From assembly GCF_014171575.1 (NCBI RefSeq), contig NZ_CP050453.1, positions 3,968,001 through 4,032,000 on the forward strand: 64,000 nt of DNA, read 5' to 3'. The stretch is from Microbacterium sp. Se63.02b (lineage in GTDB: Bacteria; Actinomycetota; Actinomycetes; Actinomycetales; Microbacteriaceae). Of this stretch, positions 1-64,000 are shown one piece after another. A program made the translations under genes and the position numbers. The notes beneath the pieces are model-generated. The model ran no database searches and was not told where the DNA came from. It saw nothing but the letters and a program-made list of their open reading frames with translations. Numbering within the stretch: position 1 is the stretch's first letter; every line of letters starts with the position of its first letter.

Positions 1-175
1 ACGCCCGCAACGCCGACTCGTGTCGATGCTCATAGCGGCGATAGCCGTTCGAAGCACGCTCGGCGGGCGGGAGGACGCCGAGCCGTTCCAGGTCACGCAC
101 CTGCTGCGTCGAGTAGCCCGCGACGGCACCGAGAGTCGCCGTGGTGAACTCCACTTGAGGGTTTCGCATCGTCAT
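1..175 (-). CDS. MerR-family transcriptional regulator, N-terminal part (cut by window edge)
   Basis: The minus-strand reading frame starts with ATG at 175 (a second ATG lies at 169) and runs off the left edge after about 58 codons. The visible residues include a MerR winged-helix start: AVAGYSTQQVRDLERLGVLPP is followed by ASNGYRRY. That matches the family pattern in which the first helix-turn-helix is followed by a GYR motif that recognises DNA. MerR proteins are dimeric activators or repressors that bind between spaced promoter elements. The effector domain lies outside the window, so the inducer cannot be guessed. The gene is divergent from the next one, with about 55 bp between the starts. 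Confidence 0.75.
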   Translation of the reverse strand, partial: MTMRNPQVEFTTATLGAVAGYSTQQVRDLERLGVLPPAERASNGYRRYEHRHESALRA

Positions 176-230
176 CCCCACTCTCGCCGCGTGCAAGTCC
201 ACATAAGCACTTCACCCTCACTCTTGAGGC

Positions 231-676
231 ATGGAAATGCAGGAGATCATCGAAACGGTCCGTGGCTTCGACGGCGCCCTCGTCGTCAGCCCACAGGAAG
301 GCGACGCGTTCCCCGCGCTGTCCTGGGGCGACGCCTACTTCTACCACGCCCCCGACGGACAGATGCCCGAGCGCACCCAGCCGTACGGGACCATCATCAC
401 GAAGGACTACCCCGACGACACGTCGTCCGCGCTCGACACCCCCGGACGGTTCCGGGTCAACATCCACGTCGGACGCGCGCAGGCCGACGCCCTCTGCCCG
501 ACCGAACCGGAGCCGACCGCGGTCGACGCGTTCCGCCGGCATCCGCTGTACGGCACGTCGGGATGGGTGTGCGTGATCGACCCGGCGGAACGGACGGGCG
601 CTGTCGTGCTCTCCTGCTCCGTGACGCCCACGCTGCCGCACGGGCGCGCACCCAGCGCCGCGAGGACCGCGCATGA
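231..676 (+). CDS. DUF6194-like protein (frameshifted)
   Basis: A protein of about 147 residues once the frames are joined. It starts with ATG at 231; ATG at 237 is an alternative closer to the GAGG at 226-229. The N-terminal part (GFDGALVVSPQEGDAFP, WGDAYFYHAPDG, TIITKDYPDDTSS, GRFRVNIHVG) matches the conserved core of the small DUF6194 family, whose function is unknown. The frame breaks near 612-620. Restoring one base gives the expected C-terminal helix LLRDAHAAARARTQRREDRA, ending at TGA 674-676. That stop overlaps the ATG of the next gene, which suggests co-transcription. No signal peptide or membrane segment is present. Confidence 0.7.
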
Positions 677-1208
677 CCACGGCGCAGGGCATGAGCGAGA
701 TCGACCGGCGGACCGTCGCCGCGTGGGCCGCCGACTGCGCCGAACGGGTCCTGCCCCTGTTCGAGAGCGAGGCGCCGGACGACGGTCGTGCCCGCGACGC
801 CATCGCCAGGGCTCGGGCGTTCGCACGAGGTGAGCTCTCCGCCGCCGGCGAGATCCGCCGACGTTTCGTCGCTGGCCGCGCGGCGCGCAGCGCGACCTCC
901 CGCGCAGGTGCCGCCGCCGCGCGCTCCGCAGCCCAGGCCGCCGGCGTCGCGCACATGGGAGCTCACGCCCTCGGTGCGGCCGCCTACGCCGCTGTGGCGG
1001 TCGAACTCGCGCACCCCCCCAGGACGCGAGCGCCCGCAGGAACGAGGGGGCGTGGCAGCTCGAAGCGCTCCCGCCGGACGCCGCAGCCGCGCTGAGGCGC
1101 CTGCCGCTCGTGGGGGAGGATGCCGCGGGCCCCCTCGGTCCCGGGCTTCTGGCGTCGGGCACGCTCGGGGCGGTGATCCGCGAGATCCAGGCGCATCTCG
1201 GCACCTGA
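673..1208 (+). CDS. Imm5-like conserved protein (frameshifted)
   Basis: A helical, Ala/Arg-rich protein of about 178 residues, with ATG at 673 overlapping the previous stop (a second ATG, MSEIDRR, is at 691). It contains RDAIARARAFARGELSAAG and AAQAAGVAHMGAHALGAAAYA, typical of small actinobacterial proteins usually named putative immunity protein (Imm5-like). The reading frame breaks in the run of seven C at about 1013-1020. The other frame continues with WQLEALPPDAAAALRRLP and GAVIREIQAHLGT to the stop at 1206-1208. No toxin is adjacent, so a role in toxin immunity is only a family-level suggestion. Confidence 0.55.
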
Positions 1209-1222
1209 CCCGTGACCAGCGC

Positions 1223-1245
1223 TTCAGCCTCGGTTCAGCGTTCAC
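1223..1245 (+). promoter_or_regulatory. TTCAG direct repeats upstream of the response regulator
   Basis: TTCAG occurs at 1223-1227 and 1234-1238, 11 bp apart, followed by TTCAC at 1241-1245. This is the geometry of OmpR/PhoB-type response regulator sites. The same TTCAG repeats with 10-11 bp spacing recur upstream of the PepSY-like gene at 3277-3302, which suggests autoregulation plus a target. Binding is inferred. Confidence 0.45.
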
Positions 1246-1261
1246 CGGCCACACTGGAGGT

Positions 1262-1938
1262 ATGCGGATCCTGGTGGTGGACGACGAGGTGCGCCTCGCC
1301 GAGGGGTGCGCCGTGGGCTCGAGGCCGAGGGCTTCGCCGTCGATGTCGCCCACAACGGCGTCGACGGGCTGTGGCGAGCGCGGGAGACACGGTACGACGC
1401 CATCGTGCTCGACCTGATGATGCCGGGCATGAGCGGGTGGAAGGTGTGCGAGGCGCTGCGCGCGGAGGAGAACTGGACGCCCGTGCTGATGCTCACCGCG
1501 AAGGACGGCGAGTGGGACCAGGTCGAGGCGCTCGAGACCGGGGCAGACGACTACGTCACCAAGCCGTTCTCGTTCGCCATCCTCGTCGCACGGCTGCGAG
1601 CACTCGTCCGACGCGGGGCGGTCGCACGCCCGGCGATCCTCGAGGCCGGCGATCTGCGACTCGATCCGGCCGCGCACCGCGTGTGGCGCGGCGACACTCC
1701 GGTGTCGTTGACGGCGCGGGAGTTCTCGGTGCTCGAGCACCTCATGCGCCACCGCGGTCAGGTGCTGTCGAAGCGGGCCCTGATCGAGGGCGTCTGGGAC
1801 GACGACTTCGACGGCGACCCGAACATCGTCGAGGTCTACGTCGGCCATCTCCGCCGCAAGCTCGACAAGCCGTTCGGGCGCGAGGCGATCGAGACCATCC
1901 GCGGGGCGGGCTACCGACTGGCGGCCGACGGTGGCTAG
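1262..1938 (+). CDS. OmpR/PhoB-family response regulator (frameshifted)
   Basis: A two-component response regulator of about 226 residues. The receiver domain starts MRILVVDDEVRLAEG, with the acidic pair DD, the phosphoacceptor Asp in IVLDLMMPGMSG, and the conserved Lys in DDYVTKPF. The C-terminal winged helix contains LTAREFSVLEHLMRHRG and ends with GAGYRLAA. One G appears to be missing from the GGGG run at about 1303-1306, because codons 1-15 and the rest are in different frames. ATG at 1262 follows a GGAGG sequence. The gene overlaps the kinase gene by 8 bp, so the pair is co-translated. TTCAG repeats just upstream suggest autoregulation. Confidence 0.9.
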
Positions 1939-3246
1939 CCGGGGCTGGCGCTCGGTACGTGCCCGGACCACCCTCGGGGCGACGGCCGTCGTCGCGGTGG
2001 CACTGCTCGTCGGCGCCCTCTCGTTCTACGGCGTGCTCAGCGCGAGCATGCACAGCAGCACCGAACGCGCCGCCGAACAGCGGCTCGAAGAGCTCGCGGA
2101 GCGTGCGGGAGGCCCCGGCGGAAAGGGCATCGACGCGCTCGACGACGAGATCATCCAGATCATCGGGCCCGACGGCGCCGTGCGCGCGGCGAGCGAGGAC
2201 GCGCGGGACGCCCTCGGCTCGACGCCCCTCCCCTCGACGACGATCCGCAGACGATGACCGTCGACGGCGACCGCGTGCTCGTCGTCTCGGAAGACATCGA
2301 GGGAGACCGGACCCTCGTGCTCGCCGTGTCGATGGACGACGATGCGGAGACCCTCGCCACGGTCGCCACCCTGCTGGCCGTCGCCGTGCCCGTCCTGCTG
2401 CTGCTCGTGGCCGTGACCACCTGGCTGGTGGTCGGCCGTGCCCTCCGCCCGGTCGAGCGCATCCGCGAGGAGGTCGACGGCATCACGGCGGACCGCCTGC
2501 ATCAGCGCGTCCCGGTGCCCGACACGGCGGACGAGATCGCCGCGCTCGCCACCACCATGAACGGCATGCTCGACCGACTCGATGCGGCGGCCACCGCGCA
2601 GCGCCGTTTCGTGTCGGATGCCTCGCACGAGCTGCGGTCTCCGCTCGCGACCATCCGTCAGCATGCAGAGCTCGCCCACGCGCACCCCGAGGTCACGAGC
2701 ATCGCCGAGCTCGCGGAGGTCGTCTCGGAAGAAGGCCTCCGCCTGCAGGGGATCGTCGAGTCGCTGCTGCTGCTCGCCCGCCTCGACGAGGGCGCCGGCA
2801 CGAACGCCGAGGCGGTGGACCTCGACGACATCGCGCTGGGCGAGGTGCGCCGGATGCGGGCTGCCGGACTCGACGTGGACGGCTCGGGGATCCATGCCGC
2901 GAGGGTGCACGGCGACCCGCGCCTGCTCGGCCAGCTGGTGCGCAACCTGGCCGACAACGCCGTGCGGCACAGCCGGGGTCGCGTCGCGATCGGCGTGACC
3001 CCCGCGGGTGACCACGTGTTCCTCACGGTCGAGGACGACGGCGCCGGTGTCCCCTCCGCGGAGCGCGACCGCATCTTCGAACGCTTCGTGCGCCTCGACG
3101 AGGCACGCAGCCGCGACGCCGGAGGCAGCGGTCTCGGCCTCGCGATCGCACAGGGCATCGCGACCTCCGCCGGCGGGCACCTCACTGTCGACGACTCCCG
3201 ATGGGGCGGCGCCCGGTTCGTCCTCACCCTGCCCCTCACCGCCTGA
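1931..3246 (+). CDS. Sensor histidine kinase (frameshifted)
   Basis: Membrane sensor kinase of about 438 residues, partner of the preceding regulator. There is a first transmembrane helix at about residues 12-36 (ATAVVAVALLVGALSF), a short extracellular domain, and a second helix (LLAVAVPVLLLLVAVTTWLVV). A HAMP linker follows, then the H-box SDASHELRSPLATIRQH carrying the phosphorylated His. The N-box is LADNAVRHS, and the G-boxes are DDGAGVPSAERDRIFERF and GGSGLGLAIAQG. The frame breaks at about 2225-2240, in the extracellular domain, next to CCCCTCCCC. Both halves are otherwise intact, and the stop is TGA 3244-3246. Confidence 0.9.
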
Positions 3247-3265
3247 AGGGGCGGATCCTCGGATC

Positions 3266-3302
3266 CTGAAGAGGTCTTCAGGACGTTTCAGGGAGGCTTC
3301 AG
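3266..3302 (+). promoter_or_regulatory. TTCAG repeat array upstream of the PepSY-like gene
   Basis: TTCAG half-sites lie at 3277-3281, 3287-3291 and 3298-3302, with 10 and 11 bp between their starts. An inverted copy, CTGAA, lies at 3266-3270. The array sits 24-60 bp upstream of the ATG at 3326 and resembles the repeats in front of the response regulator. It is the likely binding site of that regulator, but this has not been tested. Confidence 0.5.
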
Positions 3303-3325
3303 CGCCCGCGGGAGACCATCGTGAC

Positions 3326-4187
3326 ATGGACGACAAGACACCCACTCCCGACCAGACGCCCGAGCCCGCTCCCGAGAGCACCCCGGATGCGCAGACCGTC
3401 CCCGTGACCTCGGCTCCGGAGGCCGCGTCGCCCGCGACAGGGTCAGGGCAGCACCCGGCATCCCCACGGCCGCGCCCGACGCCACGGACGCCGCGGCCCC
3501 CGCAGACGGCCCGGCCACAGCGAAGCCCGGGCGCACGCGTGCCCTGCTCATCGGCGGTGGCATCGCCGCAGCCGTGATCCTCGCGGGGGCGGCGTCGCCG
3601 TCGGCGCGGCGATCGGAGACGAGTTCGGCGGCGACGACGACCGTCCGTCGATGTCCGACGGACCCCGCCACGATGACGACCGACACGACGACCGCCCCGG
3701 CGGCGACCGTCGGGATGACGACCGCCCCGGCGACCCCGGCTCCTCGGACGGCCGCGGACCCGTCACCGGGATCGGCACCGCGTCCGCCGACGACCTGATC
3801 GAGATTGCCGATGCCGCACGTGGCGCCGCCGACGGGGAGGTGACCTCGATCGATGCGAAGCGCGACGGCACGTGGGAGGTGGAGCTCACGAACGCCTCGG
3901 GCGACGAGGCCGAGGTCAGGGTCGAGGAGGACCTCTCCGCATCCGTCATCTCCACCGACAAGGGCGACGGCGACGACACCGGGCCCGTGCTCACCCTCGA
4001 CGACGAGACGATCCGTGCTCTCGTCGCGGCTGCTCTCGCCGAAGCGGACGGGATGATCACCGACCTCGATGTCGACGCCGATGACGTGAGCCCCTACGAC
4101 GCCTCGGTCCTCACCTCGGACAACCGCTCCATCGACATCGATTTCGACGCCGAGTTCGCGGTCGTCGGAACCGACATCGACGACTGA
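3326..4187 (+). CDS. Membrane-anchored PepSY-like protein (frameshifted twice)
   Basis: A predicted single-pass membrane protein of about 285 residues. The cytoplasmic N-terminus is Pro/Thr-rich (starting MDDKTPTPDQTPEPAPEST). A helix follows (RALLIGGGIAAAVILAG), then an acidic Asp/Arg/Gly linker and a C-terminal PepSY-like region (LIEIADAARGAADGEVTSID, DGTWEVELTNASGDEAEVRV). A second, shorter repeat is ALAEADGMITDLDVDAD. PepSY domains often bind peptides or inhibit proteases, and many sit next to two-component systems. The frame breaks at about 3440 and about 3585 (GGGG run). The upstream TTCAG array suggests control by the adjacent two-component system. Confidence 0.7.
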
Positions 4188-4206
4188 GTCGCGTTAGCAT
4201 TCAGAG

Positions 4207-4434
4207 ATGACCTCCCCCGATCGGATCGACGACATCTCCATCGGCGGGGAGGTGATCCGGCTCGGGCAGTTCCTCAAGTTCGCCGGTCTCCTCGACTCGG
4301 GCGGAGACGCCAAAGAGGTCATCATCGACGGCTATGTGACGGTCAACGGCGAGGTCGATCGCCGTCGCGGACGCCAGCTCCGCGACGGCGACCTCGTCTC
4401 TTTCGAAGGCCGCACCGTCCGCGTCCGGCCCTGA
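4207..4434 (+). CDS. S4-domain RNA-binding protein (YbcJ/RlbA type)
   Basis: A complete 75-residue protein consisting almost entirely of one S4 RNA-binding domain. IRLGQFLKFAGLLDSGGDAK is followed by IIDGYVTVNGEVDRRRGRQL and DLVSFEGRTVRV. This matches the small YbcJ-like S4 proteins that bind structured RNA, possibly in ribosome assembly. ATG at 4207 begins 19 bp after the previous stop. No frameshift is seen. Confidence 0.85.
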   Translation: MTSPDRIDDISIGGEVIRLGQFLKFAGLLDSGGDAKEVIIDGYVTVNGEVDRRRGRQLRDGDLVSFEGRTVRVRP

Positions 4435-4484
4435 CCGCGCTGGCCGCGGCGGGAGGCCCGGCCGGTCGCCGACGACGGTGACGG

Positions 4485-4898
4485 TCAGCCGCGGTTCCAG
4501 TGCCGGAGTTTCTCGGGATTGCTGACCACCCACGCCCGCGTCAGCCGTGCGCCGCGCGTCTCGGCGGTCACTGCGGCGAACACCACGCCACTGCGGGAGA
4601 GGACGAATCCCGGAGCGCCGTTGATCGACACCGCCCTGGCCGAGCAGTCTGCCGACGCCACCTCCGCCGAGGCCACCTCCGCCAGAGCGGACGCCGCGGC
4701 GCGATCCCCTTCGACGGGACGCGTCACCGCATCGACGACCCGACCGCTGTCGACGATGACGACCGCGTCAGGACGGAGCAGCGCACGGATCCCTTCCGTG
4801 TCCGCCGCCGCCATCCGCTGGGCGAGCTGTTCCATCGTGACCGGGTCTGCGACGTCACGACGATCCGGCGTCCGCCCCCGACGGCGCTCCGCGGTCAT
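4485..4898 (-). CDS. Stand-alone SnoaL-like protein downstream of the ECF41 sigma factor
   Basis: A 137-residue protein. Its ATG (4898-4896) overlaps the TGA of the sigma-factor gene, so the two are translationally coupled. The fold looks SnoaL/NTF2-like: an N-terminal helix region (MEQLAQRMAAADTEGIRALL), DAVVIVDSGRVVDAVTRPV, and a C-terminal strand run GFVLSRSGVVFAAVTAETRG ending VVSNPEKLRHW. The NPEKL segment closely resembles the NPDKL motif normally found at the end of the C-terminal domain of ECF41 sigma factors. The neighbouring sigma factor has SPQKL at that place. The protein may be a separated copy of that regulatory domain or a small-molecule binder. Confidence 0.7.
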   Translation of the reverse strand: MTAERRRGRTPDRRDVADPVTMEQLAQRMAAADTEGIRALLRPDAVVIVDSGRVVDAVTRPVEGDRAAASALAEVASAEVASADCSARAVSINGAPGFVLSRSGVVFAAVTAETRGARLTRAWVVSNPEKLRHWNRG

Positions 4899-5857
4899 AC
4901 GTCGACCGCGGTGACGTGGCCGAGCTTCTGAGGGCTCATCACCCAGAGGAGCTGCAGGATGCCGTCGGCCGACGTCGTCACGGTGACGATCGTGGTGACG
5001 ACGCCGTTCTCGATGAGTGTCGCCGCCGGCTGCCCGTTGACGTGCACCCAACCGATCGACTTGCCGATCCAGAAGTGGTGCGCGAACGCTGCGACGAACT
5101 TCGCCACCCTTCCCCGCCCGATCACCGGGATGCGTGCCGCGAGCTTCACGCCGTTGCCGTCCGTGTAGCTGACGACGTCTTCGGCGAAGAGCTTCTCCAG
5201 CGCCTGCGCGTCTCCCTTCTGCGCCGCGGTGAGGAAAGCCTCCAACAGGCGCCGCTGGTCCGATGCGGCGACCGTCGACTGCCGCGCGGACGCCAGGTGT
5301 CCGCGCGCGCGGCTCACGAGCTGTCTGGCGCTCACCACACTCGTCGAGATGACCTCCGCGATCCGGGGATAGGGATAGTCGAAGGCCTCGCGCAGGATGT
5401 AGGCGGCACGCTCGGTGGGCGTCAGCTTCTCGAGGGTCAGCAGGATCGCGAACTGCAGGGCCTCCGCGCGCTCGGCGCCGAGCGCAGGGTCGTCATCCGT
5501 GTTCACCGGCTCGGGAAGCCACGGTCCGATGTAGGTCTCGCGGCGCGAGTGCGCGGACTGCAGCACGTTGATCGAGAGTCGCGTCGCGATCGTCGCCAGG
5601 AACGCCGCCGGCTCGGCCACCCGCCCACGGTCGGTGTTCTGCCACCGGATCCAGGTGTCCTGCACGATGTCTTCCGCATCGGCGACCGTGCCGAGCATGC
5701 GGTAGGCGATGCCGAACAGGCGTCGTCGCTGCTGCGCGAACACCTCCACCGCGTCGTCGAGGTCGCCGCGCTGCGGGCTGCGGTGGTCTTCCGTCGAGTC
5801 CACGGGCCGGACCTCCCTCTCCTCCGCGGGCATCGGCGCGGAGCCGGCGCTCACCAC
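4895..5857 (-). CDS. ECF41-type RNA polymerase sigma factor with C-terminal SnoaL-like domain
   Basis: About 320 residues. Region 2 is RRRLFGIAYRMLGTVADAEDIVQDTWIRW. Region 4 includes LTPTERAAYILREAFDYPY and ISTSVVSARQLVSRARGHL. Between them lies the WLPEP motif that characterises ECF41 factors. The C-terminal SnoaL-like domain carries YTDGNGVKLAA in place of the usual DGGGK motif and ends LWVMSPQKLG. ECF41 factors have no anti-sigma factor; the C-terminal domain controls activity. GTG at 5857 is chosen because AAGGGG lies 7 bp upstream; ATG at 5833 is an alternative. Starts further upstream would overlap the promoter at 5938-5964. Confidence 0.85.
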   Translation of the reverse strand: MVSAGSAPMPAEEREVRPVDSTEDHRSPQRGDLDDAVEVFAQQRRRLFGIAYRMLGTVADAEDIVQDTWIRWQNTDRGRVAEPAAFLATIATRLSINVLQSAHSRRETYIGPWLPEPVNTDDDPALGAERAEALQFAILLTLEKLTPTERAAYILREAFDYPYPRIAEVISTSVVSARQLVSRARGHLASARQSTVAASDQRRLLEAFLTAAQKGDAQALEKLFAEDVVSYTDGNGVKLAARIPVIGRGRVAKFVAAFAHHFWIGKSIGWVHVNGQPAATLIENGVVTTIVTVTTSADGILQLLWVMSPQKLGHVTAVDV

Positions 5858-5937
5858 CGGGTATCCCCTTCGGATTCGTCGCATCCCGTCCGCCCATTCT
5901 GGCCCCTGCCTGCGTGCAGAGCGCCGTCGACAGCACT

Positions 5938-5964
5938 GACCGCCCAGCCGCCGGTTCTGTGACA
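5938..5964 (-). promoter_or_regulatory. ECF41-type promoter of the sigma-factor operon
   Basis: On the minus strand, TGTCACA (5964-5958) is followed after exactly 16 bp by GGTC (5941-5938). The published ECF41 promoter consensus is TGTCACA-N16-CGTC. It points at the sigma-factor gene, which suggests autoregulation. Confidence 0.75.
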
Positions 5965-5972
5965 CGCGCTCC

Positions 5973-5999
5973 CGTCACAAGCGGGTCGCCCACCCGGTC
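5973..5999 (+). promoter_or_regulatory. ECF41-type promoter of the first epimerase-like gene
   Basis: CGTCACA (5973-5979), 16 bp, then GGTC (5996-5999) on the plus strand, 49 bp before the ATG at 6049. Same geometry as the divergent sigma-factor promoter, whose -35 element lies 9 bp away. Confidence 0.7.
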
Positions 6000-6048
6000 T
6001 CTTGGGTATCCGTGGGATTCCGCGGGGAATCGGACATCGGAGGAAGAC

Positions 6049-6811
6049 ATGAGAATCACGGTCATCGGAGGCACGGGCCTCATCGGGGCACGCGTGGTGC
6101 GGCGGCTGGGCGACGCGGGACATGAGGTCGTCGCCGCGGCGCGTGCGACGGGCGTCAACTCGTATACACCGGCGAAGGCCTCGAGCAGGCTCTGACCGGA
6201 ACAGACGTCCTCGTCGACGTCTCCAACTCCTCGTACACCGACGAGGAGGGCGCGCGCGACTTCTTCACCACCTCGACGCTGAACCTGCTCAGCTACGGCG
6301 AAGCCGCCGGAGTCGGGCATCACGTCGCCCTCTCCGTGGTCGGCACCGACCGGCTCGCCCGTGCGGAGGGCGGATACTTCATCGCCAAGCACGAGCAGGA
6401 GCGGCTGATCTCGGCGTCCGGCCGCCCGTACTCCCTCGTGCACGCGACCCAGTTCTTCGAGTTCGTCCGCAGCATCACCGATCACGCGATGCGAGGTCGG
6501 GTCGCCCACATCGCGGACGTGCTCGTGCAGCCGATGGCGGCCGACGACGTGGCGGACGCCGTCGTGCGCACAGCCCTCGCCGACCCGCTCCACGGGATGA
6601 TCGAATTCGGCGGCCCGGAGGTGTTCAGCCTCGCCGCGGTGGCCGCGATGGACCTCCGCTCACGCCAGGACGAACGAGAAGTGGTGCCCGACCCCTGGGG
6701 ACATACTTCGGCGCCAGGCTCGGCCGCCGCGATCTGCTGCCGGAGGCGACCGCCACGATCGCCCCGACGCGCTATCACGACTGGCGCGTGCGAGTCACGG
6801 TGAACGCCTGA
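6049..6811 (+). CDS. NAD(P)-binding NmrA/epimerase-like protein 1 (frameshifted)
   Basis: A Rossmann-fold protein of about 253 residues. It starts MRITVIGGTGLIGARVVRRL, with the dinucleotide motif GGTGLIG, continues VVGTDRLARAEGGYFIAKHEQERL and PYSLVHATQFFEFVRS, and ends RYHDWRVRVTVNA. Members of this family act as atypical short-chain dehydrogenases or as redox-sensing binding proteins. ATG at 6049 has GGAGGA 6-11 bases upstream. The frame breaks at about 6163-6175 and again at about 6695-6705 (run GGGG). Oxidoreductase/epimerase genes beside ECF41 factors are their usual targets, and the upstream promoter fits this. Confidence 0.8.
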
Positions 6812-6813
6812 CC

Positions 6814-6840
6814 TGTCACACCCGGGGCTCGACCCCGGTC
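6814..6840 (+). promoter_or_regulatory. ECF41-type promoter of the second epimerase-like gene
   Basis: A perfect TGTCACA (6814-6820), 16 bp, then GGTC (6837-6840), 47 bp before the ATG at 6887. The spacer also forms a CCGGGG/CCCCGG inverted repeat that could help end the upstream transcript. Confidence 0.75.
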
Positions 6841-6886
6841 ATACCTGCAGGCACCACAGGGTGCCGCTCAAACGAAAGGCGTGGAC

Positions 6887-7625
6887 ATGGCAAAGATCGT
6901 CGTCATCGGAGGTACCGGCCTCATCGGCTCGAAGGTCGTCGCGAAGCTCAGGGAGCACGGCCACGACGCCGTCGCCGCGTCGCCCAACACGGGAGTGAAC
7001 TCTCTGACCGGCGAAGGGCTCGCCGATGCCCTGGTCGGCGCGGACACCGTCGTGGACGTCTCCAACTCCCCCTCGTTCGCGGCGGACGACGTGCTCGAGT
7101 TCTTCACCACGTCGACCCGCAACCTGCTGGCGGCCGAAGCCGTGGCCGGGGTGACCCACCATGTCGCCCTCACGATCGTCGGCACGAACCGGCCGCAGAG
7201 CATCCCCTACTTCGCGGCGAAAGTCGCCCAGGAACAGCTCATCCGCGACTCCGGCATCCCGTACTCCCTCGTGCACGCGACGCAGTTCTTCGAGTTCGTG
7301 GGGAGCATCGCCGACATCTCGACCGAGGGTGACACCGTCAGCCTGCCCGGCGCCCTCATCCAGCCGATCGCCGCAGAGGATGTGGCGACGGCCGTGGCGC
7401 GCACGGCCGCCGGCACCCCCTCAGGGGACTTCGAGATCGCGGGACCCGAGGCGTTCGGCATGGATGAGTTCGCCCGCCGCGCTCTCTCGTTCCGCCACGA
7501 CCCCCGCACGGTCGTCCGCGACGACAGTGCACCGTACTACGGCGCGCAGATCGCGGAGCGCACCCTCATCCCGATCGAGGGCGCGCGCATCTTCGAGACG
7601 ACCCTCGAGGAGTGGCTGCCGCTGA
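6887..7625 (+). CDS. NAD(P)-binding NmrA/epimerase-like protein 2 (3' end uncertain)
   Basis: A paralogue of the previous gene. MAKIVVIGGTGLIGSKVVAK has the GGTGLIG cofactor motif; later segments are VDVSNSPSFAADDVLEFFTTS, ALTIVGTNRPQSIPYFAAK, PYSLVHATQFFEFVGS and TLIPIEGARIFETTLEEWL. ATG at 6887 follows GAAAGG; a GTG at 6881 is less likely. The reading frame has no stop where the family usually ends (about 245-250 residues) and runs on through the antisense of the next gene. A frame change near 7610-7620 would give TGA at 7623-7625, which I take as the end. Transcription is probably driven by the ECF41-type promoter at 6814-6840. Confidence 0.75.
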
Positions 7626-7699
7626 ACCCGCCGCGCGTGACGGGTGCCGAGCGAGGGGCGTGGCGGCTGTGCAGCCCGCTCCTCGGTCGGTCCGCCGTG

Positions 7700-8494
7700 T
7701 CACTCGCCGCGGAACCGCGCCGCCAAGGCCGGGTCGACCTCCACGTCGCCGAAGGAGGCTGTCCAGGCACCGTCCACGGCGATGGACTCGCCGCTGAGGT
7801 ACGGGGCCTGGTCCGAGAGCAGGAAGGCGGTCACCGCGGCCACCTCTTCGGCACGGGCGATGCGCCCCATGGGCGGGCCCTCGGCGAGGCCGCGTTCCTC
7901 GGCTTCGGGATCGGGCGATGCGGCGATCTTCGCCTCGAGGTGCGGGGTGCGCACCCCTCCCGGTGCCACTGTGTTGGCGCGGATGCCGAGCCGGCCGTAG
8001 CTCACCGCCACGCTGCGGGTCAGGGCGTCGATGCCGCCCTTGGTGAACTCGTACGCGCCGTGGTGCGGGTGGCTGGCGCGGCCGTGGATCGAGCCGACGT
8101 TGACGATCGCCCCGGGGAGACCCTGGTCGATGAACGCCGAGACGGCCGTCGAGCACCCCCAGATGTAGCCGAAGCCGTTGATGCCGATGATCTCGCGTAC
8201 GACGTCTTCATCCAGTTCATGCAGCGGCGTGTGCTTCGTGATGCCGGCGTTGTTGACCCACCCTGCCAGCGGTGCCCTGGCGAGGGCCGCCTCCGCCGCC
8301 CTCTGGTGGGCGCTGCGCTCCGACGCGTCACCGAGCACGACTTCGGCGACGATGCCCTCCTCGAGCGTCCCGGACCCTGGCGAACGTTCGAGCCCAACGA
8401 CGATCCATCCGTCGGCCGTCAGGCGCTCGGCGATCGCCCGACCGATGCCCTTGCCGCTGCCCGTCACCACGACGCTGCGTGCGGATTCGATCAT
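7700..8494 (-). CDS. SDR-family oxidoreductase
   Basis: A complete 264-residue classical short-chain dehydrogenase. It has the cofactor motif TGSGKGIGRAIAE, the structural WVNNAG, the catalytic Ser in VNVGS, the YEFTK active-site Tyr/Lys pair, and a C-terminal FLLSDQAPYLSGESIAVDG. The sequence is closest in style to glucose-1-dehydrogenase-like and sugar-acid dehydrogenases. Its ATG overlaps the stop of the enolase-superfamily gene (ATGA at 8491-8494), so the two form an operon. The partner suggests it oxidises a sugar acid or related hydroxy compound; the substrate is not determinable. Confidence 0.9.
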   Translation of the reverse strand: MIESARSVVVTGSGKGIGRAIAERLTADGWIVVGLERSPGSGTLEEGIVAEVVLGDASERSAHQRAAEAALARAPLAGWVNNAGITKHTPLHELDEDVVREIIGINGFGYIWGCSTAVSAFIDQGLPGAIVNVGSIHGRASHPHHGAYEFTKGGIDALTRSVAVSYGRLGIRANTVAPGGVRTPHLEAKIAASPDPEAEERGLAEGPPMGRIARAEEVAAVTAFLLSDQAPYLSGESIAVDGAWTASFGDVEVDPALAARFRGE

Positions 8495-9571
8495 GAGAGG
8501 CCCCTTTCGAAGGCGAAGACGGACGGGTCGAGCGTGAAGCCGAGTCCCGGGGCATCGGTCGGGCGCACCTGACCCTCGAACGAGGGGCCGCCGACGATGA
8601 AGGACGGCGCGGGGTCGTAGGGGTTGCGTCCGCGTGCGAACGTCTCGACGCCGATGCCCAGGTGCGCGCGTGACCTCGGGATACGTGGCCCGAGACGGGC
8701 ACCTGGCGTGCCGACGCCCAGGCGATCATCTCGAGCGCGGGGGTGATGCCGCCGATGGCCACGACGTCGAGGCGGAGGGCATCGACACCGCCTTCCTCGA
8801 CGAGGGCGTGGAGCACGGCGGGATCGGTCACCTCGTCTCCGACCGAGACGGCGAGACCGGACTCGCGGCGGATGCGGGCGCAGCCGGCGGCGTCCTCGGG
8901 GAGCAGCGGATCCTCGAGCCAGGTGAGACGCGGGTCGCCCCACTGCGCGATCTCCGCGAGCGCGGTGTCGGCGTCGGGCCAGCCGAAGCCGACATCGACG
9001 ATGAGTCCCGTCTGCGCGGGCAGCTCGCTGTTCAGGAGCGCGAGCAGGTCGCGCATGTATCCGGGGTCGGCGACGCGCGAGATCTTCACGTTCGCCCATC
9101 CGTCCGCCTGGGCGAGCACCTCGTCGGCGACCTGGCGGGGAGTGCGGTCGGGAGAGGGGTACGCCGCGACGAGGATCGAGTCGCGGGGGCGTCTCCGGTG
9201 CCGAGGAGCCGCCACAGCGGCATGCCGGCACGACGAGCAGCGACGTCCCACAGCGCGATGTCGACGAGTCCGATCGCTCGGCGGACCAGCCCGACGCGGC
9301 CGACGATCGCACTGCCCCGCAGCATCCGGTTCCAGGTCGACGTGGGGTCGTCGGCGTCGGCTCCCCGTGCGTGCGCCGCGACGAGACGCTCGACGATCTC
9401 GGCCATCGGCGCCTCGCGCGAGAGGCAGTACGAGACACCCGTGACGCCATCGTCGTCTGTCACCTGGACCGCGCTGTACTCCCGTCGCGTGACGGTCATG
9501 GCGCCGAGCTGGAGGGGCGCCGGCAGTGGGAGCTGTGCCGTGGCGGTGTCGATGCGAGCGACCGTGGTCAT
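8491..9571 (-). CDS. Mandelate racemase/muconate lactonizing enzyme-family protein (frameshifted)
   Basis: An enolase-superfamily enzyme of about 360 residues. The N-terminal capping domain is MTTVARIDTATAQLPLPAPL. The barrel carries NVKIS (catalytic Lys strand), metal ligands in DVGFGWPD, WLEDPLLPED and VGDEV, and a SGHVSPE-type His segment after frame correction. The C-terminus is PDPSVFAFERGLS-like (LDPSVFAFERG). The frame breaks at about 9185-9192 (G run) and about 8675-8685 (after GHVS). Such enzymes dehydrate or racemise sugar acids. ATG 9571 follows AAGGGGACAC, and a perfect 14-bp palindrome lies 19 bp upstream. Confidence 0.85.
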
Positions 9572-9589
9572 GTGTCCCCTTGAAGGTGA

Positions 9590-9603
9590 TTTGCTATAGC
9601 AAA
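9590..9603. promoter_or_regulatory. Palindromic operator TTTGCTATAGCAAA
   Basis: A perfect 14-bp palindrome 19 bp upstream of the start of the enolase-superfamily/SDR operon. Its size and position fit a dimeric repressor of the GntR or IclR type. No matching regulator gene lies next to it in this window. Confidence 0.55.
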
Positions 9604-9674
9604 CACGAGCATAGCCGCAGAACCGTTGTCCGTGCGGGTTCGAATTCCTCGGAAGCGCCGACGATCGCGGCTGC

Positions 9675-10288
9675 TCAGACCGCGACCGCACTGATCGACG
9701 CGTGCGGTCGAAGGCCCTCGTCCACCCTGGCGTCACTGTCGACGACGGCGAATCCTGCCCGTTCGAGCAGTGCCGACATTCCCGCCCGCGACCAGTGGTG
9801 CGCCGTCGTCACTGCGTGGGGAAACGCCTCGCCGTCCGCTCCGTCGAAGAAGCCGACCAGCAGCCCTCCGCCCTCACGGATCGCGCACCGCGCGGCGGTG
9901 AGGAGGCTCGGCAACTCGTCCGGACTCGCGTGGATCAGCGAGTACCAGGCGAGGACACCCCGACGGAGCCGGGTCGGACACCGGGGTCGAGCAGCGACGC
10001 CACGCGGTAGGAGACATGCGGGAATCGTGCCGACGCGGTCGCGACGAACGCGGGCACCAGGTCGATGCCCTCCGCCTCCCGCCCGCGATCGGCGAGGTAT
10101 GCGGTCCACTGTCCGGGACCGCATCCCGCATCGAGGATGGGTCCGTCGATCCCGTCCGCCCATCCCGCGATGCGCTCCCGGTCTCTCGCGTCGAGCTGAC
10201 CGACGTCGCCGAAGAGCGCGGTGTACTCGTCCGCGCGAGCGGTGTATCCATCGCGCACGCGGCGGTCTGTTCGCGTGCCTGCCGACAT
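9675..10288 (-). CDS. Class I SAM-dependent methyltransferase (frameshifted)
   Basis: About 204 residues. Motif I is ILDAGCGPGQWTAYLADRG, with the acidic residue of motif II in EGIDLVP. After the break the other frame gives LAWYSLIHASPDELPSLLTA and GGGLLVGFFDGADG, typical of UbiE-like methyltransferases. The frame change lies at about 9960-9965. The substrate is unknown. The gene is divergent from the ChrB-like gene, with about 115 bp between them that hold a strong inverted repeat. Confidence 0.8.
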
Positions 10289-10377
10289 GGCTCACCCCTC
10301 CCGGTGTCGTCCGAGCATCTCTCGTCGACCGTACCGACCCTCGCGGACATCGGCCGCTCGTGCGCTCCCCGACGCCG

Positions 10378-10395
10378 CTGTAACACCTGTTACAG
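10378..10395. promoter_or_regulatory. Inverted repeat operator CTGTAACACCTGTTACAG
   Basis: Two perfect 8-bp arms separated by CC, 8 bp before the GTG start of the ChrB-like gene. The very short distance suggests a leaderless or near-leaderless transcript. It also suggests autoregulation, as ChrB proteins are DNA-binding repressors. Confidence 0.6.
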
Positions 10396-10403
10396 TTCTT
10401 GGT

Positions 10404-10940
10404 GTGACAGATTCTGAGGGGTGGCTCGTCCTCCTGGTCCAGGTGCCTGCGACGCCGTCGCGGCATCGCGTGGCCGTCTGGCGGGAGCTGCGCCAGTTCG
10501 GCGCCGTCCCCGCAGGTCAGGGCACCTGGGTCGCACCGGATGTCCCCGCGTGCGCCGCCGGGGTGGAACGTGCCAGGGCGCTCGCGCAGCGTGGAGACGG
10601 CGACATCCTGGTGCTGCGCACCCAGACCGACGGGGGTGACACCGCGGCGCTTCGCGAGCTGTTCGACGCCGCGCGCGCCGACGACTGGTCGGAGTTCGTC
10701 GCCGACTGCGCGAAGTACCGCGCGGAGATCGCCCGCGAGATCGAGAAGAAGAAGTTCACGCTCGCGGAGCTCGAGGAGGAGGAGCAGAGTCTCGACCGTC
10801 TGCAGCGCTGGCATCGCACCCTGCGCAGCCGAGACGTGTTCGAGTCCCCGGCGTCGAAGGAGGCCGACCGCGAGCTGGCCGCGTGCGGAGCGGACCTCGG
10901 CCGGTTCGCCGAACTCGTGTATCAGGCCGTGCACGCATGA
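10404..10940 (+). CDS. ChrB N-terminal-domain protein (chromate resistance family)
   Basis: A complete 178-residue protein starting at GTG 10404. The N-terminal part (LVQVPATPSRHRVAVWRELR, GTWVAPDVPAC, LVLRTQTDGGDTA) matches the ChrB N-terminal domain. The middle is a charged coiled-coil (EIEKKKFTLAELEEEEQSLDRL). Full-length ChrB proteins are larger and repress chromate-resistance genes until chromate appears; this short form lacks the second domain. It is translationally coupled (ATGA) to an MFS transporter. The pair may be a small resistance or efflux unit, but chromate is inferred from the family only. Confidence 0.75.
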   Translation: MTDSEGWLVLLVQVPATPSRHRVAVWRELRQFGAVPAGQGTWVAPDVPACAAGVERARALAQRGDGDILVLRTQTDGGDTAALRELFDAARADDWSEFVADCAKYRAEIAREIEKKKFTLAELEEEEQSLDRLQRWHRTLRSRDVFESPASKEADRELAACGADLGRFAELVYQAVHA

Positions 10941-12137
10941 GCAGGCCGGCGTCCGAGCCGCGAACGGGCGCGATCGCCCCGCTCTACGCCGCGGGGTTCG
11001 TCACCGCTTTCGGCGCCCACAGCATCGCGGCGGGCATCGGCGCGAGCAGCGACGACATCGGCCTCGACCTGCTCCGGCTCGGCGCCCTGCTGGCGATCTA
11101 CGACCTCGCCGAAGTGTTCCTCAAGCCCGTGTTCGGCTCCATCGCCGACAGGATCGGCGCCAAGCCCGTGATCGTCGTCGGGCTCCTCGCGTTCGGACTC
11201 GTGTCGCTCGTCGGGCTGTGGTCGTCGAGCACGGTCGCCCTGGCGATCGCTCGACTCGGCCAGGGTGCGGCGGCATCCGCCTTCTCCCCGCGTCCTCGGC
11301 GACGGTCGCACGTCTGGCCGGCGCCGGCTCGAAGGGCAGGTACTTCGGCCGGTACGGTTCCTGGAAGGGTCTCGGCTACACCCTGGGCCCGCTCATCGGC
11401 GCCGGGCTGATCTTCCTCGGCGGCTTCGCGCTCCTCTTCGCCTGCCTGAGCGCGGTCGCCATCGCCACCGCCGTCTGGGTGGCCATCGCCCTCCCCGGGT
11501 CGAGCCGCTGCCCCGCCCCCGCTACACGATCGCCGACCTCGCACGGCAGACGACCGAACGGGGATTCCTCGTTCCCACGCTCGTCCTTGCGGCATCCACC
11601 GGCGCGCTGGGCGCTGCCATCGGCTTCCTCCCCGCACTCGCGAGCAGCCAGGACGCTCCGCTGTTCGCGAGCATCGCGATCGCCTCCGCGCTGGCGCTCA
11701 CCTCGGCGCTCACCCAACCGTTCGCCGGAAGACTCCGCGACAGCGGCCGCCTGAGCGACAGGGCGGGGATGACGCTCGGCGTGGAGATCATCGCGGCCGG
11801 CATCCTCCTCGCGGCGTTCTGGCCGTCGCTGCCCATGCTCTACGGGGCGGCGGCTCTGCTCGGGGTCGGAATCGGTCTCGCGACGCCCTTCGCGTTCGCG
11901 CACCTGGCCGACACGACGCCGCCGGAGCGCATGGGCCGCACCATGGGCACCGCCGAACTCGGACGGGAGCTCGGCGACGCCGGGGGACCGCTGCTCGTGG
12001 GCGGCGTCGCCGTCGCGGCGACACTTCCGATCGGCCTCGGCGCACTTGCGGTCGTCGTCGCCGTCACGGGAGCGGCGACCAGGGCGCTGCCCGGCGTCGT
12101 TGCCGTACGAGAGCCTCCTGACGCGCGCCGGGACTGA
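10937..12137 (+). CDS. MFS transporter (frameshifted)
   Basis: A twelve-helix-type major facilitator transporter of about 400 residues. Motif A-like loop residues are FGSIADRIGAKPVIVVG between helices 2 and 3. Further segments are GSWKGLGYTLGPLIGAG, GALGAAIGFLPALASSQ and MLYGAAALLGVGIGLATPFA. A second loop, RMGRTMGTAELGRELGDAGG, resembles those of drug-efflux members. The frame breaks at about 11285 (CCCC) and about 11500 (CCCCGGG). It is co-translated with the ChrB-like gene and is probably the exporter of that unit. Confidence 0.8.
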
Positions 12138-12336
12138 CGAACGCCCGGGAGGTGCGGCGCCAGCGACCCGTGGAACACCGACAGAGCGCGGACTCGTGGA
12201 TTTCGCCGCCCTTGGTCACAAGCGCCCTTCTGCACGGTGGCAGACCGCGTCCGTCTGGCATTGTTCAGAACAGAAGCACCATCGGACCTTCGGGCGGGGG
12301 CGGTCTGCGTTCCCGAAGCCCGACGCGAGGGAGGGC

Positions 12337-12387
12337 AACAGCGTAGGGAAGGTCAGAGTCTCCGACTCCGCCCTCACCTACGCTGTT
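12337..12387. repeat. Inverted repeat AACAGCGTAGG/CCTACGCTGTT in the 12138-12408 gap
   Basis: Two perfect 11-bp arms (12337-12347 and 12377-12387) with 29 bp between them, 22 bp downstream of the secreted hydrolase stop. It could be a terminator of that gene or the trace of an insertion boundary. Nothing else recognisable lies in this 271-bp gap between convergent genes. Confidence 0.5.
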
Positions 12388-12408
12388 CCACCCGTGGCAG
12401 CGCCGGCT

Positions 12409-15400
12409 CTACTGGGTGAGGCCGTACTCGAACGAATCGACGTCTTGGATGTACCCCGTCGAGGCCGCGTTCTTTGCCGCCGTGACGATCACCTTGAGAG
12501 TGTGGGGACCGTTGCTGAGACCTGTCTTCTCGAAGAGCACCCGCTGCTTCGTATCGGTTGCCGCGTACGTATCGATGCCGGCCTGAGCGAGAACGCCGTC
12601 GATGTAGACATCGGCCTTGCCGTGGTTGACGTTCTTGCTACCCGTCCACCGGACCGCCGTGCCCGTGAAGGCGAGCTCCGCATACGCGTTGGCATTCGAG
12701 GTGTAGTGAAGCGTGCCGTTCAGGTGTCCGGATGCGACGGGGTTGGATATCCAGGCTCCGCCGTATGTCAGACCGGAGTATGCGTCATCCACCTTCTTCC
12801 ACGAGACCTTCGGCACCCCGTACTCGAACGAATCGACGTCCTGCCCGAACCCGATCGCGGCCGGGTTCTTCGTATTCGTCACCACGATCTTGATCGTGTG
12901 CTGAGCATTCGACAGCGCAGTGTTCTCATAGAGCACCTGCTGATTGGCCCCTCCGCCGTAGGTGTCCACTCCCGGCGCCACGAGGACCCCATCGATGTAC
13001 ACGTCCGCCTTGCCGTGGTCGGGGTTCTTGGCTCCCTTCCACCGGATGCCGCTTCCCGTGAAGGTGAACTCCGCCGAGTCGTTGTGGTTGTAGGTGTAGT
13101 GCACGGTGCTGTTGAGGTACCCCGAGGCGTTCGTGGATGCGGTCCAGGCCGGGTTGTACGTGATCGCGGGGCTGTTGTCGTCAACCGACGTCCAGACCAG
13201 CGGGGGATTGCCGATCTCGAAACTGTCCACGTCTTGGTAGAGCCCGATGGACGAGTTGTGCTTCGCGCCGGTGACGACGATCTTGATGGTGTGCTGCGCG
13301 TTGGTCAGCCCTGTCTTTCCATAGAGAACTTGCTGCTGCACTCCGTGACCGAAAGTGTCGACGGCGGGGGTGTCCAGAACGCCGTCGATGTAGACGTCGA
13401 CCTTTCCGTGGTCGGGGTTCTTCGTACCAAGCCATTTGATGCCCGTGCCCTTGAACGCGTACTCGACATAGCTCCCGACCGTGTTCGAGTAGTGCACCGT
13501 GTTGTTGTACGACCCGCTCGAGTTCGTCGACGCGGACCACCCGGACGAATAGGTGATGCCCGGGGCACCGTCATCCACCTTGGACCAGGAGGGAGCATGC
13601 GCCACCGGCGGCGCCAGGGGTCGGGGTGCAGCGGTCGGGACCGTGTCGGTGTAGCGGTAGTTGAACCGTGAGTTCGGTGCCGCATCGCCGTTCGTGTAGA
13701 ACTCCGATACGTCGCCCTGGGTCTGCATGTTGTCGTGCCACTTGAACTGGATGTCCACGGGCGTGCTGGTGTTCGTCAGGCCCAGCGCTGCTCGCGGGAT
13801 GGCAATCTCCATCTTGTTGCCCGAGATCTTGTACTGGATGTTGCTCGCAACGGTGTTCCAGTTCCATCCGCCCGTTGACTTTTGCAACGTCGTGGTCGTG
13901 GCGGTCACGCCGGTGCGGTTGAGCACGTAGTTGTACCCGGCCCAGTTCGGATCTGTGCTGTTGGTTCTCAGGAACAGGCGCATCCAGTTGGGGTCGGTCG
14001 CGCTGCTGATGTTCCCTACGGTCTCGACGTAGAAGTAGACGTTGGTGCTATCTTTCGCGACCTTCGACATCTTGATCTCGTTGCGTCCGGTCGCGTTGGA
14101 GTAGGCGGGTCGGTTTCCCCCGGCCGGCATGCTCCGCTGCGCCTTGTCGGCGGTATCGTCACGGAACTCGGGCGACACCGTCGACCACGACGTGAAGTCC
14201 CCATCGATGGCGATGGTCTGCGGCGCGCTGATCGTCTCGGGCTTTCGGACGCCCTTGAATTCGCGGATGAAGTCGACGAGTTGGTAGTAGTAGTTGTCGG
14301 CGTAGCCGCCCTTCATCGGCTCGATGTCTCGGCTGAACTCGGGCGTGAAGACGTCGGTGAATCCTCCCGCGGTAGGGCTCTGGGGTAGACCGACCAGACG
14401 GCCGGCGGTCCATTCGTTCCACCCCGTGATGAACACGAAGTCCGGATCCAGCTGCAGAGCGCGGTCCGCCTGTTCTTTGAAGTTCCGCCCTTCATTCGTC
14501 GGATACGACGGGTCGATCGGATTCGTGCTCAACGGCTGCTGCCCGTTGCGGAAGCTCCGCCCTCGCGCGATGAAATTCCCCGAGGCGTCGATCCTGCTCA
14601 TCTCGATGTAGTTAGGGTCGGAGGAGACCGAGCTGGAGTTCTGAGCGACGCTCACCGCCATCATCTCGTTCGCGTTGGTGTCGGTGTAGTACGTGGGCTG
14701 GGGGTAGTTCGACATCCAACCCCACTCGTTCGCGTTCCACGCCCCGCCGTAGCCTGCGTTGCCCTTGCGGTAGGTGAAGAAGCTCTGGATGGCCGGGTCG
14801 GTGATCGACGTGGGGTCCGCCATGATGAGCGGCTTGCCCTGCCACGTGAACCAGAGATCGCTGTAGAGGTTCTGTGAGTACAGGTCGGCATAGAGGGCCG
14901 ACACGGCATCCTTGCTCCGCTGCCCTTCCCATGGCACGAGGAACATCACTTCGGGGGTGTCCCCTCCGGTCGCCCGGACATCGGTGAACACCTGCATCAG
15001 CTTGAGGAACGTGCTCTTGTAGTAGCCGGTGTTCTCCGGCGAGCCGACGTTGAAGTTCGACAGATCGAAGATGAGCGTGTCGACGCCGGCGTCAGAGAGC
15101 ATCTGCGCATGCTTCTTGAGCACGTACTCGTCTTCGTTGTGGTAGTAGCCCCACATCGGTTCTGCGAAGTTGTGCGACCCGGGTCCCCACGGCGGCTGGC
15201 TCGAGGTGTTCAGGTTGTTGAGATTCGACGTGAGGATCTTGTTCACGTCGGCGACCGTCGAGGTGCCAGGGACGAGAGAAGAGGCGTAGTAGAGGAAGTA
15301 GAACATGCCGACGAACTTGTCCGGCCGGGCATCGCTCACGTCTTCGTACGTCGCGACCTTTCGGTCCAGCGCATCGGTGGCGACCCACGTGTCGCTCTTC

Positions 15401-15531
15401 ACATCCCACGTGGGAGCGGCACTCGCCGTGCTGGTTTCGGCTGTGGGACTGAGCACTGACACCAAGGTCAGAACGAGCCCTACAACGAGGAGTTTGGCGA
15501 CCGCAAATCTGGTCGTGCGTGATTTGACCAT
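12409..15531 (-). CDS. Secreted multidomain glycoside hydrolase (GH71/GH99-like) with three repeat modules
   Basis: 1040 residues, uninterrupted. A Sec signal peptide covers about residues 1-39 (helix LLVVGLVLTLVSVL, cleavage near ASAA). The catalytic part (about 60-430) has a barrel-like pattern: MFYFLYYAS, MWGYYHNEDEYVLKKHAQML, DTLIFDLSNF, MFLVPWEG, FVFITGWNEWTAGR. The last resembles the conserved NEW segment of GH99-like proteins. A DOMON/CBM9-like beta domain follows (about 455-640). Then come three tandem modules of about 130 residues, each with a HGKxDVYIDGV segment and ending QDVDSFE. The enzyme is probably an extracellular endo-acting glycan hydrolase. AAGGAAG precedes the ATG; a LacI operator and a strong promoter lie upstream. 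Confidence 0.8.
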   Translation of the reverse strand: MVKSRTTRFAVAKLLVVGLVLTLVSVLSPTAETSTASAAPTWDVKSDTWVATDALDRKVATYEDVSDARPDKFVGMFYFLYYASSLVPGTSTVADVNKILTSNLNNLNTSSQPPWGPGSHNFAEPMWGYYHNEDEYVLKKHAQMLSDAGVDTLIFDLSNFNVGSPENTGYYKSTFLKLMQVFTDVRATGGDTPEVMFLVPWEGQRSKDAVSALYADLYSQNLYSDLWFTWQGKPLIMADPTSITDPAIQSFFTYRKGNAGYGGAWNANEWGWMSNYPQPTYYTDTNANEMMAVSVAQNSSSVSSDPNYIEMSRIDASGNFIARGRSFRNGQQPLSTNPIDPSYPTNEGRNFKEQADRALQLDPDFVFITGWNEWTAGRLVGLPQSPTAGGFTDVFTPEFSRDIEPMKGGYADNYYYQLVDFIREFKGVRKPETISAPQTIAIDGDFTSWSTVSPEFRDDTADKAQRSMPAGGNRPAYSNATGRNEIKMSKVAKDSTNVYFYVETVGNISSATDPNWMRLFLRTNSTDPNWAGYNYVLNRTGVTATTTTLQKSTGGWNWNTVASNIQYKISGNKMEIAIPRAALGLTNTSTPVDIQFKWHDNMQTQGDVSEFYTNGDAAPNSRFNYRYTDTVPTAAPRPLAPPVAHAPSWSKVDDGAPGITYSSGWSASTNSSGSYNNTVHYSNTVGSYVEYAFKGTGIKWLGTKNPDHGKVDVYIDGVLDTPAVDTFGHGVQQQVLYGKTGLTNAQHTIKIVVTGAKHNSSIGLYQDVDSFEIGNPPLVWTSVDDNSPAITYNPAWTASTNASGYLNSTVHYTYNHNDSAEFTFTGSGIRWKGAKNPDHGKADVYIDGVLVAPGVDTYGGGANQQVLYENTALSNAQHTIKIVVTNTKNPAAIGFGQDVDSFEYGVPKVSWKKVDDAYSGLTYGGAWISNPVASGHLNGTLHYTSNANAYAELAFTGTAVRWTGSKNVNHGKADVYIDGVLAQAGIDTYAATDTKQRVLFEKTGLSNGPHTLKVIVTAAKNAASTGYIQDVDSFEYGLTQ

Positions 15532-15556
15532 GGACTTCCTTGTCGGTGGCGATGGG

Positions 15557-15572
15557 TGTTAAACGTTTAACA
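15557..15572. promoter_or_regulatory. LacI-type operator TGTTAAACGTTTAACA
   Basis: A perfect 16-bp palindrome 26-41 bp upstream of the secreted hydrolase start, just downstream of its promoter. It shares AAACGTTTAACA with two other sites around the LacI gene (20529-20544 and 21690-21705). Confidence 0.85.
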
Positions 15573-15586
15573 GCGATATGTGTTCG

Positions 15587-15615
15587 ATCATAGAAGGCGT
15601 CGCCCGTGTCGTCAA
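15587..15615 (-). promoter_or_regulatory. Sigma-70-type promoter of the secreted hydrolase gene
   Basis: On the minus strand, -35 TTGACG (15615-15610), a 17-bp spacer, and -10 TATGAT (15592-15587). The LacI operator starts 15 bp further on, so bound repressor would block initiation or escape. Confidence 0.75.
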
Positions 15616-15657
15616 CAGTCACATATCAGTGACGAGCGCGCTCCACCGCGGTCGGCG

Positions 15658-17460
15658 TCAGGACGACGTCATCGCGAACAGCCCTTCGCGGTACGTGAAG
15701 ACCGCCCCGGGCCTGCCGGCGACTGTGTCGGGGTGCCCCGGCGGGTTCAGCGTCGGGGCTCGGAACCAGACTGACGCGAAGACAGCCGGGTCCTCCCGGA
15801 GCGTCTCGATCACATCGGTGAGATAGTCCTCACGAGCGTTCACCTGATCGAGTGCGAGCAACTCCAGCAACTCCCGGACAACGCCCTCGGCGGGCGCCGT
15901 CCGGCGAGCGACCGAGTCACGTATGAGTGCTGCCAGATTGCTCTCCCGACAATGCAGGCCGAGTGCCCGCGTCGACCGATGGAAGGCGTCCAGTTCGCGA
16001 AGGAAAGGCGCGAAATCCTCACCGATCCGCAGATCGGGTGGCAGGGTCTGCGCGATATCCAGAGCCTTCTGCAGGAAGGATGCGGTCGCCGACCATCTCA
16101 GTCCCAGGTCTTCCAGAAGCCACGGGTGCGGATCCACATCGGCCGTGACCATGAACGTGCTTGCCCGGGTCGAGAGCCAGGCTGGGGTCTCTGCGACGGA
16201 GCCGCGCAGGATGGCCTTATCCAACGAGTGTCTGGCACCACGGCGGCCGGTCTCCCGCGCGAACCACGACACGTCCCACGGATACATCTCCATCGCGGCG
16301 CTGACATTCCGCCAGATGTCTTCGACTGTCGTCCGGGTCGATGGATCGGCATAGCGCGCTGAGAGTGCAGCGAGAACCTCATCATCGGTGAGGTCCTCGC
16401 CCGCGAGTGCGAGCGCGGCGGCTTCGAGATTCGGGTCGTAAGGCGCAAGATCCAGCCCGTAGTATTCCTTGACCGAAGAGACCCCTGGCACGGCCATCAT
16501 GGTTCGCACCTGGTGGTACGTCGCGAGTGGGGACTGCAGACGGGTGAGGGTCTCGGTCTCCTCCGTGGCCGCGCCGAAGTACCCCTCGATGGCCACCCGC
16601 ATTCCCCGCTCGGACGCAGCCCGAGCGAGATTGCTCGTGTTGCGATCTCCGGCGTGAGCGACCATGCACTCCGCGATGTTGTTGTGCAGGGCGAGGCCGA
16701 GAATCTCCGGGCGTTCGAACTCGCCGATACACCCGAGGATCTGTCCCGCCGAGAGCTCCCAGGGCGACCACCACACCCGCCCGCCCGTCATGCTCGCCCA
16801 CTCCCCGGCGAGCGATTCGACGAACGCCGGCAGCCGGCGGTGGAGGGGCACTCCACCGCACCGCGGACACTCGCCGAACTCCGAGCAGAGCCACGCGTCC
16901 TGGTCGTACGTGTAGAGCCAGAGGTCGTCGACGGGATATTCGTCATGCAACCGCCGCAGGAGATGACGGTAGTACCGATGCACCTCGGGGTCGGAGACGC
17001 AGTTCGGAGGCGCATCCCCGAACTCATTGTGCCTGTTGAACGGCGCCCCGAAATGGAAGACCGTGCGCAGCCCGACCCGCCTCGCCAGCGCGAGGCGCTC
17101 GGCCAGTTCGGCCCGGCGCTCCGCCCGGCGGTCAGGCCTGCTGTTGAGCTCGAGTCTCTGTCTCATCCCGTCCCATTCGGTGGCGGGCTCCACGACATCC
17201 TCGAGGTTGAGTGCTTCGTCGCCGGGTCGCGATCCCCACGCGATGTTGAGCTGAAGGGTCGTGAACCCCAGGCGCTTCAGACGCTCCAACGCCTCCTCCG
17301 ACCACGCGGTGCCGTGCGGGAATGTCGGGTGGTTGAGGATCGCGACGGTATCGATGAGGGGGCGTGGAGAATCGGGAGAGTACATGTCACCTCGAGCTAA
17401 CGCTGCGTCGAACAGCTGGTGGGCGGGGGAATGAGGTTGAGGTTCCGTCGGTGATGTCAC
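15658..17460 (-). CDS. Uncharacterised cytoplasmic glycan-locus protein (possible glycoside hydrolase)
   Basis: 600 residues from GTG 17460, which overlaps the permease stop (GTGA). No signal peptide or membrane helix. The order of segments suggests an alpha/beta barrel: DTVAILNHPTFPHG, LGFTTLQLNIAWGSRPG, VGLRTVFHFGAPFNRHNE, DDLWLYTYDQDAWLCSEFGEC, GGRVWWSPWELSAGQ, LALHNNIAEC, GMRVAIEGYFGAATEET. A CxxC pair lies in GECPRCGG. The helical C-terminus (about 400-600) is family-specific. I do not recognise a numbered GH family. Its place as last gene of the importer operon suggests that it acts on the imported oligosaccharide. Confidence 0.65.
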   Translation of the reverse strand: MTSPTEPQPHSPAHQLFDAALARGDMYSPDSPRPLIDTVAILNHPTFPHGTAWSEEALERLKRLGFTTLQLNIAWGSRPGDEALNLEDVVEPATEWDGMRQRLELNSRPDRRAERRAELAERLALARRVGLRTVFHFGAPFNRHNEFGDAPPNCVSDPEVHRYYRHLLRRLHDEYPVDDLWLYTYDQDAWLCSEFGECPRCGGVPLHRRLPAFVESLAGEWASMTGGRVWWSPWELSAGQILGCIGEFERPEILGLALHNNIAECMVAHAGDRNTSNLARAASERGMRVAIEGYFGAATEETETLTRLQSPLATYHQVRTMMAVPGVSSVKEYYGLDLAPYDPNLEAAALALAGEDLTDDEVLAALSARYADPSTRTTVEDIWRNVSAAMEMYPWDVSWFARETGRRGARHSLDKAILRGSVAETPAWLSTRASTFMVTADVDPHPWLLEDLGLRWSATASFLQKALDIAQTLPPDLRIGEDFAPFLRELDAFHRSTRALGLHCRESNLAALIRDSVARRTAPAEGVVRELLELLALDQVNAREDYLTDVIETLREDPAVFASVWFRAPTLNPPGHPDTVAGRPGAVFTYREGLFAMTSS

Positions 17461-18275
17461 TCCAGTCCCGTTCCGACCACTCCCTTGGTGAACCACTTCT
17501 GGAACACGAGGAAGACGATCAGCACCGGGACGACGCTGATGACGGCGCCTGCGAAAGTGATGGGTGGGGGGATGTAGGCGAAGTCGTTCTGGGCGAGCCG
17601 GGCGAGCGCGACGCTGAGCACCCGGGTCTCCGCAGCGGGCGCCGCGATGAGGGGCCAGATGTACAGGTTCCACGCGGTGAGGAAGGTCACCACAGAGTAG
17701 GCGGCCACTATCGGCCTCGTCAGTGGCAACGCGATGAGTCGGAAGGTCGTGATCCAAGACGCTCCATCCAATCGCGCGGCTTCGAACAGACCTGTCGGCA
17801 ATCCCGCGAAGAACTGACGGAACAGCAGAATCGCCACCGAGCTGGCCGCCGCGATCGGGATGATGAGGCCGGCGAACGAGCCGACCAGTCCCACCTGGAA
17901 GGTGACGACGTACATCGGGATGATCATGAGGTTCGTCGGGACGAAGATCGGGATGACGAAGAGGGCGAGCAGACGTGTCGCTCCTGGGAACGGGATGACC
18001 GCCAGCGCGAAGCCCGCCGGCAGCGATACCGCGAGCTGTACCACGATCACCCCCGCGACGAAGATGAGACTGTTGAGGATCGACCGAGGTTCGACCACCT
18101 GCAGGGCGCTCAGGAGGTTCTGCCACTGCGGCTCGGCAGGGAAGAGCGCGGGAGGAAATTGGGTGATCTCTGAGGCCGTCATGAGGGATCCGCCGAAGAG
18201 GTACACCAGGGGCAGGACCATGACGAGCCCGACGACGAAAATGGCGATGTAGCGGAGGAGAATTCGAGTCTTCAT
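17457..18275 (-). CDS. Carbohydrate ABC transporter permease (MalG type)
   Basis: A complete 272-residue inner-membrane permease with about six helices. It has the cytoplasmic EAA loop (EAARLDGASWITTFR) that contacts the ATPase, ending in LPLTRPIVAAYS. The C-terminal FQKWFTKGVVGTGLE is characteristic of the CUT1 MalG family. The ATG overlaps the stop of the first permease. No ATPase is encoded nearby, which is common for actinobacterial sugar importers that share an MsiK-type ATPase. Confidence 0.9.
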   Translation of the reverse strand: MKTRILLRYIAIFVVGLVMVLPLVYLFGGSLMTASEITQFPPALFPAEPQWQNLLSALQVVEPRSILNSLIFVAGVIVVQLAVSLPAGFALAVIPFPGATRLLALFVIPIFVPTNLMIIPMYVVTFQVGLVGSFAGLIIPIAAASSVAILLFRQFFAGLPTGLFEAARLDGASWITTFRLIALPLTRPIVAAYSVVTFLTAWNLYIWPLIAAPAAETRVLSVALARLAQNDFAYIPPPITFAGAVISVVPVLIVFLVFQKWFTKGVVGTGLE

Positions 18276-19153
18276 CGTGCCGTCCTTCCCGCGCCGGCCC
18301 GCCAGGCAACGAGTGCCAAGAACGCGATGACCGCGATCTGGAGGAGCGAAGCGGCGCTGGAATAGCCGACCTCGCGCTGGACGAAGGCCGCTTTGTACGC
18401 GAACAGACCGAGTGAGGTCGTCGAGTCCAGCGGACCGCCGTTGGTCGTCACGAGTGCGAAGTCGAGCGATCCGGCGGTGAAACCGACGACCTGGAGCATG
18501 GCCACGACGACCGTCGTTGACGCCACGTTCGGCCAGGTGATCTGCCACATGGTCCGCCAGCGCCCGGCGCCGTCGAGCGCGGCCGCAGCATAGATGTCCT
18601 CGGGGACGCGCTGCAGGGCGGCGAGGTAGAAGATGATCGCGAGGGGGAGCGACGTCCAGATCATCATCACGACGATTGCCGGAAGCGCGAACGAGGTCGT
18701 GTTCAACAGGCTCGGGATCTCGACGCCGAGCAGTGTTCCGAGCGCCGCCAGGGGCCCCCGGTCGCCGTCATAGATGAAGCGCCACAAGACTGCCGACACC
18801 GACACCGACACAACTATCGGGGCGAAGTACATCAATCGCAGCAACCCGATGCCCGGAAGCCGGACGTTCACGAGCACCGCCAGCATGAACCCGAGGGCGA
18901 CCGTGGGCGCCACACCCATCAGCGCGAAGAGCGCGGTGATCCCGAGGGAACGATAGACCTGGCCGTCGGAGAAGAGTCTCTTGAAGTTCTCCAGACCGAC
19001 CCACGCCGGGGTGTTGAAGAAGCTCCAATCGAAGAACCCCAATCCGATCACGATTCCTACGGGCACGATGACGAAGACGATGAAGAGCACAAGCGCGGGG
19101 GCCAGCATCACGCTGGCGCTGCGCACATCGGATTTCTGATAGCGACGTCTCAT
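18272..19153 (-). CDS. Carbohydrate ABC transporter permease (MalF type)
   Basis: 293 residues from ATG 19153, which has GGAAG about 9 bp upstream. A GTG 36 bp earlier lies inside a strong hairpin and is rejected as the start. Six helices are visible, beginning SVMLAPALVLFIVFVIVP, and the EAA-like loop is AAAALDGAGRWRTMWQITWP. It forms the heterodimeric channel with the MalG-type permease and overlaps it by 4 bp. Confidence 0.9.
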   Translation of the reverse strand: MRRRYQKSDVRSASVMLAPALVLFIVFVIVPVGIVIGLGFFDWSFFNTPAWVGLENFKRLFSDGQVYRSLGITALFALMGVAPTVALGFMLAVLVNVRLPGIGLLRLMYFAPIVVSVSVSAVLWRFIYDGDRGPLAALGTLLGVEIPSLLNTTSFALPAIVVMMIWTSLPLAIIFYLAALQRVPEDIYAAAALDGAGRWRTMWQITWPNVASTTVVVAMLQVVGFTAGSLDFALVTTNGGPLDSTTSLGLFAYKAAFVQREVGYSSAASLLQIAVIAFLALVAWRAGAGRTAR

Positions 19154-19173
19154 TCGGGCGCTTCCATATTGGG

Positions 19174-19202
19174 GGCTGGCGCGAAGCACGCTCGCGCCAG
19201 CC
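19174..19202 (-). terminator. Strong hairpin between substrate-binding-protein and permease genes
   Basis: A perfect 11-bp stem GGCTGGCGCGA/TCGCGCCAGCC with a 7-nt loop lies directly after the binding-protein stop. No T-run follows. It probably acts as a partial terminator or 3' stabiliser that keeps binding-protein mRNA above permease mRNA. Confidence 0.7.
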
Positions 19203-19216
19203 CGGTTGAGGCGGAT

Positions 19217-20509
19217 CTACTTCACCGCAGCGTTGAGTTCTTCCTGGGCCTGGCGGTAGGAATCCGCCACGGTTGCGTGCTCGATGAGGACGCGCTGCTG
19301 AGCCGCGACGAGGGCGGGGTCCAGATCTGCCGAGACATCGACCGGCACCGGAGGCCCTCCCAGATAGGCGTCAGAGACCGCGACTTCGGTCACCGGGGTG
19401 AGGCTGGCCGGCACCGGGTTGGGGTCGTCGCGCCAGGCGCCGTCGGTGACACCGTTTTCGGTTACTGGAATCACGCCGAACTCGGAGGCGACCTGCATTC
19501 CCCCGTCCGTGCTGAAGAACCACGACAGATAGTCCCATGCCGCTTCCGCGTTGGGCGAGTCGGCCATGATCGACAGACCGTACGAGCCCCCGCCGATCGC
19601 GTTCTCGCCGTTCAGTTTCGGGACCAGCGCGACGTCCCAGTCGTACTCGGCGAGCGAGTCTCGGTACCCGACGATCGCCGGGCGGGTGTTGAGCATCATC
19701 GCGGCCTGGCCGGCTCCGAAGTAGTCGGTCTGGGCGCCTTCAGCCTGGTACGGCGTGCCCCAGCCCTCCTGCCATGGCTGCAAGATGGTCTTCCACCCTT
19801 CGATTCCGGCCGCATCCGCGAAGACGAACTCACCCGCCTCGTCATCGAAGACCTCGGTTCCCGACGCGTGGAGCACCGGGTTGTAAACGGCATGCCAGTT
19901 CTGCGGCTGATAGCCCCAGTACTGCCCGGCTCCCGCAGCGCTGATCTGCTCGCCGACGCGGTACATGTCGTCCCAGGTCCAGGTGTCCGAGGGCAGCTCG
20001 GTCACGCCGGCTCGTTCGAACAGCGTCTTGTTGTAGTAGAGGAGCATGGTGTCGGCGCTCACTGGCAGACCGCCCACGGCGCCCGAAGACGGGTCCGACA
20101 CGTAGGGACTCAGCCAGGCGGGGATGAACTGGTCTTCGGAGAGCCCGCCCTTGCCCTCGGCCAGCCAAGGCTGCAGGTCTTTGATCAATCCGTCGCTCTG
20201 GAGTTGAGCGTTCGCGAAGTTGATGATGATGTCGGGGGCGTCGCCGCTCAACTGCATCGTCAGCAGCTGCTGTGTGTAGTCGTCGCCGCCCAACTCGACG
20301 ATCGAGACGGGCACCTCCGGATCGGTGGCGTTGTATGCCTCCGCGTATGCGTTGAACGCCGTCAGCAGTGCCGGATGAGCACCGATCTCGATTTCGTCGC
20401 CGGCGGCGCCGCCGCCGTTCGCTCCCGCGCAGGCGGTCGCGGAGAGAGCGAGACCGACGATGGCGCTGATCCCGATCGACCGCATCCAATAGTTTTTCGA
20501 ACCGACCAC
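19217..20509 (-). CDS. Sugar ABC transporter substrate-binding lipoprotein
   Basis: About 430 residues from GTG 20509, preceded by GAAGGAGA; an earlier ATG at 20545 lies inside the operator and is rejected. The signal peptide SIGISAIVGLALSATACAG has a TACAG-type lipobox Cys. The mature part has the CUT1 binding-protein pattern: YNATDPEVPVSIVELGGDDY, GDAPDIIINFANAQL, LYYNKTLFERAGV, PSDTWTWDDMYRVG, AWDYLSWFFSTDGG. It captures oligosaccharides for the two permeases. It is the first gene of the operon behind a LacI-controlled promoter. Confidence 0.9.
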   Translation of the reverse strand: MVGSKNYWMRSIGISAIVGLALSATACAGANGGGAAGDEIEIGAHPALLTAFNAYAEAYNATDPEVPVSIVELGGDDYTQQLLTMQLSGDAPDIIINFANAQLQSDGLIKDLQPWLAEGKGGLSEDQFIPAWLSPYVSDPSSGAVGGLPVSADTMLLYYNKTLFERAGVTELPSDTWTWDDMYRVGEQISAAGAGQYWGYQPQNWHAVYNPVLHASGTEVFDDEAGEFVFADAAGIEGWKTILQPWQEGWGTPYQAEGAQTDYFGAGQAAMMLNTRPAIVGYRDSLAEYDWDVALVPKLNGENAIGGGSYGLSIMADSPNAEAAWDYLSWFFSTDGGMQVASEFGVIPVTENGVTDGAWRDDPNPVPASLTPVTEVAVSDAYLGGPPVPVDVSADLDPALVAAQQRVLIEHATVADSYRQAQEELNAAVK

Positions 20510-20528
20510 GTTGTCGTCTCCTTCACTG

Positions 20529-20544
20529 TGTGAAACGTTTAACA
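20529..20544. promoter_or_regulatory. LacI-type operator TGTGAAACGTTTAACA
   Basis: Matches 15 of 16 positions of the perfect operator at 15557-15572. It lies immediately downstream of the -10 element of the importer promoter and 19 bp before the GTG start. Confidence 0.85.
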
Positions 20545-20547
20545 CAA

Positions 20548-20576
20548 GTAGTACTCAAGTCACGCACCGCTGTCAA
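20548..20576 (-). promoter_or_regulatory. Sigma-70-type promoter of the sugar importer operon
   Basis: Minus strand: -35 TTGACA (20576-20571), a 17-bp spacer, and -10 TACTAC (20553-20548). The operator follows within 4 bp. Confidence 0.8.
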
Positions 20577-20626
20577 CCTGCCATTTCGGCCCTCGATCTC
20601 GACGCGCTGTCGCAGTGACGTCGGGA

Positions 20627-21610
20627 TCAAGCCGTACTGTCGCGGACGATGAGTTCGGGGGTGAGCACGACGTTTCGGTGCTCGTGTGGGCGCTCGGCCT
20701 CGTCCCTCAAGAGAGAGAGGGCCTCGCGGGCGATCTCATCGATCGGCTGCCGCACCGTCGTCAGCGGCACAGATGCTGAAGCCGCGAACTCGATGTCGTC
20801 GTACCCCGTCAGCGCCACGTCGTCCGGAACACGCAAGCCTGCGCTCGACAGCCCCGCCAAGACACCGAGAGCAGTGAGGTCGTTGACGGCGATGATGCCC
20901 TCGACGTCCGGGCCGTCAGCCAGGAGTTCTTCAACTGCAGCCCGTCCATCGTGCGACGTCTGATCGCGCGTGTCGACGCGTCGAACCAGCGTGCCCCCAC
21001 CCTCCAGGACGGCCCTCTGAACGCCCCGCCACTTCGCATTCACCTGGCCGATCGGGCCGCCGATGAATGCCAGGCGCCGCCGACCAGACTCGATCAGGTG
21101 CTTGGCGACCAAGTACCCACCCTCCTCATCGTCCAGCACCACCGAGCAGAATGCCGGCGTCCAGTTGCCGAACAGCACGATGGGCATGCCGCGGTCGCGA
21201 AGCCGGGCCATACTGACGCTCGGGCCACCCACGGGCGCCACGAGCAAGCCGTTCACCCGATGCTCTTCGAGAAGCGCCAAGTAGCGGTCTTCACGATGCG
21301 GCAGTTGGTCGCTGCTCGCCAGCAGGATGCTCTGCCCCGTCTCCTCGGCGCTCTTTTCGCACGCATGGGCGAGATTCGCGAAGAACGGATTCGCGACGTT
21401 CAGCACGATCATGCCAATTGTGGTGCCGGTGCCGGTGCGAAGCTGTCGGGCGAGCTGGTTTCGCACGAAGCCCAGATCATTCATCGCGCGCACGACGCTG
21501 GCCGTCGTCTGCGGTGTCACGCGCCCCGGCTGGTTGAGCACATGCGACACCGTTGCGATCGAGACACCCGCCCGATCGGCCACGTCTTTCATCGAGACCC
21601 GCTTGATCAC
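20627..21610 (-). CDS. LacI-family transcriptional repressor of the glycan locus
   Basis: A complete 327-residue regulator. Its N-terminal helix-turn-helix is VSMKDVADRAGVSIATVSHVLN, with the hinge region RNQLARQLRTG. The periplasmic-binding-like effector domain includes GTTIGMIVLNVANPFF, NGLLVAPVGGPSVSM, VLFGNWTPAF and ALTGYDDIEFAASASVPLTTV. It sits between the importer operon and a divergent catabolic operon. Operators sharing AAACGTTTAACA occur at all three locus promoters. The inducer is probably an imported oligosaccharide or a breakdown product of it. Confidence 0.95.
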   Translation of the reverse strand: MIKRVSMKDVADRAGVSIATVSHVLNQPGRVTPQTTASVVRAMNDLGFVRNQLARQLRTGTGTTIGMIVLNVANPFFANLAHACEKSAEETGQSILLASSDQLPHREDRYLALLEEHRVNGLLVAPVGGPSVSMARLRDRGMPIVLFGNWTPAFCSVVLDDEEGGYLVAKHLIESGRRRLAFIGGPIGQVNAKWRGVQRAVLEGGGTLVRRVDTRDQTSHDGRAAVEELLADGPDVEGIIAVNDLTALGVLAGLSSAGLRVPDDVALTGYDDIEFAASASVPLTTVRQPIDEIAREALSLLRDEAERPHEHRNVVLTPELIVRDSTA

Positions 21611-21648
21611 GAAATACCCCCTTCAGCCACGCGACGGGGATCGCGTAC

Positions 21649-21678
21649 TTGACGGCTACCTAAACACATAACTACGAT
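21649..21678 (+). promoter_or_regulatory. Promoter of the oxidoreductase/FG-GAP/GH78 operon
   Basis: -35 TTGACG (21649-21654), an 18-bp spacer, and -10 TACGAT (21673-21678). The LacI-type operator begins 12 bp downstream, in the start region. Confidence 0.7.
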
Positions 21679-21689
21679 CATGCCAGTTG

Positions 21690-21705
21690 ATATAAACGTT
21701 TAACA
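21690..21705. promoter_or_regulatory. LacI-type operator ATATAAACGTTTAACA
   Basis: The core AAACGTTTAACA is the same as in the other two operators; the left end is degenerate. It lies 19 bp upstream of the ATG at 21724, between the LacI gene and the catabolic operon. Confidence 0.75.
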
Positions 21706-21723
21706 GAACCGGGACTACATCGG

Positions 21724-22779
21724 ATGACCGCTCGCTCTGAAGGTTCACCCGTCCGCGTCGGCTTCGTCGGCACCGGCGTAATGGGCCAGATGGCGCATTT
21801 GGCCAACTACGCCCGCCTCGGGACAGCCGTCGAGCTAGTCGCCGTCGCCGAACCGCGCCGCGAGCTGGGCGCGGCCGTGGCGCGCAGATACGGATTCGCC
21901 CGTGCGTACACCTCCGCAGACGAGATGCTCGAGCACGAAGATCTCGACGCTCTGGTAGCGCCTCAGCCATTCACCCGTCACCTGCAGATCCTCGGCCCGC
22001 TCTACGCTGCCGGCCTGCCGATCTTCTCAGAGAAGCCCCTCGCTTCATCGACCGCCCTCGGCGTGGAACTGCTGAGGCTGCTGGACGCCTCCCCGACCCC
22101 CTTCCACATGGTCGGATATCACAAGCGCAGCGACCCAGCGACCCAGCGCGCCAGAGCGCTCATCGCCGGGCTCCTCTCGAGCGGAGAATGGGGTGCCCTC
22201 CGTTACGCACGGCTGACGATCCCCGGCGGAAACTGGGCGGTCGACGCAGTGGACGACGTGATCTTCTCGGATGAAGAGGTGCCCCTCCTCGGCCCGGACG
22301 GGGAGGTCGACTCGGCCTTCGAGACATTCGTCAACTTTTACTCCCACCAGACGAACCTCCTTCGACACCTTCTGGGCGAGTCCTACGCGGTCAAGTACGC
22401 CGATCCGTCCGGGCGCCTTATGGTCGCGGAAACCGCATCGGGTGTGCCCGTCGCCCTCGAAATGGAACCGTGGCGACGTGAGCAGGGCTGGGAGGAATAC
22501 GTCATCATCGGATTCGACCGGGGCTACATCAGGGTGGACTACCCCGCACCTCTCGCAGCCCGCAAGGCCGGAAAGCTGACCCTCTACAGCGAGCAGGGCG
22601 ACGAGGGCGAACTCCGTGAACTGGAGCTACCGCCTGTCCACGCCATGCTTTCGCAGGCCCGCGGATTCGTGGAGGCGGTACGGACGCGCACGGAGCCGGT
22701 GTCAGAAGCACACGACGCCCTGGAAGACCTCAGGATCGCTGACGAGTACCTCGCCGCGGTCCGCGGAGCCCGATCGTGA
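21724..22779 (+). CDS. Gfo/Idh/MocA-family oxidoreductase
   Basis: 351 residues, intact. The Rossmann start is VRVGFVGTGVMGQMAHLANY. The family EKP signature is IFSEKPLASS, and HMVGYHKRSDPATQ occupies the place of the catalytic region. The C-terminal alpha/beta domain contains FETFVNFYSHQTNLLRHLLG. Members oxidise or epimerise sugars with NAD(P), and some start glycoside cleavage by transient oxidation. First gene of the divergent operon; its stop overlaps the next start (GTGA). Confidence 0.9.
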   Translation: MTARSEGSPVRVGFVGTGVMGQMAHLANYARLGTAVELVAVAEPRRELGAAVARRYGFARAYTSADEMLEHEDLDALVAPQPFTRHLQILGPLYAAGLPIFSEKPLASSTALGVELLRLLDASPTPFHMVGYHKRSDPATQRARALIAGLLSSGEWGALRYARLTIPGGNWAVDAVDDVIFSDEEVPLLGPDGEVDSAFETFVNFYSHQTNLLRHLLGESYAVKYADPSGRLMVAETASGVPVALEMEPWRREQGWEEYVIIGFDRGYIRVDYPAPLAARKAGKLTLYSEQGDEGELRELELPPVHAMLSQARGFVEAVRTRTEPVSEAHDALEDLRIADEYLAAVRGARS

Positions 22780-23849
22780 CTCTTCGGTGGCGCAAGGAGT
22801 TCATCGCAGCCGAATCCTTCGAGTCCGCGGCCTTCGTCGACGTCGACGGGGATGGCGTCCTCGACATCGTGTCGGGCTCGTTCTGGTACCGCGGTCCCGA
22901 TTTCATCGAGCGCACCCTGTTCGCCCCGGACGCGCGCCACGGCGAGTATCACGATGACTTCGGCTCCGTCGCGATCGACCTGACCGGTGACGGCCGTCCC
23001 GATATCGTGACAGGCGGCTGGTGGGGCAACGAGCTGCGGTGGCGCGAGAACACCGCCGCGGCGGGCGAGGATCGACTGTGGCCGGAGCATCTGATCGCCC
23101 GCCCCGGTGCCATCGAGCAGCCGAGTGCGTGGGATGTCGACGGGGATGGCGTGCCGGAGCTTGTGCCGAACACCCCTGGTGATCCCCTTGTCGTCTATAA
23201 GCGCGACGGTCAGCGCTGGAGCGCAGGAGTCGTCTCTGGGTTGGCGCAGGGCCACGGTCTGGGATTTGGGGACATCAGCGGGAACGGACGCGGAGATCTC
23301 GTCGTCAACTACGGGTGGTTCGAGAACGCCGGTCCCGACGCGGAGTGGCTTCTCCACCGCGACTTCGATCTGGGCAAGGACGCGAGTGTCCCCATCCTCG
23401 TCACCGACGTCGACGGCGACGGCCTCAACGACCTGATCGTCGGGCACGGGCACGGGTATGGGCTGGACTGGTGGCAGCAACGACTGCATCCCGATGGGCG
23501 ACGAGAGTGGATCCGCCACGTCATCGATCCCGCAGTCTCGCAGTGTCACACCCTCCGGTGGGCCGACATCGACGGCGACGGTGTCGACGAACTCGTGACG
23601 GGAAAGCGCTGGAGGGCGCACCCGACCGGAGATCCGGGCAACGAGGACGATCTCGGAATCTGGTACTACAAGTGGGCGGACGGCGCCTTCGTCAAGCACA
23701 CCGTCGACGCCGGTCCCCCAGGATTCGGGTCGGGTGTGGGGATCGACTTCGATCTTGCCGACCTCGACGGCAACGGCTACCTCGACCTGGTCGCACCAGG
23801 CAAGGACGGCCTCTGGCTGTTCCGAAATCTCGGCCCCGCGCCGTTGTGA
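22776..23849 (+). CDS. FG-GAP/VCBS repeat protein (seven-bladed propeller-like), no signal peptide
   Basis: 357 residues. GTG 22776 overlaps the preceding stop. About seven repeats carry calcium-loop-like motifs: VDVDGDGVLDIVSG, IDLTGDGRPDIVTG, WDVDGDGVPELVPN, DISGNGRGDLVVN, TDVDGDGLNDLIVG, ADIDGDGVDELVTG and ADLDGNGYLDLVAPG. This matches FG-GAP propellers, normally found outside the cell. Here no signal peptide or lipobox is present, so it is probably cytoplasmic. It may be a lyase or hydrolase-like propeller, or a binding protein for the imported glycan. It is sandwiched between the oxidoreductase and GH78 with overlaps. Confidence 0.75.
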   Translation: MTLRWRKEFIAAESFESAAFVDVDGDGVLDIVSGSFWYRGPDFIERTLFAPDARHGEYHDDFGSVAIDLTGDGRPDIVTGGWWGNELRWRENTAAAGEDRLWPEHLIARPGAIEQPSAWDVDGDGVPELVPNTPGDPLVVYKRDGQRWSAGVVSGLAQGHGLGFGDISGNGRGDLVVNYGWFENAGPDAEWLLHRDFDLGKDASVPILVTDVDGDGLNDLIVGHGHGYGLDWWQQRLHPDGRREWIRHVIDPAVSQCHTLRWADIDGDGVDELVTGKRWRAHPTGDPGNEDDLGIWYYKWADGAFVKHTVDAGPPGFGSGVGIDFDLADLDGNGYLDLVAPGKDGLWLFRNLGPAPL

Positions 23850-26440
23850 TGCGAAACGGACTCGACCGCGCCCCGATCCGCGCGCTCGTCTCTACCACCG
23901 TGTCTCAACTGCAGGTCGGGCGGGTGATCGACGGTGGTCCGCTGATGACTCGGACGCCTTCCCTCGGCTGGAAGATCACCAGCGATACACCGAACTGGCA
24001 CCAGACCGGGGCCGAGATCGAACTCTCACTGGCGGGTCTCGTCCGGCGGTATGAGATCGACGGTCCGACGTCCGTCGCGGTCCACTGGCCCTTCGATCCT
24101 CTCCCCGAGATGGCCGAGTTCTCCGTTCGCGTCAGGGTCTCCGGACCTGACGGACAGTGGTCATCCTGGAGCGCTCCGGTCTCCCAGCGGTGTGGCGTCA
24201 TGAGCCGGTGCGAGTGGCGCGCGCCCTTCCTCGGGCACCCGAAGCCGACGGCGCGGGCGATGCCGTTCACCCTTCGAGGTCTCGTGCGGATCGAACCGGG
24301 ACTCCGCAGTGCGACCGCCTTCGCCACGGCCCTCGGCGCCTACTCCATCGAGCTCAACGGTCGCGAAATCGACGACGCCGTGCTGAAGCCCGGCTGGACG
24401 CCGTTCCGTGAACGGGTCGACTATCACACCGCCGACATCGGGCCGATGATTTCGATCGGGACCAACGTCCTCCTCGCAACGGTTGCGGGAGGATGGTTCA
24501 CGGAGAACCTCGGCGACCCTCAAGCACCGCGACCGTACGGCGAGCAGCCCGCAGTTTCTCTTCAAATCCACTTGCAATACGCCGACCGCATCGAGGTGAT
24601 CGTCGCCGACGAGACGTGGCGCGTCGCGCCGCAGACTCCGATCGTGTCCTCGAGCATCTACAACGGTGAGCGGTGGGACGACCGCCTGCATCGCCGCGAG
24701 TGGAACGAGGCGGACTTCGACGACGCCGCATGGCCGCGGGCACGAAGCGTGGAATGGAAGCCCGAACCGGGTCCGGCCCAATCACCCCGCATCCGCAGGT
24801 ACGAGACGATGCCCGTCTCTCGTGTACTCCGATCTGTCTCCGGGAAGACCATCCTCGACTTCGGGCAGAACCTCGTTGGCTGGGTAGTCGTCCAGAAGCC
24901 GGCGGTGCGCGGCGCGCGCGTGTCGCTCCGGCACGCCGAGGTGCTCGAGCAGGGCGAGCTGAGCACTCGCCCCTTGCGAAAAGCACAGGCGACCGACGAA
25001 ATCGTTCTCGACGGTCGCGGAGGGACATGGGAACCGAAGTTCACCTTTCACGGCTTCCGCTATGTGGAGGTCGAGGGTTGGCCAGGAGAACTCGATCCCG
25101 CCGACATCGCCGCGCAGGTCGTCCATACCGCTATGGAACGCACGGGGCATTTCGAATCGTCAAGCCCTGAACTCAACCGCCTTCACGAGAACATCGTGTG
25201 GTCGATGCGGGGCAACTTCCTCGGCGTCCCTTCGGACTGCCCCCAGCGGGACGAGCGACTCGGGTGGACCGGCGACATCCAGGTGTTCAGTCCCGTCGCC
25301 ACCTTCCTCTTCGACTGCGAACAGTTCCTGAGATCCTGGCTCACCGACCTGGCGACCGAGCAGCGTCAGCAATCAGGAAGCGTTCCGCTCGTCGTGCCGA
25401 ACGTGCTCCTCGACGCGAGATGGCTGCATCCGACGGCGGGATGGGGGGATGCGGCCACGGTGGTTCCTGCGGAGCTCTATGCGCGCTTCGGGGATGTGGG
25501 AGTTCTTCAGAGCCAGTTCGACAGCATGACCGACTGGGTCGACGTCGTGCGATCACGGCTCACGCCGTCGAGCATCTGGGAAGACAAGGAGCAGCTCGGG
25601 GATTGGCTCGACCCGCACGCCCCTCCGGATCGGCCGGAGCTCTCCACGACCGAGCACGCGTTGGTCGCGACCGCCTACGCCTTCCGATCGGCTCGGCTTC
25701 TCGCCGACGCCGCCACGGCCTTAGGAATGCGCGAGGCTTCTGCGCGCGCGTCCGAACTCGCGACCACCGTGCGCGGCGCATGGGCCGAACGGTTCGTCCG
25801 AGCCGATGGGAGCCTGACCTCAGAGTCTCAAACCGCGTACGCCCTGGCGATCGAGTTCCGTCTCCTCGAATCCCACGAGGAGCGATCGGTGCTCGGCGAC
25901 CACCTGCGGCGCCTCGTCGAGAAGGACGACCACCGGATCGGAACCGGATTCTTGGGCACTCCCGTCGTTCTCCGAGCGCTCAGCGCGACGGGACACCTCG
26001 AGACCGCAGAGCAGCTGCTCTTTCAAACCGAACCGCCATCGTGGCTCTACGCGGTCAGGATGGGCGCGACCACCATCTGGGAAAGGTGGGACAGCCTCCT
26101 CCCCGATGGGTCGGTCAATCCCGGAGAGATGACCTCGTTCAATCACTATGCCTTGGGAGCCGTCGCCGACTGGATGCACGGTGACCTGGCAGGCATTCGA
26201 CCTCTAACGCCCGGGTACAAGAAGATCGGCGTCACCCCGTTGCCCATCGAGAGCCTCAGCTGGTGCCGGGCCTCCGTCGAGACTCCTTACGGCACAGTCG
26301 CCACCGGGTGGGAGCGAGATGGTCTCTCCCTCGATTATTGGGCGACCGTGCCGCCCAATACGACCGCGATCATCACGCTCCCCGGGGCCGAGGGATTCGA
26401 GGTCGGATCCGGAGATCACCGGTGGCAGATCTCGCCCTGA
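23849..26440 (+). CDS. GH78-type alpha-L-rhamnosidase
   Basis: About 863 residues, intact, starting at ATG 23849, which shares bases with the previous stop (TGATG). There is a beta-rich N-terminal region with TPSLGWKITSD. GH78 landmarks include GWTPFRERVDYHTADI, FGQNLVGWVVVQ, FTFHGFRYVEVEG, VPSDCPQRDERLGWTGDIQVF (catalytic acid region), GWGDAATVVPAELY, WGAT-like MGATTIWERWDSLLPDG, and SFNHYALGAVADWM. No signal peptide, so it would act in the cytoplasm on imported rhamnosyl oligosaccharides. Confidence 0.9.
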   Translation: MRNGLDRAPIRALVSTTVSQLQVGRVIDGGPLMTRTPSLGWKITSDTPNWHQTGAEIELSLAGLVRRYEIDGPTSVAVHWPFDPLPEMAEFSVRVRVSGPDGQWSSWSAPVSQRCGVMSRCEWRAPFLGHPKPTARAMPFTLRGLVRIEPGLRSATAFATALGAYSIELNGREIDDAVLKPGWTPFRERVDYHTADIGPMISIGTNVLLATVAGGWFTENLGDPQAPRPYGEQPAVSLQIHLQYADRIEVIVADETWRVAPQTPIVSSSIYNGERWDDRLHRREWNEADFDDAAWPRARSVEWKPEPGPAQSPRIRRYETMPVSRVLRSVSGKTILDFGQNLVGWVVVQKPAVRGARVSLRHAEVLEQGELSTRPLRKAQATDEIVLDGRGGTWEPKFTFHGFRYVEVEGWPGELDPADIAAQVVHTAMERTGHFESSSPELNRLHENIVWSMRGNFLGVPSDCPQRDERLGWTGDIQVFSPVATFLFDCEQFLRSWLTDLATEQRQQSGSVPLVVPNVLLDARWLHPTAGWGDAATVVPAELYARFGDVGVLQSQFDSMTDWVDVVRSRLTPSSIWEDKEQLGDWLDPHAPPDRPELSTTEHALVATAYAFRSARLLADAATALGMREASARASELATTVRGAWAERFVRADGSLTSESQTAYALAIEFRLLESHEERSVLGDHLRRLVEKDDHRIGTGFLGTPVVLRALSATGHLETAEQLLFQTEPPSWLYAVRMGATTIWERWDSLLPDGSVNPGEMTSFNHYALGAVADWMHGDLAGIRPLTPGYKKIGVTPLPIESLSWCRASVETPYGTVATGWERDGLSLDYWATVPPNTTAIITLPGAEGFEVGSGDHRWQISP

Positions 26441-26449
26441 TCTCGACAA

Positions 26450-26478
26450 GTCTCCTCCCGGTCCGTTTGCGGGGAGAC
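26450..26478. terminator. Hairpin between convergent GH78 and dnaB genes
   Basis: GTCTCC at 26450-26455 pairs with GGAGAC at 26473-26478, with further C/G pairing inside. It lies in the 61-bp gap between the two stop codons. Confidence 0.45.
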
Positions 26479-26501
26479 CGTCGTTCACACGGAACCTACA
26501 C

Positions 26502-27875
26502 TCAGTTGAAATCGCCACCCGGGGCCATGTCGGCGAAGCGGGAGTAGTGGCCCTGGAATGCGACGGTGATCGTGGCGGTGGGGCCGTTGCGGTGCTTGGC
26601 GACGATCAGGTCGGCCTCGCCGGGACGCACGTCCTTGTCGTAGACCGAGTCACGGTGCAGGAGGATGACCATGTCGGCGTCCTGCTCGATCGAGCCGGAC
26701 TCTCGCAGGTCGCTGATCGCGGGCTTCTTGTCCTGGCGCTGCTCGGGACCACGGTTCAGTTGCGACAGGGCGATGACCGGCACCTGGAGTTCTTTGGCGA
26801 TGAGCTTGAGGCTTCGCGAGAACTCCGAGACCTCCTGCTGTCGCGACTCGACGCGCTTGCCCGAGGTCATCAGCTGCAGGTAGTCGATGATGACCATGCG
26901 CAGGCCTTCACGCTGCTTGAGGCGACGGCACTTCGCGCGGATCTCGACGAGCGTCATGTTCGGGCTGTCGTCGATGTAGAGCGGGGCATCGTTGATGCGG
27001 CCCCGGGTCGCGGCGACGGTCGTCCAGTCGCGAGGGTCGAGGTTGCCCTTTCGCATGTTCTGCAGCGGGATCTGGCCCTCGGCGCTGAGCAGTCGCATCG
27101 CGATCTCGCTCTTGCCCATCTCGAGCGAGAAGAACACGGAGGGGAGGTCGTGCCCGATGGATGCCGCGCGCGCGAAGTCGAGAGCGAGGGTCGACTTTCC
27201 CATTGCCGGGCGGGCGGCGACGACGATCATCTGGCCGCCGTGCAACCCGTTGGTGAGTTCGTCGAGCTCGCGGAAGCCCGTTGGCACACCGGTCATCGAT
27301 CCGTCACGGCCGCTGGCCGCCTCGATCTCTTCGAGCGCCGCGTCGACCGCGACCTGCAGCGGCACGTAGTCTTCCGCCGTCTCCGAGCCCGTGACCGAGT
27401 AGATCTCGGCCTGGGCGTTGTTGACGATGTCGGTCGCGTCTCCCTCACCCGCGTAGCCGAGCTGGACGATACGCGTGCCGGCGTCGACGAGGCGTCGCAG
27501 GATCGCCCGCTCCGACACGATGCCCGCGTAGTAGCCGGCGTTGGCCGCCGTCGGGACGATCGAGGTGAGTGTGTGCAGGTAGTCGGCGCCGCCCGCCCGC
27601 CCGAGTTCGCCGGTCTTGATGAGCTCGTCGGTGACGGCGACGACGTCGGTCGGCTCACCGTGCGAGTACAGGGAGAGGATCGCCTCGAAGATGAGCTCGT
27701 GCTTCGGGACGTAGAAGTCGGCGCCCTTGAGCGTCTCGATCACATCGGCGACCGCATCCTTCGACAGGAGCATTCCGCCGAGCGCGCTCTGCTCCGCGAG
27801 AAGGTCGTGCGGAGGCGTGCGCTCGGGCGGACGCTGCCCTCCCAGGCGCTCCTGTGAGATGTCGGCGATCGACAC
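26502..27875 (-). CDS. dnaB: Replicative DNA helicase DnaB
   Basis: 457 residues from GTG 27875, preceded by GAAGGGA. The N-terminal primase-interacting domain starts PPHDLLAEQSALGGMLLS. The RecA-like motor domain has Walker A ARPAMGKST, Walker B VIIDYLQLM and ALSQLNRG, and ends RDSVYDKDVRPGEADLIVAKHR. It is the hexameric helicase that unwinds DNA at the fork. No intein is present. In many relatives it directly follows rplI; here about 5 kb of surface-protein and other genes separate them. Confidence 0.95.
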   Translation of the reverse strand: MSIADISQERLGGQRPPERTPPHDLLAEQSALGGMLLSKDAVADVIETLKGADFYVPKHELIFEAILSLYSHGEPTDVVAVTDELIKTGELGRAGGADYLHTLTSIVPTAANAGYYAGIVSERAILRRLVDAGTRIVQLGYAGEGDATDIVNNAQAEIYSVTGSETAEDYVPLQVAVDAALEEIEAASGRDGSMTGVPTGFRELDELTNGLHGGQMIVVAARPAMGKSTLALDFARAASIGHDLPSVFFSLEMGKSEIAMRLLSAEGQIPLQNMRKGNLDPRDWTTVAATRGRINDAPLYIDDSPNMTLVEIRAKCRRLKQREGLRMVIIDYLQLMTSGKRVESRQQEVSEFSRSLKLIAKELQVPVIALSQLNRGPEQRQDKKPAISDLRESGSIEQDADMVILLHRDSVYDKDVRPGEADLIVAKHRNGPTATITVAFQGHYSRFADMAPGGDFN

Positions 27876-28044
27876 AATCTTCCCTTCGATGCGACGTTTC
27901 CGATGCGTTGTCCTGATGAGACGCGTCGGCGGCGGGGCCGCATGGTGCTCGGCCGTCGCGCCACCCTGAACAGCGAAACAGGTGCCTCCGACATTCGGTC
28001 GCTCGCCCACGCTACGAGCGAGTCTTTCCCCATGCAACACGGCC

Positions 28045-28187
28045 TGTGGATAACCATGTGGAAAGCGTGCGGACAAAGTCGGAGTGTCTGTGCACAACGG
28101 GTGTGGATAACCCCGTGGAGGGCACCGACTTCAAGATTTTTTATGCCCCGCGACCAGGTTTTTCCTCTTTCCCCAACCTGTGGATGA
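28045..28187. promoter_or_regulatory. Cluster of DnaA-box-like 9-mers upstream of dnaB
   Basis: TGTGGATAA occurs at 28045-28053 and 28102-28110. These are exact complements of the DnaA box TTATCCACA. TGTGCACAA (28089-28097) and TGTGGATGA (28179-28187) differ by one or two bases. The gap 27876-28404 holds this cluster plus short A/T-rich stretches (a T-run near 28137 and TTTAAA near 28195). No gene is recognisable in the gap. Confidence 0.55.
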
Positions 28188-28404
28188 GAATCAGTTTAAA
28201 TCGCGCGTTGAAGGTTGCCCGTCTCGAACGGGGATGTGTAGAACCTGGGGAAAGTCAAGCCGAGATTTCTCCGGGCGCGTCACATCCCGACATCCCCGGA
28301 AACTCGCCTCCCACCCCCTAGACAGGACGGCTTCTCGCGAGTATCGTCACCCGCAATCGACGCACCTGTGTCGACGTACGTTGCCTTCGGAGGGGGAGGT
28401 CGAC

Positions 28405-29420
28405 GTGGACGTTCGGGCCACCCGACGCGGCGTTCCTGCCGCCGTCCTCTGGGGTGGGATCGGCGTGCTCGCCTGGGCGACCTTGACCGTCCTTCTCGGC
28501 GGCGGATCCGCGCACGCGGACGACCAGGACGACGGTCCGCTCGACGGACTCACCTCGCTCGTGAGCGAGACGGTGTCGGCCGTTACGGCCCCCGTCACCC
28601 CGGTCGTCACTCAGGTGGTCGCACCCGTCGTCACGCAAGTCGTCGCCCCCGTGCAGCGCACCGTTCCCCGGTGGTCGCCGCGGTGACGCAGCCCGTCGCC
28701 GCGGCACCGGTGGTCGGGCCCGTCGTGGCCCCCGTCGTACACACCGTCTCGGAGACGACGGCAGCGGTCGTCGCCCCCGTGACCGAAGCCATCACGAAGG
28801 CCCCGGTCGCACAGATCGCCGACCCGATCCTCGACACCGTCGCCGGGGTCCCCCTGGTGGGCGACCTGGTCTCCGACCTCGGGATCACCTCTGCCGTCGG
28901 CGACCTCGTCGGCGTGATCGACGACACGACCGCGCTCCTCGGTGACGTGACGACCGAGACGGTCCCGCCGGTGCTCGAAGCACTGGTTCCGACGGCTCCC
29001 GGCGACGGCGATCACGGCGGAGCGACGGTGCCCGCCGCACCTCTGCCGGATGCCGCGACCATCGCACCCGCGACGACCACGAGCGCCGGAGCGACAGGGG
29101 CGATCGATGCCTCTCCCGGCGCACCGGGCCCACGAGAAGCCGCACCGCCGCCCGCCACCGCGATCCTCGGCGACGATGCCGCGGCTCGAGCCGCCGACGA
29201 CACCATCCGTGTGCCTTCCGGACCCTCGAGCGGAAACCCGCCAGGAGTCCCTGCTCCCGCATCTTCCTCCGCCGGTTCCGGCGGAGGAACCGGTGCTGCC
29301 CACGCGCGCCTCAGCGACGTGGACGCTTCTCCGCTCCGTGCTGGTGAGCGGACCACCGGCGCGGCCGACGACGTGCTTCCTTCGTCGCCGGTCGCCGACA
29401 CCGACGTCTCTCCCGACTGA
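28405..29420 (+). CDS. Secreted Val/Pro-rich repetitive surface protein (frameshifted)
   Basis: About 338 residues. GTG 28405 follows GGAGGGGGAGG. The signal peptide helix is AAVLWGGIGVLAWATLTVLLGG, with cleavage near SAHA. Short Val/Pro repeats follow (PVTPVVTQVVAPVVTQVVAPV), then a region DPILDTVAGVPLVGDLVSDLG and a Pro/Ala/Ser-rich, disordered C-terminus. The frame breaks at about 28660-28670. No known domain is recognised. It precedes the chaplin-repeat gene by about 100 bp on the same strand and may be a companion surface protein. Confidence 0.6.
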
Positions 29421-29522
29421 CGGATCGTCACGTCGTTCCCCGTGGGAACGACAGATGCTGTGCTGCGCGCGCACTCTCATCGCGCGCACCCATCAGACGC
29501 TCATCAAGTCAGGAGAAAGATC

Positions 29523-31057
29523 ATGCGCACGTACCTCAAGCGAGCCCTGTGGGGCACGCTCATCGCCGGGGCATCACGCTCCTCGGCGCGACGGCCGCGA
29601 ACGCGGCCGAGACCACCGGAGACGACGGACTGCTCTCCGGCACGCAAGCGGAGACAGCGATCACTGCACCGATCTCGGTCGTGGGCAACGCGATCTCGGT
29701 GCTCGGCGACGCGGTGACCCCCGCACCGGCCCCGGCTCCCGCCCCCCCGCGCCTGCACCTGCACCTGCACCTGCACCGGCTCCCGCCCCGGCTCCCGCGA
29801 CCAGCGGGGAGTCGGGCACGGGATCCGGCACCCAGGCCGTGGTCACCGTGAACCTCCCGTCACTGTGACGAACAACGCCGTGAGCGTCACCGACACGTCC
29901 TCGACCAGCGCCCCGGCCGCGACTCCCCAGAGCCCGGCTCCCCAGACTGCGGCACCGGCCGGGGCGCCTCTCGTGACCACGAACGGTGCCGACGGGTGCT
30001 CTCGGGAACGCAGGCGCTCCTCGCGGTCAACGCCCCGATCACCGTCACGGGCAACGCCGTGTCGCTGCTCGGCGACACCGACAGCACCGCACCCACCGCT
30101 CAGGGCGCCGCAGCACCGGCATCCTCTGGTTCCGGCGGTGCCACGACGTCGGGAGACGACGGCATCGCCAGCGGCACCCAGGCGGTCGCGCCCATCACGG
30201 CACCGGTGACGGTGTCGGGCAACGCGATCTCGCTGCTCGGCGACGCGAGCTCTGCCACGTCCGGCGGCTCTGCTGCGTCCGGACCGTCCGCTCCCCGTCA
30301 GGGCCGAGCACGAGCGGTGACGACAGCACCCTCGGCGGCACCCAGGTCACCGCACCCGTCACCGCCCCCATCGGCGTGACAGGCAACGCGATCTCCGTGC
30401 TCGACGACGCCACCGTCACCCACACCCCCGGAAGCGGCACCACCGCCCCCGCCGGCCCCACCACCGGAGGGAACACCACGAGCGGTGACGACAGCACCCT
30501 CGGCGGCACCCAGGTCACCGCACCCGTCACCGCCCCCATCGGCGTGACAGGCAACGCGATCTCCGTGCTCGACGACGCCACCGTCACCCGCACCCCGGAA
30601 GCGGCACCACCACCCCCGCCGGCCCCACCACCGGAGGGAACACCACGAGCGGTGACGACAGCACCCTCGGCGGCACCCAGGTGGGCCTTCCGATCTCCCT
30701 TCCGATCACGGTCGGCGGTAACGCCATCTCCGTGGTCGGCGAGGCGACCGTGACCGACCCGGGAACGGACCCCGGAACCGACCCGGGAACGGATCCCGGA
30801 ACCGACCCGGGGACGGACCCTGGAACCGACCCGGGCACCGACCCCGGAACGGACCCTGGATCCGGCCCCGGTACCGACCCAGGAACGACTCCCGCCACCT
30901 CGACCGGGTCGGTCAGCGCTTCGGGCGCAGCCGCCGCCGGGCCGGCGACGGGGCTCGCGATGACCGGCGGTGCGTCGTCGGGAGGCCTCGTGGCCTTCGC
31001 CGCTCTGCTGCTCCTCCTCGGGGTGCAACGCTGCTGCGTCGTCGATTGACGGCGTAG
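29523..31057 (+). CDS. Chaplin-repeat cell-wall protein with LAMTG sortase signal (multiple frameshifts)
   Basis: The reassembled product has about 510 residues. The signal peptide starts MRTYLKRALWGTLIAG and ends ATAANAAE. About seven chaplin-like repeats follow, with the pattern GDDG-LxSGTQ-x-API-PVTVxGNAISxLGDA, starting near 29620, 29826, 29985, 30155, 30318, 30486 and 30653. Pro/Ala linkers and a (GTDP)n stalk separate them. The C-terminus has LAMTGG, a hydrophobic helix and, after frame correction, ATLLRRRR, which is a class E sortase sorting signal. Chaplins form amyloid-like hydrophobic surface layers in streptomycetes. At least six frame changes occur. The ATG has AGGAGAAAG upstream. 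Confidence 0.7.
30312..30690 (+). repeat. 168-bp tandem DNA repeats in the chaplin-repeat gene
   Basis: Copies beginning GAGCGGTGACGACAGC start at 30312, 30480 and 30647. The first two units are nearly identical over their whole length. The period is 168 bp and then 167 bp. The missing base lies in a C run (CCCCC before GGAAGC in the first copy, CCCC in the second), which breaks the reading frame. Confidence 0.8.
30757..30895 (+). repeat. Short tandem repeat encoding (GTDP)n
   Basis: A 12-bp degenerate unit repeated about ten times encodes GTDP with occasional GSGP variants. It is the stalk just before the sorting signal of the surface protein. The third bases alternate, so the DNA repeat is imperfect. 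Confidence 0.8.
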
Positions 31058-31188
31058 CGCCGACCCCGGCGGTGCGGTCGTCCTCGGGGAGGAGACCTCG
31101 TACCGCCGGTGCGCCGCTGCGTCCAACCCCACGTCGACGGAGGCGGAGCCCCAGCTCACCCCGTCACACGACGCCGGCGCTGAAGCAC

Positions 31189-31219
31189 GGATGCCCCGTG
31201 GCCCCACCACGGGGCATCC
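31189..31219. terminator. Bidirectional terminator hairpin
   Basis: A perfect 13-bp stem GGATGCCCCGTGG/CCACGGGGCATCC with a 5-nt loop (CCCCA), in the gap between the convergent chaplin-repeat and ImmA-like genes. Confidence 0.8.
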
Positions 31220-31275
31220 GTCGCGCCCCGGAGCGCGGCGGAGCGATCAGTCGCCGAGGCTCGATGGACGACGGC

Positions 31276-31717
31276 TCAACAGGGGACGGAGTGCGCGGCA
31301 GCGAGGCTCGGTGTGCGGACGAACGCGCACAACCGACGCGAGACCGCGTCGGCCTCGTCCTCTGCTGACGCAGGACCTCGAGGGCGACCGTGCCCGACGC
31401 GACGGACTCCCCGGGTCGTCGAAGGACATGGGAAGCGCGGCGCACTGCGAGTGTCCGCACAGCAGGTGTGCGAGCTCATGGGCGACGACGTGCAGCCGAT
31501 ACCACCGTGGATCGGACCCCCGAAGCGCGATCCTCGCCCGGTCGCCGTCGACGAGCACGAACCGGGGGACGGTCTTCCACTCGTCGTCGTCCAGCACGTC
31601 GACCTCGATGTCGACACCGAGCAGCACGGACACCCGCGCCGTGATGCTCTGCACACTCGCGCCGCGTTCGACCTCCAGCTCTTCGAAGAGCTGGGTCACT
31701 CCGTATCGACCGTTCAT
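31276..31717 (-). CDS. ImmA/IrrE-like zinc metallopeptidase (frameshifted)
   Basis: About 146 residues from ATG 31717, preceded by GGAGGGA. The first part holds LFEELEVERGASVQ and PRFVLVDGDRARIALR. The zinc motif is HVVAHELAHLLCGH, with HExxH-type spacing. The break at about 31375-31385 switches to a frame giving EDEADAVSRRLCAFVRTPS and the stop at 31276-31278. Late acidic residues of this kind provide the third zinc ligand in ImmA/IrrE peptidases. Members cleave repressors, often next to an XRE regulator; none is seen here. Confidence 0.75.
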
Positions 31718-31902
31718 GATTCCCTCCGCCCGCGCGCCCGCGCCGTGATCGGCCGAGCGCTGCTCCCACTGAAGAGACGAGAGGACATGCCCCGTCATTA
31801 CGTCGATCTGCCCATGACTTTCGGCCAGACTTCGCGCCGAACGTCGCTATCCCTTCGTTCAGACCGAGAGCCGCCGGGTGAGGCGTTCGCACCATCGATC
31901 CG

Positions 31903-31920
31903 CACGTAACATGTTATGTG
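31903..31920. promoter_or_regulatory. Near-perfect palindrome CACGTAACATGTTATGTG
   Basis: An 18-bp inverted repeat with one mismatched pair, lying between the divergent ImmA-like gene and the hypothetical gene at 31956. It is a possible operator for either. Confidence 0.4.
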
Positions 31921-31955
31921 CGACTGCGGCTGCAGTCTGGAGAAGGGGGTCCACC

Positions 31956-32695
31956 GTGGTCTGGGGAAAGCGGGGGAAGGCCCACCGGCGTCATCCCCTC
32001 GAAGCGAGCGGCGCCTTGCGCGGACCGATACCCGAACTGCATGAACTCGCGACCCATGCGCGCGCCCTCGGAGCCGCGGCCGAACGGTTCGCCGGAGCCG
32101 CGAGCGCCTACGCCTCGGGCAGCGTCCCGATAGCCCTGCCGCCCCTGCTCGCGATGCTGAGCGAACCTGCCGAGCTGCTCGACGAGGTGAGCGACCTCGA
32201 CTCCGCGATCTCGGTGCTCGAGCGTCAGGCGCCGGTCGCCGCCGTCGACGAGCGCGGCCGTCAGTGGACGAGCGCCCTCGCCCCCGCTCGATCCTCTGGT
32301 GCGCGGAGCAGTCCAGGCTCGGCGACGTCGACTACCTCCAGCGGCTGGAGCGGAGCAGGGATCGGCAGCACCGGCTCACACGACCGCAGGCTGCGGAAGC
32401 TCCGTGCAGTCGCGGTCACGGCTGCGGGGATCGCCGCGTGTACTGGCCCGGTCGAGCACCCCATCTCTCACCGGCGTGTCCGCACCACCTCACCGAGGCC
32501 GAGCAGCGAGAGCTTCTCGACCTGTACGCGATGACCGTTGCCACGCACGCGTGCACGGGATGCGGCGCGCTTCCGGGCGAGGAATGCTCACTCGACGGAC
32601 GCGGCGTGAAGAAGGTCGGCGGACGATGGCCGGCGAGCAGAGCGTTCCGGAATCGCGCGGTCCATGTGGTGCGGTTCGAGGAGCCGCAGCGGTGA
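31956..32695 (+). CDS. Hypothetical protein with C-terminal zinc-finger-like segment (frameshifted, possibly two genes)
   Basis: GTG 31956 follows AGAAGGGGG. The first frame gives a helical protein (IPELHELATHARALGAAAERF, LLAMLSEPAELLDEVSDLDSA) to about residue 105. The frame then changes at about 32280-32320. The second frame holds LGDVDYLQRLERSRDRQHRL. It ends with a Cys-rich part (CPHHLTEAEQRELL, CTGCGALPGEECSLDGRG) and GRWPASRAFRNRAVHVVRF. The CxxC...C pattern resembles small zinc-binding proteins common in actinobacteria and their phages. One frameshifted gene is likely, but two short genes are possible. No function is assigned. Confidence 0.45.
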
Positions 32696-32726
32696 GACAC
32701 CGGGTCACGTGGGGCCCGGAATGCGA

Positions 32727-32760
32727 GAACGCCCCCTGTCCCGAAGGACAGGGGGCGTTC
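32727..32760. terminator. Terminator of the rpsF-ssb-rpsR-rplI operon
   Basis: A perfect 15-bp stem GAACGCCCCCTGTCC/GGACAGGGGGCGTTC with a 4-nt CGAA/TTCG loop, 9 bp after the rplI stop. It serves both the minus-strand operon and the convergent gene. Confidence 0.9.
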
Positions 32761-32769
32761 GGACGTGCC

Positions 32770-33222
32770 TTACTTGGCGGCGACGACCTGCAGCGTGATG
32801 ACTGCGGTGACGTCGTCGTGCAGACGCACGGTCGCCTCGTGGTCACCGGTCACCTTGATGGGCGACGGGATGTGCACCTTGCGCTTGTCGATCGAACCCA
32901 GGCCGGCGGCTGCGACAGCATCCGCGACGTGGTCGGTCTTGACGGAGCCGAAGAGACGACCCTCCTTGCCGGCCTTGACCGTGAGGCGCACCTTCGTGCC
33001 CTCGAGAGCGTCCTTCAGTGCGACAGCGTCGTCACGATCGTGGATCGCGCGTGCCTGACGCGCGGCCTGGATCGATGCGACCTGCTTTTCGCCACCGCGG
33101 GTCCACGCCGTAGCGAAGCCCTGGGGGATGAGGTAGTTGCGGGCGTACCCGTTCTTGACCTCGACCACGTCACCGGCGCTACCGAGCCCGGCGACCTCGT
33201 TCGTAAGAATCAGCTTTGCCAT
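32770..33222 (-). CDS. rplI: 50S ribosomal protein L9
   Basis: 150 residues, complete. The N-terminal domain is [20 protein letters not shown], with [16 protein letters not shown], followed by a long connecting helix and the C-terminal [15 protein letters not shown] and [12 protein letters not shown]9 binds 23S rRNA near the L1 stalk. It is the last gene of the rpsF-ssb-rpsR-rplI operon, 11 bp after rpsR, and is followed by a strong terminator. Confidence 0.98.
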
Positions 33223-33233
33223 CTCGATACCCC

Positions 33234-33488
33234 TTACCGGCCGGCGCCAGCGTAGGGCAGGAGCGCCATCTCGCGTGCGTTCTTGATCGCCGTGGCGATC
33301 AGACGCTGCTCCTGCACCGAGACACCGGTGATACGACGGGCGCGGATCTTGCCGCGCTCCGAGACGAACTTGCGAAGGGTGGCGACATCCTTGTAATCGA
33401 TGACACCGACCCGGATGGACTTCGCGGGAGCGGCGTTCTTCGCGCCCTTCCGCGGCTTGCGGCGGTCGCCGCTCGACTTTCCAGCCAT
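33234..33488 (-). CDS. rpsR: 30S ribosomal protein S18
   Basis: 84 residues. It contains [20 protein letters not shown] and [30 protein letters not shown], the conserved S18 core. No cysteines are present, so this is the zinc-independent (C-minus) form. It binds with S6 on the platform of the small subunit, and its gene lies in the same operon as rpsF. Confidence 0.98.
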
Positions 33489-33544
33489 TGTTTTTCCTTA
33501 GTGATGAGCGGATGCCGACCGTGAGGGTCGGATCCAGAAGTTGT

Positions 33545-34048
33545 TCAGAACGGGGTGTCGTCGCCGAAGCTGCCCGGAGTGCTCCAGGCATCGGCGCTGG
33601 TCGAAGAACCGGGCGTGGACCACGGCTCTTCCGACACCTGCTGCTGCGCGGGACGAGACTGTCCTCCGCCGCCACCGCCGTTCGAGGCAGCGCGGGTGAC
33701 CTGCGCGGTCGCGTAGCGCAGCGAGGGGCCGATCTCGTCGACCTCCAGCTCGATCGCGGTGCGCTGGTTGCCCTCGCGGTCCTGGTAGGAGCGCTGACGC
33801 AGACGGCCCTGCGCGATGACGCGCATGCCCTTCGTCAGCGAACCCGCCACGTGCTCGGCGAACTCGCGCCACACGGATGCACGGAGGAACAGCGCTTCGC
33901 CGTCCTTCCACTCATTCGCGGCGCGGTCGAAGTTCCGAGGCGTCGATGCGATGGTGAAGTTCGCCACCGGCAGCCCGTTCTGCGTGTACCGCAGTTCGGG
34001 GTCGGCCGTGAGGTTTCCCACCACGGTGATGACGGTTTCGCCTGCCAT
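33545..34048 (-). CDS. ssb: Single-stranded DNA-binding protein
   Basis: 167 residues from ATG 34048. The OB-fold is [20 protein letters not shown], with [27 protein letters not shown] and [16 protein letters not shown] Gly-rich and Gln/Ser-rich tail leads to the acidic tip GDDTPF, which recruits replication and repair proteins. It sits between rpsF (5 bp upstream) and rpsR, the usual bacterial order. Confidence 0.98.
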
Positions 34049-34053
34049 GGGAC

Positions 34054-34422
34054 TTAGGCCTTCGCAGCCTTGGCCGCCTTGCGGGCAGCCTTCTCTTCGG
34101 AGCGCTTGGCCTCGGAGGCGATCATCGCCTGTGCCTCTTCGGCGCGGAGGACCTTGGTGCGCATGATCTGCTCGTTCAGCTTCAGCTGACGGTCGAGCTC
34201 CTGCGTGGCCTCGCTGGTCGCCGTGAAGTTGACGACGGCGTAGATGCCCTCGTTCTTCTTCTGGATCTCGTAAGCCAGACGGCGCTTGCCCCAGATGTCG
34301 ACGTTCTCGATAGAGCCACCATCGTTGGTGATGACCTTGAGGAACTTGTCGAGCGTAGGTGCGACCTGGCGCTCGTCGATCTCGGGGGTCAGAATGACCA
34401 TGAGTTCGTACTGGTGCGTCAC
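34054..34422 (-). CDS. rpsF: 30S ribosomal protein S6
   Basis: 122 residues, starting with GTG 34422 preceded by AAGGAGGTGGG, a near-ideal ribosome binding site. The conserved core is [18 protein letters not shown] and [20 protein letters not shown], with a Lys/Ala-rich tail ([14 protein letters not shown]). It is the first gene of the ribosomal/ssb operon. The operon promoter should lie in the 34423-34605 gap, where no clear box could be chosen. Confidence 0.98.
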
Positions 34423-34605
34423 TTACCCACCTCCTTCGGACTAGAACGGCTCTCGGGGCTTTCCCGGGAGCAGGAGGGTGTGTGCACGTGCCCACCCCAG
34501 GAATCCCGAATGGACGCCGGAAGGCAGACAACCTCGACAGTCTAGCGGAGATTCGCCCGCACCGCCTGCCTGCGCTCCATGCCGACTCGGGTCTCCCCTC
34601 ATCCG

Positions 34606-34947
34606 CTATCCCAGGACGAGCGCTCCGTTGAGAATCACGATCGTGACCGCCAATGCTCCCAGCGTGATGACGACCCCCGCGAGAGGGATCCATCCCGAAG
34701 CACGGATGCGCGACCTCAGCAGCAGGTAGGCGGCAGCACAGATCAGAAGGACGGCGAGATCGACGGCCCAGAACCCTCGGGTCGCACGATCCACAGCAGG
34801 ATAATTGCAGCGATTCACGCAACCGGCGACGGTGAAGGTCATGCTGTAGACAAACAGCGCTCCCACCACAGCAAGGAGGACCTGCGCGGCCATGAGCCCG
34901 TCACCAATCGAGATCCTCGCCTTGGCATCGTCGGGGGGTCTCTTCAC
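34606..34947 (-). CDS. Small membrane protein of unknown function
   Basis: 113 residues from GTG 34947, preceded by GGGAGG. About three transmembrane helices are visible ([55 protein letters not shown]), with CVNRCNY in the first loop. No family is recognised. It lies 10 bp downstream of the cutinase-like gene and is probably co-transcribed with it. Confidence 0.6.
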
Positions 34948-34957
34948 GCTAGCCTCC

Positions 34958-35839
34958 CTAGTTCGAATCCGTGAGCAGGAACTGTATCCAGCCCGCCACT
35001 CCGCCTGCGAACTGTCCGTAGCTGTTGTGAATGGCGTAGCTAGAGTCATTCGGATTGCTCTGACAGAAGAAGTCTCCCGCAAGGCAATACTCGCGCACCT
35101 TATAGACCCACCCCTCTGCGGTTGTGGCTCCATAGGGCCAACCCCAGTACCTGTAGCTCGCGAGGCTGCTTTTCGGAAATGTGAGGCTTTGACTCAACAA
35201 CCCGTTGTTCGGTTGATTGACGAAGTTCGTCAGCATCCCCGTCCGATACTGCGGATCACCGAATAGGGCGACCGCTCGGATGTTGTTCTTTGCTGACGTC
35301 GTCAGCGCAGGAACGGTGGCCCCGGTCAGCAGGTGACTGACTACCATCGCACCCTGTGAGTGACCGATCAGAACGATCGGGGCATACGGGCACGTCTGGT
35401 TGACGTAATTGACCTCGGCGGAGAGACGGCTGACCCCGAGGTTGACGCTGTCCTCGAGATGTGGAGGTGGTGCTGCGGGGTAGTTGAGCGATTCGAAGTA
35501 GAAGGGCATGCCCGACACTCCTAAGCTCGTTCGCACCCCAGCGACGTTGCCCATCCCCCCGCTGGTCCATACGCGGTCCCCATGCGCAAGACCACTACCG
35601 GTCGGCGAATCGGTTCCTCGGACGAAGATCACGACGGCGAAGTCACAGATGCCAGAGGCGACCGAAGCACTCGCGGGAGAAGCCGCAGAGGTGGCGGAGC
35701 CCAAGGTGGCTACGACTGCCAGCACAGCGAGCCATCCCTGCGACTTCCCGACGCCCCGCCTCGGTCGCCTTCTCTTCCTGTGCAAAGGACGTTGTTCGAT
35801 CTTGCCAAATCTCACCTTTGAGTAGCGCATACGTAACAT
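34958..35839 (-). CDS. Secreted cutinase-family serine hydrolase
   Basis: 293 residues. A basic N-terminus is followed by the signal helix WLAVLAVVATLGSATSAA, with cleavage near SASVAS. The alpha/beta-hydrolase core has ICDFAVVIFVRGTDSP and the nucleophile elbow IVLIGHSQGAMVVSHL (GHSQG). Late residues GDFFCQSNPNDSSYAIHNSYG supply the acid and His. A Cys pair matches cutinase disulfides. The enzyme is likely to hydrolyse cutin-like polyesters or lipids. It starts at 35839, or at the ATG 12 bp inside. The codon mix is less G/C-rich than in neighbours. Confidence 0.8.
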   Translation of the reverse strand: MLRMRYSKVRFGKIEQRPLHRKRRRPRRGVGKSQGWLAVLAVVATLGSATSAASPASASVASGICDFAVVIFVRGTDSPTGSGLAHGDRVWTSGGMGNVAGVRTSLGVSGMPFYFESLNYPAAPPPHLEDSVNLGVSRLSAEVNYVNQTCPYAPIVLIGHSQGAMVVSHLLTGATVPALTTSAKNNIRAVALFGDPQYRTGMLTNFVNQPNNGLLSQSLTFPKSSLASYRYWGWPYGATTAEGWVYKVREYCLAGDFFCQSNPNDSSYAIHNSYGQFAGGVAGWIQFLLTDSN

Positions 35840-35905
35840 CTCACTTATAGATTGCCACCGGTTCGACCGTCAGCACCTCCTGCCGTCGTCCCGGTCGGCA
35901 GCGAT

Positions 35906-36100
35906 TCAGAAGCACGATCGTGCCGTCCGCGCCGCCAGGTAGCTCAGATACACGCCACCGAGCACTAGGGTCGCGACGCCGACGGGAAGAGCATGCTTCG
36001 GCACGAGGTTCTGCCCGATGAGGTCGGCAGCCGAGCGCAGCACGGCGCTGGTCAGCACGGTCGCCAGCCGATGTGTCGGCCCGTTCTTGATGATGAGGCG
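35906..36100 (-). pseudogene. FecCD-type permease remnant (C-terminal fragment)
   Basis: About 65 residues in one frame closely resemble the last 65 residues of the complete FecCD permease at 48844-49872. The fragment has LIIKNGPTHRLAT against LIVKNGPAHLLAT, and IGQNLVPKHALP followed by TLVLGGVYL in both. The N-terminal about 280 residues are absent, and the reading frame upstream is unrelated. It is a leftover of a duplicated or deleted siderophore permease gene. Confidence 0.7.
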
Positions 36101-36206
36101 CGGTCGGTCCCGGCGCACCTGACACCCGCTTCCGCCGCAGAGTTTTGGCATGCTGGAGAGCGTGCCCGATGACCGTCATCGGGCACACGACCAGAGGGGG
36201 GACGCC

Positions 36207-36911
36207 ATGCGCGTCAAGAAATGGGGGGTCGGCGTCATGATCGCCGCCGCCGTACTGCTCACCGGGTGCTCGGCGGGAACGTCCGAGAAGCCGGCGGAAT
36301 CGAAGCCCAGCGGCGGTGCGTCGCAGGAGGCGGAGGCGCCGACGTCGGACTGCCCCGAGCTGAAAGAGGGCGACACGGTCGACGGCTCCGCGCTGAGCAC
36401 CTGCATCGCTGAGGCCATGTCGGACACGGCGGGGTACGCCGCTAAGACCACCGTCATGGGCATCGAGTCGACGGCGAAGTTCAACCCGGCGGAGAAGGCC
36501 ATCGAATCGATCTCACCCGTCGGATCGCTGATCGCCCTCGGCGACGACGTCTGGGTCAAGTCCGCCACGAGCGAGTGGCAGGTGGCCGACCCGTCGTCGA
36601 GCGATCCGGTCGTCGCTGCTCTCAGCGCGACGGCGGCCGACGTCACGTCGCTCGACCCCGCCGCTGCGGCCGCGGGCATCTCGGGCGACTTCACCGTGAC
36701 GGGCACGGGCGAGCGCCTGGGCGAGAAGGTGTACCTCCTCTCCGGAACGGTCGAGCAGCAGGGCACCCCTGTCGACGTCGTCTTCGAGGTCACGGAGGAC
36801 TACGTGAGCCTCGCGTCGACCAGCAGCGCCTCGGTCGAGGGGCAGTCGGTCGAGGTCGCGATGGAGATCACCGAGTGGGACGTGAAGCAGGACATCGTCG
36901 CACCGCTCTGA
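36207..36911 (+). CDS. LppX/LprG-like lipoprotein
   Basis: 234 residues from ATG 36207, preceded by AGAGGGGGG. The signal peptide has the lipobox LLTGC at residues 17-21. The mature part has a Ser/Pro/Glu-rich linker, then a beta-rich domain (IESTAKFNPAEKAIESISP, DDVWVKSATSEWQVADP, TGTGERLGEKVYLLSGTVEQ). The pattern is that of LppX/LprAFG-type lipoproteins, which carry lipids or glycolipids in the envelope. The assignment rests on architecture. Confidence 0.6.
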   Translation: MRVKKWGVGVMIAAAVLLTGCSAGTSEKPAESKPSGGASQEAEAPTSDCPELKEGDTVDGSALSTCIAEAMSDTAGYAAKTTVMGIESTAKFNPAEKAIESISPVGSLIALGDDVWVKSATSEWQVADPSSSDPVVAALSATAADVTSLDPAAAAAGISGDFTVTGTGERLGEKVYLLSGTVEQQGTPVDVVFEVTEDYVSLASTSSASVEGQSVEVAMEITEWDVKQDIVAPL

Positions 36912-36926
36912 TGCGGAGCTGACGCG

Positions 36927-36954
36927 GCGGGTCGGGTCTGATGCCTCGGCCCGC
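36927..36954. terminator. Possible hairpin between convergent lipoprotein and ribokinase genes
   Basis: GCGGGTC (36927-36933) can pair with GGCCCGC (36948-36954) with one G-T pair, in the 65-bp gap between the two stops. No T-run is present. Confidence 0.35.
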
Positions 36955-36976
36955 TGTGCGTGCTCCGCTCGTCTTC

Positions 36977-37883
36977 CTACGCCGAGTGCGCGTCGAGGAA
37001 ATCGAGGGTCTCGCGCGCGGACGGAGCGGAGGCCGACGCACCATGGTGTTGCACGCACAGCGCGGCGGCGGCGGGCGAACCCCAGGGCGGCGGCCAAGTC
37101 CTCGCCATCGGAGAGCCGCGCCACGAGCGCACCGCAGAACGTGTCTCCCGCAGCGGTCGTGTCGACGGCTTCGACCGGATGGGCCGGGACCATCGTGGAA
37201 TCACCGCCGGACACGAGGAGTGCTCCCTTCGCGCCGAGCGTGACGATCACGGTAGGCACCCGCCCGGCGAGGGCCAGCGCCGCCTCGCGCACGTCGTGTC
37301 GATCGCCGCCCGCCACCTCGAGGCACTCGTGCTCGTTCACCACGAGGATGTCGACGGCATCGAGCACCTCGCCGGGGAGCGACATGCTCGGGGCCGCGTT
37401 GAGCACCGTCACGGCGTCGCGGGTCCTCGCCCGGCGGAAAGCCGAGAACACCACGTCGACCGGGATCTCGAGCTGCGCCAGGACGATGTCGCCCGCCCCG
37501 ATCTCACCCAGCGCGGCATCGGCCTCGCGCGTGAGCGCCTCGGCGTCCTGATTCGCCCCGGGCACGACGACGATCGCGTTCTCGCCGCCGTCGGACACCA
37601 TGACGAACGCGGTTCCGGTCACGCTGTCCGACATCGCCAGGTGCGTGCGCACCCCTTCCGCCGCGAACGTCGACCGCAGGCGCGCCCCTGCCTCGTCATC
37701 GCCGACGGCGCCGATGAACGTCGTCCCGGCTCCCGCGCGGGCTGCGGCGACGGCCTGATTCAACCCCTTGCCACCCGCACCGACGCCCTCCATCGCGCCG
37801 AGCACCGTCTCACCGCCGCCGGGATGCCGGTGAACAGACACCGCGGTGTCTTCGTTCGCACTGCCGATCACGATCACGCCCAT
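36977..37883 (-). CDS. Ribokinase-like PfkB-family sugar kinase (frameshifted)
   Basis: About 301 residues from ATG 37883, preceded by GGAGGAG. It starts MGVIVIGSANEDTAVSV. PfkB signature 1 is GGKGLNQAVAAARAG and signature 2 is DTTAAGDTFCGALVA, with the catalytic Asp in GDTF. The frame breaks at about 37070-37080 (CGGCGGCGG run), after which the product ends FLDAHSA at 36977. Ribokinase phosphorylates free ribose at O5. It is the last gene of the operon and would consume ribose released by the upstream glycohydrolases. Confidence 0.85.
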
Positions 37884-37914
37884 GTCTGCTCCTCCGCGGG
37901 GAACGATACGCGCG

Positions 37915-38897
37915 TCACCGATCGATCGCCTCATCGACGGTGAGACCGGCGAACCGTGGGATCGCGAGACCGGTGAGACGGATCCCGCTCGGCTCGAGGC
38001 CCTCCGGGATCCAGTCCTCCCCGAACAGCACCGCCGCCGCCGCCCCCGCGAGAGCCGGCAGCGTCGCGGCGTTGCGCGGCTGTGCGAGGACGCCCAGCAG
38101 CAGGTCGTCCGCGTCCTGGGCCATGGCGATGTGCGCGAGCAGGAACCCGAACGTCTCCGGCGCCGCGACCGGGTAGCTGTACACCCAGTCGCCGACCTGC
38201 GTGCTCAGACGTCGAGCACGATCCATGGGCCCTTTCGCTCCGGCGGCGACCTGCAGCGAAGTCTCCGCCATCCGGCGGCTCCACGTGCTCTGCGGCAGCT
38301 CCTCCACGGCGAGACGGACCGCATCGGCGGCGCCGGCGCCCTCGATCAGCGCGCCGAAGAGGACGGCGCTGGCCCGTGCGCACCACACCCCGTCGAGGGA
38401 GTGCGTCACCTCGGCATCCGCCCCTGCCTCGTCGGTCGCACCCGTGGCGACCGCGGCGAGCGCCCGCACCGTCGCGATGTCGTCGAAGTAGTGCGCGTTG
38501 TCGTGTCCGGACTGGGGAGGCCTGAGCCCACGGCGCAGGTTCTGCAGGGCGAGCTTGGTGCCGATGCGGGCGCGCAGTCCCCGTCGGGGTCGGCCTCGAG
38601 CTCGGCCAGCTCGAGCCACTCGGTCACCCCGAACCCTCGCACATGCTGCCGTGCCGAGAACGCGAACCATTCGATGTTCTCGCCCGCTCCCGGGTGCAGG
38701 ACGCTCGGCGGTGCGGCGTGCGTGAAGGGCCGCGGGATCGTCGTGGTGCGGTCGTCGTCGCCGAGCTTCGCGAGGATGCGCACCCGGTTCACCCGCTTGG
38801 GAGGAAGGGCGTACACGCGGAAGTCGGCGTTCGTCGACGAGGCCGACTCTCCGGCGACGATCCCGCGGGTGAACAGATCGATCAGAGGGGTGGTCAT
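37915..38897 (-). CDS. Degenerate ADP-ribosylglycohydrolase-family paralogue (frameshifted)
   Basis: About 326 residues, ATG 38897. It aligns in segments with the upstream paralogue: NLRRGLRPPQSGHDN against NLRHGIRPPLSGDTM, and PRNAATLPALAG against GRDADTTAAIAG. The metal-binding aspartates are missing: GENIEWFAFSA replaces the GSDDTEY segment, and RNAAT replaces RDADT. It is therefore probably inactive as a magnesium-dependent glycohydrolase, or it has a changed role. The frame breaks at about 38575-38580. It overlaps the upstream paralogue stop by 4 bp. Confidence 0.7.
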
Positions 38898-39888
38898 GCG
38901 CGCGCCTCCTCGACGATGCGGGTCAGGGTGTCGGCGGCGTCCAGCGGATGGATCCCGGCCATGGATCGGATGCACGAGCCGGCGACGGGCCGCAGCCCCG
39001 CCACCCACTCCTCCGGCAGGTCGCCGATACCCGAGATCGCACCCCCGATGCATCCGGCGATCGCGGCGGTCGTGTCGGCATCGCGGCCCATGTTGACGGC
39101 GAACAGGATGCTGTCGGCCGCTCGTCCCTCGGCGTGCAGCACCGAGGCCATCGCGAGTCCGACCGCCTCGGGCGCGAGGTCCGCCCAGAAGTAGTCGGCC
39201 ACGGCCAGACGGTCGTGGAGAGCGCGGGCGAGCGCGTCGTCGTCGAGGCCGGAGTGCACCAGGTCGCGGGCGTCGCGGAGGTTCCGTGCGGTCCAGCTGT
39301 CGGCGGGGATGGCCGCGAGACCCGCGTCGTAACAGGCCGCGGCGTCAGCTCCCGTCAGGGCGCAGGTCACGGCGACCGCGACGACCACTCCTGCCCAGAT
39401 GCCCTCGGTCGTGTGGCTCACCGCGCCGTCGGCCTCGGCCAGTCGACGCGCGAGTTCCACGTCGCCGTCGGCCACGATCCCGAGCGGGCTCACCCGCATC
39501 GCCAGGCCGTCGCTCCACCCGTGCATCGTGTCGCCGCTCAGCGGCGGGCGGATGCCGTGGCGCAGGTTGTCGATCGCGGCCATCTCGCTGAAGCCGCCCC
39601 CTTGAAATCGTCCGCCTGCGGGAGCACGTCTTCGATCCAGGTCTGGGCGAAGTCGTCTGCCGTCGCCCCGACGCCGACGCGGAGCACGGTCTTGGCGGTC
39701 AGGAGCGCGTACTCGGTGTCGTCGCTGCCGGCGGGCTCGGGGTCGAGGTACCCGGTCACACGCCCGTGCGCCGCTTGGATCTCTGCGGCGGAGAAGCCTT
39801 CGACGGGCCGGCCGATCGCGTCGCCGATCGCGAGTCCGGCGAGCGAGCCGCGGGCGCGCTCCTGCAGGGTCGGCGTGGGAGAGGTCAT
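38894..39888 (-). CDS. ADP-ribosylglycohydrolase family protein (frameshifted)
   Basis: About 331 residues from ATG 39888, preceded by AAAGGA. The conserved N-terminal GSLAGLAIGDAIGRPVEGF is followed by the metal motif GSDDTEYALL. After the break (run of C at about 39595-39602) come IDNLRHGIRPPLSGDTMHGW and the second metal motif GRDADTTAAIAGCIGGA. The DraG/ARH fold uses two magnesium ions to remove ADP-ribose or similar ribosyl groups; all expected Asp residues are present. It is the third of four paralogues in the operon. Confidence 0.85.
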
Positions 39889-39910
39889 GGAGATCCTTTT
39901 CTCTGAGGGG

Positions 39911-41260
39911 TCAGCGGGTCGGGAACAGGGCGACGGTGCGGCGGGCAAGAGCATCGATCTCGACGCCGTCGAGCCCGGGAAGGCTGGTCGCGATGCGGTT
40001 CTGGAGCGGCTCGATGAAACGCGCGGGCAGGGCGTCGATGCCGGCGAGTCCGCCGAGGACCGAGCCGACCGTCGCCCCGGCGGAGTCGGTGTCCCACCCC
40101 GCGATCACCGCGAGCGGCACTCCCCGCGCGAAGTCCCCGCCGCTGCGGGCGAGCGCGAAGGCGATGAGGGCCGCGTTGTTGACGGTGTGCACCCAGTGCA
40201 GGTGTCCGTAGGCGGCGTGCAGTGCGTCGAGCGCCGCGGAGTCGTCGAGGCCTCCGCGGCCGAGCTCGGCACCGTGCGCGATCGCCGCGGCGAGGTCGCT
40301 GCCGTCGGGGACGACGGTGGTTGCGAGGTCGAGCACCTCGTCGACGGATCGGGCGACCAGCGATGCGGAGGTCAGTGCCGCGGCCCACATCGCGCCCCAC
40401 AGGCCGTTGCGGGTATGGCTGAGGCGCGCATCGGTCCACGCCATCCTGGCCGCTTCGGAGAGATCGCCGGGGTTGACCCACCCGTACACGTCGGTGCGGA
40501 TCAGGGCGCCGATCCATTCCCGGAAGGGATTGCGCACACGGCCGGCCTCGTCCGGCCGATACCCGTCGAGGAGGTTGCGGTACGCGATGCGCTCGGCCGT
40601 GAAGGTGCGCCCGGCCGGAAGGTCGCCGAGCCACGCCTGAGCGGTGTCACCGGTCGAGAACCCGCGCCCGCTGGTCTCGAGCACCCGCAGGTTCAGCAGG
40701 GGATAGTTGAGGTCGTCGTCCTCGGGCATCCCGTCGATGTTCTCCTGCAGGGAGTTGACCGCGGAGCGTCGGTTCCACGGCCAGCGCCGCGCGACGTCGT
40801 CGGGCAGCCCCGGGCGGTGAAGTAGTCGTCGAGGGGCCAGCGACCGGTCGCCCGGAGGATCTCCTCGATCCCTTCGCGCGGGATCTTCTCGACCGGCTTG
40901 CCCCAGAGGCACCCGGCCGCTCGGCCGGCCCACGCCCCCGTGCACCCGGCCGAGCAGGACCTCTTCGGCGGGGGCGGGGATCGGTGCGGGGATGCCCTCG
41001 AGCTCCGTCCGCAGCTCCGCCCACGAGGTCGCCTCCGCCTCGGGCACCGGAACCGCGTCGAGTTCGACCAGCAACTTCCGCGCGAGCGCTCGCAGTTCGT
41101 CTGAGGCCGCCTGTGCCGTCGCGCCTCCGCGCACCGGGTCGAGTCCCCCGCCCGCGGTGCGCCAGCGTTCGGCGATCCCCTCCACGTCCTTGCCTTCGAC
41201 GCGGGACTGCACCAGCTCGTGCGGGAGCAGGTCTTCCGGCTGTGCCCAGGTCAGGCGCAT
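39911..41260 (-). CDS. ADP-ribosylglycohydrolase family protein, extended form (frameshifted)
   Basis: About 450 residues. ATG 41260 shares a base with the preceding stop. A helical N-terminal extension of about 95 residues (WAQPEDLLPHELVQSR...) precedes the domain start GAWAGRAAGCLWGKPVEK, recovered after a pair of frame changes at about 40805-40820 and about 40945-40955. The first metal motif appears as PEDDDLNYPLL rather than TDDT. The second is GWDTDSAGATVGSVLGG. This EDDD-type variant is a recognisable subgroup, and catalysis is plausible. The C-terminus is EIDALARRTVALF. Confidence 0.8.
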   Translation of the reverse strand: MRLTWAQPEDLLPHELVQSRVEGKDVEGIAERWRTAGGGLDPVRGGATAQAASDELRALARKLLVELDAVPVPEAEATSWAELRTELEGIPAPIPAPAEEVLLGRVHGGVGRPSGRVPLGQAGREDPARRDRGDPPGDRSLAPRRLLHRPGLPDDVARRWPWNRRSAVNSLQENIDGMPEDDDLNYPLLNLRVLETSGRGFSTGDTAQAWLGDLPAGRTFTAERIAYRNLLDGYRPDEAGRVRNPFREWIGALIRTDVYGWVNPGDLSEAARMAWTDARLSHTRNGLWGAMWAAALTSASLVARSVDEVLDLATTVVPDGSDLAAAIAHGAELGRGGLDDSAALDALHAAYGHLHWVHTVNNAALIAFALARSGGDFARGVPLAVIAGWDTDSAGATVGSVLGGLAGIDALPARFIEPLQNRIATSLPGLDGVEIDALARRTVALFPTR

Positions 41261-42408
41261 CACGCCCCCTGGAGGGCCGAGACGCGGCGGATGTCGGCTT
41301 CGGCTCTGGCGGCATCCTTCTGCATGATCTCGGTCGCGACGTCCGTCAGCAGGGTCGCGTACTCCTCGAAGTCGACGCGGCTCGCCGTGGCGATGGTGTC
41401 GAGCATGTCCGCGGGGATCACGGCGCCGCCACCGATGCCCGCTGCCAGGCTTCCCGCCATCGAGGCGATCGAGTCTGAATCGCGGCCGTAGTTCACGGCG
41501 CCGAGCACGGTCGGCAGGAAGGCGCCGTCATGGGCGACGAGGAACCCGAGCGCCACGGGGAGCTCCTCGATCGCCTTGGTCCGCGACGGCACCCTGGCGT
41601 CCATGAGCGGTTCGCGGTACGCATCCCCCACCGTGTCGAACGGGCGGATGGCGTCACGGAGCGCGACGCCGATCGCATCGACGTCGGCGCCGGACGGCAA
41701 CCCGCGGGCGGCGTCGACGACGGCCCGGATCGCCGCTGCCGTGCCGTCGTGCGCGACGCGCAATGCGGCATCGATCACCGAGTCGACGGTCGCGTCGAGG
41801 GCGACGGATGCCGCGACGGCGGCCGCGAAGACGCCCGCGGCTTCGCGGCCGTAGCTCGACTGATGGGCGCCGGCGACGTCGATCGCCTCGGCGTACGCGG
41901 CCTCGGGGTTGCCCGCGTTGACGATGCCGACCGGCGCCATGTACATCGCGGCGCCGCAGTTGACCACGTTGCCCACGCCGGCTTCCCGCGGGTCGACGTG
42001 GCCGTACTGCAACCGCGTCACCAGCCACTTCTCCGCGAGGAAGATGCGCTGCAGCAGGATCGACTCCCGCTCCAGCTCCGGGATCCAGCGGACCTCGGTC
42101 TGCAGCAGCGGCACCAGCAACTCGGCCACCGCGAACGCGTCGATGTGGTCGCGTCGTTGGGCGTACACCCGGATCAGGGCCTGCGTCATCAGGGTGTCGT
42201 CCGTGATGTGGCCGTCGCCCTTGTGGTACGGGCTCACCGGGCGGGCGGTCTGCCAGTCCAGGTGGTACGGCGGCACGATCCCGGTGATGCGTCCGCCGTA
42301 TCGTTCCTTGATCTTCTCCGGACTGAACCCCTCGGCCGCCCCGCCCAGGGCGTCGCCGATGGCCGACCCCGCGAGTACGGCCGCCGTGCGTTCCCGAATC
42401 CAGCTCAT
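41260..42408 (-). CDS. ADP-ribosylglycohydrolase family protein
   Basis: 382 residues, intact. The domain starts ERTAAVLAGSAIGDALGGA, with metal motif 1 HITDDTLMTQAL, the mid-domain NCGAAMYMAPVG typical of the DraG/ARH fold, and metal motif 2 YGRDSDSIASMAGSLA. Such enzymes hydrolyse N- or O-glycosidic bonds of ADP-ribosyl or ribosyl compounds. No secretion signal is seen, so its substrate must be imported or internal. It follows the binding-protein gene after a strong hairpin, within the LacI/ABC operon. Confidence 0.9.
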   Translation of the reverse strand: MSWIRERTAAVLAGSAIGDALGGAAEGFSPEKIKERYGGRITGIVPPYHLDWQTARPVSPYHKGDGHITDDTLMTQALIRVYAQRRDHIDAFAVAELLVPLLQTEVRWIPELERESILLQRIFLAEKWLVTRLQYGHVDPREAGVGNVVNCGAAMYMAPVGIVNAGNPEAAYAEAIDVAGAHQSSYGREAAGVFAAAVAASVALDATVDSVIDAALRVAHDGTAAAIRAVVDAARGLPSGADVDAIGVALRDAIRPFDTVGDAYREPLMDARVPSRTKAIEELPVALGFLVAHDGAFLPTVLGAVNYGRDSDSIASMAGSLAAGIGGGAVIPADMLDTIATASRVDFEEYATLLTDVATEIMQKDAARAEADIRRVSALQGA

Positions 42409-42425
42409 GCCATTCCTCTCTTAGA

Positions 42426-42455
42426 GGTGGGGCGGATGCGTGCATCCGCCCCACC
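42426..42455 (-). terminator. Strong hairpin after the binding-protein gene
   Basis: A perfect 14-bp stem GGTGGGGCGGATGC/GCATCCGCCCCACC with almost no loop, just after the binding-protein stop and before the first glycohydrolase gene. It probably limits read-through or protects the upstream mRNA, as does the hairpin at 19174-19202. Confidence 0.7.
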
Positions 42456-42459
42456 GTCG

Positions 42460-43752
42460 TCAACCGTTGACCTGTGCCCAGCCGTCGTCGAGCTCCGATG
42501 TCAGGGACTTGTCGTCGATCTCGCCGCCCAGGAACTTCTGGAACGCGGGAGTCGCGACGGTGTCCTTCCATCGGACGAACCCGTTCGCCTGCAGGAAGGC
42601 GGGGCCGTCGAGGCCCTCGGCCGACTTCACGATCTCGGGCCAGCCGTTCTGGTCGGCCGTCTGCTCGGCGAGCGCCTCGCGTGCCGAGACCGTCGTCGGG
42701 ATGAGGCCGTCGGCGATGTTCATCTTCACGAGGTTGTCGGTCTGCATGAAGTAGTCGATGAACTTCGCGGCCTGCTCCTGGTGCGGCGAGTCGATGTTGA
42801 TCGACAGCGTCTGCGGGTTCGCGGCCTGCACCGCGCCCTCAGAGCCCGCGAGCGGCGGGAGCACGACCCAGTCGAGGTCGGCCGGCGCGTCGGTGGCGAT
42901 GTTCGCCACCTGGTACGAGCCCTGCACGGTCATGGCGGCCTTGCCCGCATAGAAGGTGGCCAGCACGTCGGAGCCCGACTGCGTGACGCCGATCGGGTCG
43001 ACCGATCCGTCTTCGATCATCGACCGCACCCGGTTCGGCACCTCGAGGTCGGCGTCCTTCACGTCGACCTTCATGTCTTCGCCCTCGCCGGTGAAGTACT
43101 CAGACCCGAAGCCCATGCCCAGGCTCATGAAGGCGGCCGTCGGGCTCTTGAGACCCCACGTGATGCCGTGCACGTCGCCCGATGTGGTGGCCTTCGCGAT
43201 CTCGTCGAGTTCGTCCCACGTCATGGAGTCGCCGGTCGGGATCTCGACGCCCGCCGCCTCGAGCAGCGTCTTGTTCGCGAACTCGACGTACGTCTGCAGC
43301 TCGGTCGGGGCGCCGATGATCTGGTCGTCGACCGTCACCGAGGAGAGCACGCCGGGGTCGATGTCGTCGATCGTCTTCTGGCTGAGCAGCTCGCCCAGGT
43401 CGGCGACGTAGCCGTCACGGGCGAAGGGCACGATGCCCAGCACCTCGTAGTGGATGATGTCGGGGGCGACCTCGCCGGCGAACTGCGTCGTCAGCTTGTC
43501 GTCCAGGCTGTCGGTCGGCGCCTGCACGATGTCGACCTCGATGTCGGGGTTGTCCTCGTTCCAGGCGTCGACGATCTCCTTGGTCGCCTGGATCGCGGCC
43601 GGCTGGTCGGAGAAGGACTGGAAGGTGATCGATACCGGTTCGCCGTCGCCGGCGTCGTCGGTCGTGTCGCCGCCTGCGGAACAGGACGCGAGGATCAGCG
43701 CCGTCGCCGCACCCGCGGCGAGCGCGATGGACGCGCGATGAAGCTTCTTCAC
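42460..43752 (-). CDS. Sugar/riboside ABC transporter substrate-binding lipoprotein
   Basis: 430 residues from GTG 43752, preceded by AAAGAGGT. The lipoprotein signal is ALAAGAATALILASCSAGG, with the lipobox Cys. CUT1-type binding-protein segments are AWNEDNPDIEVDIVQAPTD, PDIIHYEVLGIVPFARDG, EFANKTLLEAAGV, MTWDELDEIAK and VQGSYQVANI. It delivers substrate to the permeases encoded just upstream. Given the downstream glycohydrolases and ribokinase, the ligand is probably a ribose-containing compound. The family itself typically binds oligosaccharides. Confidence 0.88.
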   Translation of the reverse strand: MKKLHRASIALAAGAATALILASCSAGGDTTDDAGDGEPVSITFQSFSDQPAAIQATKEIVDAWNEDNPDIEVDIVQAPTDSLDDKLTTQFAGEVAPDIIHYEVLGIVPFARDGYVADLGELLSQKTIDDIDPGVLSSVTVDDQIIGAPTELQTYVEFANKTLLEAAGVEIPTGDSMTWDELDEIAKATTSGDVHGITWGLKSPTAAFMSLGMGFGSEYFTGEGEDMKVDVKDADLEVPNRVRSMIEDGSVDPIGVTQSGSDVLATFYAGKAAMTVQGSYQVANIATDAPADLDWVVLPPLAGSEGAVQAANPQTLSINIDSPHQEQAAKFIDYFMQTDNLVKMNIADGLIPTTVSAREALAEQTADQNGWPEIVKSAEGLDGPAFLQANGFVRWKDTVATPAFQKFLGGEIDDKSLTSELDDGWAQVNG

Positions 43753-43801
43753 TTCATACCTCTTTCTTTGTGTGATGGGACTTGCGGAAAGTCGTGTGCG
43801 T

Positions 43802-44710
43802 TCAGCCCTTGACGGCGCCCGAGAGCAGACCCGTGGCGAGGCGCTTCTGCAGCAGGGTGAAGAAGACGATGCTGGGGATGCTCGACAGGAGCGCACCGGC
43901 AGCCAGCGGTCCGACCGCGACCTTCCCCTCGCCGCCGACGAACGTGCTGAGGGCGATGGGGAGGGTGTAGTTCTCGGGCGACTGCAGCAGCACGAGCGCG
44001 AAGAAGAACTCGTTGTACGCCGATACGAAGCTGAACATCGCCGTCGCGACGAGTCCGGGCATGAGCAGCGGGAACACGACCCGCTGCAGCGTGCGGGCCT
44101 TGTTCGCCCCGTCGATGGACGCCGCCTCCTCGATGTCGTACGGGATCGCGGCGACATAGCCCTGCAGCATCCACAGCGAGAACGGCAGCGTGTACACCGA
44201 GTAGACCGCGACGAGTCCGAGGAGCGAGTCGACCAGCCCGACCGACCGGAGGATGAAGAACAGCGGGATGACGATCAGGATCACCGGGAAGATCTGACTC
44301 ACCAGGATGTAGCCGACGCCGATCGACCGGAGCTTGCCCTGGAACCTGGCCATCACGTACGCGCCGGGGATCGACAGGAGCGTGACGATGATCGTGGTCG
44401 CCACCGCCACGAGAAGGCTGTTCCCCGCCGCACGCACGAGACCCTGCCTCTCGAGCGCGACCACGAAGTTGTCGATCGTGGGCTGCAGGGGCAGCAGGTT
44501 CACCGCGAGCGAGTTGATCTCGGCGGACGACTTGAACGCGGTCGAGATCAACCACAGCAGCGGGAACCCGAGGAAGATCAGGAACCCTGCGAGCGCCACG
44601 TACTGCAGCACACGCACGAGCAGCTTCCTGGTGCGGCGGTTCATCTTCGCGCGCTGCCTCTTCGTGGTGTTCTGCGTGACCAGGGTGCGGGTCTGGGTGC
44701 TCTGGGTCAT
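43802..44710 (-). CDS. ABC transporter permease (MalG type) of the glycohydrolase operon
   Basis: 302 residues. ATG 44710 overlaps the upstream permease stop (ATGA). The cytoplasmic N-terminus is basic (TKRQRAKMNRRTRK). About six helices are present, with the EAA loop EEAASIDGANKARTLQRVVFP. It ends LLQKRLATGLLSGAVKG, the MalG-type C-terminus. It is the partner of the MalF-type permease; no ATPase gene lies in the operon. Confidence 0.9.
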   Translation of the reverse strand: MTQSTQTRTLVTQNTTKRQRAKMNRRTRKLLVRVLQYVALAGFLIFLGFPLLWLISTAFKSSAEINSLAVNLLPLQPTIDNFVVALERQGLVRAAGNSLLVAVATTIIVTLLSIPGAYVMARFQGKLRSIGVGYILVSQIFPVILIVIPLFFILRSVGLVDSLLGLVAVYSVYTLPFSLWMLQGYVAAIPYDIEEAASIDGANKARTLQRVVFPLLMPGLVATAMFSFVSAYNEFFFALVLLQSPENYTLPIALSTFVGGEGKVAVGPLAAGALLSSIPSIVFFTLLQKRLATGLLSGAVKG

Positions 44711-45648
44711 CGTGCGCTCCTTTCCGGACGCAGCTGGCGCCAGAGGGCGATCACCAGGATCGCGACGAGGAACACGACGATCACGTCGCCCATCGCCGCG
44801 GCACCGCCGGTGTTGCGCGACTTGAAGGCCTCGAGGTACGTGAACAGCATGGGCAGCATCGTCCGTCCGCCAGGACCGCCCTCGGTCATGACGTAGACGA
44901 TGCCGAACGAGTTGAAGTTCCAGATGAAGCTCAAGCTCGCGATCGAGAAGATCACCGGGCGCAGCGCCGGCAGGGTGACGCTGACGAATCGACGCCAGGT
45001 GCCTGCACCGTCGACCGCCGCGGCTTCGAGCAGCTCGCCTGGAACCTGCTGCAGACCCGCCAGCAGCACCACGGTGTTCTGCGGCATGCCCACCCAGACA
45101 CCGACGAGGATGACGGCGGGCAGGGCGAGTCCGAAGTCGCCGAGCCAGTTGATGTTCTCGGGGCCGCCGAGCGATTCGATCAGCCAGTTCAACGGACCGT
45201 TGGTGGGCGAGTAGATCATCTGCCACATCACGGCGACGACCACGGGCGGCATCGCCCACGGGATGAGCGCGAGCACGCGGGTGATGCCGCGGAAGCGCAG
45301 GTCGGTGTTGAGCAGAAGAGCGAGGCTGAGTCCGCCGATCAGCTGGAGCGCGGTCACCGTGACCGCCCAGATCATGCCGATCCCGAACGACTGCCAGAAC
45401 TGGGTGTCGGAGCCGAGCTTGATGAAGTTCTCGAAGCCGATGAACTGCGTGTCGTGGTGGCGCGCGAGCCGCGAGTCGGTGAACGCGGTGGCGACGCCGA
45501 TGAAGAGCGGGACCACGCTGAGCAGGAGGATCGGGATCAGGGTGGGGATGACGAGGCCGATCGCCTCGTTGCGCCGCGACCTGGCGAGTCCGCCGGGCTT
45601 GGGCGCCGCGCTCTTCGCACGGTCGGTCCGGACTGCGGTGCCGCTCAC
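44707..45648 (-). CDS. ABC transporter permease (MalF type) of the glycohydrolase operon
   Basis: 313 residues from GTG 45648, which overlaps the LacI stop (GTGA). Helices begin EAIGLVIPTLIPILLLSVVPLF. The periplasmic loop has NGPLNWLIESLGG, and the EAA loop is EAAAVDGAGTWRRFVSVTLP. Intact. It forms the channel with the MalG-type subunit. Confidence 0.9.
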   Translation of the reverse strand: MSGTAVRTDRAKSAAPKPGGLARSRRNEAIGLVIPTLIPILLLSVVPLFIGVATAFTDSRLARHHDTQFIGFENFIKLGSDTQFWQSFGIGMIWAVTVTALQLIGGLSLALLLNTDLRFRGITRVLALIPWAMPPVVVAVMWQMIYSPTNGPLNWLIESLGGPENINWLGDFGLALPAVILVGVWVGMPQNTVVLLAGLQQVPGELLEAAAVDGAGTWRRFVSVTLPALRPVIFSIASLSFIWNFNSFGIVYVMTEGGPGGRTMLPMLFTYLEAFKSRNTGGAAAMGDVIVVFLVAILVIALWRQLRPERSAR

Positions 45649-46665
45649 GAGGACTCTCCGATCGTCGAGGCCCGCACTACGAGCGTGGCCTCCACCGTCT
45701 CGCGCCTGGTCGGACGGGAGGGGTCGGCGAAGCGCTCGGTGAGCATCCGCGCGGCGATCCGCCCTCGCCGCTCGGACTGCAGCGAGACGGAGGTGAGCGG
45801 GGGCTGTACAGCGCGGCCAGGTCGGTGTCATCGATGCCGGTCACGGCGATGTCCTCCGGCACCCGCATGCCGCGACGGCGGATGGCGTTGATCGCGCCGA
45901 TCGCGATCAGGTCGTTGGCGCACACGATCGCGTCGATCGACTCTCCTCCGTCCGACGCCGCTGCGAGCATGCGCTCAGCGGCATCCACACCCGCGCCGAC
46001 GGTGAAGTCGGTCGCGGTGATCTGCAGCGCGTCCGTGCGCACGAGGCCGTGCCGTTCGACGGCGGCGGCGAAGCCGGCTCGTCTGGCCGCTCCGGGGTTC
46101 GTGTTGCCTGGACCGTTGATCACGCCGATGCGCGTGCGCCCGATCTCGACGAGGTGGTCGACCACCATGCCGACCGCGACGGCGGAGTCGACGAAGACGC
46201 TGTCGATGCTGAGCTCCGAGTGCAGGGTGCCGATGACGACGACGGGCACGACGGTGTCGGCCAGCGCCTGCCGAAGCGCCGGCGTGACCCGCAGGGGCGA
46301 GATGATCAGGCCGTCGCCCGCTCCCATGCTCAGCATGCGCACGAGCTCGACCGTCTGGTCGGGGCGGCGGCCGGTCGCCGAGACGCTGATGCGGGTCGTC
46401 TCCCCAGCTCCTCCTCGATCGCGCGGAGCATCTGCACGTAGTTCGGGTTGCCGATGTCATCGACGGCGAACACGACCTGCGGGCGTCCTCCCAGCCGCAG
46501 CGAGCGCGCGGTGGCATCCGGGAGGTAGCCGATGCGCTTGGCCGCCGTGCGGACCTTGCGCACCATCTCCGGGCTCGCGGATCGACCGGTGAGGGCACGC
46601 GATGCGGACGCCAGCGAGACGCCGGCCGCAGCGGCGACCTCGTGCAGAGTCGGCTTCGTCCCCAT
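45645..46665 (-). CDS. LacI-family regulator of the glycohydrolase operon (frameshifted)
   Basis: About 340 residues from ATG 46665, preceded by GAGGAG. The helix-turn-helix is LHEVAAAAGVSLASASRALTG, with the hinge DATARSLRLGG. The effector domain is split by frame changes at about 46395-46405 and about 45800-45810. It includes LSMGAGDGLIISPLRVTP, RIGVINGPGNTNPGAARRAG and DIAVTGIDDTDLAALY, and finally RETVEATLVVRASTIGESS to the stop. It is the first gene of the operon, and two GGAAACGTTTCC operators lie upstream, which suggests autoregulation of the whole unit. Confidence 0.88.
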
Positions 46666-46682
46666 GGTTCTCCTCATCGAGC

Positions 46683-46694
46683 GGAAACGTTTCC
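46683..46694. promoter_or_regulatory. LacI-type operator GGAAACGTTTCC (proximal)
   Basis: A perfect 12-bp palindrome 18-29 bp before the LacI start. Its centre is 25 bp from that of the second copy. Confidence 0.8.
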
Positions 46695-46706
46695 ATCCCG
46701 CCATTG

Positions 46707-46720
46707 TGGAAACGTTTCCA
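46707..46720. promoter_or_regulatory. LacI-type operator TGGAAACGTTTCCA (distal)
   Basis: A perfect 14-bp palindrome. It differs from the operators of the glycan locus (AAACGTTTAACA) in the outer bases, so the two LacI circuits can be told apart. Confidence 0.8.
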
Positions 46721-46770
46721 AAATGGCGATATTCGGGCTGCAGGGAATCTAGGCGGACTCACCCAGGGTG

Positions 46771-47576
46771 TCAAGACCCCGGTGCGCGGGCACCGAGGAT
46801 CCGTTCCGCGCGCCCGCGCATCGCGGGGTCCACCATCTCGCCGGAAGCAAGCGTCGCCACTCCTCCCCCGCGCAGCGCTGCGACGACCTCCCCCGCGCCC
46901 AGGCGATGTCGTCGTCGCTCGGCGCGAAGGCCGCCGCGATCACGGCGAGCTGGAGCGGATGCACAGCCATCCGTCCGATGAGCCCGAGTTCTGACGCGCG
47001 ACGGGTGTCTTCGGCGAGGCCCTCGAGATCGCGGATCGCGGGGTACACCGCCGCCATCGGGGCAGGCAGTCCCGCGGCGCGTGCGGCGAACAGCATCGAC
47101 AGTCGAGCATGGGCGATCACGGGTTCGCCCCCGCCGAGCTCGCTGCGCAGGTCACTCTCGCCGAGCGCGAGCGCCACGACGGCCGGATGCGCGGCGATCG
47201 CGGCAGCGTTCACCACTCCCCGAGCCGATTCGAGGAGCGCCACGACAGGCCGACCGGGAACCCGCGCTGCGGCGCGGTCGAGGTCGGCGACGGTCTCGAC
47301 CTTCGGCAGACGCACACCGATGTCCGGAGCGAGGTCGGCCACGGCACGCAGATCCGCGTCGGAGCCGGCGTTCACGCGCACCTGCGCAGCGGCCGCTGCC
47401 CTCCGTCCATCCCGCAGCCACTCGACGACCGCTTCCCGCGCGGCCGACTTGCGCTCGGGAGACACCGCGTCCTCGAGGTCGAACACCACCAGGTCGGCGC
47501 CGCTCTCCTCGGCCGAGAGGAAGCGATCGGGGCGGTCGCCCGGCACATAGAGTCCGGTGCGGTACTGGCCGATCAT
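46771..47576 (-). CDS. HpcH/HpaI (CitE-like) CoA-ester lyase (frameshifted)
   Basis: About 268 residues. ATG 47576 shares a base with the CoA-transferase stop (TGATG). Segments RTGLYVPGDRPDRFLSAE, ADLVVFDLEDAVSPERKSAAR, VRLPKVETVADL, ALLESARGVVNAAAI and LGLIGRMAVHPLQLAVI match the CitE-like family that cleaves (S)-malyl- or citramalyl-type CoA esters. The DLED acid, the RLPK strand and the LLES glutamate are visible. The frame breaks at about 46885-46900. The corrected end is RAERILGARAPGS. It works with the adjacent CoA-transferase. Confidence 0.85.
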
Positions 47577-48793
47577 CACACCACACCCTTCCCGCGGAGG
47601 TCGGCGATCTCCCCCCTCCGAGAACCCGGCGTCGCGCAGCACCTCGGCGGTGTCGGCGCCGTGCGCGCCCCCCGTCCACCGGATGGAGCCCGGCGTGCGC
47701 GACAGCCGGAACAGCACGTTCTGCATCGCGATGTCGCCGAGGTCTTCGTCGTCGACGCGCACGACCGTCCCCAGCGCCCGGTACTGCGGGTCCCCCACGA
47801 CGCCGCGCACATCGTAGACAGGGGCGATCGCTGCGGACGCGGCCTCGAACGCGGCGACCACCTCTTCGGCGTCGTGCGCACCGATCCACGACTGCACGGC
47901 AGCGTCGAGCTCATCCGCGTGCTGCGCCCGATCGTGTCCGGAACGGAACCACGGCTCATCGATCAGCTCGGCGCGGCCGACGACCGTCATGACGCGCTCG
48001 GCGATCGATTGGGAACTCGTCGACACCGCCAACCAGATCCCGTCGCGCGAGCGGTAGACGTTGCGCGGGGCGTTGTTGACCGAGCGGTTCCCCGTGCGGG
48101 GTTGCACGATGCCGAGTTGATCCCACGCCGTGATCTGCCCGCCAAGGAGCATCAGGATGGGTTCGATGATCGCCATGTCGACGACCTGCCCCCGTCCATC
48201 GCGCTCGGCCCCACGCAGGGCGGCCATCACGGCATAGGCGGTGGCGAGTGCGGCGATCCCGTCGGCGAGACCGAACGGGGGCAGCGTGGGCGGCCCGTCC
48301 GGCGCCCCGGTGAGCGCCGCGAACCCGCTCATGGCCTCGGCGAGACTGCCGAATCCTGGGCGCGCGGCATAGGGCCCGAACTGCCCGAACGCCGTCACCC
48401 TCGCCAGCACGAGGCGGGGATTCGCCTCGAGCAACCGCTCGGGAGAGAGCCCCAGCGCTCGAGGGTGCCGGGGCGGAAGTTCTCGATCATGACATCGGCG
48501 TCCGCCACCAGGCGCAGCAGCACGTCGGCCCCCGCGGCGTCACCGAGGTCGATCGTCACGGTGCGCTTGTTGCGGCCGAGCGTCTTCCACCAGAGATTGA
48601 CGCCGTCCTTCTGCGGCCCGTGACCCCGCGACGCGTCAGGGCGGGTCGGATGCTCCACCTTGATGACGTCGGCGCCGAAGTCCCCCAGGAAAGTCGCGGC
48701 CAGCGGCCCCGCGAACAGCGTGGACACATCGAGCACGCGCACCCCCTGCAGAGGCGCTGTTGGAACAGTTCTCAGATCTTCCCGGTCCGACAC
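47576..48793 (-). CDS. CaiB/BaiF-family CoA-transferase (frameshifted)
   Basis: About 405 residues; the start is taken at GTG 48793. It begins LQGVRVLDVSTLFAGPLAATFLGDFGADVIKVEHP, the family N-terminus with the catalytic Asp expected about 140 residues later. LWWKTLGRNKRTVTIDL and DVMIENFRPGTLERWG follow. After the break at about 48445-48455 come ARVTAFGQFGPYAARPGFG, APDGPPTLPPFGLADGIAA and RNVYRSRDGIWLAVS. A second break lies near 47605-47620, just before the stop. With CitE it suggests activation and cleavage of a dicarboxylic hydroxy acid. Confidence 0.85.
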
Positions 48794-48843
48794 CGAGACA
48801 TGATAGCCACAGCACCCGCCGGGCTCGACCCTCCGCGTGCACC

Positions 48844-49872
48844 TCAGAAGCGCCGCCGCGCCGACCGCACCACCAGGTAGATCAGGTACACGCCGCCGAG
48901 CACCAGCGTCACGACGCCGGCGGGGAGCGCATGCTTCGGCACCAGGTTCTGGCCGATGATGTCGGCGAGCGCGAGCAGCACGGCTCCCATCAGCGCTGTC
49001 GCCAGCAGATGAGCCGGGCCGTTCTTGACGATGAGCTTCGCGAGGTGCGGAGCCGCGAGCGATACGAAGGCGATCGGACCGATCACCGCGGTGACGACGC
49101 CGGTCAGTCCGACCGCGATCGTCACCAGTCCCCCCTTGGTGAGGCCCACTCGTCCGCCCAGACTGGTGCCGAGATCGTCGCCGAGCTCGATGAGCCACAG
49201 GCCTCGTCGAGCGAGGACCAGCAGCACCATCAGCACCGTCACGACAACGATCGGCACGGTGGCCTGCTGCCAGCCGACGCCGTTCAACGAACCGGCGTCC
49301 CAGATCGCGGCGGAGACGGCGACCTCGAGCCGTGCCCGCAACAGCATCCAGGAGTTCAGGGCGGCGAGCACCGCACTCACCCCGATGCCGACGATCACGA
49401 TGCGGTACCCCAGGGCGCCGCGCCCGGCGATCAGCAGTGCGACCAGTGCGGCCGTGGCGAAGCCGCCGAGGATGGCGCCGATCGCGACGGCGATGCCCGA
49501 CCCGCTGCCGCTGGTCATGACGATCAGGGCGCCGGTATAGGCGCCGGTCGTGAGCCCGATCACGTCGGGGCTGCCGAGCGGGTTGCGCGTGATGGTCTGG
49601 AACACCGTGCCTGAGAGCGCGAGTGCTGCCCCGAAGAACACCGCGGCGAGCGCCCGGGGCACACGCCAGTCGACGACCACCATGCGGATGCCGCCCTGCG
49701 TCTCGAACAGTGCCTGGATCACACGGATCGGCGAGAGCACGGTGTCGCCGATCGACAGGCTCGCGAGGAAGGTGAGGAGCAGGGTCGTCGCCAGGATGCC
49801 CATCGCCCAGCGTCCGCGCCGGTCGAGGGTGCGGCGTGCACGGCGGATGTCGGCGCGAGTCGGGGCGTTCAC
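48844..49872 (-). CDS. Iron-siderophore ABC transporter permease (FecCD family), second subunit
   Basis: 342 residues, intact, with about nine to ten helices. The FecCD landmarks are DWRVPRALAAVFFGAALALSG, FQTITRNPLGSPDVIG, GPIAFVSLAAPHLAKLIVK and IGQNLVPKHALPAGVVTLVLGG. It overlaps the first FecCD gene by 4 bp. It pumps ferric-siderophore into the cytoplasm together with an ATPase that is not encoded in this cluster. Confidence 0.93.
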   Translation of the reverse strand: MNAPTRADIRRARRTLDRRGRWAMGILATTLLLTFLASLSIGDTVLSPIRVIQALFETQGGIRMVVVDWRVPRALAAVFFGAALALSGTVFQTITRNPLGSPDVIGLTTGAYTGALIVMTSGSGSGIAVAIGAILGGFATAALVALLIAGRGALGYRIVIVGIGVSAVLAALNSWMLLRARLEVAVSAAIWDAGSLNGVGWQQATVPIVVVTVLMVLLVLARRGLWLIELGDDLGTSLGGRVGLTKGGLVTIAVGLTGVVTAVIGPIAFVSLAAPHLAKLIVKNGPAHLLATALMGAVLLALADIIGQNLVPKHALPAGVVTLVLGGVYLIYLVVRSARRRF

Positions 49873-50898
49873 ATCTGCACCGGGTTCCTGCGCCGACCGA
49901 TCCAGATCAGGAACGGCGCGGCGACGAACGCCATCACGATGCCGACCGGCACCTCCTGCGGCGCGATGATCACCCGCCCGACCACGTCGCCGAGCACCAC
50001 GACGATCGCACCGATCACAGCGGACAGCGGTACGACGGCCTTCTGCGATGGCCCGACGACACCACGCGCGATGTGCGGGGCGGCGAGTCCGAGAAAGGCC
50101 ACCGGTCCCGCCACCGCGGTCGCGGTGCCGGCGAGGAGCGTCACGGCGGCGACCGAGCCCGTGCGCAGCATGCCGATCTTCACCCCCAGGGCAGCCGCGG
50201 TGTCGTCGCCGAGCGCGAGCAGGTCGAGGCCCCGGTCATGAGCTGCGCGAGCACGAGGCCGATCGCGATCGCGGGTCCGGCGACGAGGAGGATCGAGAGG
50301 TCGCGCCCCGCGAGCGCGCCGGACTCCCAGCTGCGCATGTGCAGGAAGGCAGTGGGGTTGAGGAGGACGAGGGCCGTCGTGATGCCCGCGAGCACCGCGG
50401 TGAGCGCGACCCCGAGAGCACGAGCGTCACGGGGCTTCCGCCGCCTACGGCTCCGAGCAGCACGACGACGATGGTCGCGACCAGCGCGCCGAAGAGGGCG
50501 AAGGCCATGAGCTGCGGGAAGGCGTTGATGCCGAGCGCCGCCACGGCGATCGCCACGGCGACCGATGCGCCGGCGTTGACGCCGAGGAGGCCGGGATCGG
50601 CCAGCGCGTTGCGGGTCAGTCCCTGCATGATCGCCCCCGCGGCTCCGAGCGCGAGGCCGACGACGATGCCGAGCACGGTGCGCGGGATGCGCGATTCGCG
50701 GACGACGAGCTGCGCGTCGCTCCCGTCGAAGTCGGTGATCGCCCGGAGCACGGTGTCGAGGCCGACGATCTTCGTGCCGACGGTCAGTCCGACGCCCGCG
50801 GCGATGGCGAGCGCGAGCAGCGCGAGCACGACGACGAGCGCGGTCCGTCCGGTGGATGACCGGCGCGGACCGCGACCCGAGCGCGTGCTCGCGGTCAC
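49869..50898 (-). CDS. Iron-siderophore ABC transporter permease (FecCD family), first subunit (frameshifted)
   Basis: About 343 residues from GTG 50898. Helices begin ALVVVLALLALAIAAGVGL. FecCD landmarks are VRESRIPRTVLGIVVGLALG, MQGLTRNALADPGLLGVNAG, AGPVAFLGLAAPHIARGVVG and VIIAPQEVPVGIVMAFVAAPF. The frame breaks at about 50415-50425 and about 50225-50235. The start overlaps the expected stop of the binding-protein gene (GTGA). Confidence 0.88.
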
Positions 50899-51937
50899 CC
50901 GCCGTGCGGGCGGGGCCGTTCCCCGCGACGGCCTCCGCGAGGGCGGGCACCAGCGCATCGAGGACGTACGGCAGGCTGAGCGGCGAAGTGAAGTAGATCG
51001 CACCGGCCGTGACCCCGTCGGTGTAGACGACCGACGTGTTCTTCATGGCGTCGATCGCGGTCACGAACGCCTCGCCCTCGAGCGCCGTGATGTCGTCGTC
51101 AGACTCGGTTCCCCAGATCAGCACGTCGGCGGCGTTGAGCACGTCGAGGTTCTCGACCGGGATATACGCCTGGCCGCCCGACGAGTCGTCCGGAGCGTAG
51201 GCGTCGATCTCCGACGGGATCGTGAATCCGAGATCGGTGAGGAAGTCGGTGCTCAGGCCGTCCTGGTAGGCGATCGCCGAGCCGTCGTAGATCGCGTTCT
51301 GCAGGAACACGACAGACGTGTCCGCGAACTCGGGATGCGCGGCGGCGGCCTCGGCGAACTTCGCGTCGATGTCGTCGACGAGCTTCTGCGCCTCGTCCTT
51401 CATGCCGACCGCCTCGCCGATCTGCAGGGTCTGCACGTCCCACGGCTCGAAGTACATCGAGTAGTCGCCGGAGTGCGCCACGGTCGGGGCGATGTCCGAC
51501 AGACGGTCGAAGTCCTCCTCCGTCATGCCGGCGTTGGTTCCGATGATGAGGTCGGGGTCGAGCAGGGCGATCGCCTCGAAGTCCAGGCCGTCGCTCGTGC
51601 CGAGCACCTCGGGCTCGGAGCCGTCGCGCGCCTCGTCGGCCCACGGCCAGGAGGCGAAGTCGTAGTCGCCGTACCAATCGGTCACGCCGACGGGCTCGAG
51701 ACCCAGCGCCCAGAGCGTGTCCTGCTCGGTGTAGCCCACCGAGACGATGCGCGTGGGCTGCTCCGAGATCGTGGTGTCGCCGTAGGCGTGCTCGACCGTG
51801 ACGGGGAACGCGTCGGCGTCGCCGGCGGGCGCGTCACCGCCCGCGTCATCGGCGGCGGGGGCACAGGAGGTGAGAACGGCCGCCGAGACGACGACGGCGA
51901 GCAGCGCGGTGAGCGCCTTCGAGCGGATGAGAGGCAT
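50895..51937 (-). CDS. Iron-siderophore substrate-binding lipoprotein (FecB/FepB type)
   Basis: About 347 residues from ATG 51937. The lipobox is VLTSCAP at about residues 21-27. The family pattern is TISEQPTRIVSVGYTEQDTLWALG, EALALLDPDLIIGTNA-like (FEAIALLDPDLIIG), IAPTVAHSG and FYDGSAIAYQDG-like (YDGSAIAYQDGLSTDFL). The reading frame lacks a stop at the end (GNGPART). A one-base correction gives TGA at 50897-50895, coupled to the permease start. An IdeR/DtxR-type box lies 19 bp upstream. Confidence 0.88.
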
Positions 51938-51956
51938 GAGGCACCGTTCCGTTGGG

Positions 51957-51975
51957 TAAGGGTTGCCTAAGCTTA
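51957..51975. promoter_or_regulatory. IdeR/DtxR-type iron box
   Basis: TAAGGGTTGCCTAAGCTTA fits the 19-bp consensus TWAGGTWAGSCTWACCTWA at about 15-16 positions. It lies upstream of the ferric-siderophore uptake genes, so they are probably repressed when iron is abundant. Confidence 0.75.
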
Positions 51976-52096
51976 TCCATCCCGCGCAGCCGCGACGCAG
52001 CCACCCGCCCAGATCGCGAGCTCGGCCGCGAACCAAGAGGTAAAATGTTACTGAGATCGATGCGCGGTCACCCGCTGACATCGGACGCTCTTCGCA

Positions 52097-52315
52097 GTGA
52101 CAGATAGAGACGGGTTCGAAATGATCAACCGTATTCGCTGGATCATTCTCTGCGCGATCATCCTGACGGCGCTCGCATTCCTGATCGCCCGCCAGCAGGG
52201 CGCGATCACCGACTTCGTCACCTCGGTGGTTATGTGCGTCCTCATCGCCCTCGCGACGACCGTCGGGTTGGTCGCTTCATCGCTCCTTCGCCGGGAACGC
52301 CGGGAACGCCGATGA
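52097..52315 (+). CDS. Small membrane protein (two helices)
   Basis: 72 residues from GTG 52097, or 64 from ATG 52121 (MINRIRWIILC). Two helices are visible (WIILCAIILTALAFLIA and VVMCVLIALATTVGLVA), with a basic tail RRERRERR. No family is recognised. Its stop overlaps the next start (ATGA), and a TAAAAT at 52041-52046 could be its -10 box. Confidence 0.5.
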   Translation: MTDRDGFEMINRIRWIILCAIILTALAFLIARQQGAITDFVTSVVMCVLIALATTVGLVASSLLRRERRERR

Positions 52316-52509
52316 AATCCCGACTGAAACCCGCGACGTTCGCGACCATCGTGATCGCTCCGATCGTCGGCCTCCATCTCGTGCTCTTCATCACCCGAGC
52401 GTGGTCGCCCTCGTCATCCCTGATCGGCGTCGGCCTCATCGACGCCGTGAGTTGGACCATCTGCTTCTTCATCTGGCGTCAGACCGGCCGACGACTGCCC
52501 CCACGCTGA
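52312..52509 (+). CDS. Small membrane protein (partner of preceding gene)
   Basis: 65 residues. ATG 52312 overlaps the previous stop. Two hydrophobic segments (ATIVIAPIVGLHLVLFITRAW and LIDAVSWTICFFIW) and a basic C-terminus (RQTGRRLPPR). Function unknown. Tight coupling suggests the two proteins act together in the membrane. Confidence 0.5.
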   Translation: MKSRLKPATFATIVIAPIVGLHLVLFITRAWSPSSSLIGVGLIDAVSWTICFFIWRQTGRRLPPR

Positions 52510-52531
52510 CGGGCCGCCGCCCGTCGCACCG

Positions 52532-53370
52532 TCAGTATGCGACGGGCGGGATCTCGGCCCAGACAGCGCGGTCATCGACCGAGGGAGCAGCGGGGATGCG
52601 GCCGGCGCCGTCGGGCTCGGGGATCGCGGCGAGCAGCGCCTGCGTGTACGGATGCTGCGGCGCGGCCCAGAGCCGGTCGGTCGGTCCCGACTCGAGCACG
52701 CGCCCGCCGAACATCACGAAGGTCCGGTCCGCGATGCGGCGGACGACCGCGAGGTCGTGCGAGATGAACAGCATTCCCGCACCGGACTCCGCCACCAGGT
52801 CGCGCATGAGACCGGCGACACTCGTCTGCGTCGACGCGTCGAGCGCCGAGATCGGCTCGTCGGCGACGAGGAGCGACGGCCTGGCGGCCAGAGCCCTGGC
52901 GATCGCGATGCGCTGCTTCTGCCCGCCGGAGAACTGGTGCGGGAAGCGTGTGCGCACCTCCGCGGGCAGGCCGACCCGCTCGAGCCACTCCTCGACGGTC
53001 GAACCTGCCGCGCCGCGAGCCCGCGCCGTCGCGATGCCGTCCGCGACCTGGTCACCGACCCGGCGTCGCGGATTCAACGACGTCGCCGGGTCCTGGAACA
53101 CCATCTGGATGCCCGTCAGCGCCGTCGATCGGCGTCGGATCCCGAGCGGGGTCACTGGGGCGTCACGGAAACGCACCGTCCCCCCGCGATCTTCTCGATG
53201 CCGACGACGGCGCGCGCGAGGCTGGACTTCCCGCTTCCCGACTCTCCGACGAGGGCCACGGTCTCGCCGGCGGAGACGCTGATCGACACACCGTTCACGG
53301 CGACGACCGGCGGGCTTCCCGGGTAGCGCACGACGACATCCTGCGCGTCGAGGACGGCGACCTCACTCAT
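52532..53370 (-). CDS. Peptide ABC transporter ATPase (DppF type; frameshifted)
   Basis: About 279 residues. Walker A is GESGSGKSSLAR, the Q-loop region QMVFQDPATSLNPRRRV, the signature FSGGQKQRIAIARAL, Walker B LLVADEPISALD, and the H-loop LFISHDLAVV. The C-terminal HPYTQALLAAIPEPD is typical of oligopeptide ATPases. The frame breaks at about 53170-53180 (CCCCC run) just after Walker A. It pairs with the DppD-type ATPase to power the transporter. ATG 53370 lies inside the end of that gene. Confidence 0.9.
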
Positions 53371-54180
53371 CTGCAGCCTGCCCTTCCGGCGCCTCGTCGA
53401 TCCGCGAACCCGGCAGGGCCGCGAGCAGCATGCGCGTGTAGTCGTGCTGCGGATCGCGGAACAGCGTCTCGCGGTCGGCGAGCTCCACGATCCGGCCGTC
53501 CTTCATGACGGCGACCCTGTCGGCGATCGCGCTCATCACGCCGAGGTCGTGCGTCACGAGCAGGACGGCAAGGTTCCGTTCGGTCGCGAGGTCGCGCAGC
53601 AGCTTCAGGATGCCGGCCTGCACCGTGACGTCGAGCGCGGTGGTGGGCTCGTCGGCCAACAGCACCTCGGGGTCGCACGCGAGGGCGCAGGCGATCGCGA
53701 TGCGCTGACGCTGGCCGCCCGAGAACTGGTGCGGATACCGCTTCAGCGCCTCTTCGGGGTTCGGCACCTGAACGGTCTCAAGCAGTTCGACGGCGCGCTG
53801 CCGCGCCGCAGCCCCTTGAGCCCCAGGTGCACGCGCATGTGATCGGTGAGCTGACGTCCGACGGGAAGCTGCGGGTGCAACGAGGCCGACGGGTCCTGGA
53901 ACACCATCGCGATGCGCATGCCGCGCACCCGGTTGAGGGAGCGGCGCTTCAACCCGACCAGCTCTTCGCCCGCCAGGGAGATCGAGCCGCCCGTGCGCGC
54001 CTGGCGCGGCAGCAGACCGAGCACCGCGAGCGAGGTGAGCGTCTTGCCCGAACCGGATTCGCCGGCGAGGCCGTGGATGCGACCGGCCTCGAGCTCGAGC
54101 GACACACCCTTCACGAGGGGCCGCCCGATGTCGATCGTCAGATCCCGGATGCTGAGGACGGAGGTTCCCTGAACGCTCAT
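53363..54180 (-). CDS. Peptide ABC transporter ATPase (DppD type; frameshifted)
   Basis: About 272 residues from ATG 54180. Walker A is GESGSGKTLTSLA, the Q-loop MVFQDPSASLHPQL, the signature FSGGQRQRIAIACAL, Walker B LLADEPTTALD, and the H-loop LLVTHDLGVM. The C-terminal HDYTRMLLAALPGSR is present. The frame breaks at about 53800-53812. It is the first of the two ATPases in the dipeptide transporter operon, and its start overlaps the DppC stop. Confidence 0.9.
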
Positions 54181-55087
54181 GCGGCCACCCCCGTCGCGGA
54201 CGCCTTGTGCTCGGCCGCCTTCTCGTGCGTGATCTCGGCCGTGGGGTCGAGCACATCGCGCATGGCGTCGCCCAGGAAGTTGAACGCCAGCACGACGGTC
54301 AGGATCGCGAGACCGGGGAAGACGCCGAGCCACCAGGCGTCGAAGTTCTGCATCGCGCCGGAGATCATCGATCCCCACTCGGCCGTCGGCGGCTGCGCGC
54401 CCAGGCCGAGGAAGGAGAGTCCGGAGAGGAGCAGGATCGCCGCGCCGATGTCGAGAGTCGCGAGCACCAGCACGGGGCCGGCGATGTTCGGGAGGATGTC
54501 GACGAACAGCGTGCGGGCGGGCGAGTGCCCGAGCAGCCGACCGGCGATGACGTAGTTCTGCCCCCGCAGGCTCAACACGATGCTGCGCGTCACGCGGGAG
54601 TACTGCGGCCAGGAGACCACGATCGCCGCGATCACGGCGTTGAACAGCGAGGGGCCGAGCGAGGCGGCGACCACCATCGCCAGGATCACGGTGGGGAACG
54701 CCATGAACAGGTCGGTGATGCGCATCAGCGTCTCGTCGACCCAGCCGCCGAAGTATCCGGCGAGCGCCCCGATCAGCGTTCCGATGATCATCGCGGCGAT
54801 GACGAGCATGAGCGCGAGCGGGAGGCTCACCGTCGCACCCGTCATCAGGCGCGAGAAGATGTCGCGGCCGTTGCCGTCGGTGCCGAGGAACGTGTCGATG
54901 CCCGGTGCCTGCAGACGAGGGAGCACCTGCGCATTCGGCGGGTAGGGAACCCACCACTGCGCGGTGAAGGCCACGATCACCCACGCCCCGGCGACGACGG
55001 TGCCGATGATGCCGAGCGGGGTGCGCCAGGCGCGGGGCCAGCGGAAGCGGAAGCGCCCGGCCGGTGGGCTGCGGCGATGCGGCTCAT
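54177..55087 (-). CDS. Peptide ABC transporter permease (DppC type; frameshifted near start)
   Basis: About 303 residues. The true ATG is 55087, overlapping the DppB stop (MSRIAAAHRP...). A frame change at about 55040-55050 joins it to RFRFRWPRAWRTPLGIIG and the first helix. It continues HFLGTDGNGRDIFSRLMTG-like (FLGTDGNGRDIFSRLM), GYFGGWVDETLMRITDLF, the permease signature around RGQNYVIAGRLLGHS, and FLGLGAQPPTAEWGSMIS. It forms the channel with DppB. Confidence 0.88.
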
Positions 55088-56143
55088 GCGATCCTCACTC
55101 TCGGGTCCAGCACGCCGTAGAGCAGGTCGACGACGAAGTTGATGAGGAGGTAGATGACCCCGACCACGAGTCCGACGCCCATGATGCCCGGCAGGTCGAG
55201 GTTCGCGGCGGAGTTGTAGGCGTAGGTGCCGAGTCCGGGCCAGGCGAACACCGACTCGACGAGCACCGTGCCCGACAGCAGGGCCCCGAACGCGACACCC
55301 ACCACGGTGAGGATCGGCAGCGAGGCGCCGCGGAGCACGTAGTCGAGGATCACGCGCAGGGCAGGGAGCCCCTGGCCCTGGCCGCGCGCACGTAGTCGCT
55401 GCCGAGGACCTCGAGCACCGAGGTGCGGATGAACCGGGTCAGCAGGCCGATGGTCACGAGCGAGAGCACCATGACCGGAAGCGCGAGGTGGGCGAGGGCG
55501 TCGAAGAAGCCGACCGCGTCGCCGTTCAGGAGGTAGTCGACCGTGTAGAGGCCCGTCACACGCGGGGGTGGCGTGATCGACGGCGAGATGCGTCCGGACC
55601 CCGGCGCGATGCGGAGCTCGAGGAAGAACACGTAGAAGCTGACCAGCGCGAGCCAGAAGGTCGGCACGCTCAGGCCGATCAGCGTGACGACGCGGATCAC
55701 CTGGTCTGTGACGAGCCCTCGGCGGTAGGCGGCGAGCGTGCCGAGCACGATGCTGACCGCGAGGCTGACGATGATCGCGCCGATCGCGATCTCGATGGTC
55801 GCGGAACCGCGGTGGCGAGGTCGCTGGTGACCGGGCGTCCGGTCACCAGCGACGTGCCGAGGTCCCCGCGGAGCAGGTTCCCCATGTAGATGAAGTACTG
55901 CACGAACAGTGGCTGATCGAGTCCGTTCGCCTTGATGAAGGCTTCTCGGGTCGCCGGGTTCTGCGACGCGCCCTCACCGAGGGCGGCCGAGACCGGGTCT
56001 CCCGGCACCAGGTTGGTGAGCGCGAACGTGACGATCGTCACGCCCACCAACAGGAGCAGGGAGGTCCCGGCCCGCCGCAGCAGGTATCCGACGAGAGGCG
56101 AGCGGCGCCGCTGCGCCTGCCTCTGCACCGCCACTGTCGTCAT
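55084..56143 (-). CDS. Peptide ABC transporter permease (DppB type; frameshifted)
   Basis: About 353 residues from ATG 56143. The first helix is SLLLLVGVTIVTFALTNLVPGDP. Later segments are LFVQYFIYMGNLLRGDLGTS, TFWLALVSFYVFFLEL, TRFIRTSVLEVLGSDYVRAARA (the EAA-like loop contacting the ATPase), LLSGTVLVESVFAWPGLGTY and the last helix. The frame breaks at about 55795-55805 and about 55355-55365. It is the second gene after the binding protein. Confidence 0.88.
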
Positions 56144-56154
56144 GGGATGTCCGT

Positions 56155-57741
56155 TCAGCCGGCGGGCGTGATCTCGGCGATGTCCATCTCCCAGACGGAG
56201 TTGTACACGGCGCCCTGCACGCTGTCGGCGGAGGAGATGTTGCGCCCGGGGACGATCAGCGGCACGAACGGCCCCTCCGCCTGCATCGCTTCGGCGAAGT
56301 CAGTGAAGGCGGCCGTGCGCTGCTCGGGGTCGGTCGCGGCGGCAGCACCCGCCGCGATGCCGGCGATCTCCGGGTTCGCCTCAGCGGCCCAGCCGGCGCG
56401 GAGGCCGACCTTCAGACCAGGGGCGAAGGGCAGGAAGTTCGCGGAGTCGGCGTAGTCCGGACCCCAGAACCAGAGGCCGAAGCCCTCGGTGCCGTTGACG
56501 TAGGCGTCGAGTTCGGTCGCGAACGGCGCGGGCGCCAGCTCCACCGTGATGCCCGCGTCTTCGAGCTGCGCCTGCACGCGCTCGGCGAGCGGGATGAACT
56601 CCACGCCGCCCACCGGGTAGTCGTTGGGGAACTGCAGCTTCAGCGTCTGACCGTCGTAGCCGGCCTCCTCGAGCGCGGCCGCTGCCTTGTCGAGGTCCTG
56701 GTCGACGCCGTCTTCGAGTGCGCCTTCGAAGCCGGGCGGGATCACTCCGGTCGCCTGCACGGATCCGGCGCCCGCGAGCTCGAGAAGTGCGTCGTAGTCG
56801 AGCGCGTACCGGATCGCCTCGGCCAGCTTGACGTTCGCCAGGTCGCCCGCGACGGCCTCGGACTGGTTGAGCAGCAGGAAGATGGTCTGGCCTGACGGGA
56901 CGGAGTCGACCGAGATGTCGTCGCCGAGACCCGCGACCTGGTCGCCGTTGAGGTCCATCGCGACCATCGAGTCGCCGCCCTTGAGGTTGGCGAGCTGGGT
57001 GGCGCTCTCCGAGACGTTGCGCACGACGACGCGCGAGTAGGCCGTCTCCTCGTCGCCGTTGTATGCCTCGTTGGGCGTCAGCACGACCTGCGAGCTGAGG
57101 TCGAGCGTGTCGAGCACGAACGGCCCGGAGCCGGCGGACTCCCCGTCGAGGAACTTCTGGGCGACGTCGGTGCCGTCGATCGTGCCGCCGTTCTCGATCA
57201 CCACGTCGGAGTTGACGATGCCGAGCGCCGGGTTCGCCAGGATCGCGGGAAGCTGCAGCAGCGGAGTCTCGGACGTGATCTGGATCGTCTTCTCGTCGAC
57301 CTCGGTGATGGTGAGGCCGCCGAGGAGGAAGTTCGGCTTGGCGTCGGTCATGCCCTGGATGCGCTGCAGCGAGAACACGACGTCCTTGGCCTCGATCGGC
57401 GAGCCGTCGGAGAAGACCCGGTCGCCTTCGAGCGTGAACGTGAACTCGGTCGCCTCGTCGTTCTGCTCCCACGAGGCGAGACCCGGGACCGGCGTGGAGA
57501 CATCGGAGCCCTCGAAGTCGACAAGGGTCTCGTACAGCGCCTTCGCGATCATGTTGCCGGTCGGGTCGTAGGTGTGACCCGGGTCGGTGGTCTCGATCGA
57601 GAACGCGGTGTCGATGACGAGGGAGTCGGAGCCCTGGGACGACTCGCTCGTGTTCGCGGAGTTCCCTCCCGAGCAACCTGCGAGCGCGAAGAGCGCGACG
57701 GCTCCGAACGCGAGGACCGGCGTGATGCGGCGTGACGACAT
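56155..57741 (-). CDS. Peptide ABC transporter substrate-binding lipoprotein (SBP_bac_5)
   Basis: 528 residues, intact, from ATG 57741, preceded by TTGGAGG. The lipobox is FALAGCS at about residue 22. Family-5 segments are ALYETLVDFEGSDVSTP, LEGDRVFSDGSPIEAKDVVFSL, ANPALGIVNSDV, GSGPFVLDTL and LAEAIRYALDYDALLELAG. It binds oligopeptides or similar ligands. It is the first gene of the operon, divergent from an Lrp/AsnC regulator, with about 150 bp between the starts. Confidence 0.92.
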   Translation of the reverse strand: MSSRRITPVLAFGAVALFALAGCSGGNSANTSESSQGSDSLVIDTAFSIETTDPGHTYDPTGNMIAKALYETLVDFEGSDVSTPVPGLASWEQNDEATEFTFTLEGDRVFSDGSPIEAKDVVFSLQRIQGMTDAKPNFLLGGLTITEVDEKTIQITSETPLLQLPAILANPALGIVNSDVVIENGGTIDGTDVAQKFLDGESAGSGPFVLDTLDLSSQVVLTPNEAYNGDEETAYSRVVVRNVSESATQLANLKGGDSMVAMDLNGDQVAGLGDDISVDSVPSGQTIFLLLNQSEAVAGDLANVKLAEAIRYALDYDALLELAGAGSVQATGVIPPGFEGALEDGVDQDLDKAAAALEEAGYDGQTLKLQFPNDYPVGGVEFIPLAERVQAQLEDAGITVELAPAPFATELDAYVNGTEGFGLWFWGPDYADSANFLPFAPGLKVGLRAGWAAEANPEIAGIAAGAAAATDPEQRTAAFTDFAEAMQAEGPFVPLIVPGRNISSADSVQGAVYNSVWEMDIAEITPAG

Positions 57742-57829
57742 GAGGGCCTCCAAGGGCGAGGAGTACATTCGGGTGAGTCGCCACCGATGTGGACGACCGG
57801 GGATCAGATTCGCATCATATGCGACGATG

Positions 57830-57899
57830 TGTCCAGCGAGTGCGGTCCCCACCGACACGCTCTGTCCAGAACCTCGGATGTCAGGAGCAATATGTCCAG
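57830..57899. promoter_or_regulatory. Three spaced TGTCCAG repeats between transporter and Lrp genes
   Basis: TGTCCAG occurs at 57830-57836, 57863-57869 and 57893-57899 (spacings 33 and 30 bp, near three helical turns). Inverted TCTGGACG-like copies occur further inside the Lrp gene. The arrangement fits a wrapping Lrp/AsnC octamer; it is inferred only. Confidence 0.4.
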
Positions 57900-58479
57900 C
57901 AAGGATGCGGATCAGTCGAAGCATTCTGGACGAAGTGCCGCCCCTTTGGACGCGACCGCGTACAGAATCCTCGATGTGCTGCGTGATAACGGTCGCGTCT
58001 CGATCGCGGCCCTCGCCGACACGGTCGGGATCTCCCGCGCGAATGCGTACACGCGCGTCGAGTCTCTGGTGCACGACGGGGTCATCACGGGTTTCAGCGC
58101 CAGGGTCGACCAGGCGAAGGCAGGACTCTCGATCGGCGCGCTCGTCTTCGTCACCGTGATGCCCCAGGCGTGGGCGTCGTTCCGGGAACGCGTGCTCGAG
58201 ATGCCCGACGTGGAGTGGTGCGCGATCACGACGGGCGAGCACGACGCGATGCTGTTGATCCGCGCCGTGGACGTCAGCGGCGTGCACGAGTTCTCGACCG
58301 GCGTGATCGCCCAGCTGCCCGAGGTCCGCACGGTCGTCAGCGTGGTCGTGCTCGACGAGGTGATCCGCCGCCCCTACCTGCTGCCGGCCGACCTGCCGGA
58401 GCGCGACACCGAGATCCCGCTCGGCATGACGCGCTGGACGCCCGCGTCACCAGGTCGGGACGCCCTGCCGCCGCGCTGA
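57892..58479 (+). CDS. Lrp/AsnC-family transcriptional regulator
   Basis: 195 residues from ATG 57892, preceded by AGGAG. The helix-turn-helix is LDATAYRILDVLRDNGRVSIAALADTVGISRANAYTRV, followed by GVITGFSARVD. The ligand-binding RAM domain includes VFVTVMPQAWASF, VEWCAITTGEHDAMLLIRAVD and RTVVSVVVLDEVIRR. It is divergent from the peptide transporter operon and probably controls it in response to an amino acid or peptide. Confidence 0.9.
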   Translation: MSSKDADQSKHSGRSAAPLDATAYRILDVLRDNGRVSIAALADTVGISRANAYTRVESLVHDGVITGFSARVDQAKAGLSIGALVFVTVMPQAWASFRERVLEMPDVEWCAITTGEHDAMLLIRAVDVSGVHEFSTGVIAQLPEVRTVVSVVVLDEVIRRPYLLPADLPERDTEIPLGMTRWTPASPGRDALPPR

Positions 58480-58493
58480 GGACCCCTCAGCGC
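58473..58493. terminator. Shared terminator overlapping two convergent stop codons
   Basis: A perfect 9-bp stem GCGCTGAGG/CCTCAGCGC with a 3-nt loop. The Lrp stop TGA (58477-58479) lies in the left arm. The opposite gene's stop (58487-58489) lies in the right arm. Each stop codon is part of the hairpin. Confidence 0.7.
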
Positions 58494-58846
58494 ACCGGGA
58501 TCTCCTCGCACACGCTCAACTGCGGGAGGCCGTGCATCTCGTAGTGCTCCACGAGGCGGATACCGCCACCGTCGATGAGTTCCAGCTCGCTCTCGCCGTC
58601 GCCGGTGACCACCGAGCCGTCCGCCTTGAGCACGTGCACGAACGACACCCAGATCGTGTCCCCGGTGCGCGTGCCGACGAACTTCCCGAACGTGACGGTG
58701 TCGCCCTCGTAACCGCCCCAGATCGCGCCGTCGCGCTCGAAGTACTCGAAGATGCTCGGCGATTCGGGGTCGACCGCGGAGGTCGTGGAGGAGACCATCC
58801 GGAAGCGGCGGCCGTCGAGGGAAGGAAGGGTTGCTGTCGCAGTCAC
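58487..58846 (-). CDS. Small calycin-like protein (family often named n-acetylglutamate synthase)
   Basis: 119 residues from GTG 58846. The pattern LDGRRFRMVSSTTSAVDPES, FEYFERDGAIWGGYEGDTV, FGKFVGTRTGDTIWVSFVHVL, GDGESELELIDGGGIRLVEHY matches a family of small antiparallel beta-barrel proteins. Many databases give it an old n-acetylglutamate synthase label that is not supported by a catalytic domain. Function unknown. Confidence 0.6.
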   Translation of the reverse strand: MTATATLPSLDGRRFRMVSSTTSAVDPESPSIFEYFERDGAIWGGYEGDTVTFGKFVGTRTGDTIWVSFVHVLKADGSVVTGDGESELELIDGGGIRLVEHYEMHGLPQLSVCEEIPVR

Positions 58847-58868
58847 TCCTCGATTATGGGGGATGCCG

Positions 58869-59474
58869 TCACGGGCCAGGCCCCGCGGGGCGCTCTCGCC
58901 ATTCCCTCTCGAGGAGGGCGTACACGAGGAGCGTCGCCCACTCGCCCTTGAACCACTCGCTCTCCACGAGCCGGGCTTCGCGCCGGAACCCGAGCCGTTC
59001 GACGACCCGCGCAGACCCGATGTTCCGTTCGTCGATCCGCGCGACGATGCGATGCAGGCCGAGTCCGTCGAAGCCGAGCGCGAGCAGTGCGGCGACGGCC
59101 TCGCCCGCGAATCCCTGCCCGGCGAAGCGCGGGTCGAAGATGTAGCCGACCTCACCAGTACGATCCGACTCGCTGCGCCAGAACAGCACCACGTCGCCCA
59201 CCAGCTCGCCGCTCGCACGGTGTTCGACCGCGAGGCAGACGGCATCGCCCTCCTGGGTGAAGCGGGTGTTCGCCCAGGTCGTGGCGATCCGCTGCTCGAC
59301 CGCGGCGAGGTCGAGCGGCGCATACGGCACGTAGCGCACGGAGTCCGGATCCGACTTGTACGCGTGCATCGCGGCGGCATCCGTGGGGGCGATGGGTCGC
59401 AGGAGCAGTCGCTCGGTGCGGATCGGGTACTCCGGCGCGTAGGCCGACCGCGGAGACCCGGACTCCTCCGTCAT
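58869..59474 (-). CDS. GNAT-family N-acetyltransferase (RimJ/RimL type)
   Basis: 201 residues, intact. It has IRTERLLLRPIAPTDAAAMHAY at the N-terminus, GEVGYIFDPRFAGQGFAGEA (acetyl-CoA loop with the QGFAGEA pyrophosphate motif), ALGFDGLGLHRIVARIDERN and SARVVERLGFRREARLVES. These are the hallmarks of the RimJ/RimL branch that acetylates protein or small-molecule amines. Its ATG overlaps the stop of the upstream membrane protein gene. Confidence 0.9.
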   Translation of the reverse strand: MTEESGSPRSAYAPEYPIRTERLLLRPIAPTDAAAMHAYKSDPDSVRYVPYAPLDLAAVEQRIATTWANTRFTQEGDAVCLAVEHRASGELVGDVVLFWRSESDRTGEVGYIFDPRFAGQGFAGEAVAALLALGFDGLGLHRIVARIDERNIGSARVVERLGFRREARLVESEWFKGEWATLLVYALLEREWRERPAGPGP

Positions 59475-60481
59475 TCGAGGTCCAGCGAGACGATGCCGGG
59501 CCGATGCGCGGTTCTGGCGCGGACCGCGGCGAGCAGATCGTCATAGTCCGGCGTGATCTGCACACGAGGCGAAGACACGAGATACGTGGTGGCCCTCGCC
59601 GCCGCGCGCTCGAACCGGATGCGCTTGACGGGATACGCGGGCGGCGTGAGCCAGAGGCGGTCGACCTGCGCATAGGGGATGTCGACGCCGTCGACGCGGA
59701 TGCCCTGCGAGTCGACCGACAGCTGCGCCGGGATCGAGCGGACGAGGCGACGGCGTTGCAGGGCGCCGATCCCGAATCCGACGGCGGCGAGCACGGCGAA
59801 CGGCGCGAGCAGGATGAGGGCCGAGAGCTCCCCTCGAGGAAGCCCGGGATCAGTGCGAGGAGCCCGACGGCGACGGCGATCACCAGGAACACGACAGCGG
59901 CGATCGTGATCCGCGCGGCGACCCGCCGCTCTCCCGCCGCGTCGATCGTGAACTGCGTCGGCAGGTGCGCAGCGGCGCGGGCTGCCTCGACCGGGTCGTC
60001 GAACAGCGGCTGCGCGATCGGGTTCAGCGTCGCCATCAGCTCGTTGAACAGGGACCTCGTGTAGCCGGGGAGCTCGAACGTGATCTCCCGTCCGCCGCTG
60101 TGCACGATCAGGGCGCGGGTGGTGCCGCTGGGCAGCCCGTTGGTGCGGTGTTCGGTGATCTTCGAGCGGAAGACGGTGGTCGCTCGCGAGAACGTCTCGC
60201 GACCGCCCGCCTTCCCGATCTCGACCGCGTCGGGCCGCACGACGATGCGGATGTTGCGGAACCAGAAGAACCCGGCGAACACGGCGACCGTCAGCGCGAC
60301 CGCGACGATCAGCACGACCAGACCGCGCGTGGCGATGTTCATCCCCGGGGAGGAACGTCGGGAGCAGGAACAGCGTCGCCGCAGAGAGGACGGCGGAGAG
60401 CACGATCGCCCCGACGGCGGAGCGGACGGGATGGCGGCGGAAGATCCGCTCTCGGGGCACGGCTTCGGCCTGATTCAGCAT
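59471..60481 (-). CDS. PH-like-domain membrane protein of unknown function (frameshifted)
   Basis: About 336 residues, ATG 60481. A first helix (SAVGAIVLSAVLSAATLFLL) comes just before the frame change at about 60340-60350. A second helix follows (RGLVVLIVAVALTVAVFAGFFWF), then a soluble part with RPDAVEIGKAGGRETFSR and LIVHSGGREITFELPGYT. Two more helices span a second break at about 59825-59835. The end is SVDSQGIRVDGVDIPYAQVDRLW and VQITPDYDDLLAAVRAR. Paired helices alternating with PH-like beta domains are a common envelope-protein plan. Confidence 0.65.
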   Translation of the reverse strand: MLNQAEAVPRERIFRRHPVRSAVGAIVLSAVLSAATLFLLPTFLPGDEHRHARSGRADRRGRADGRRVRRVLLVPQHPHRRAARRGRDREGGRSRDVLASDHRLPLEDHRTPHQRAAQRHHPRPDRAQRRTGDHVRAPRLHEVPVQRADGDAEPDRAAAVRRPGRGSPRRCAPADAVHDRRGGRAAGRRADHDRRCRVPGDRRRRRAPRTDPGLPRGELSALILLAPFAVLAAVGFGIGALQRRRLVRSIPAQLSVDSQGIRVDGVDIPYAQVDRLWLTPPAYPVKRIRFERAAARATTYLVSSPRVQITPDYDDLLAAVRARTAHRPGIVSLDLE

Positions 60482-60573
60482 TGATCTCCCCCAGACGGTC
60501 GGCCTGCGTGGCCGACTCCCACCGTAGTGGCGGCGGTCGTATCGGCGACAGTGATCCCCGGTAGCTTTGTCGC

Positions 60574-61540
60574 ATGGAGTGGATGTCTGATCCCTCGGCG
60601 GGGGCATGGCTGCGCGAGCGGCTCGATGCGGGTTACGAGACCATGCACGGGGTGGTTCCGCGCGGCTTCCCCTCCTATGCACGGATCCTCCATCCGGCGA
60701 TCGTCCGGTCGCTGCCGGACCGCCCGGTGCCGTCTTCCGGAGAGTGGGATCGACTGCCCGAAGGGGAGCAGCATGTGCTCCTCGAGCAGTTCGTCGATGA
60801 GCCCGCGACCTGGGCGCAGACAGCCGCCGCCTTCGGCACGGTCCTGCACCCGCTGGCGCAGTGGCACCGGATCGTGCGGACCCCGCCGGACGGCGACTGG
60901 CGCACGCGGATCGCTCCGGACGGTCGCGAATTCTCCGCCCCCTGGAGGGCGAACTCGCCCCCGCGCACATGGCAGCCATCGCGACGCACCTCGTGGAGAA
61001 CACGCACACCCCGGATGCCGGCTTCGTCGCGCTCTGGGAGGGCCGCGGCGATCTGTTCGGCTACTACGGCATCACTCCATCCGGCGGTTCCCCGACCTTC
61101 ACCGACGACCCACACCATCAGGCGATGCTCGCTCGCAGCACGCACGATCCGTTCAACAACGTCTTCCGCAAAGCCACCTGGCAGGAGGGCATCCTCTCGC
61201 GCGAGATCTCCGAGGGTCCGCGCCTCCGGCTCCCGATGCGCGACCACGTGCTGTTCTCGGCACCACCCCGCGCCTTCGCCGACCCGGAGTGGGCTCGGCA
61301 GGTTCCGTGGCGCGACCGGATCGCCGAGGAACGCGGGTTCCCCGGCCACCCCAGAGCCCGAGCCTGCTGTGGCCCGAGGACCACACCTGGGTGATGGTGA
61401 GCGAGGTCGACTTCGACTCGACGATCGTGGCGGGCTCTGCCGCCCTGATCGACGCGATCTGCGCAGATCAGCGACTCGAGGCCTTCGCGATTCCGGAGGG
61501 CGCCGACCTCACCTGGGATGCCGACACGGTGAACCGGTGA
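60574..61540 (+). CDS. Conserved actinobacterial hypothetical protein (frameshifted)
   Basis: About 323 residues from ATG 60574. The first frame gives MSDPSAGAWLRERLDAGYET and GFPSYARILHPAIVRSL. After about 60940-60950 (CCCC run) another frame gives LAPAHMAAIATHLVENTHTPD, FVALWEGRGDLFGYYG and RDHVLFSAPPRAFADPEW. After about 61345-61360 come LLWPEDHTWVMVSEVDFDSTIVAGS and AFAIPEGADLTWDAD. No known domain is recognised. No signal or membrane segment is present. The stop overlaps the next start (GTGA). Confidence 0.6.
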
Positions 61541-62640
61541 CATCTGCACAGGCGTCCTTCGACGCGCGGCCGCTCACCGAGCCGGTCGACGCTGCCGCCG
61601 TGCGCGCCTTCGCCGCGGAACTGCGATCACGCCCGTCGTCGCGGATGTCGGCGTCGACCGTCGTCGGGATCGTCGCCGTGTCTGTCGCGGCCGTCGTGAT
61701 GATCCCGGTCATGGTCGGGGTGATCGTGAGCATCGCTTCGCTCGGCGGAAGCCCGTCGGCCCTGGCGATCCCGCTGCTGCTGATCGTCCTCCTGCTCGCC
61801 GCGGTCGGCGTCCTGATCTGGATGGGCGTGCGCAACGCGCAGACCACGCGGTATCGGCTGCATCGCTTCGCCCAGGCGAACGGCATGTCGTACGAGCCGA
61901 AGGTCGTCGATCCTCCGCTCCCCGGGATGGTCTTCAGCCTCGGCCGCTCGCGGCAGTCGACCGACCTGATCCGCGGCACGAGGCCGCGCTTCGTGGAGTT
62001 CGGCAACTACCAGTACACGGTGCAGTCGGGGAAGAACTCCACGACCTACCGCTGGGGCTACGTGGCGGTGAAGCTCGACGTGCCCCTGCCCAACATCGTG
62101 CTCGATGCGAAAGGCAACAACGGCTTCGGCTCGAACCTCCCGGCGTCGTTCCAGCGTGCGCAGCGTCTCTCGCTCGAGGGCGACTTCGATCAGCACTTCA
62201 CGCTGTACTGTCCTGCCGGGTACGAACGCGACGCGCTCTACCTGTTCACACCCGACATCATGGCGCGGTTCATCGACAACGCGGCTCAGCTCGACGTGGA
62301 GATCGTCGACGACTGGCTGTTCCTGTACACGCAGCGCAAGGTGTCGACCCTGGACCCGGCGACCTGGGCGTGGCTGTTCGGTGCGGTCGGAGCACTCCTG
62401 ACGAAGCTTGACCAGTGGGCGCGGTGGCGTGACGAACGTCTCATCGCCGAGAACCCTCCGTCCGCGGCGAGCGCTGCGGCCTCGGCGGATGCCCTCCCCT
62501 TCGCGGCACCTGCAGGGCTGCTGACGCCGCCCCCCGGCGTGGCGTCACAGGGCCGCCGACTGAAGCGCACCGGGACGTGGGTGCCCATCGTCGTGGTGAT
62601 CGCGTTCGCCGCGTTCTGGCTCCTGAGCCGCATGAACTGA
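61537..62640 (+). CDS. DUF3137-like membrane protein
   Basis: 367 residues from GTG 61537. Helices at about residues 40-66 (GIVAVSVAAVVMIPVMVGVIVSIASL) and 70-95 (LAIPLLLIVLLLAAVGVLIW). A large cytoplasmic domain follows (FVEFGNYQYTVQSGKNSTTY, RAQRLSLEGDFDQHFTLYCPAGYERDALYLFTPDIM). A final helix near the C-terminus is PIVVVIAFAAFWLLS. The EGDFDQHFTLY segment resembles DUF3137 proteins. Function unknown. Translationally coupled to the preceding gene. Confidence 0.65.
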   Translation: MTSAQASFDARPLTEPVDAAAVRAFAAELRSRPSSRMSASTVVGIVAVSVAAVVMIPVMVGVIVSIASLGGSPSALAIPLLLIVLLLAAVGVLIWMGVRNAQTTRYRLHRFAQANGMSYEPKVVDPPLPGMVFSLGRSRQSTDLIRGTRPRFVEFGNYQYTVQSGKNSTTYRWGYVAVKLDVPLPNIVLDAKGNNGFGSNLPASFQRAQRLSLEGDFDQHFTLYCPAGYERDALYLFTPDIMARFIDNAAQLDVEIVDDWLFLYTQRKVSTLDPATWAWLFGAVGALLTKLDQWARWRDERLIAENPPSAASAAASADALPFAAPAGLLTPPPGVASQGRRLKRTGTWVPIVVVIAFAAFWLLSRMN

Positions 62641-62657
62641 GGCGGAGTCCGAGTGTG

Positions 62658-62693
62658 GGGGTGGGTGCCGGCTGGGGACCGAACTCCCACCCC
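62658..62693 (+). terminator. Inverted repeat after the DUF3137-like gene
   Basis: GGGGTGGG (62658-62665) pairs with CCCACCCC (62686-62693) across a 20-nt loop, 18 bp after the stop. No T-run follows. The rest of the 62641-62862 gap shows nothing else clear. Confidence 0.4.
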
Positions 62694-62862
62694 ATCCCCC
62701 CTCGGGATCGAAAGAAGATCGACTCTCCCTCCGCATGGCGGCTGAGCCGCCCCGCCCATCGTCAGCTGGGGACTGACACTGCTGGGCGTATAGGAGAATG
62801 GTATACCGGACGGGGTTGCAACGCGTTGCATCCATGCGCGGGAATGCGCTTTCATCCGCGGG

Positions 62863-64000
62863 TCAGCGACGGGCGCCGCCGCGGAAGATGAGCCACCGTC
62901 CGACGATGTCGTCCAGTGCGCCGTCCAGTGACCGCCAGGCGTCCGCGGACGCCATGGACGCGCCGATCCGCTCGGCGTTCGCGCGGAACGAGGGATCGGT
63001 CAGCACCCGCTCGACGGCGCTCGCGACCTTCGCCGGAGTCGCGGTGCTCGTGCGCAGATTCACGCCGGCCCCCGACCACCCCACGCGCGCGCACACCTCG
63101 ACCTTGTCTTCGGTCTGACCGGCGACCACGAGCGGGATCCCGTGCGCGAGAGCCTGCTGCACCCCGCCGTATCCGCCGTTCGTGACCAGCACATCGACGA
63201 GCGGCAGAAGCCTGTCGTAGGGGAGGTACTCCGCCACCCGAACGTTGTCGGGCAGCCGTCCGGTCAGCGCGTCGACCGGACGTCCGCCCGTCGACACCAC
63301 CACGAGGGCGTCGGAGGCCGCGAGCGCCGCGATCGTCGGCAGGACGAGCTGCCCGAAGTCGGAGTTCGCGATGGTGCCCTGCGTGACATGGACGATCGGA
63401 CGCGAACCGTCGAGGTCGGCCCACCAGTCCGGCGCCGTGCTGTCGGAAGCCAGCGACGGCAACGGCCCCGCGAAGGTCACGCCCGCCGGGAGATCGGGAC
63501 GCGGGTACTCGAACTCCGGCACCGTGAACTGCACGTAGGCGTCGGCGCGCCCGGCCCAGTCGAGCACGAAACCCCCGAGGTCGCGCCCCACCTCTCGCCG
63601 CGCCATCTCGTCGGCCTCCTTCTGGACGCCCCCGAAGATCGCCCGCTCGGCGACCGTGCGCAGGGCGGCATTGCGGAGTCGGCCGAACGGCCCCGGCATC
63701 GGAGTGACGCCGAGACCGAACGGCGCCGTGTCCTTGCTGCGCGCCCCGAGCGGGAAGATGCCGAGCACGACGACCGGGGGCCTCTCGGAGGCCGGGAGCA
63801 GTTGCAGGAGCGCACCCCGACGAAGAGTGGTTCGGTGAGGACGGCGTCGACCGGTCGCGCATCGAGTTCGGCACGGACGGCGGCGAGCTGCGCGGCTCCG
63901 GGGCGCACGAAGAGCGTGCTCATGTCGAAGCGCAGCGCCGCGGGGCCTGTGAGACCGACGCGCTCCGGGAAGGCGCCGTCGGCGTCGTCGAGGTCGACAT
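62863..64000 (-). CDS. GT1/MGT-like glycosyltransferase (5' end cut by window edge; frameshifted)
   Basis: The C-terminal about 378 residues. The right-edge part reads LRFDMSTLFVRPGAAQL and LDARPVDAVLTEPLFVG, then changes frame at about 63815-63825. It continues LPASERPPVVVLGIFPLGAR, VTQGTIANSDFGQLVLPTI, ALVVVSTGGRPVDAL and VTNGGYGGVQQALAHGIPLVV, which is the donor-binding signature of GT-B UDP-glycosyltransferases (macrolide/UGT-like). It probably transfers a nucleotide-activated sugar to a small molecule. The stop is at 62863-62865. Confidence 0.85.
   Translation of the reverse strand, partial: CRPRRRRRRLPGARRSHRPRGAALRHEHALRAPRSRAARRRPCRTRCATGRRRPHRTTLRRGALLQLLPASERPPVVVLGIFPLGARSKDTAPFGLGVTPMPGPFGRLRNAALRTVAERAIFGGVQKEADEMARREVGRDLGGFVLDWAGRADAYVQFTVPEFEYPRPDLPAGVTFAGPLPSLASDSTAPDWWADLDGSRPIVHVTQGTIANSDFGQLVLPTIAALAASDALVVVSTGGRPVDALTGRLPDNVRVAEYLPYDRLLPLVDVLVTNGGYGGVQQALAHGIPLVVAGQTEDKVEVCARVGWSGAGVNLRTSTATPAKVASAVERVLTDPSFRANAERIGASMASADAWRSLDGALDDIVGRWLIFRGGARR

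Follow-up and report, generated by a model that had tools for sequence, protein, structure and literature searches.

The window analysed here, a 64,000-nucleotide stretch of the genome of Microbacterium sp. Se63.02b, contains on its minus strand the gene of an ECF41-type sigma factor (4895..5833, ATG start at 5833, with an alternative GTG start at 5803 preceded by an AG-rich stretch). It is followed by a small minus-strand gene (4485..4898, 137 aa) for a free-standing domain of the ECF41 C-terminal type, that is NTF2/SnoaL-like, the ATG of which shares bases with the sigma stop codon as ATGA. Divergent from this pair, on the plus strand, are two further genes, the first of which, E2 (6049..6811), is NmrA/epimerase-like and spread over three frames with frame changes near 6165 and 6690, while the second, E1 (6887..7636), encodes an NmrA-like/NAD(P)-binding protein in a reading frame that stays open to 8572. 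Such a divergent layout with two epimerase-like genes is also seen in nine other loci. Three promoters lie in between: TGTCACA-N16-GGTC ahead of the operon of sigma factor and free domain (5938..5964, minus strand), CGTCACA-N16-GGTC ahead of E2 (5973..5999, plus strand) and TGTCACA-N16-GGTC ahead of E1 (6814..6840, plus strand), all three exactly where the original prediction had placed its (T/C)GTCACA-N16-GGTC sites. That prediction spoke of a self-contained regulon, a description which fits the sigma factor, the promoters and the targets but overlooks the coupled free-standing regulatory domain.

The identity of the sigma factor as a member of ECF41, as first proposed from its WLPEP linker and SnoaL-like C-terminus, is borne out. 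The protein scores 340.4 bits against the NCBIfam model SigX4 (cut-off 323.25), which no other sigma factor of this genome passes, and 290.5 bits against SigJ (cut-off 271); its sigma2/sigma4 linker reads PWLPEP, and its closest PDB sequence match is SigJ 5xe7 (E 1.1e-78). The C-terminal NTF2/SnoaL-like extension is present, in that SigX4 and SigJ are both matched over their full length above cut-off, the Pfam SnoaL_2 match itself being sub-threshold (22.8 against a cut-off of 27). The gene also has COE neighbours, E1 exceeding the Pfam cut-offs (NmrA/NAD(P)-binding) and E2 being its frameshifted relative. In other words, the protein has the organisation of Ecf41Bli, Ecf41Rsp and M. tuberculosis SigJ, with sigma2, a WLPEP linker, sigma4 and a fused NTF2/SnoaL-like domain; its AF2 model has a pTM of 0.54, with the linker below 50 pLDDT. 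Within the fused domain, DGNG and SPQKL stand in place of the canonical ECF41 motifs DGGG and NPxKL, such that the window sigma lacks the distal NPDKL-type motif named for the ECF41 extension in the available part of PMC7730460. What has diverged here is the clade and not the fold.

The original prediction had named as evidence against itself that the motif with its N16 spacing should prove common at random positions in the genome. In its strict form (YGTCACA-N16-KGTC) the motif has five matches in the 4.08-Mb genome, against two for a reversed control, and three of these five lie within 903 bp at this locus; the other two are inside or across ORFs that, by eye, resemble peptidyl-tRNA hydrolase and glutaredoxin genes. 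The loose form (GTCACA-N17-GTC) is only slightly unusual in the window, where it occurs three times, with 0.90 expected and 3 of 100 shuffles reaching three; genome-wide it occurs 16 times against four for the reversed control. Moreover, 366 congeneric genomes yielded 77 sigma orthologues (at least 469 bits) in 76 genomes, these being 77 of 81 loci, with L175-L178 left out as having no sigma of at least 469 bits. A motif search across the 77 loci, permitting spacers of 15-17 and any first base of the -10 element, returned 164 sites upstream of the sigma gene, E1 or E2. The shared 16-bp spacing holds at 163 of them, and the first -10 base is G at 128, T at 34, C at 1 and A at 1. Compared with TGTCACA-N16-CGTC, the -35 element and the spacer match, while the first -10 base is G or T at 162 of the 164 sites; the earlier remark on a shared G thus extends to a clade-wide (G/T)GTC, in which the published C is rare. 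Since motif and spacing are conserved across the 77 orthologous loci, the promoter observation is confirmed: the three promoters are genuine, and related species share them. Further motif sites stand ahead of other genes in the relatives, including, in some, hydrolase, SDR and FAD genes. The combination of two targets with divergent autoregulation, put forward as more than usual, is likewise conserved, but amounts to only a modest variation because <ECF< >COE> loci with the motif before both genes have already been described (55 of 373 loci in Table 4 of PMC3426412).

That E1 and E2 are targets with separate promoters also holds across the relatives, although in the window E2 is frameshifted and E1, owing to a frame change, runs past its expected end without an in-frame stop. 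The E2 pieces in the three consecutive frames are each 70-86% identical to orthologues. Assembly indels are probably the cause of both the split and the lost stop, because other genes of the window are also split: by Pfam, a mandelate-racemase-like gene has its N-terminal part in one frame and its C-terminal part in another, an MFS gene runs over two frames, a methyltransferase is matched only in part and a histidine kinase has its N-terminal piece in another frame. With identity held in each frame, other genes split and genome completeness at 92, against 99-100 in most relatives, a true recent pseudogene is the less likely explanation of E2.

The free-standing domain gene is directly 3' of the sigma gene, on the same strand, in 72 of the 77 loci (two of the 72 being weak matches, L168 at 45 bits and L174 at 32 bits), and in 67 of the 77 the two genes share a four-base start/stop overlap (49 ATGA, 18 GTGA). 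The pairing and the overlap, like the promoters, are plain at the level of sequence, and the overlap suggests that the two genes are co-transcribed. Only seven motif sites are found ahead of the free gene, scattered inside the sigma gene, with C in the -10 element at five and a spacer of 17 at four; the free gene would thus depend on the sigma promoter. In one genome (G120) a detached free gene has its own TGTCACA-N16-GGTC site. In another (G019) the sigma gene carries an in-frame internal deletion with free gene, coupling and promoter all retained, an intact sigma without an adjacent free gene lying on another contig, and in a third (G261) an internally deleted sigma gene again leaves the free gene in place. 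The free gene is not adjacent in five of the 77 loci, among them those of G001 and G333, where an intact sigma stands with no free gene found in its vicinity.

The free protein matches only the C-terminal part of the SigJ and SigX4 models, gives DUF4440 alone in Pfam, sub-threshold, and keeps DSG... and NPEKL motifs. Its AF2 model (pLDDT 87.2) is NTF2-like, and the top structural match among those listed is SigG1 7qh5 (Z 12.0, rmsd 3.1, 115 aligned); SigJ 5xe7 is at Foldseek rank 12 (E 6.5e-5) and is not among the 50 VIA rows. Trees and an AU test speak against the free domain having been copied from that of its partner sigma. In an 84-row tree the partner sigmas' own domains form a 100/99 clade containing no free domain, and forcing free and partner domains into one clade gives p = 0.03; this tree omits four rows dropped for being odd or long (L168_free, L175_free_3904, L276 and L255_canon), as well as two freeOther rows of the first tree, a sample of 125 rows, and others, through sampling or dropping. 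Monophyly of the free and the degenerate domains receives an SH-aLRT of 96 in the 125-row tree and 78/0 in the other. The degenerate domains come from four Microbacteriaceae genomes in which a tandem, full-length, degenerate second ECF41 sigma occupies the slot of the free gene; the AED..Q motif is present in 91 of 94 canonical sigmas, 5 of 6 partner sigmas and 0 of 6 second proteins. As far as sequences can show it, the free gene has an ancestry separate from its partner's domain, and degenerate intermediates exist.

The best explanation of these features, and one that we hold to be probable, is that the free protein regulates the sigma factor in trans and is what an eroded second sigma has left behind. 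The sigma would transcribe its own operon, comprising sigma and free domain, together with the two divergent NmrA-like genes, from three like promoters. Coming from the same mRNA and coupled by the four-base overlap, sigma and free protein would be made in a fixed ratio. In other ECF41 proteins the C-terminal domain contacts the sigma2-sigma4 linker, and we infer that the free protein binds the sigma at this linker, or else at the sigma's own NTF2-like domain, and inhibits rather than helps it, such that the bound sigma would be held inactive until some ligand or signal frees it. Its origin would be a tandem second ECF41 sigma in which the RNA-polymerase-binding and DNA-binding parts eroded, presumably with region 2.2 degenerating before the linker, sigma4 and then the whole core were lost. 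For the full history we rate the odds at about even: the second sigma would have lost core-RNAP binding and then been reduced to an NTF2-like domain that controls the first one in trans, and the fused domain of the first sigma would, in Microbacterium, have lost a signature that the detached one keeps.

An alternative, which we think unlikely though worth keeping in mind, is that the free protein is a helper, supplying in trans the NPxKL-bearing half of a contact that the sigma needs for activity or ligand sensing. Indeed, the N of NPxKL is lost in all 74 partner sigma domains of the clade, while it is present in 100 of 100 canonical domains and in at least 75 of 89 free domains (a set including a few contig-edge or frameshifted rows), and published deletion analysis, in the part of PMC3426412 available, found the ECF41 extension to act both positively and negatively. 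Against this stand the intact sigmas of G001 and G333, and the 120 distinct sigma cores, which rule out a hand-over of the motif as a strict rule. Among the 86 cores with a free partner the N-position is S in 66, N in 12, A in 6, T in 1 and unread in 1; all four with a degenerate tandem partner keep N; and the 30 without a partner have N in 11, A in 9, S in 6, T in 2 and unread in 2, N thus being lost in 17 of 28 readable sigmas that have no free partner. Outside Microbacterium, NPxKL is retained by most of the sigmas that have a free partner. The handed-over motif within this clade also speaks for the regulator reading, and its lack of generality against it.

Many NTF2-like domains are enzymes, which counts against the regulator reading, and the fold is common to ketosteroid isomerases; that the free gene sits beside metabolic genes also counts against it, as do the five loci lacking an adjacent free gene, the 78/0 support in the second tree, the overall dN/dS given below and the sub-threshold Pfam match. 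The free protein might be a small enzyme or binding protein, of the kind seen in ketosteroid isomerase or polyketide cyclases, that works together with the products of the NmrA-like, hydrolase and reductase genes, as the motif sites before hydrolase, SDR and FAD genes in some relatives would allow. We regard this as improbable, given that sequence profiles group the protein with ECF41 C-terminal domains, not cyclases, that its gene is coupled to the sigma gene, not to E1 or E2, and that degenerate-sigma intermediates exist. More doubtful still is the view that the free gene has no function and is simply what remains of a second sigma in decay. The gene does evolve faster than the sigma gene, with median dN/dS values of 0.70 and 0.24 over all 1673 pairs, most of them near saturation, so that constraint on it appears weak or variable, and it is missing beside five of the 77 sigmas. 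Yet dN/dS in the closest pairs listed is 0.11-0.52, which indicates purifying selection there, and the gene is open and coupled in 67 loci, kept where the sigma is deleted and furnished with its own promoter where detached. An ordinary ECF41 regulon with one extra target, as originally envisaged, has very little left to recommend it: promoters, divergent layout and NmrA-like targets are all ECF41-like, but neither the coupled free-standing domain nor the (G/T)GTC element is accounted for.

ECF41 sigma factors are the textbook example of control by a fused domain in place of a separate anti-sigma protein. The locus shares with this group the TGTCACA -35 element, the 16-bp spacer, neighbouring NmrA/epimerase-type COE genes and autoregulation. 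It differs in the -10 element, (G/T)GTC as against the published CGTC, in a fused domain with DGNG and S/A/TPxKL, in having two or more targets and in the free-standing copy of the regulatory domain coupled to the sigma; for published ECF41 loci, the available part of the founding paper describes no obvious anti-sigma gene nearby (PMC3426412). A stand-alone ECF41 domain was not found in the freely accessible literature searched. The SigG1-RsfG pair of Streptomyces tsukubaensis differs in that SigG1 belongs to ECF56 and the window sigma to ECF41; RsfG is reported to be without a Pfam domain and also has its own promoter, and in 20 SigG1-like loci no free ECF41-type domain lies within 1.5 kb. 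If the regulator reading is true, the conserved coupled domain would give the ECF41 group a trans-acting regulator, one that could be removed, mutated or titrated while the sigma stays as it is and would thus offer a genetic handle on the ECF41 signal. The degenerate tandem sigmas, in turn, suggest a route by which an anti-sigma-like protein could arise from a sigma factor, and the (G/T)GTC promoters may serve as a marker for regulon members in Microbacterium.

The ECF41-type sigma gene at 4895..5833 on the minus strand is followed directly at its 3' side by a gene (4485-4898, minus strand) whose ATG lies within the sigma stop as ATGA, and whose product matches only the C-terminal part of the SigJ and SigX4 models, at 61.9 and 55.3 bits. 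The assignment of the sigma factor itself to ECF41 in the original prediction is borne out by a profile search, where it scores above both the SigX4 and SigJ cut-offs and is the one sigma in the whole genome to exceed the former. Sigma orthologues, taken as profile scores of at least 469 bits, number 77, from 76 genomes (366 congeneric genomes searched), and are separated from the next group at 300-387 bits and from other ECF41 at no more than 252 bits. In 72 of the 77 loci the free gene lies directly 3' of sigma, with two of these (L168 and L174) being weak matches, and a 4-base overlap is present in 67, as ATGA in 49 and GTGA in 18.

The exceptions take several forms. Among the five loci without an adjoining free gene, G161 carries an in-frame TGA within sigma. 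No free gene was found at the G001 and G333 loci, contig 8 of G019 has an intact sigma without an adjoining free gene, and in G120 the free gene is displaced within the locus to the opposite strand, with its own TGTCACA-N16-GGTC site. In G261 an intact free gene stands next to a deleted, frameshifted sigma, while contig 10 of G019 (L178:3340-3520) holds a natural in-frame sigma deletion that leaves a 62-codon leader, despite which the promoter, ATGA overlap, free gene and E1 are all kept. In the closest pairs printed, dN/dS is 0.11-0.52 for the free gene versus 0.04-0.17 for sigma; across the full set of 1673 pairs, most of them close to saturation, the medians are 0.70 and 0.24.

The free domain is most likely a soluble anti-sigma-like partner, produced with sigma in a fixed ratio. 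According to PMC3426412, ECF41 genes have no obvious anti-sigma gene in their vicinity, and no stand-alone ECF41 domain was found in the literature searched, key subscription papers being outside its reach. The model of the free protein is an NTF2-like domain (pLDDT 87.2, pTM 0.80) with the SnoaL domain of SigG1 as its best structural match by Z, at 12.0 (runner-up 10.3). Profile comparison of the sequence gives a match to SigJ at E 7.4e-15; function is not established by a common fold. In Bacillus licheniformis, a C-terminal NPDKL motif is reported to connect the domain to the YVGPWLPEP linker (PMC7730460). Since the free protein retains an NPDKL-type motif and the sigma retains the linker, we would guess that the free domain docks in trans on that linker, the alternative being that it docks on the NTF2-like domain fused to the sigma. 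As the outcome, inhibition of sigma is preferred because of the analogy with SigG1-RsfG, in which the co-transcribed partner RsfG binds a SnoaL-bearing ECF.

Canonical ECF41 domains carry NPxKL in 100 of 100 cases and DGGG in 90, the fused partner domains have the N of NPxKL in 0 of 74 and DGNG in 73, and free domains have NPxKL in at least 75 of 89. The NPxKL contrast between free and partner domains is a Microbacterium feature; as a general rule it fails outside the genus.

The free domain stands alone beside sigma in other genera too, and in one other family. In a family-level search (30 of 398 genomes positive at E <= 1e-20), four genomes (G772, G399, G577, G672) have the orthologous sigma followed by a second full-length ECF41-like protein, with a free-type C-domain and a core that reaches 36-90 bits against the sigma-core profile. 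Scored with a profile built from 94 canonical ECF41 proteins, these second proteins reach 243-327, versus a canonical minimum of 322 and median of 483. The AED..Q motif occurs in none of six second proteins (two from Streptomyces included), 91 of 94 canonical proteins and 5 of 6 partner sigmas; WLPEP is also missing from L268 and both Streptomyces second proteins, and sigma4 from the latter two. At these Streptomyces loci (L197, L230) sigma and the sigma4-less protein are convergent. A 125-row tree groups free and degenerate domains (SH-aLRT 96), and a more careful 84-row tree has them as one side of a branch (support 78/0), with partner domains forming a 100/99 clade that contains no free domain. 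Forcing free and partner domains into one grouping was rejected (p 0.03).

The three predicted promoters, at 5964-5938 (minus, before sigma), 5973-5999 (plus, before E2, the epimerase-like gene at 6049..6811) and 6814-6840 (plus, before the similar E1, 6887..7636), match exactly. The loose motif occurs three times in the window, a count reached in 3 of 100 shuffles, and within the window alone this is not striking. A scan of the one-contig, 4.08 Mb genome (window C1:3968001-4032000) with strict YGTCACA-N16-KGTC gave five matches versus two for the reversed control: two lie within ORFs (gene names by eye), and the three locus sites are all that remain of the motif. With spacers of 15-17 and any first -10 base permitted, the 77 loci yield 164 sites: 49 before sigma (46 loci), 53 before E2 (48 loci) and 62 before E1 (60 loci). 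The spacer is 16 at 163 of them, and the -35 is TGTCACA at 93, CGTCACA at 53 and otherwise at 18. The first -10 base is G at 128, T at 34, and C and A at one each, against the C of the consensus CGTC given in PMC3426412; this clade thus uses a distinct -10, in line with what was suspected from three sites.

The window's layout, with E1 and E2 divergent from sigma and the free gene, is found in 10 of 77 loci, the window counted (one of them, L106, with an internally shortened E2). Divergent ECF41/COE genes with the motif before both are already known. E2-sigma-free-E1 in one direction accounts for 16 loci and sigma-free-E1 for 14.

Several window genes are broken across frames: a histidine kinase, E2/E1, a mandelate-racemase-like gene, a methyltransferase and an MFS gene (1931-3246, 6049-7640, 8490-9740, 9700-10290 and 10883-12137). 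With many conserved genes so split and a genome completeness of 92, the breaks point to assembly indel errors.

A further 169 loose matches in the 77 loci are not assigned to sigma, E2 or E1; 44 of these meet the strict motif, and 42 of the 44 have an ORF of at least 100 aa downstream (mechanical ORFs; loci L099-L178). Pfam-tested examples comprise three alpha/beta hydrolase kinds, one SDR and two FAD/NAD reductases; another protein, LNSAVGTELFVLQS..., has no Pfam match. The regulon is thus variable, and in some relatives it exceeds the single target reported for two other species. A second, related group of ECF41 sigmas, scoring 365-387 bits in A2 at these loci, is present in L121, L147, L164, L176, L177 and L035. 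It often has an E2-type gene as neighbour and no free domain, and at L176 it replaces the usual sigma ahead of the free gene and E1.
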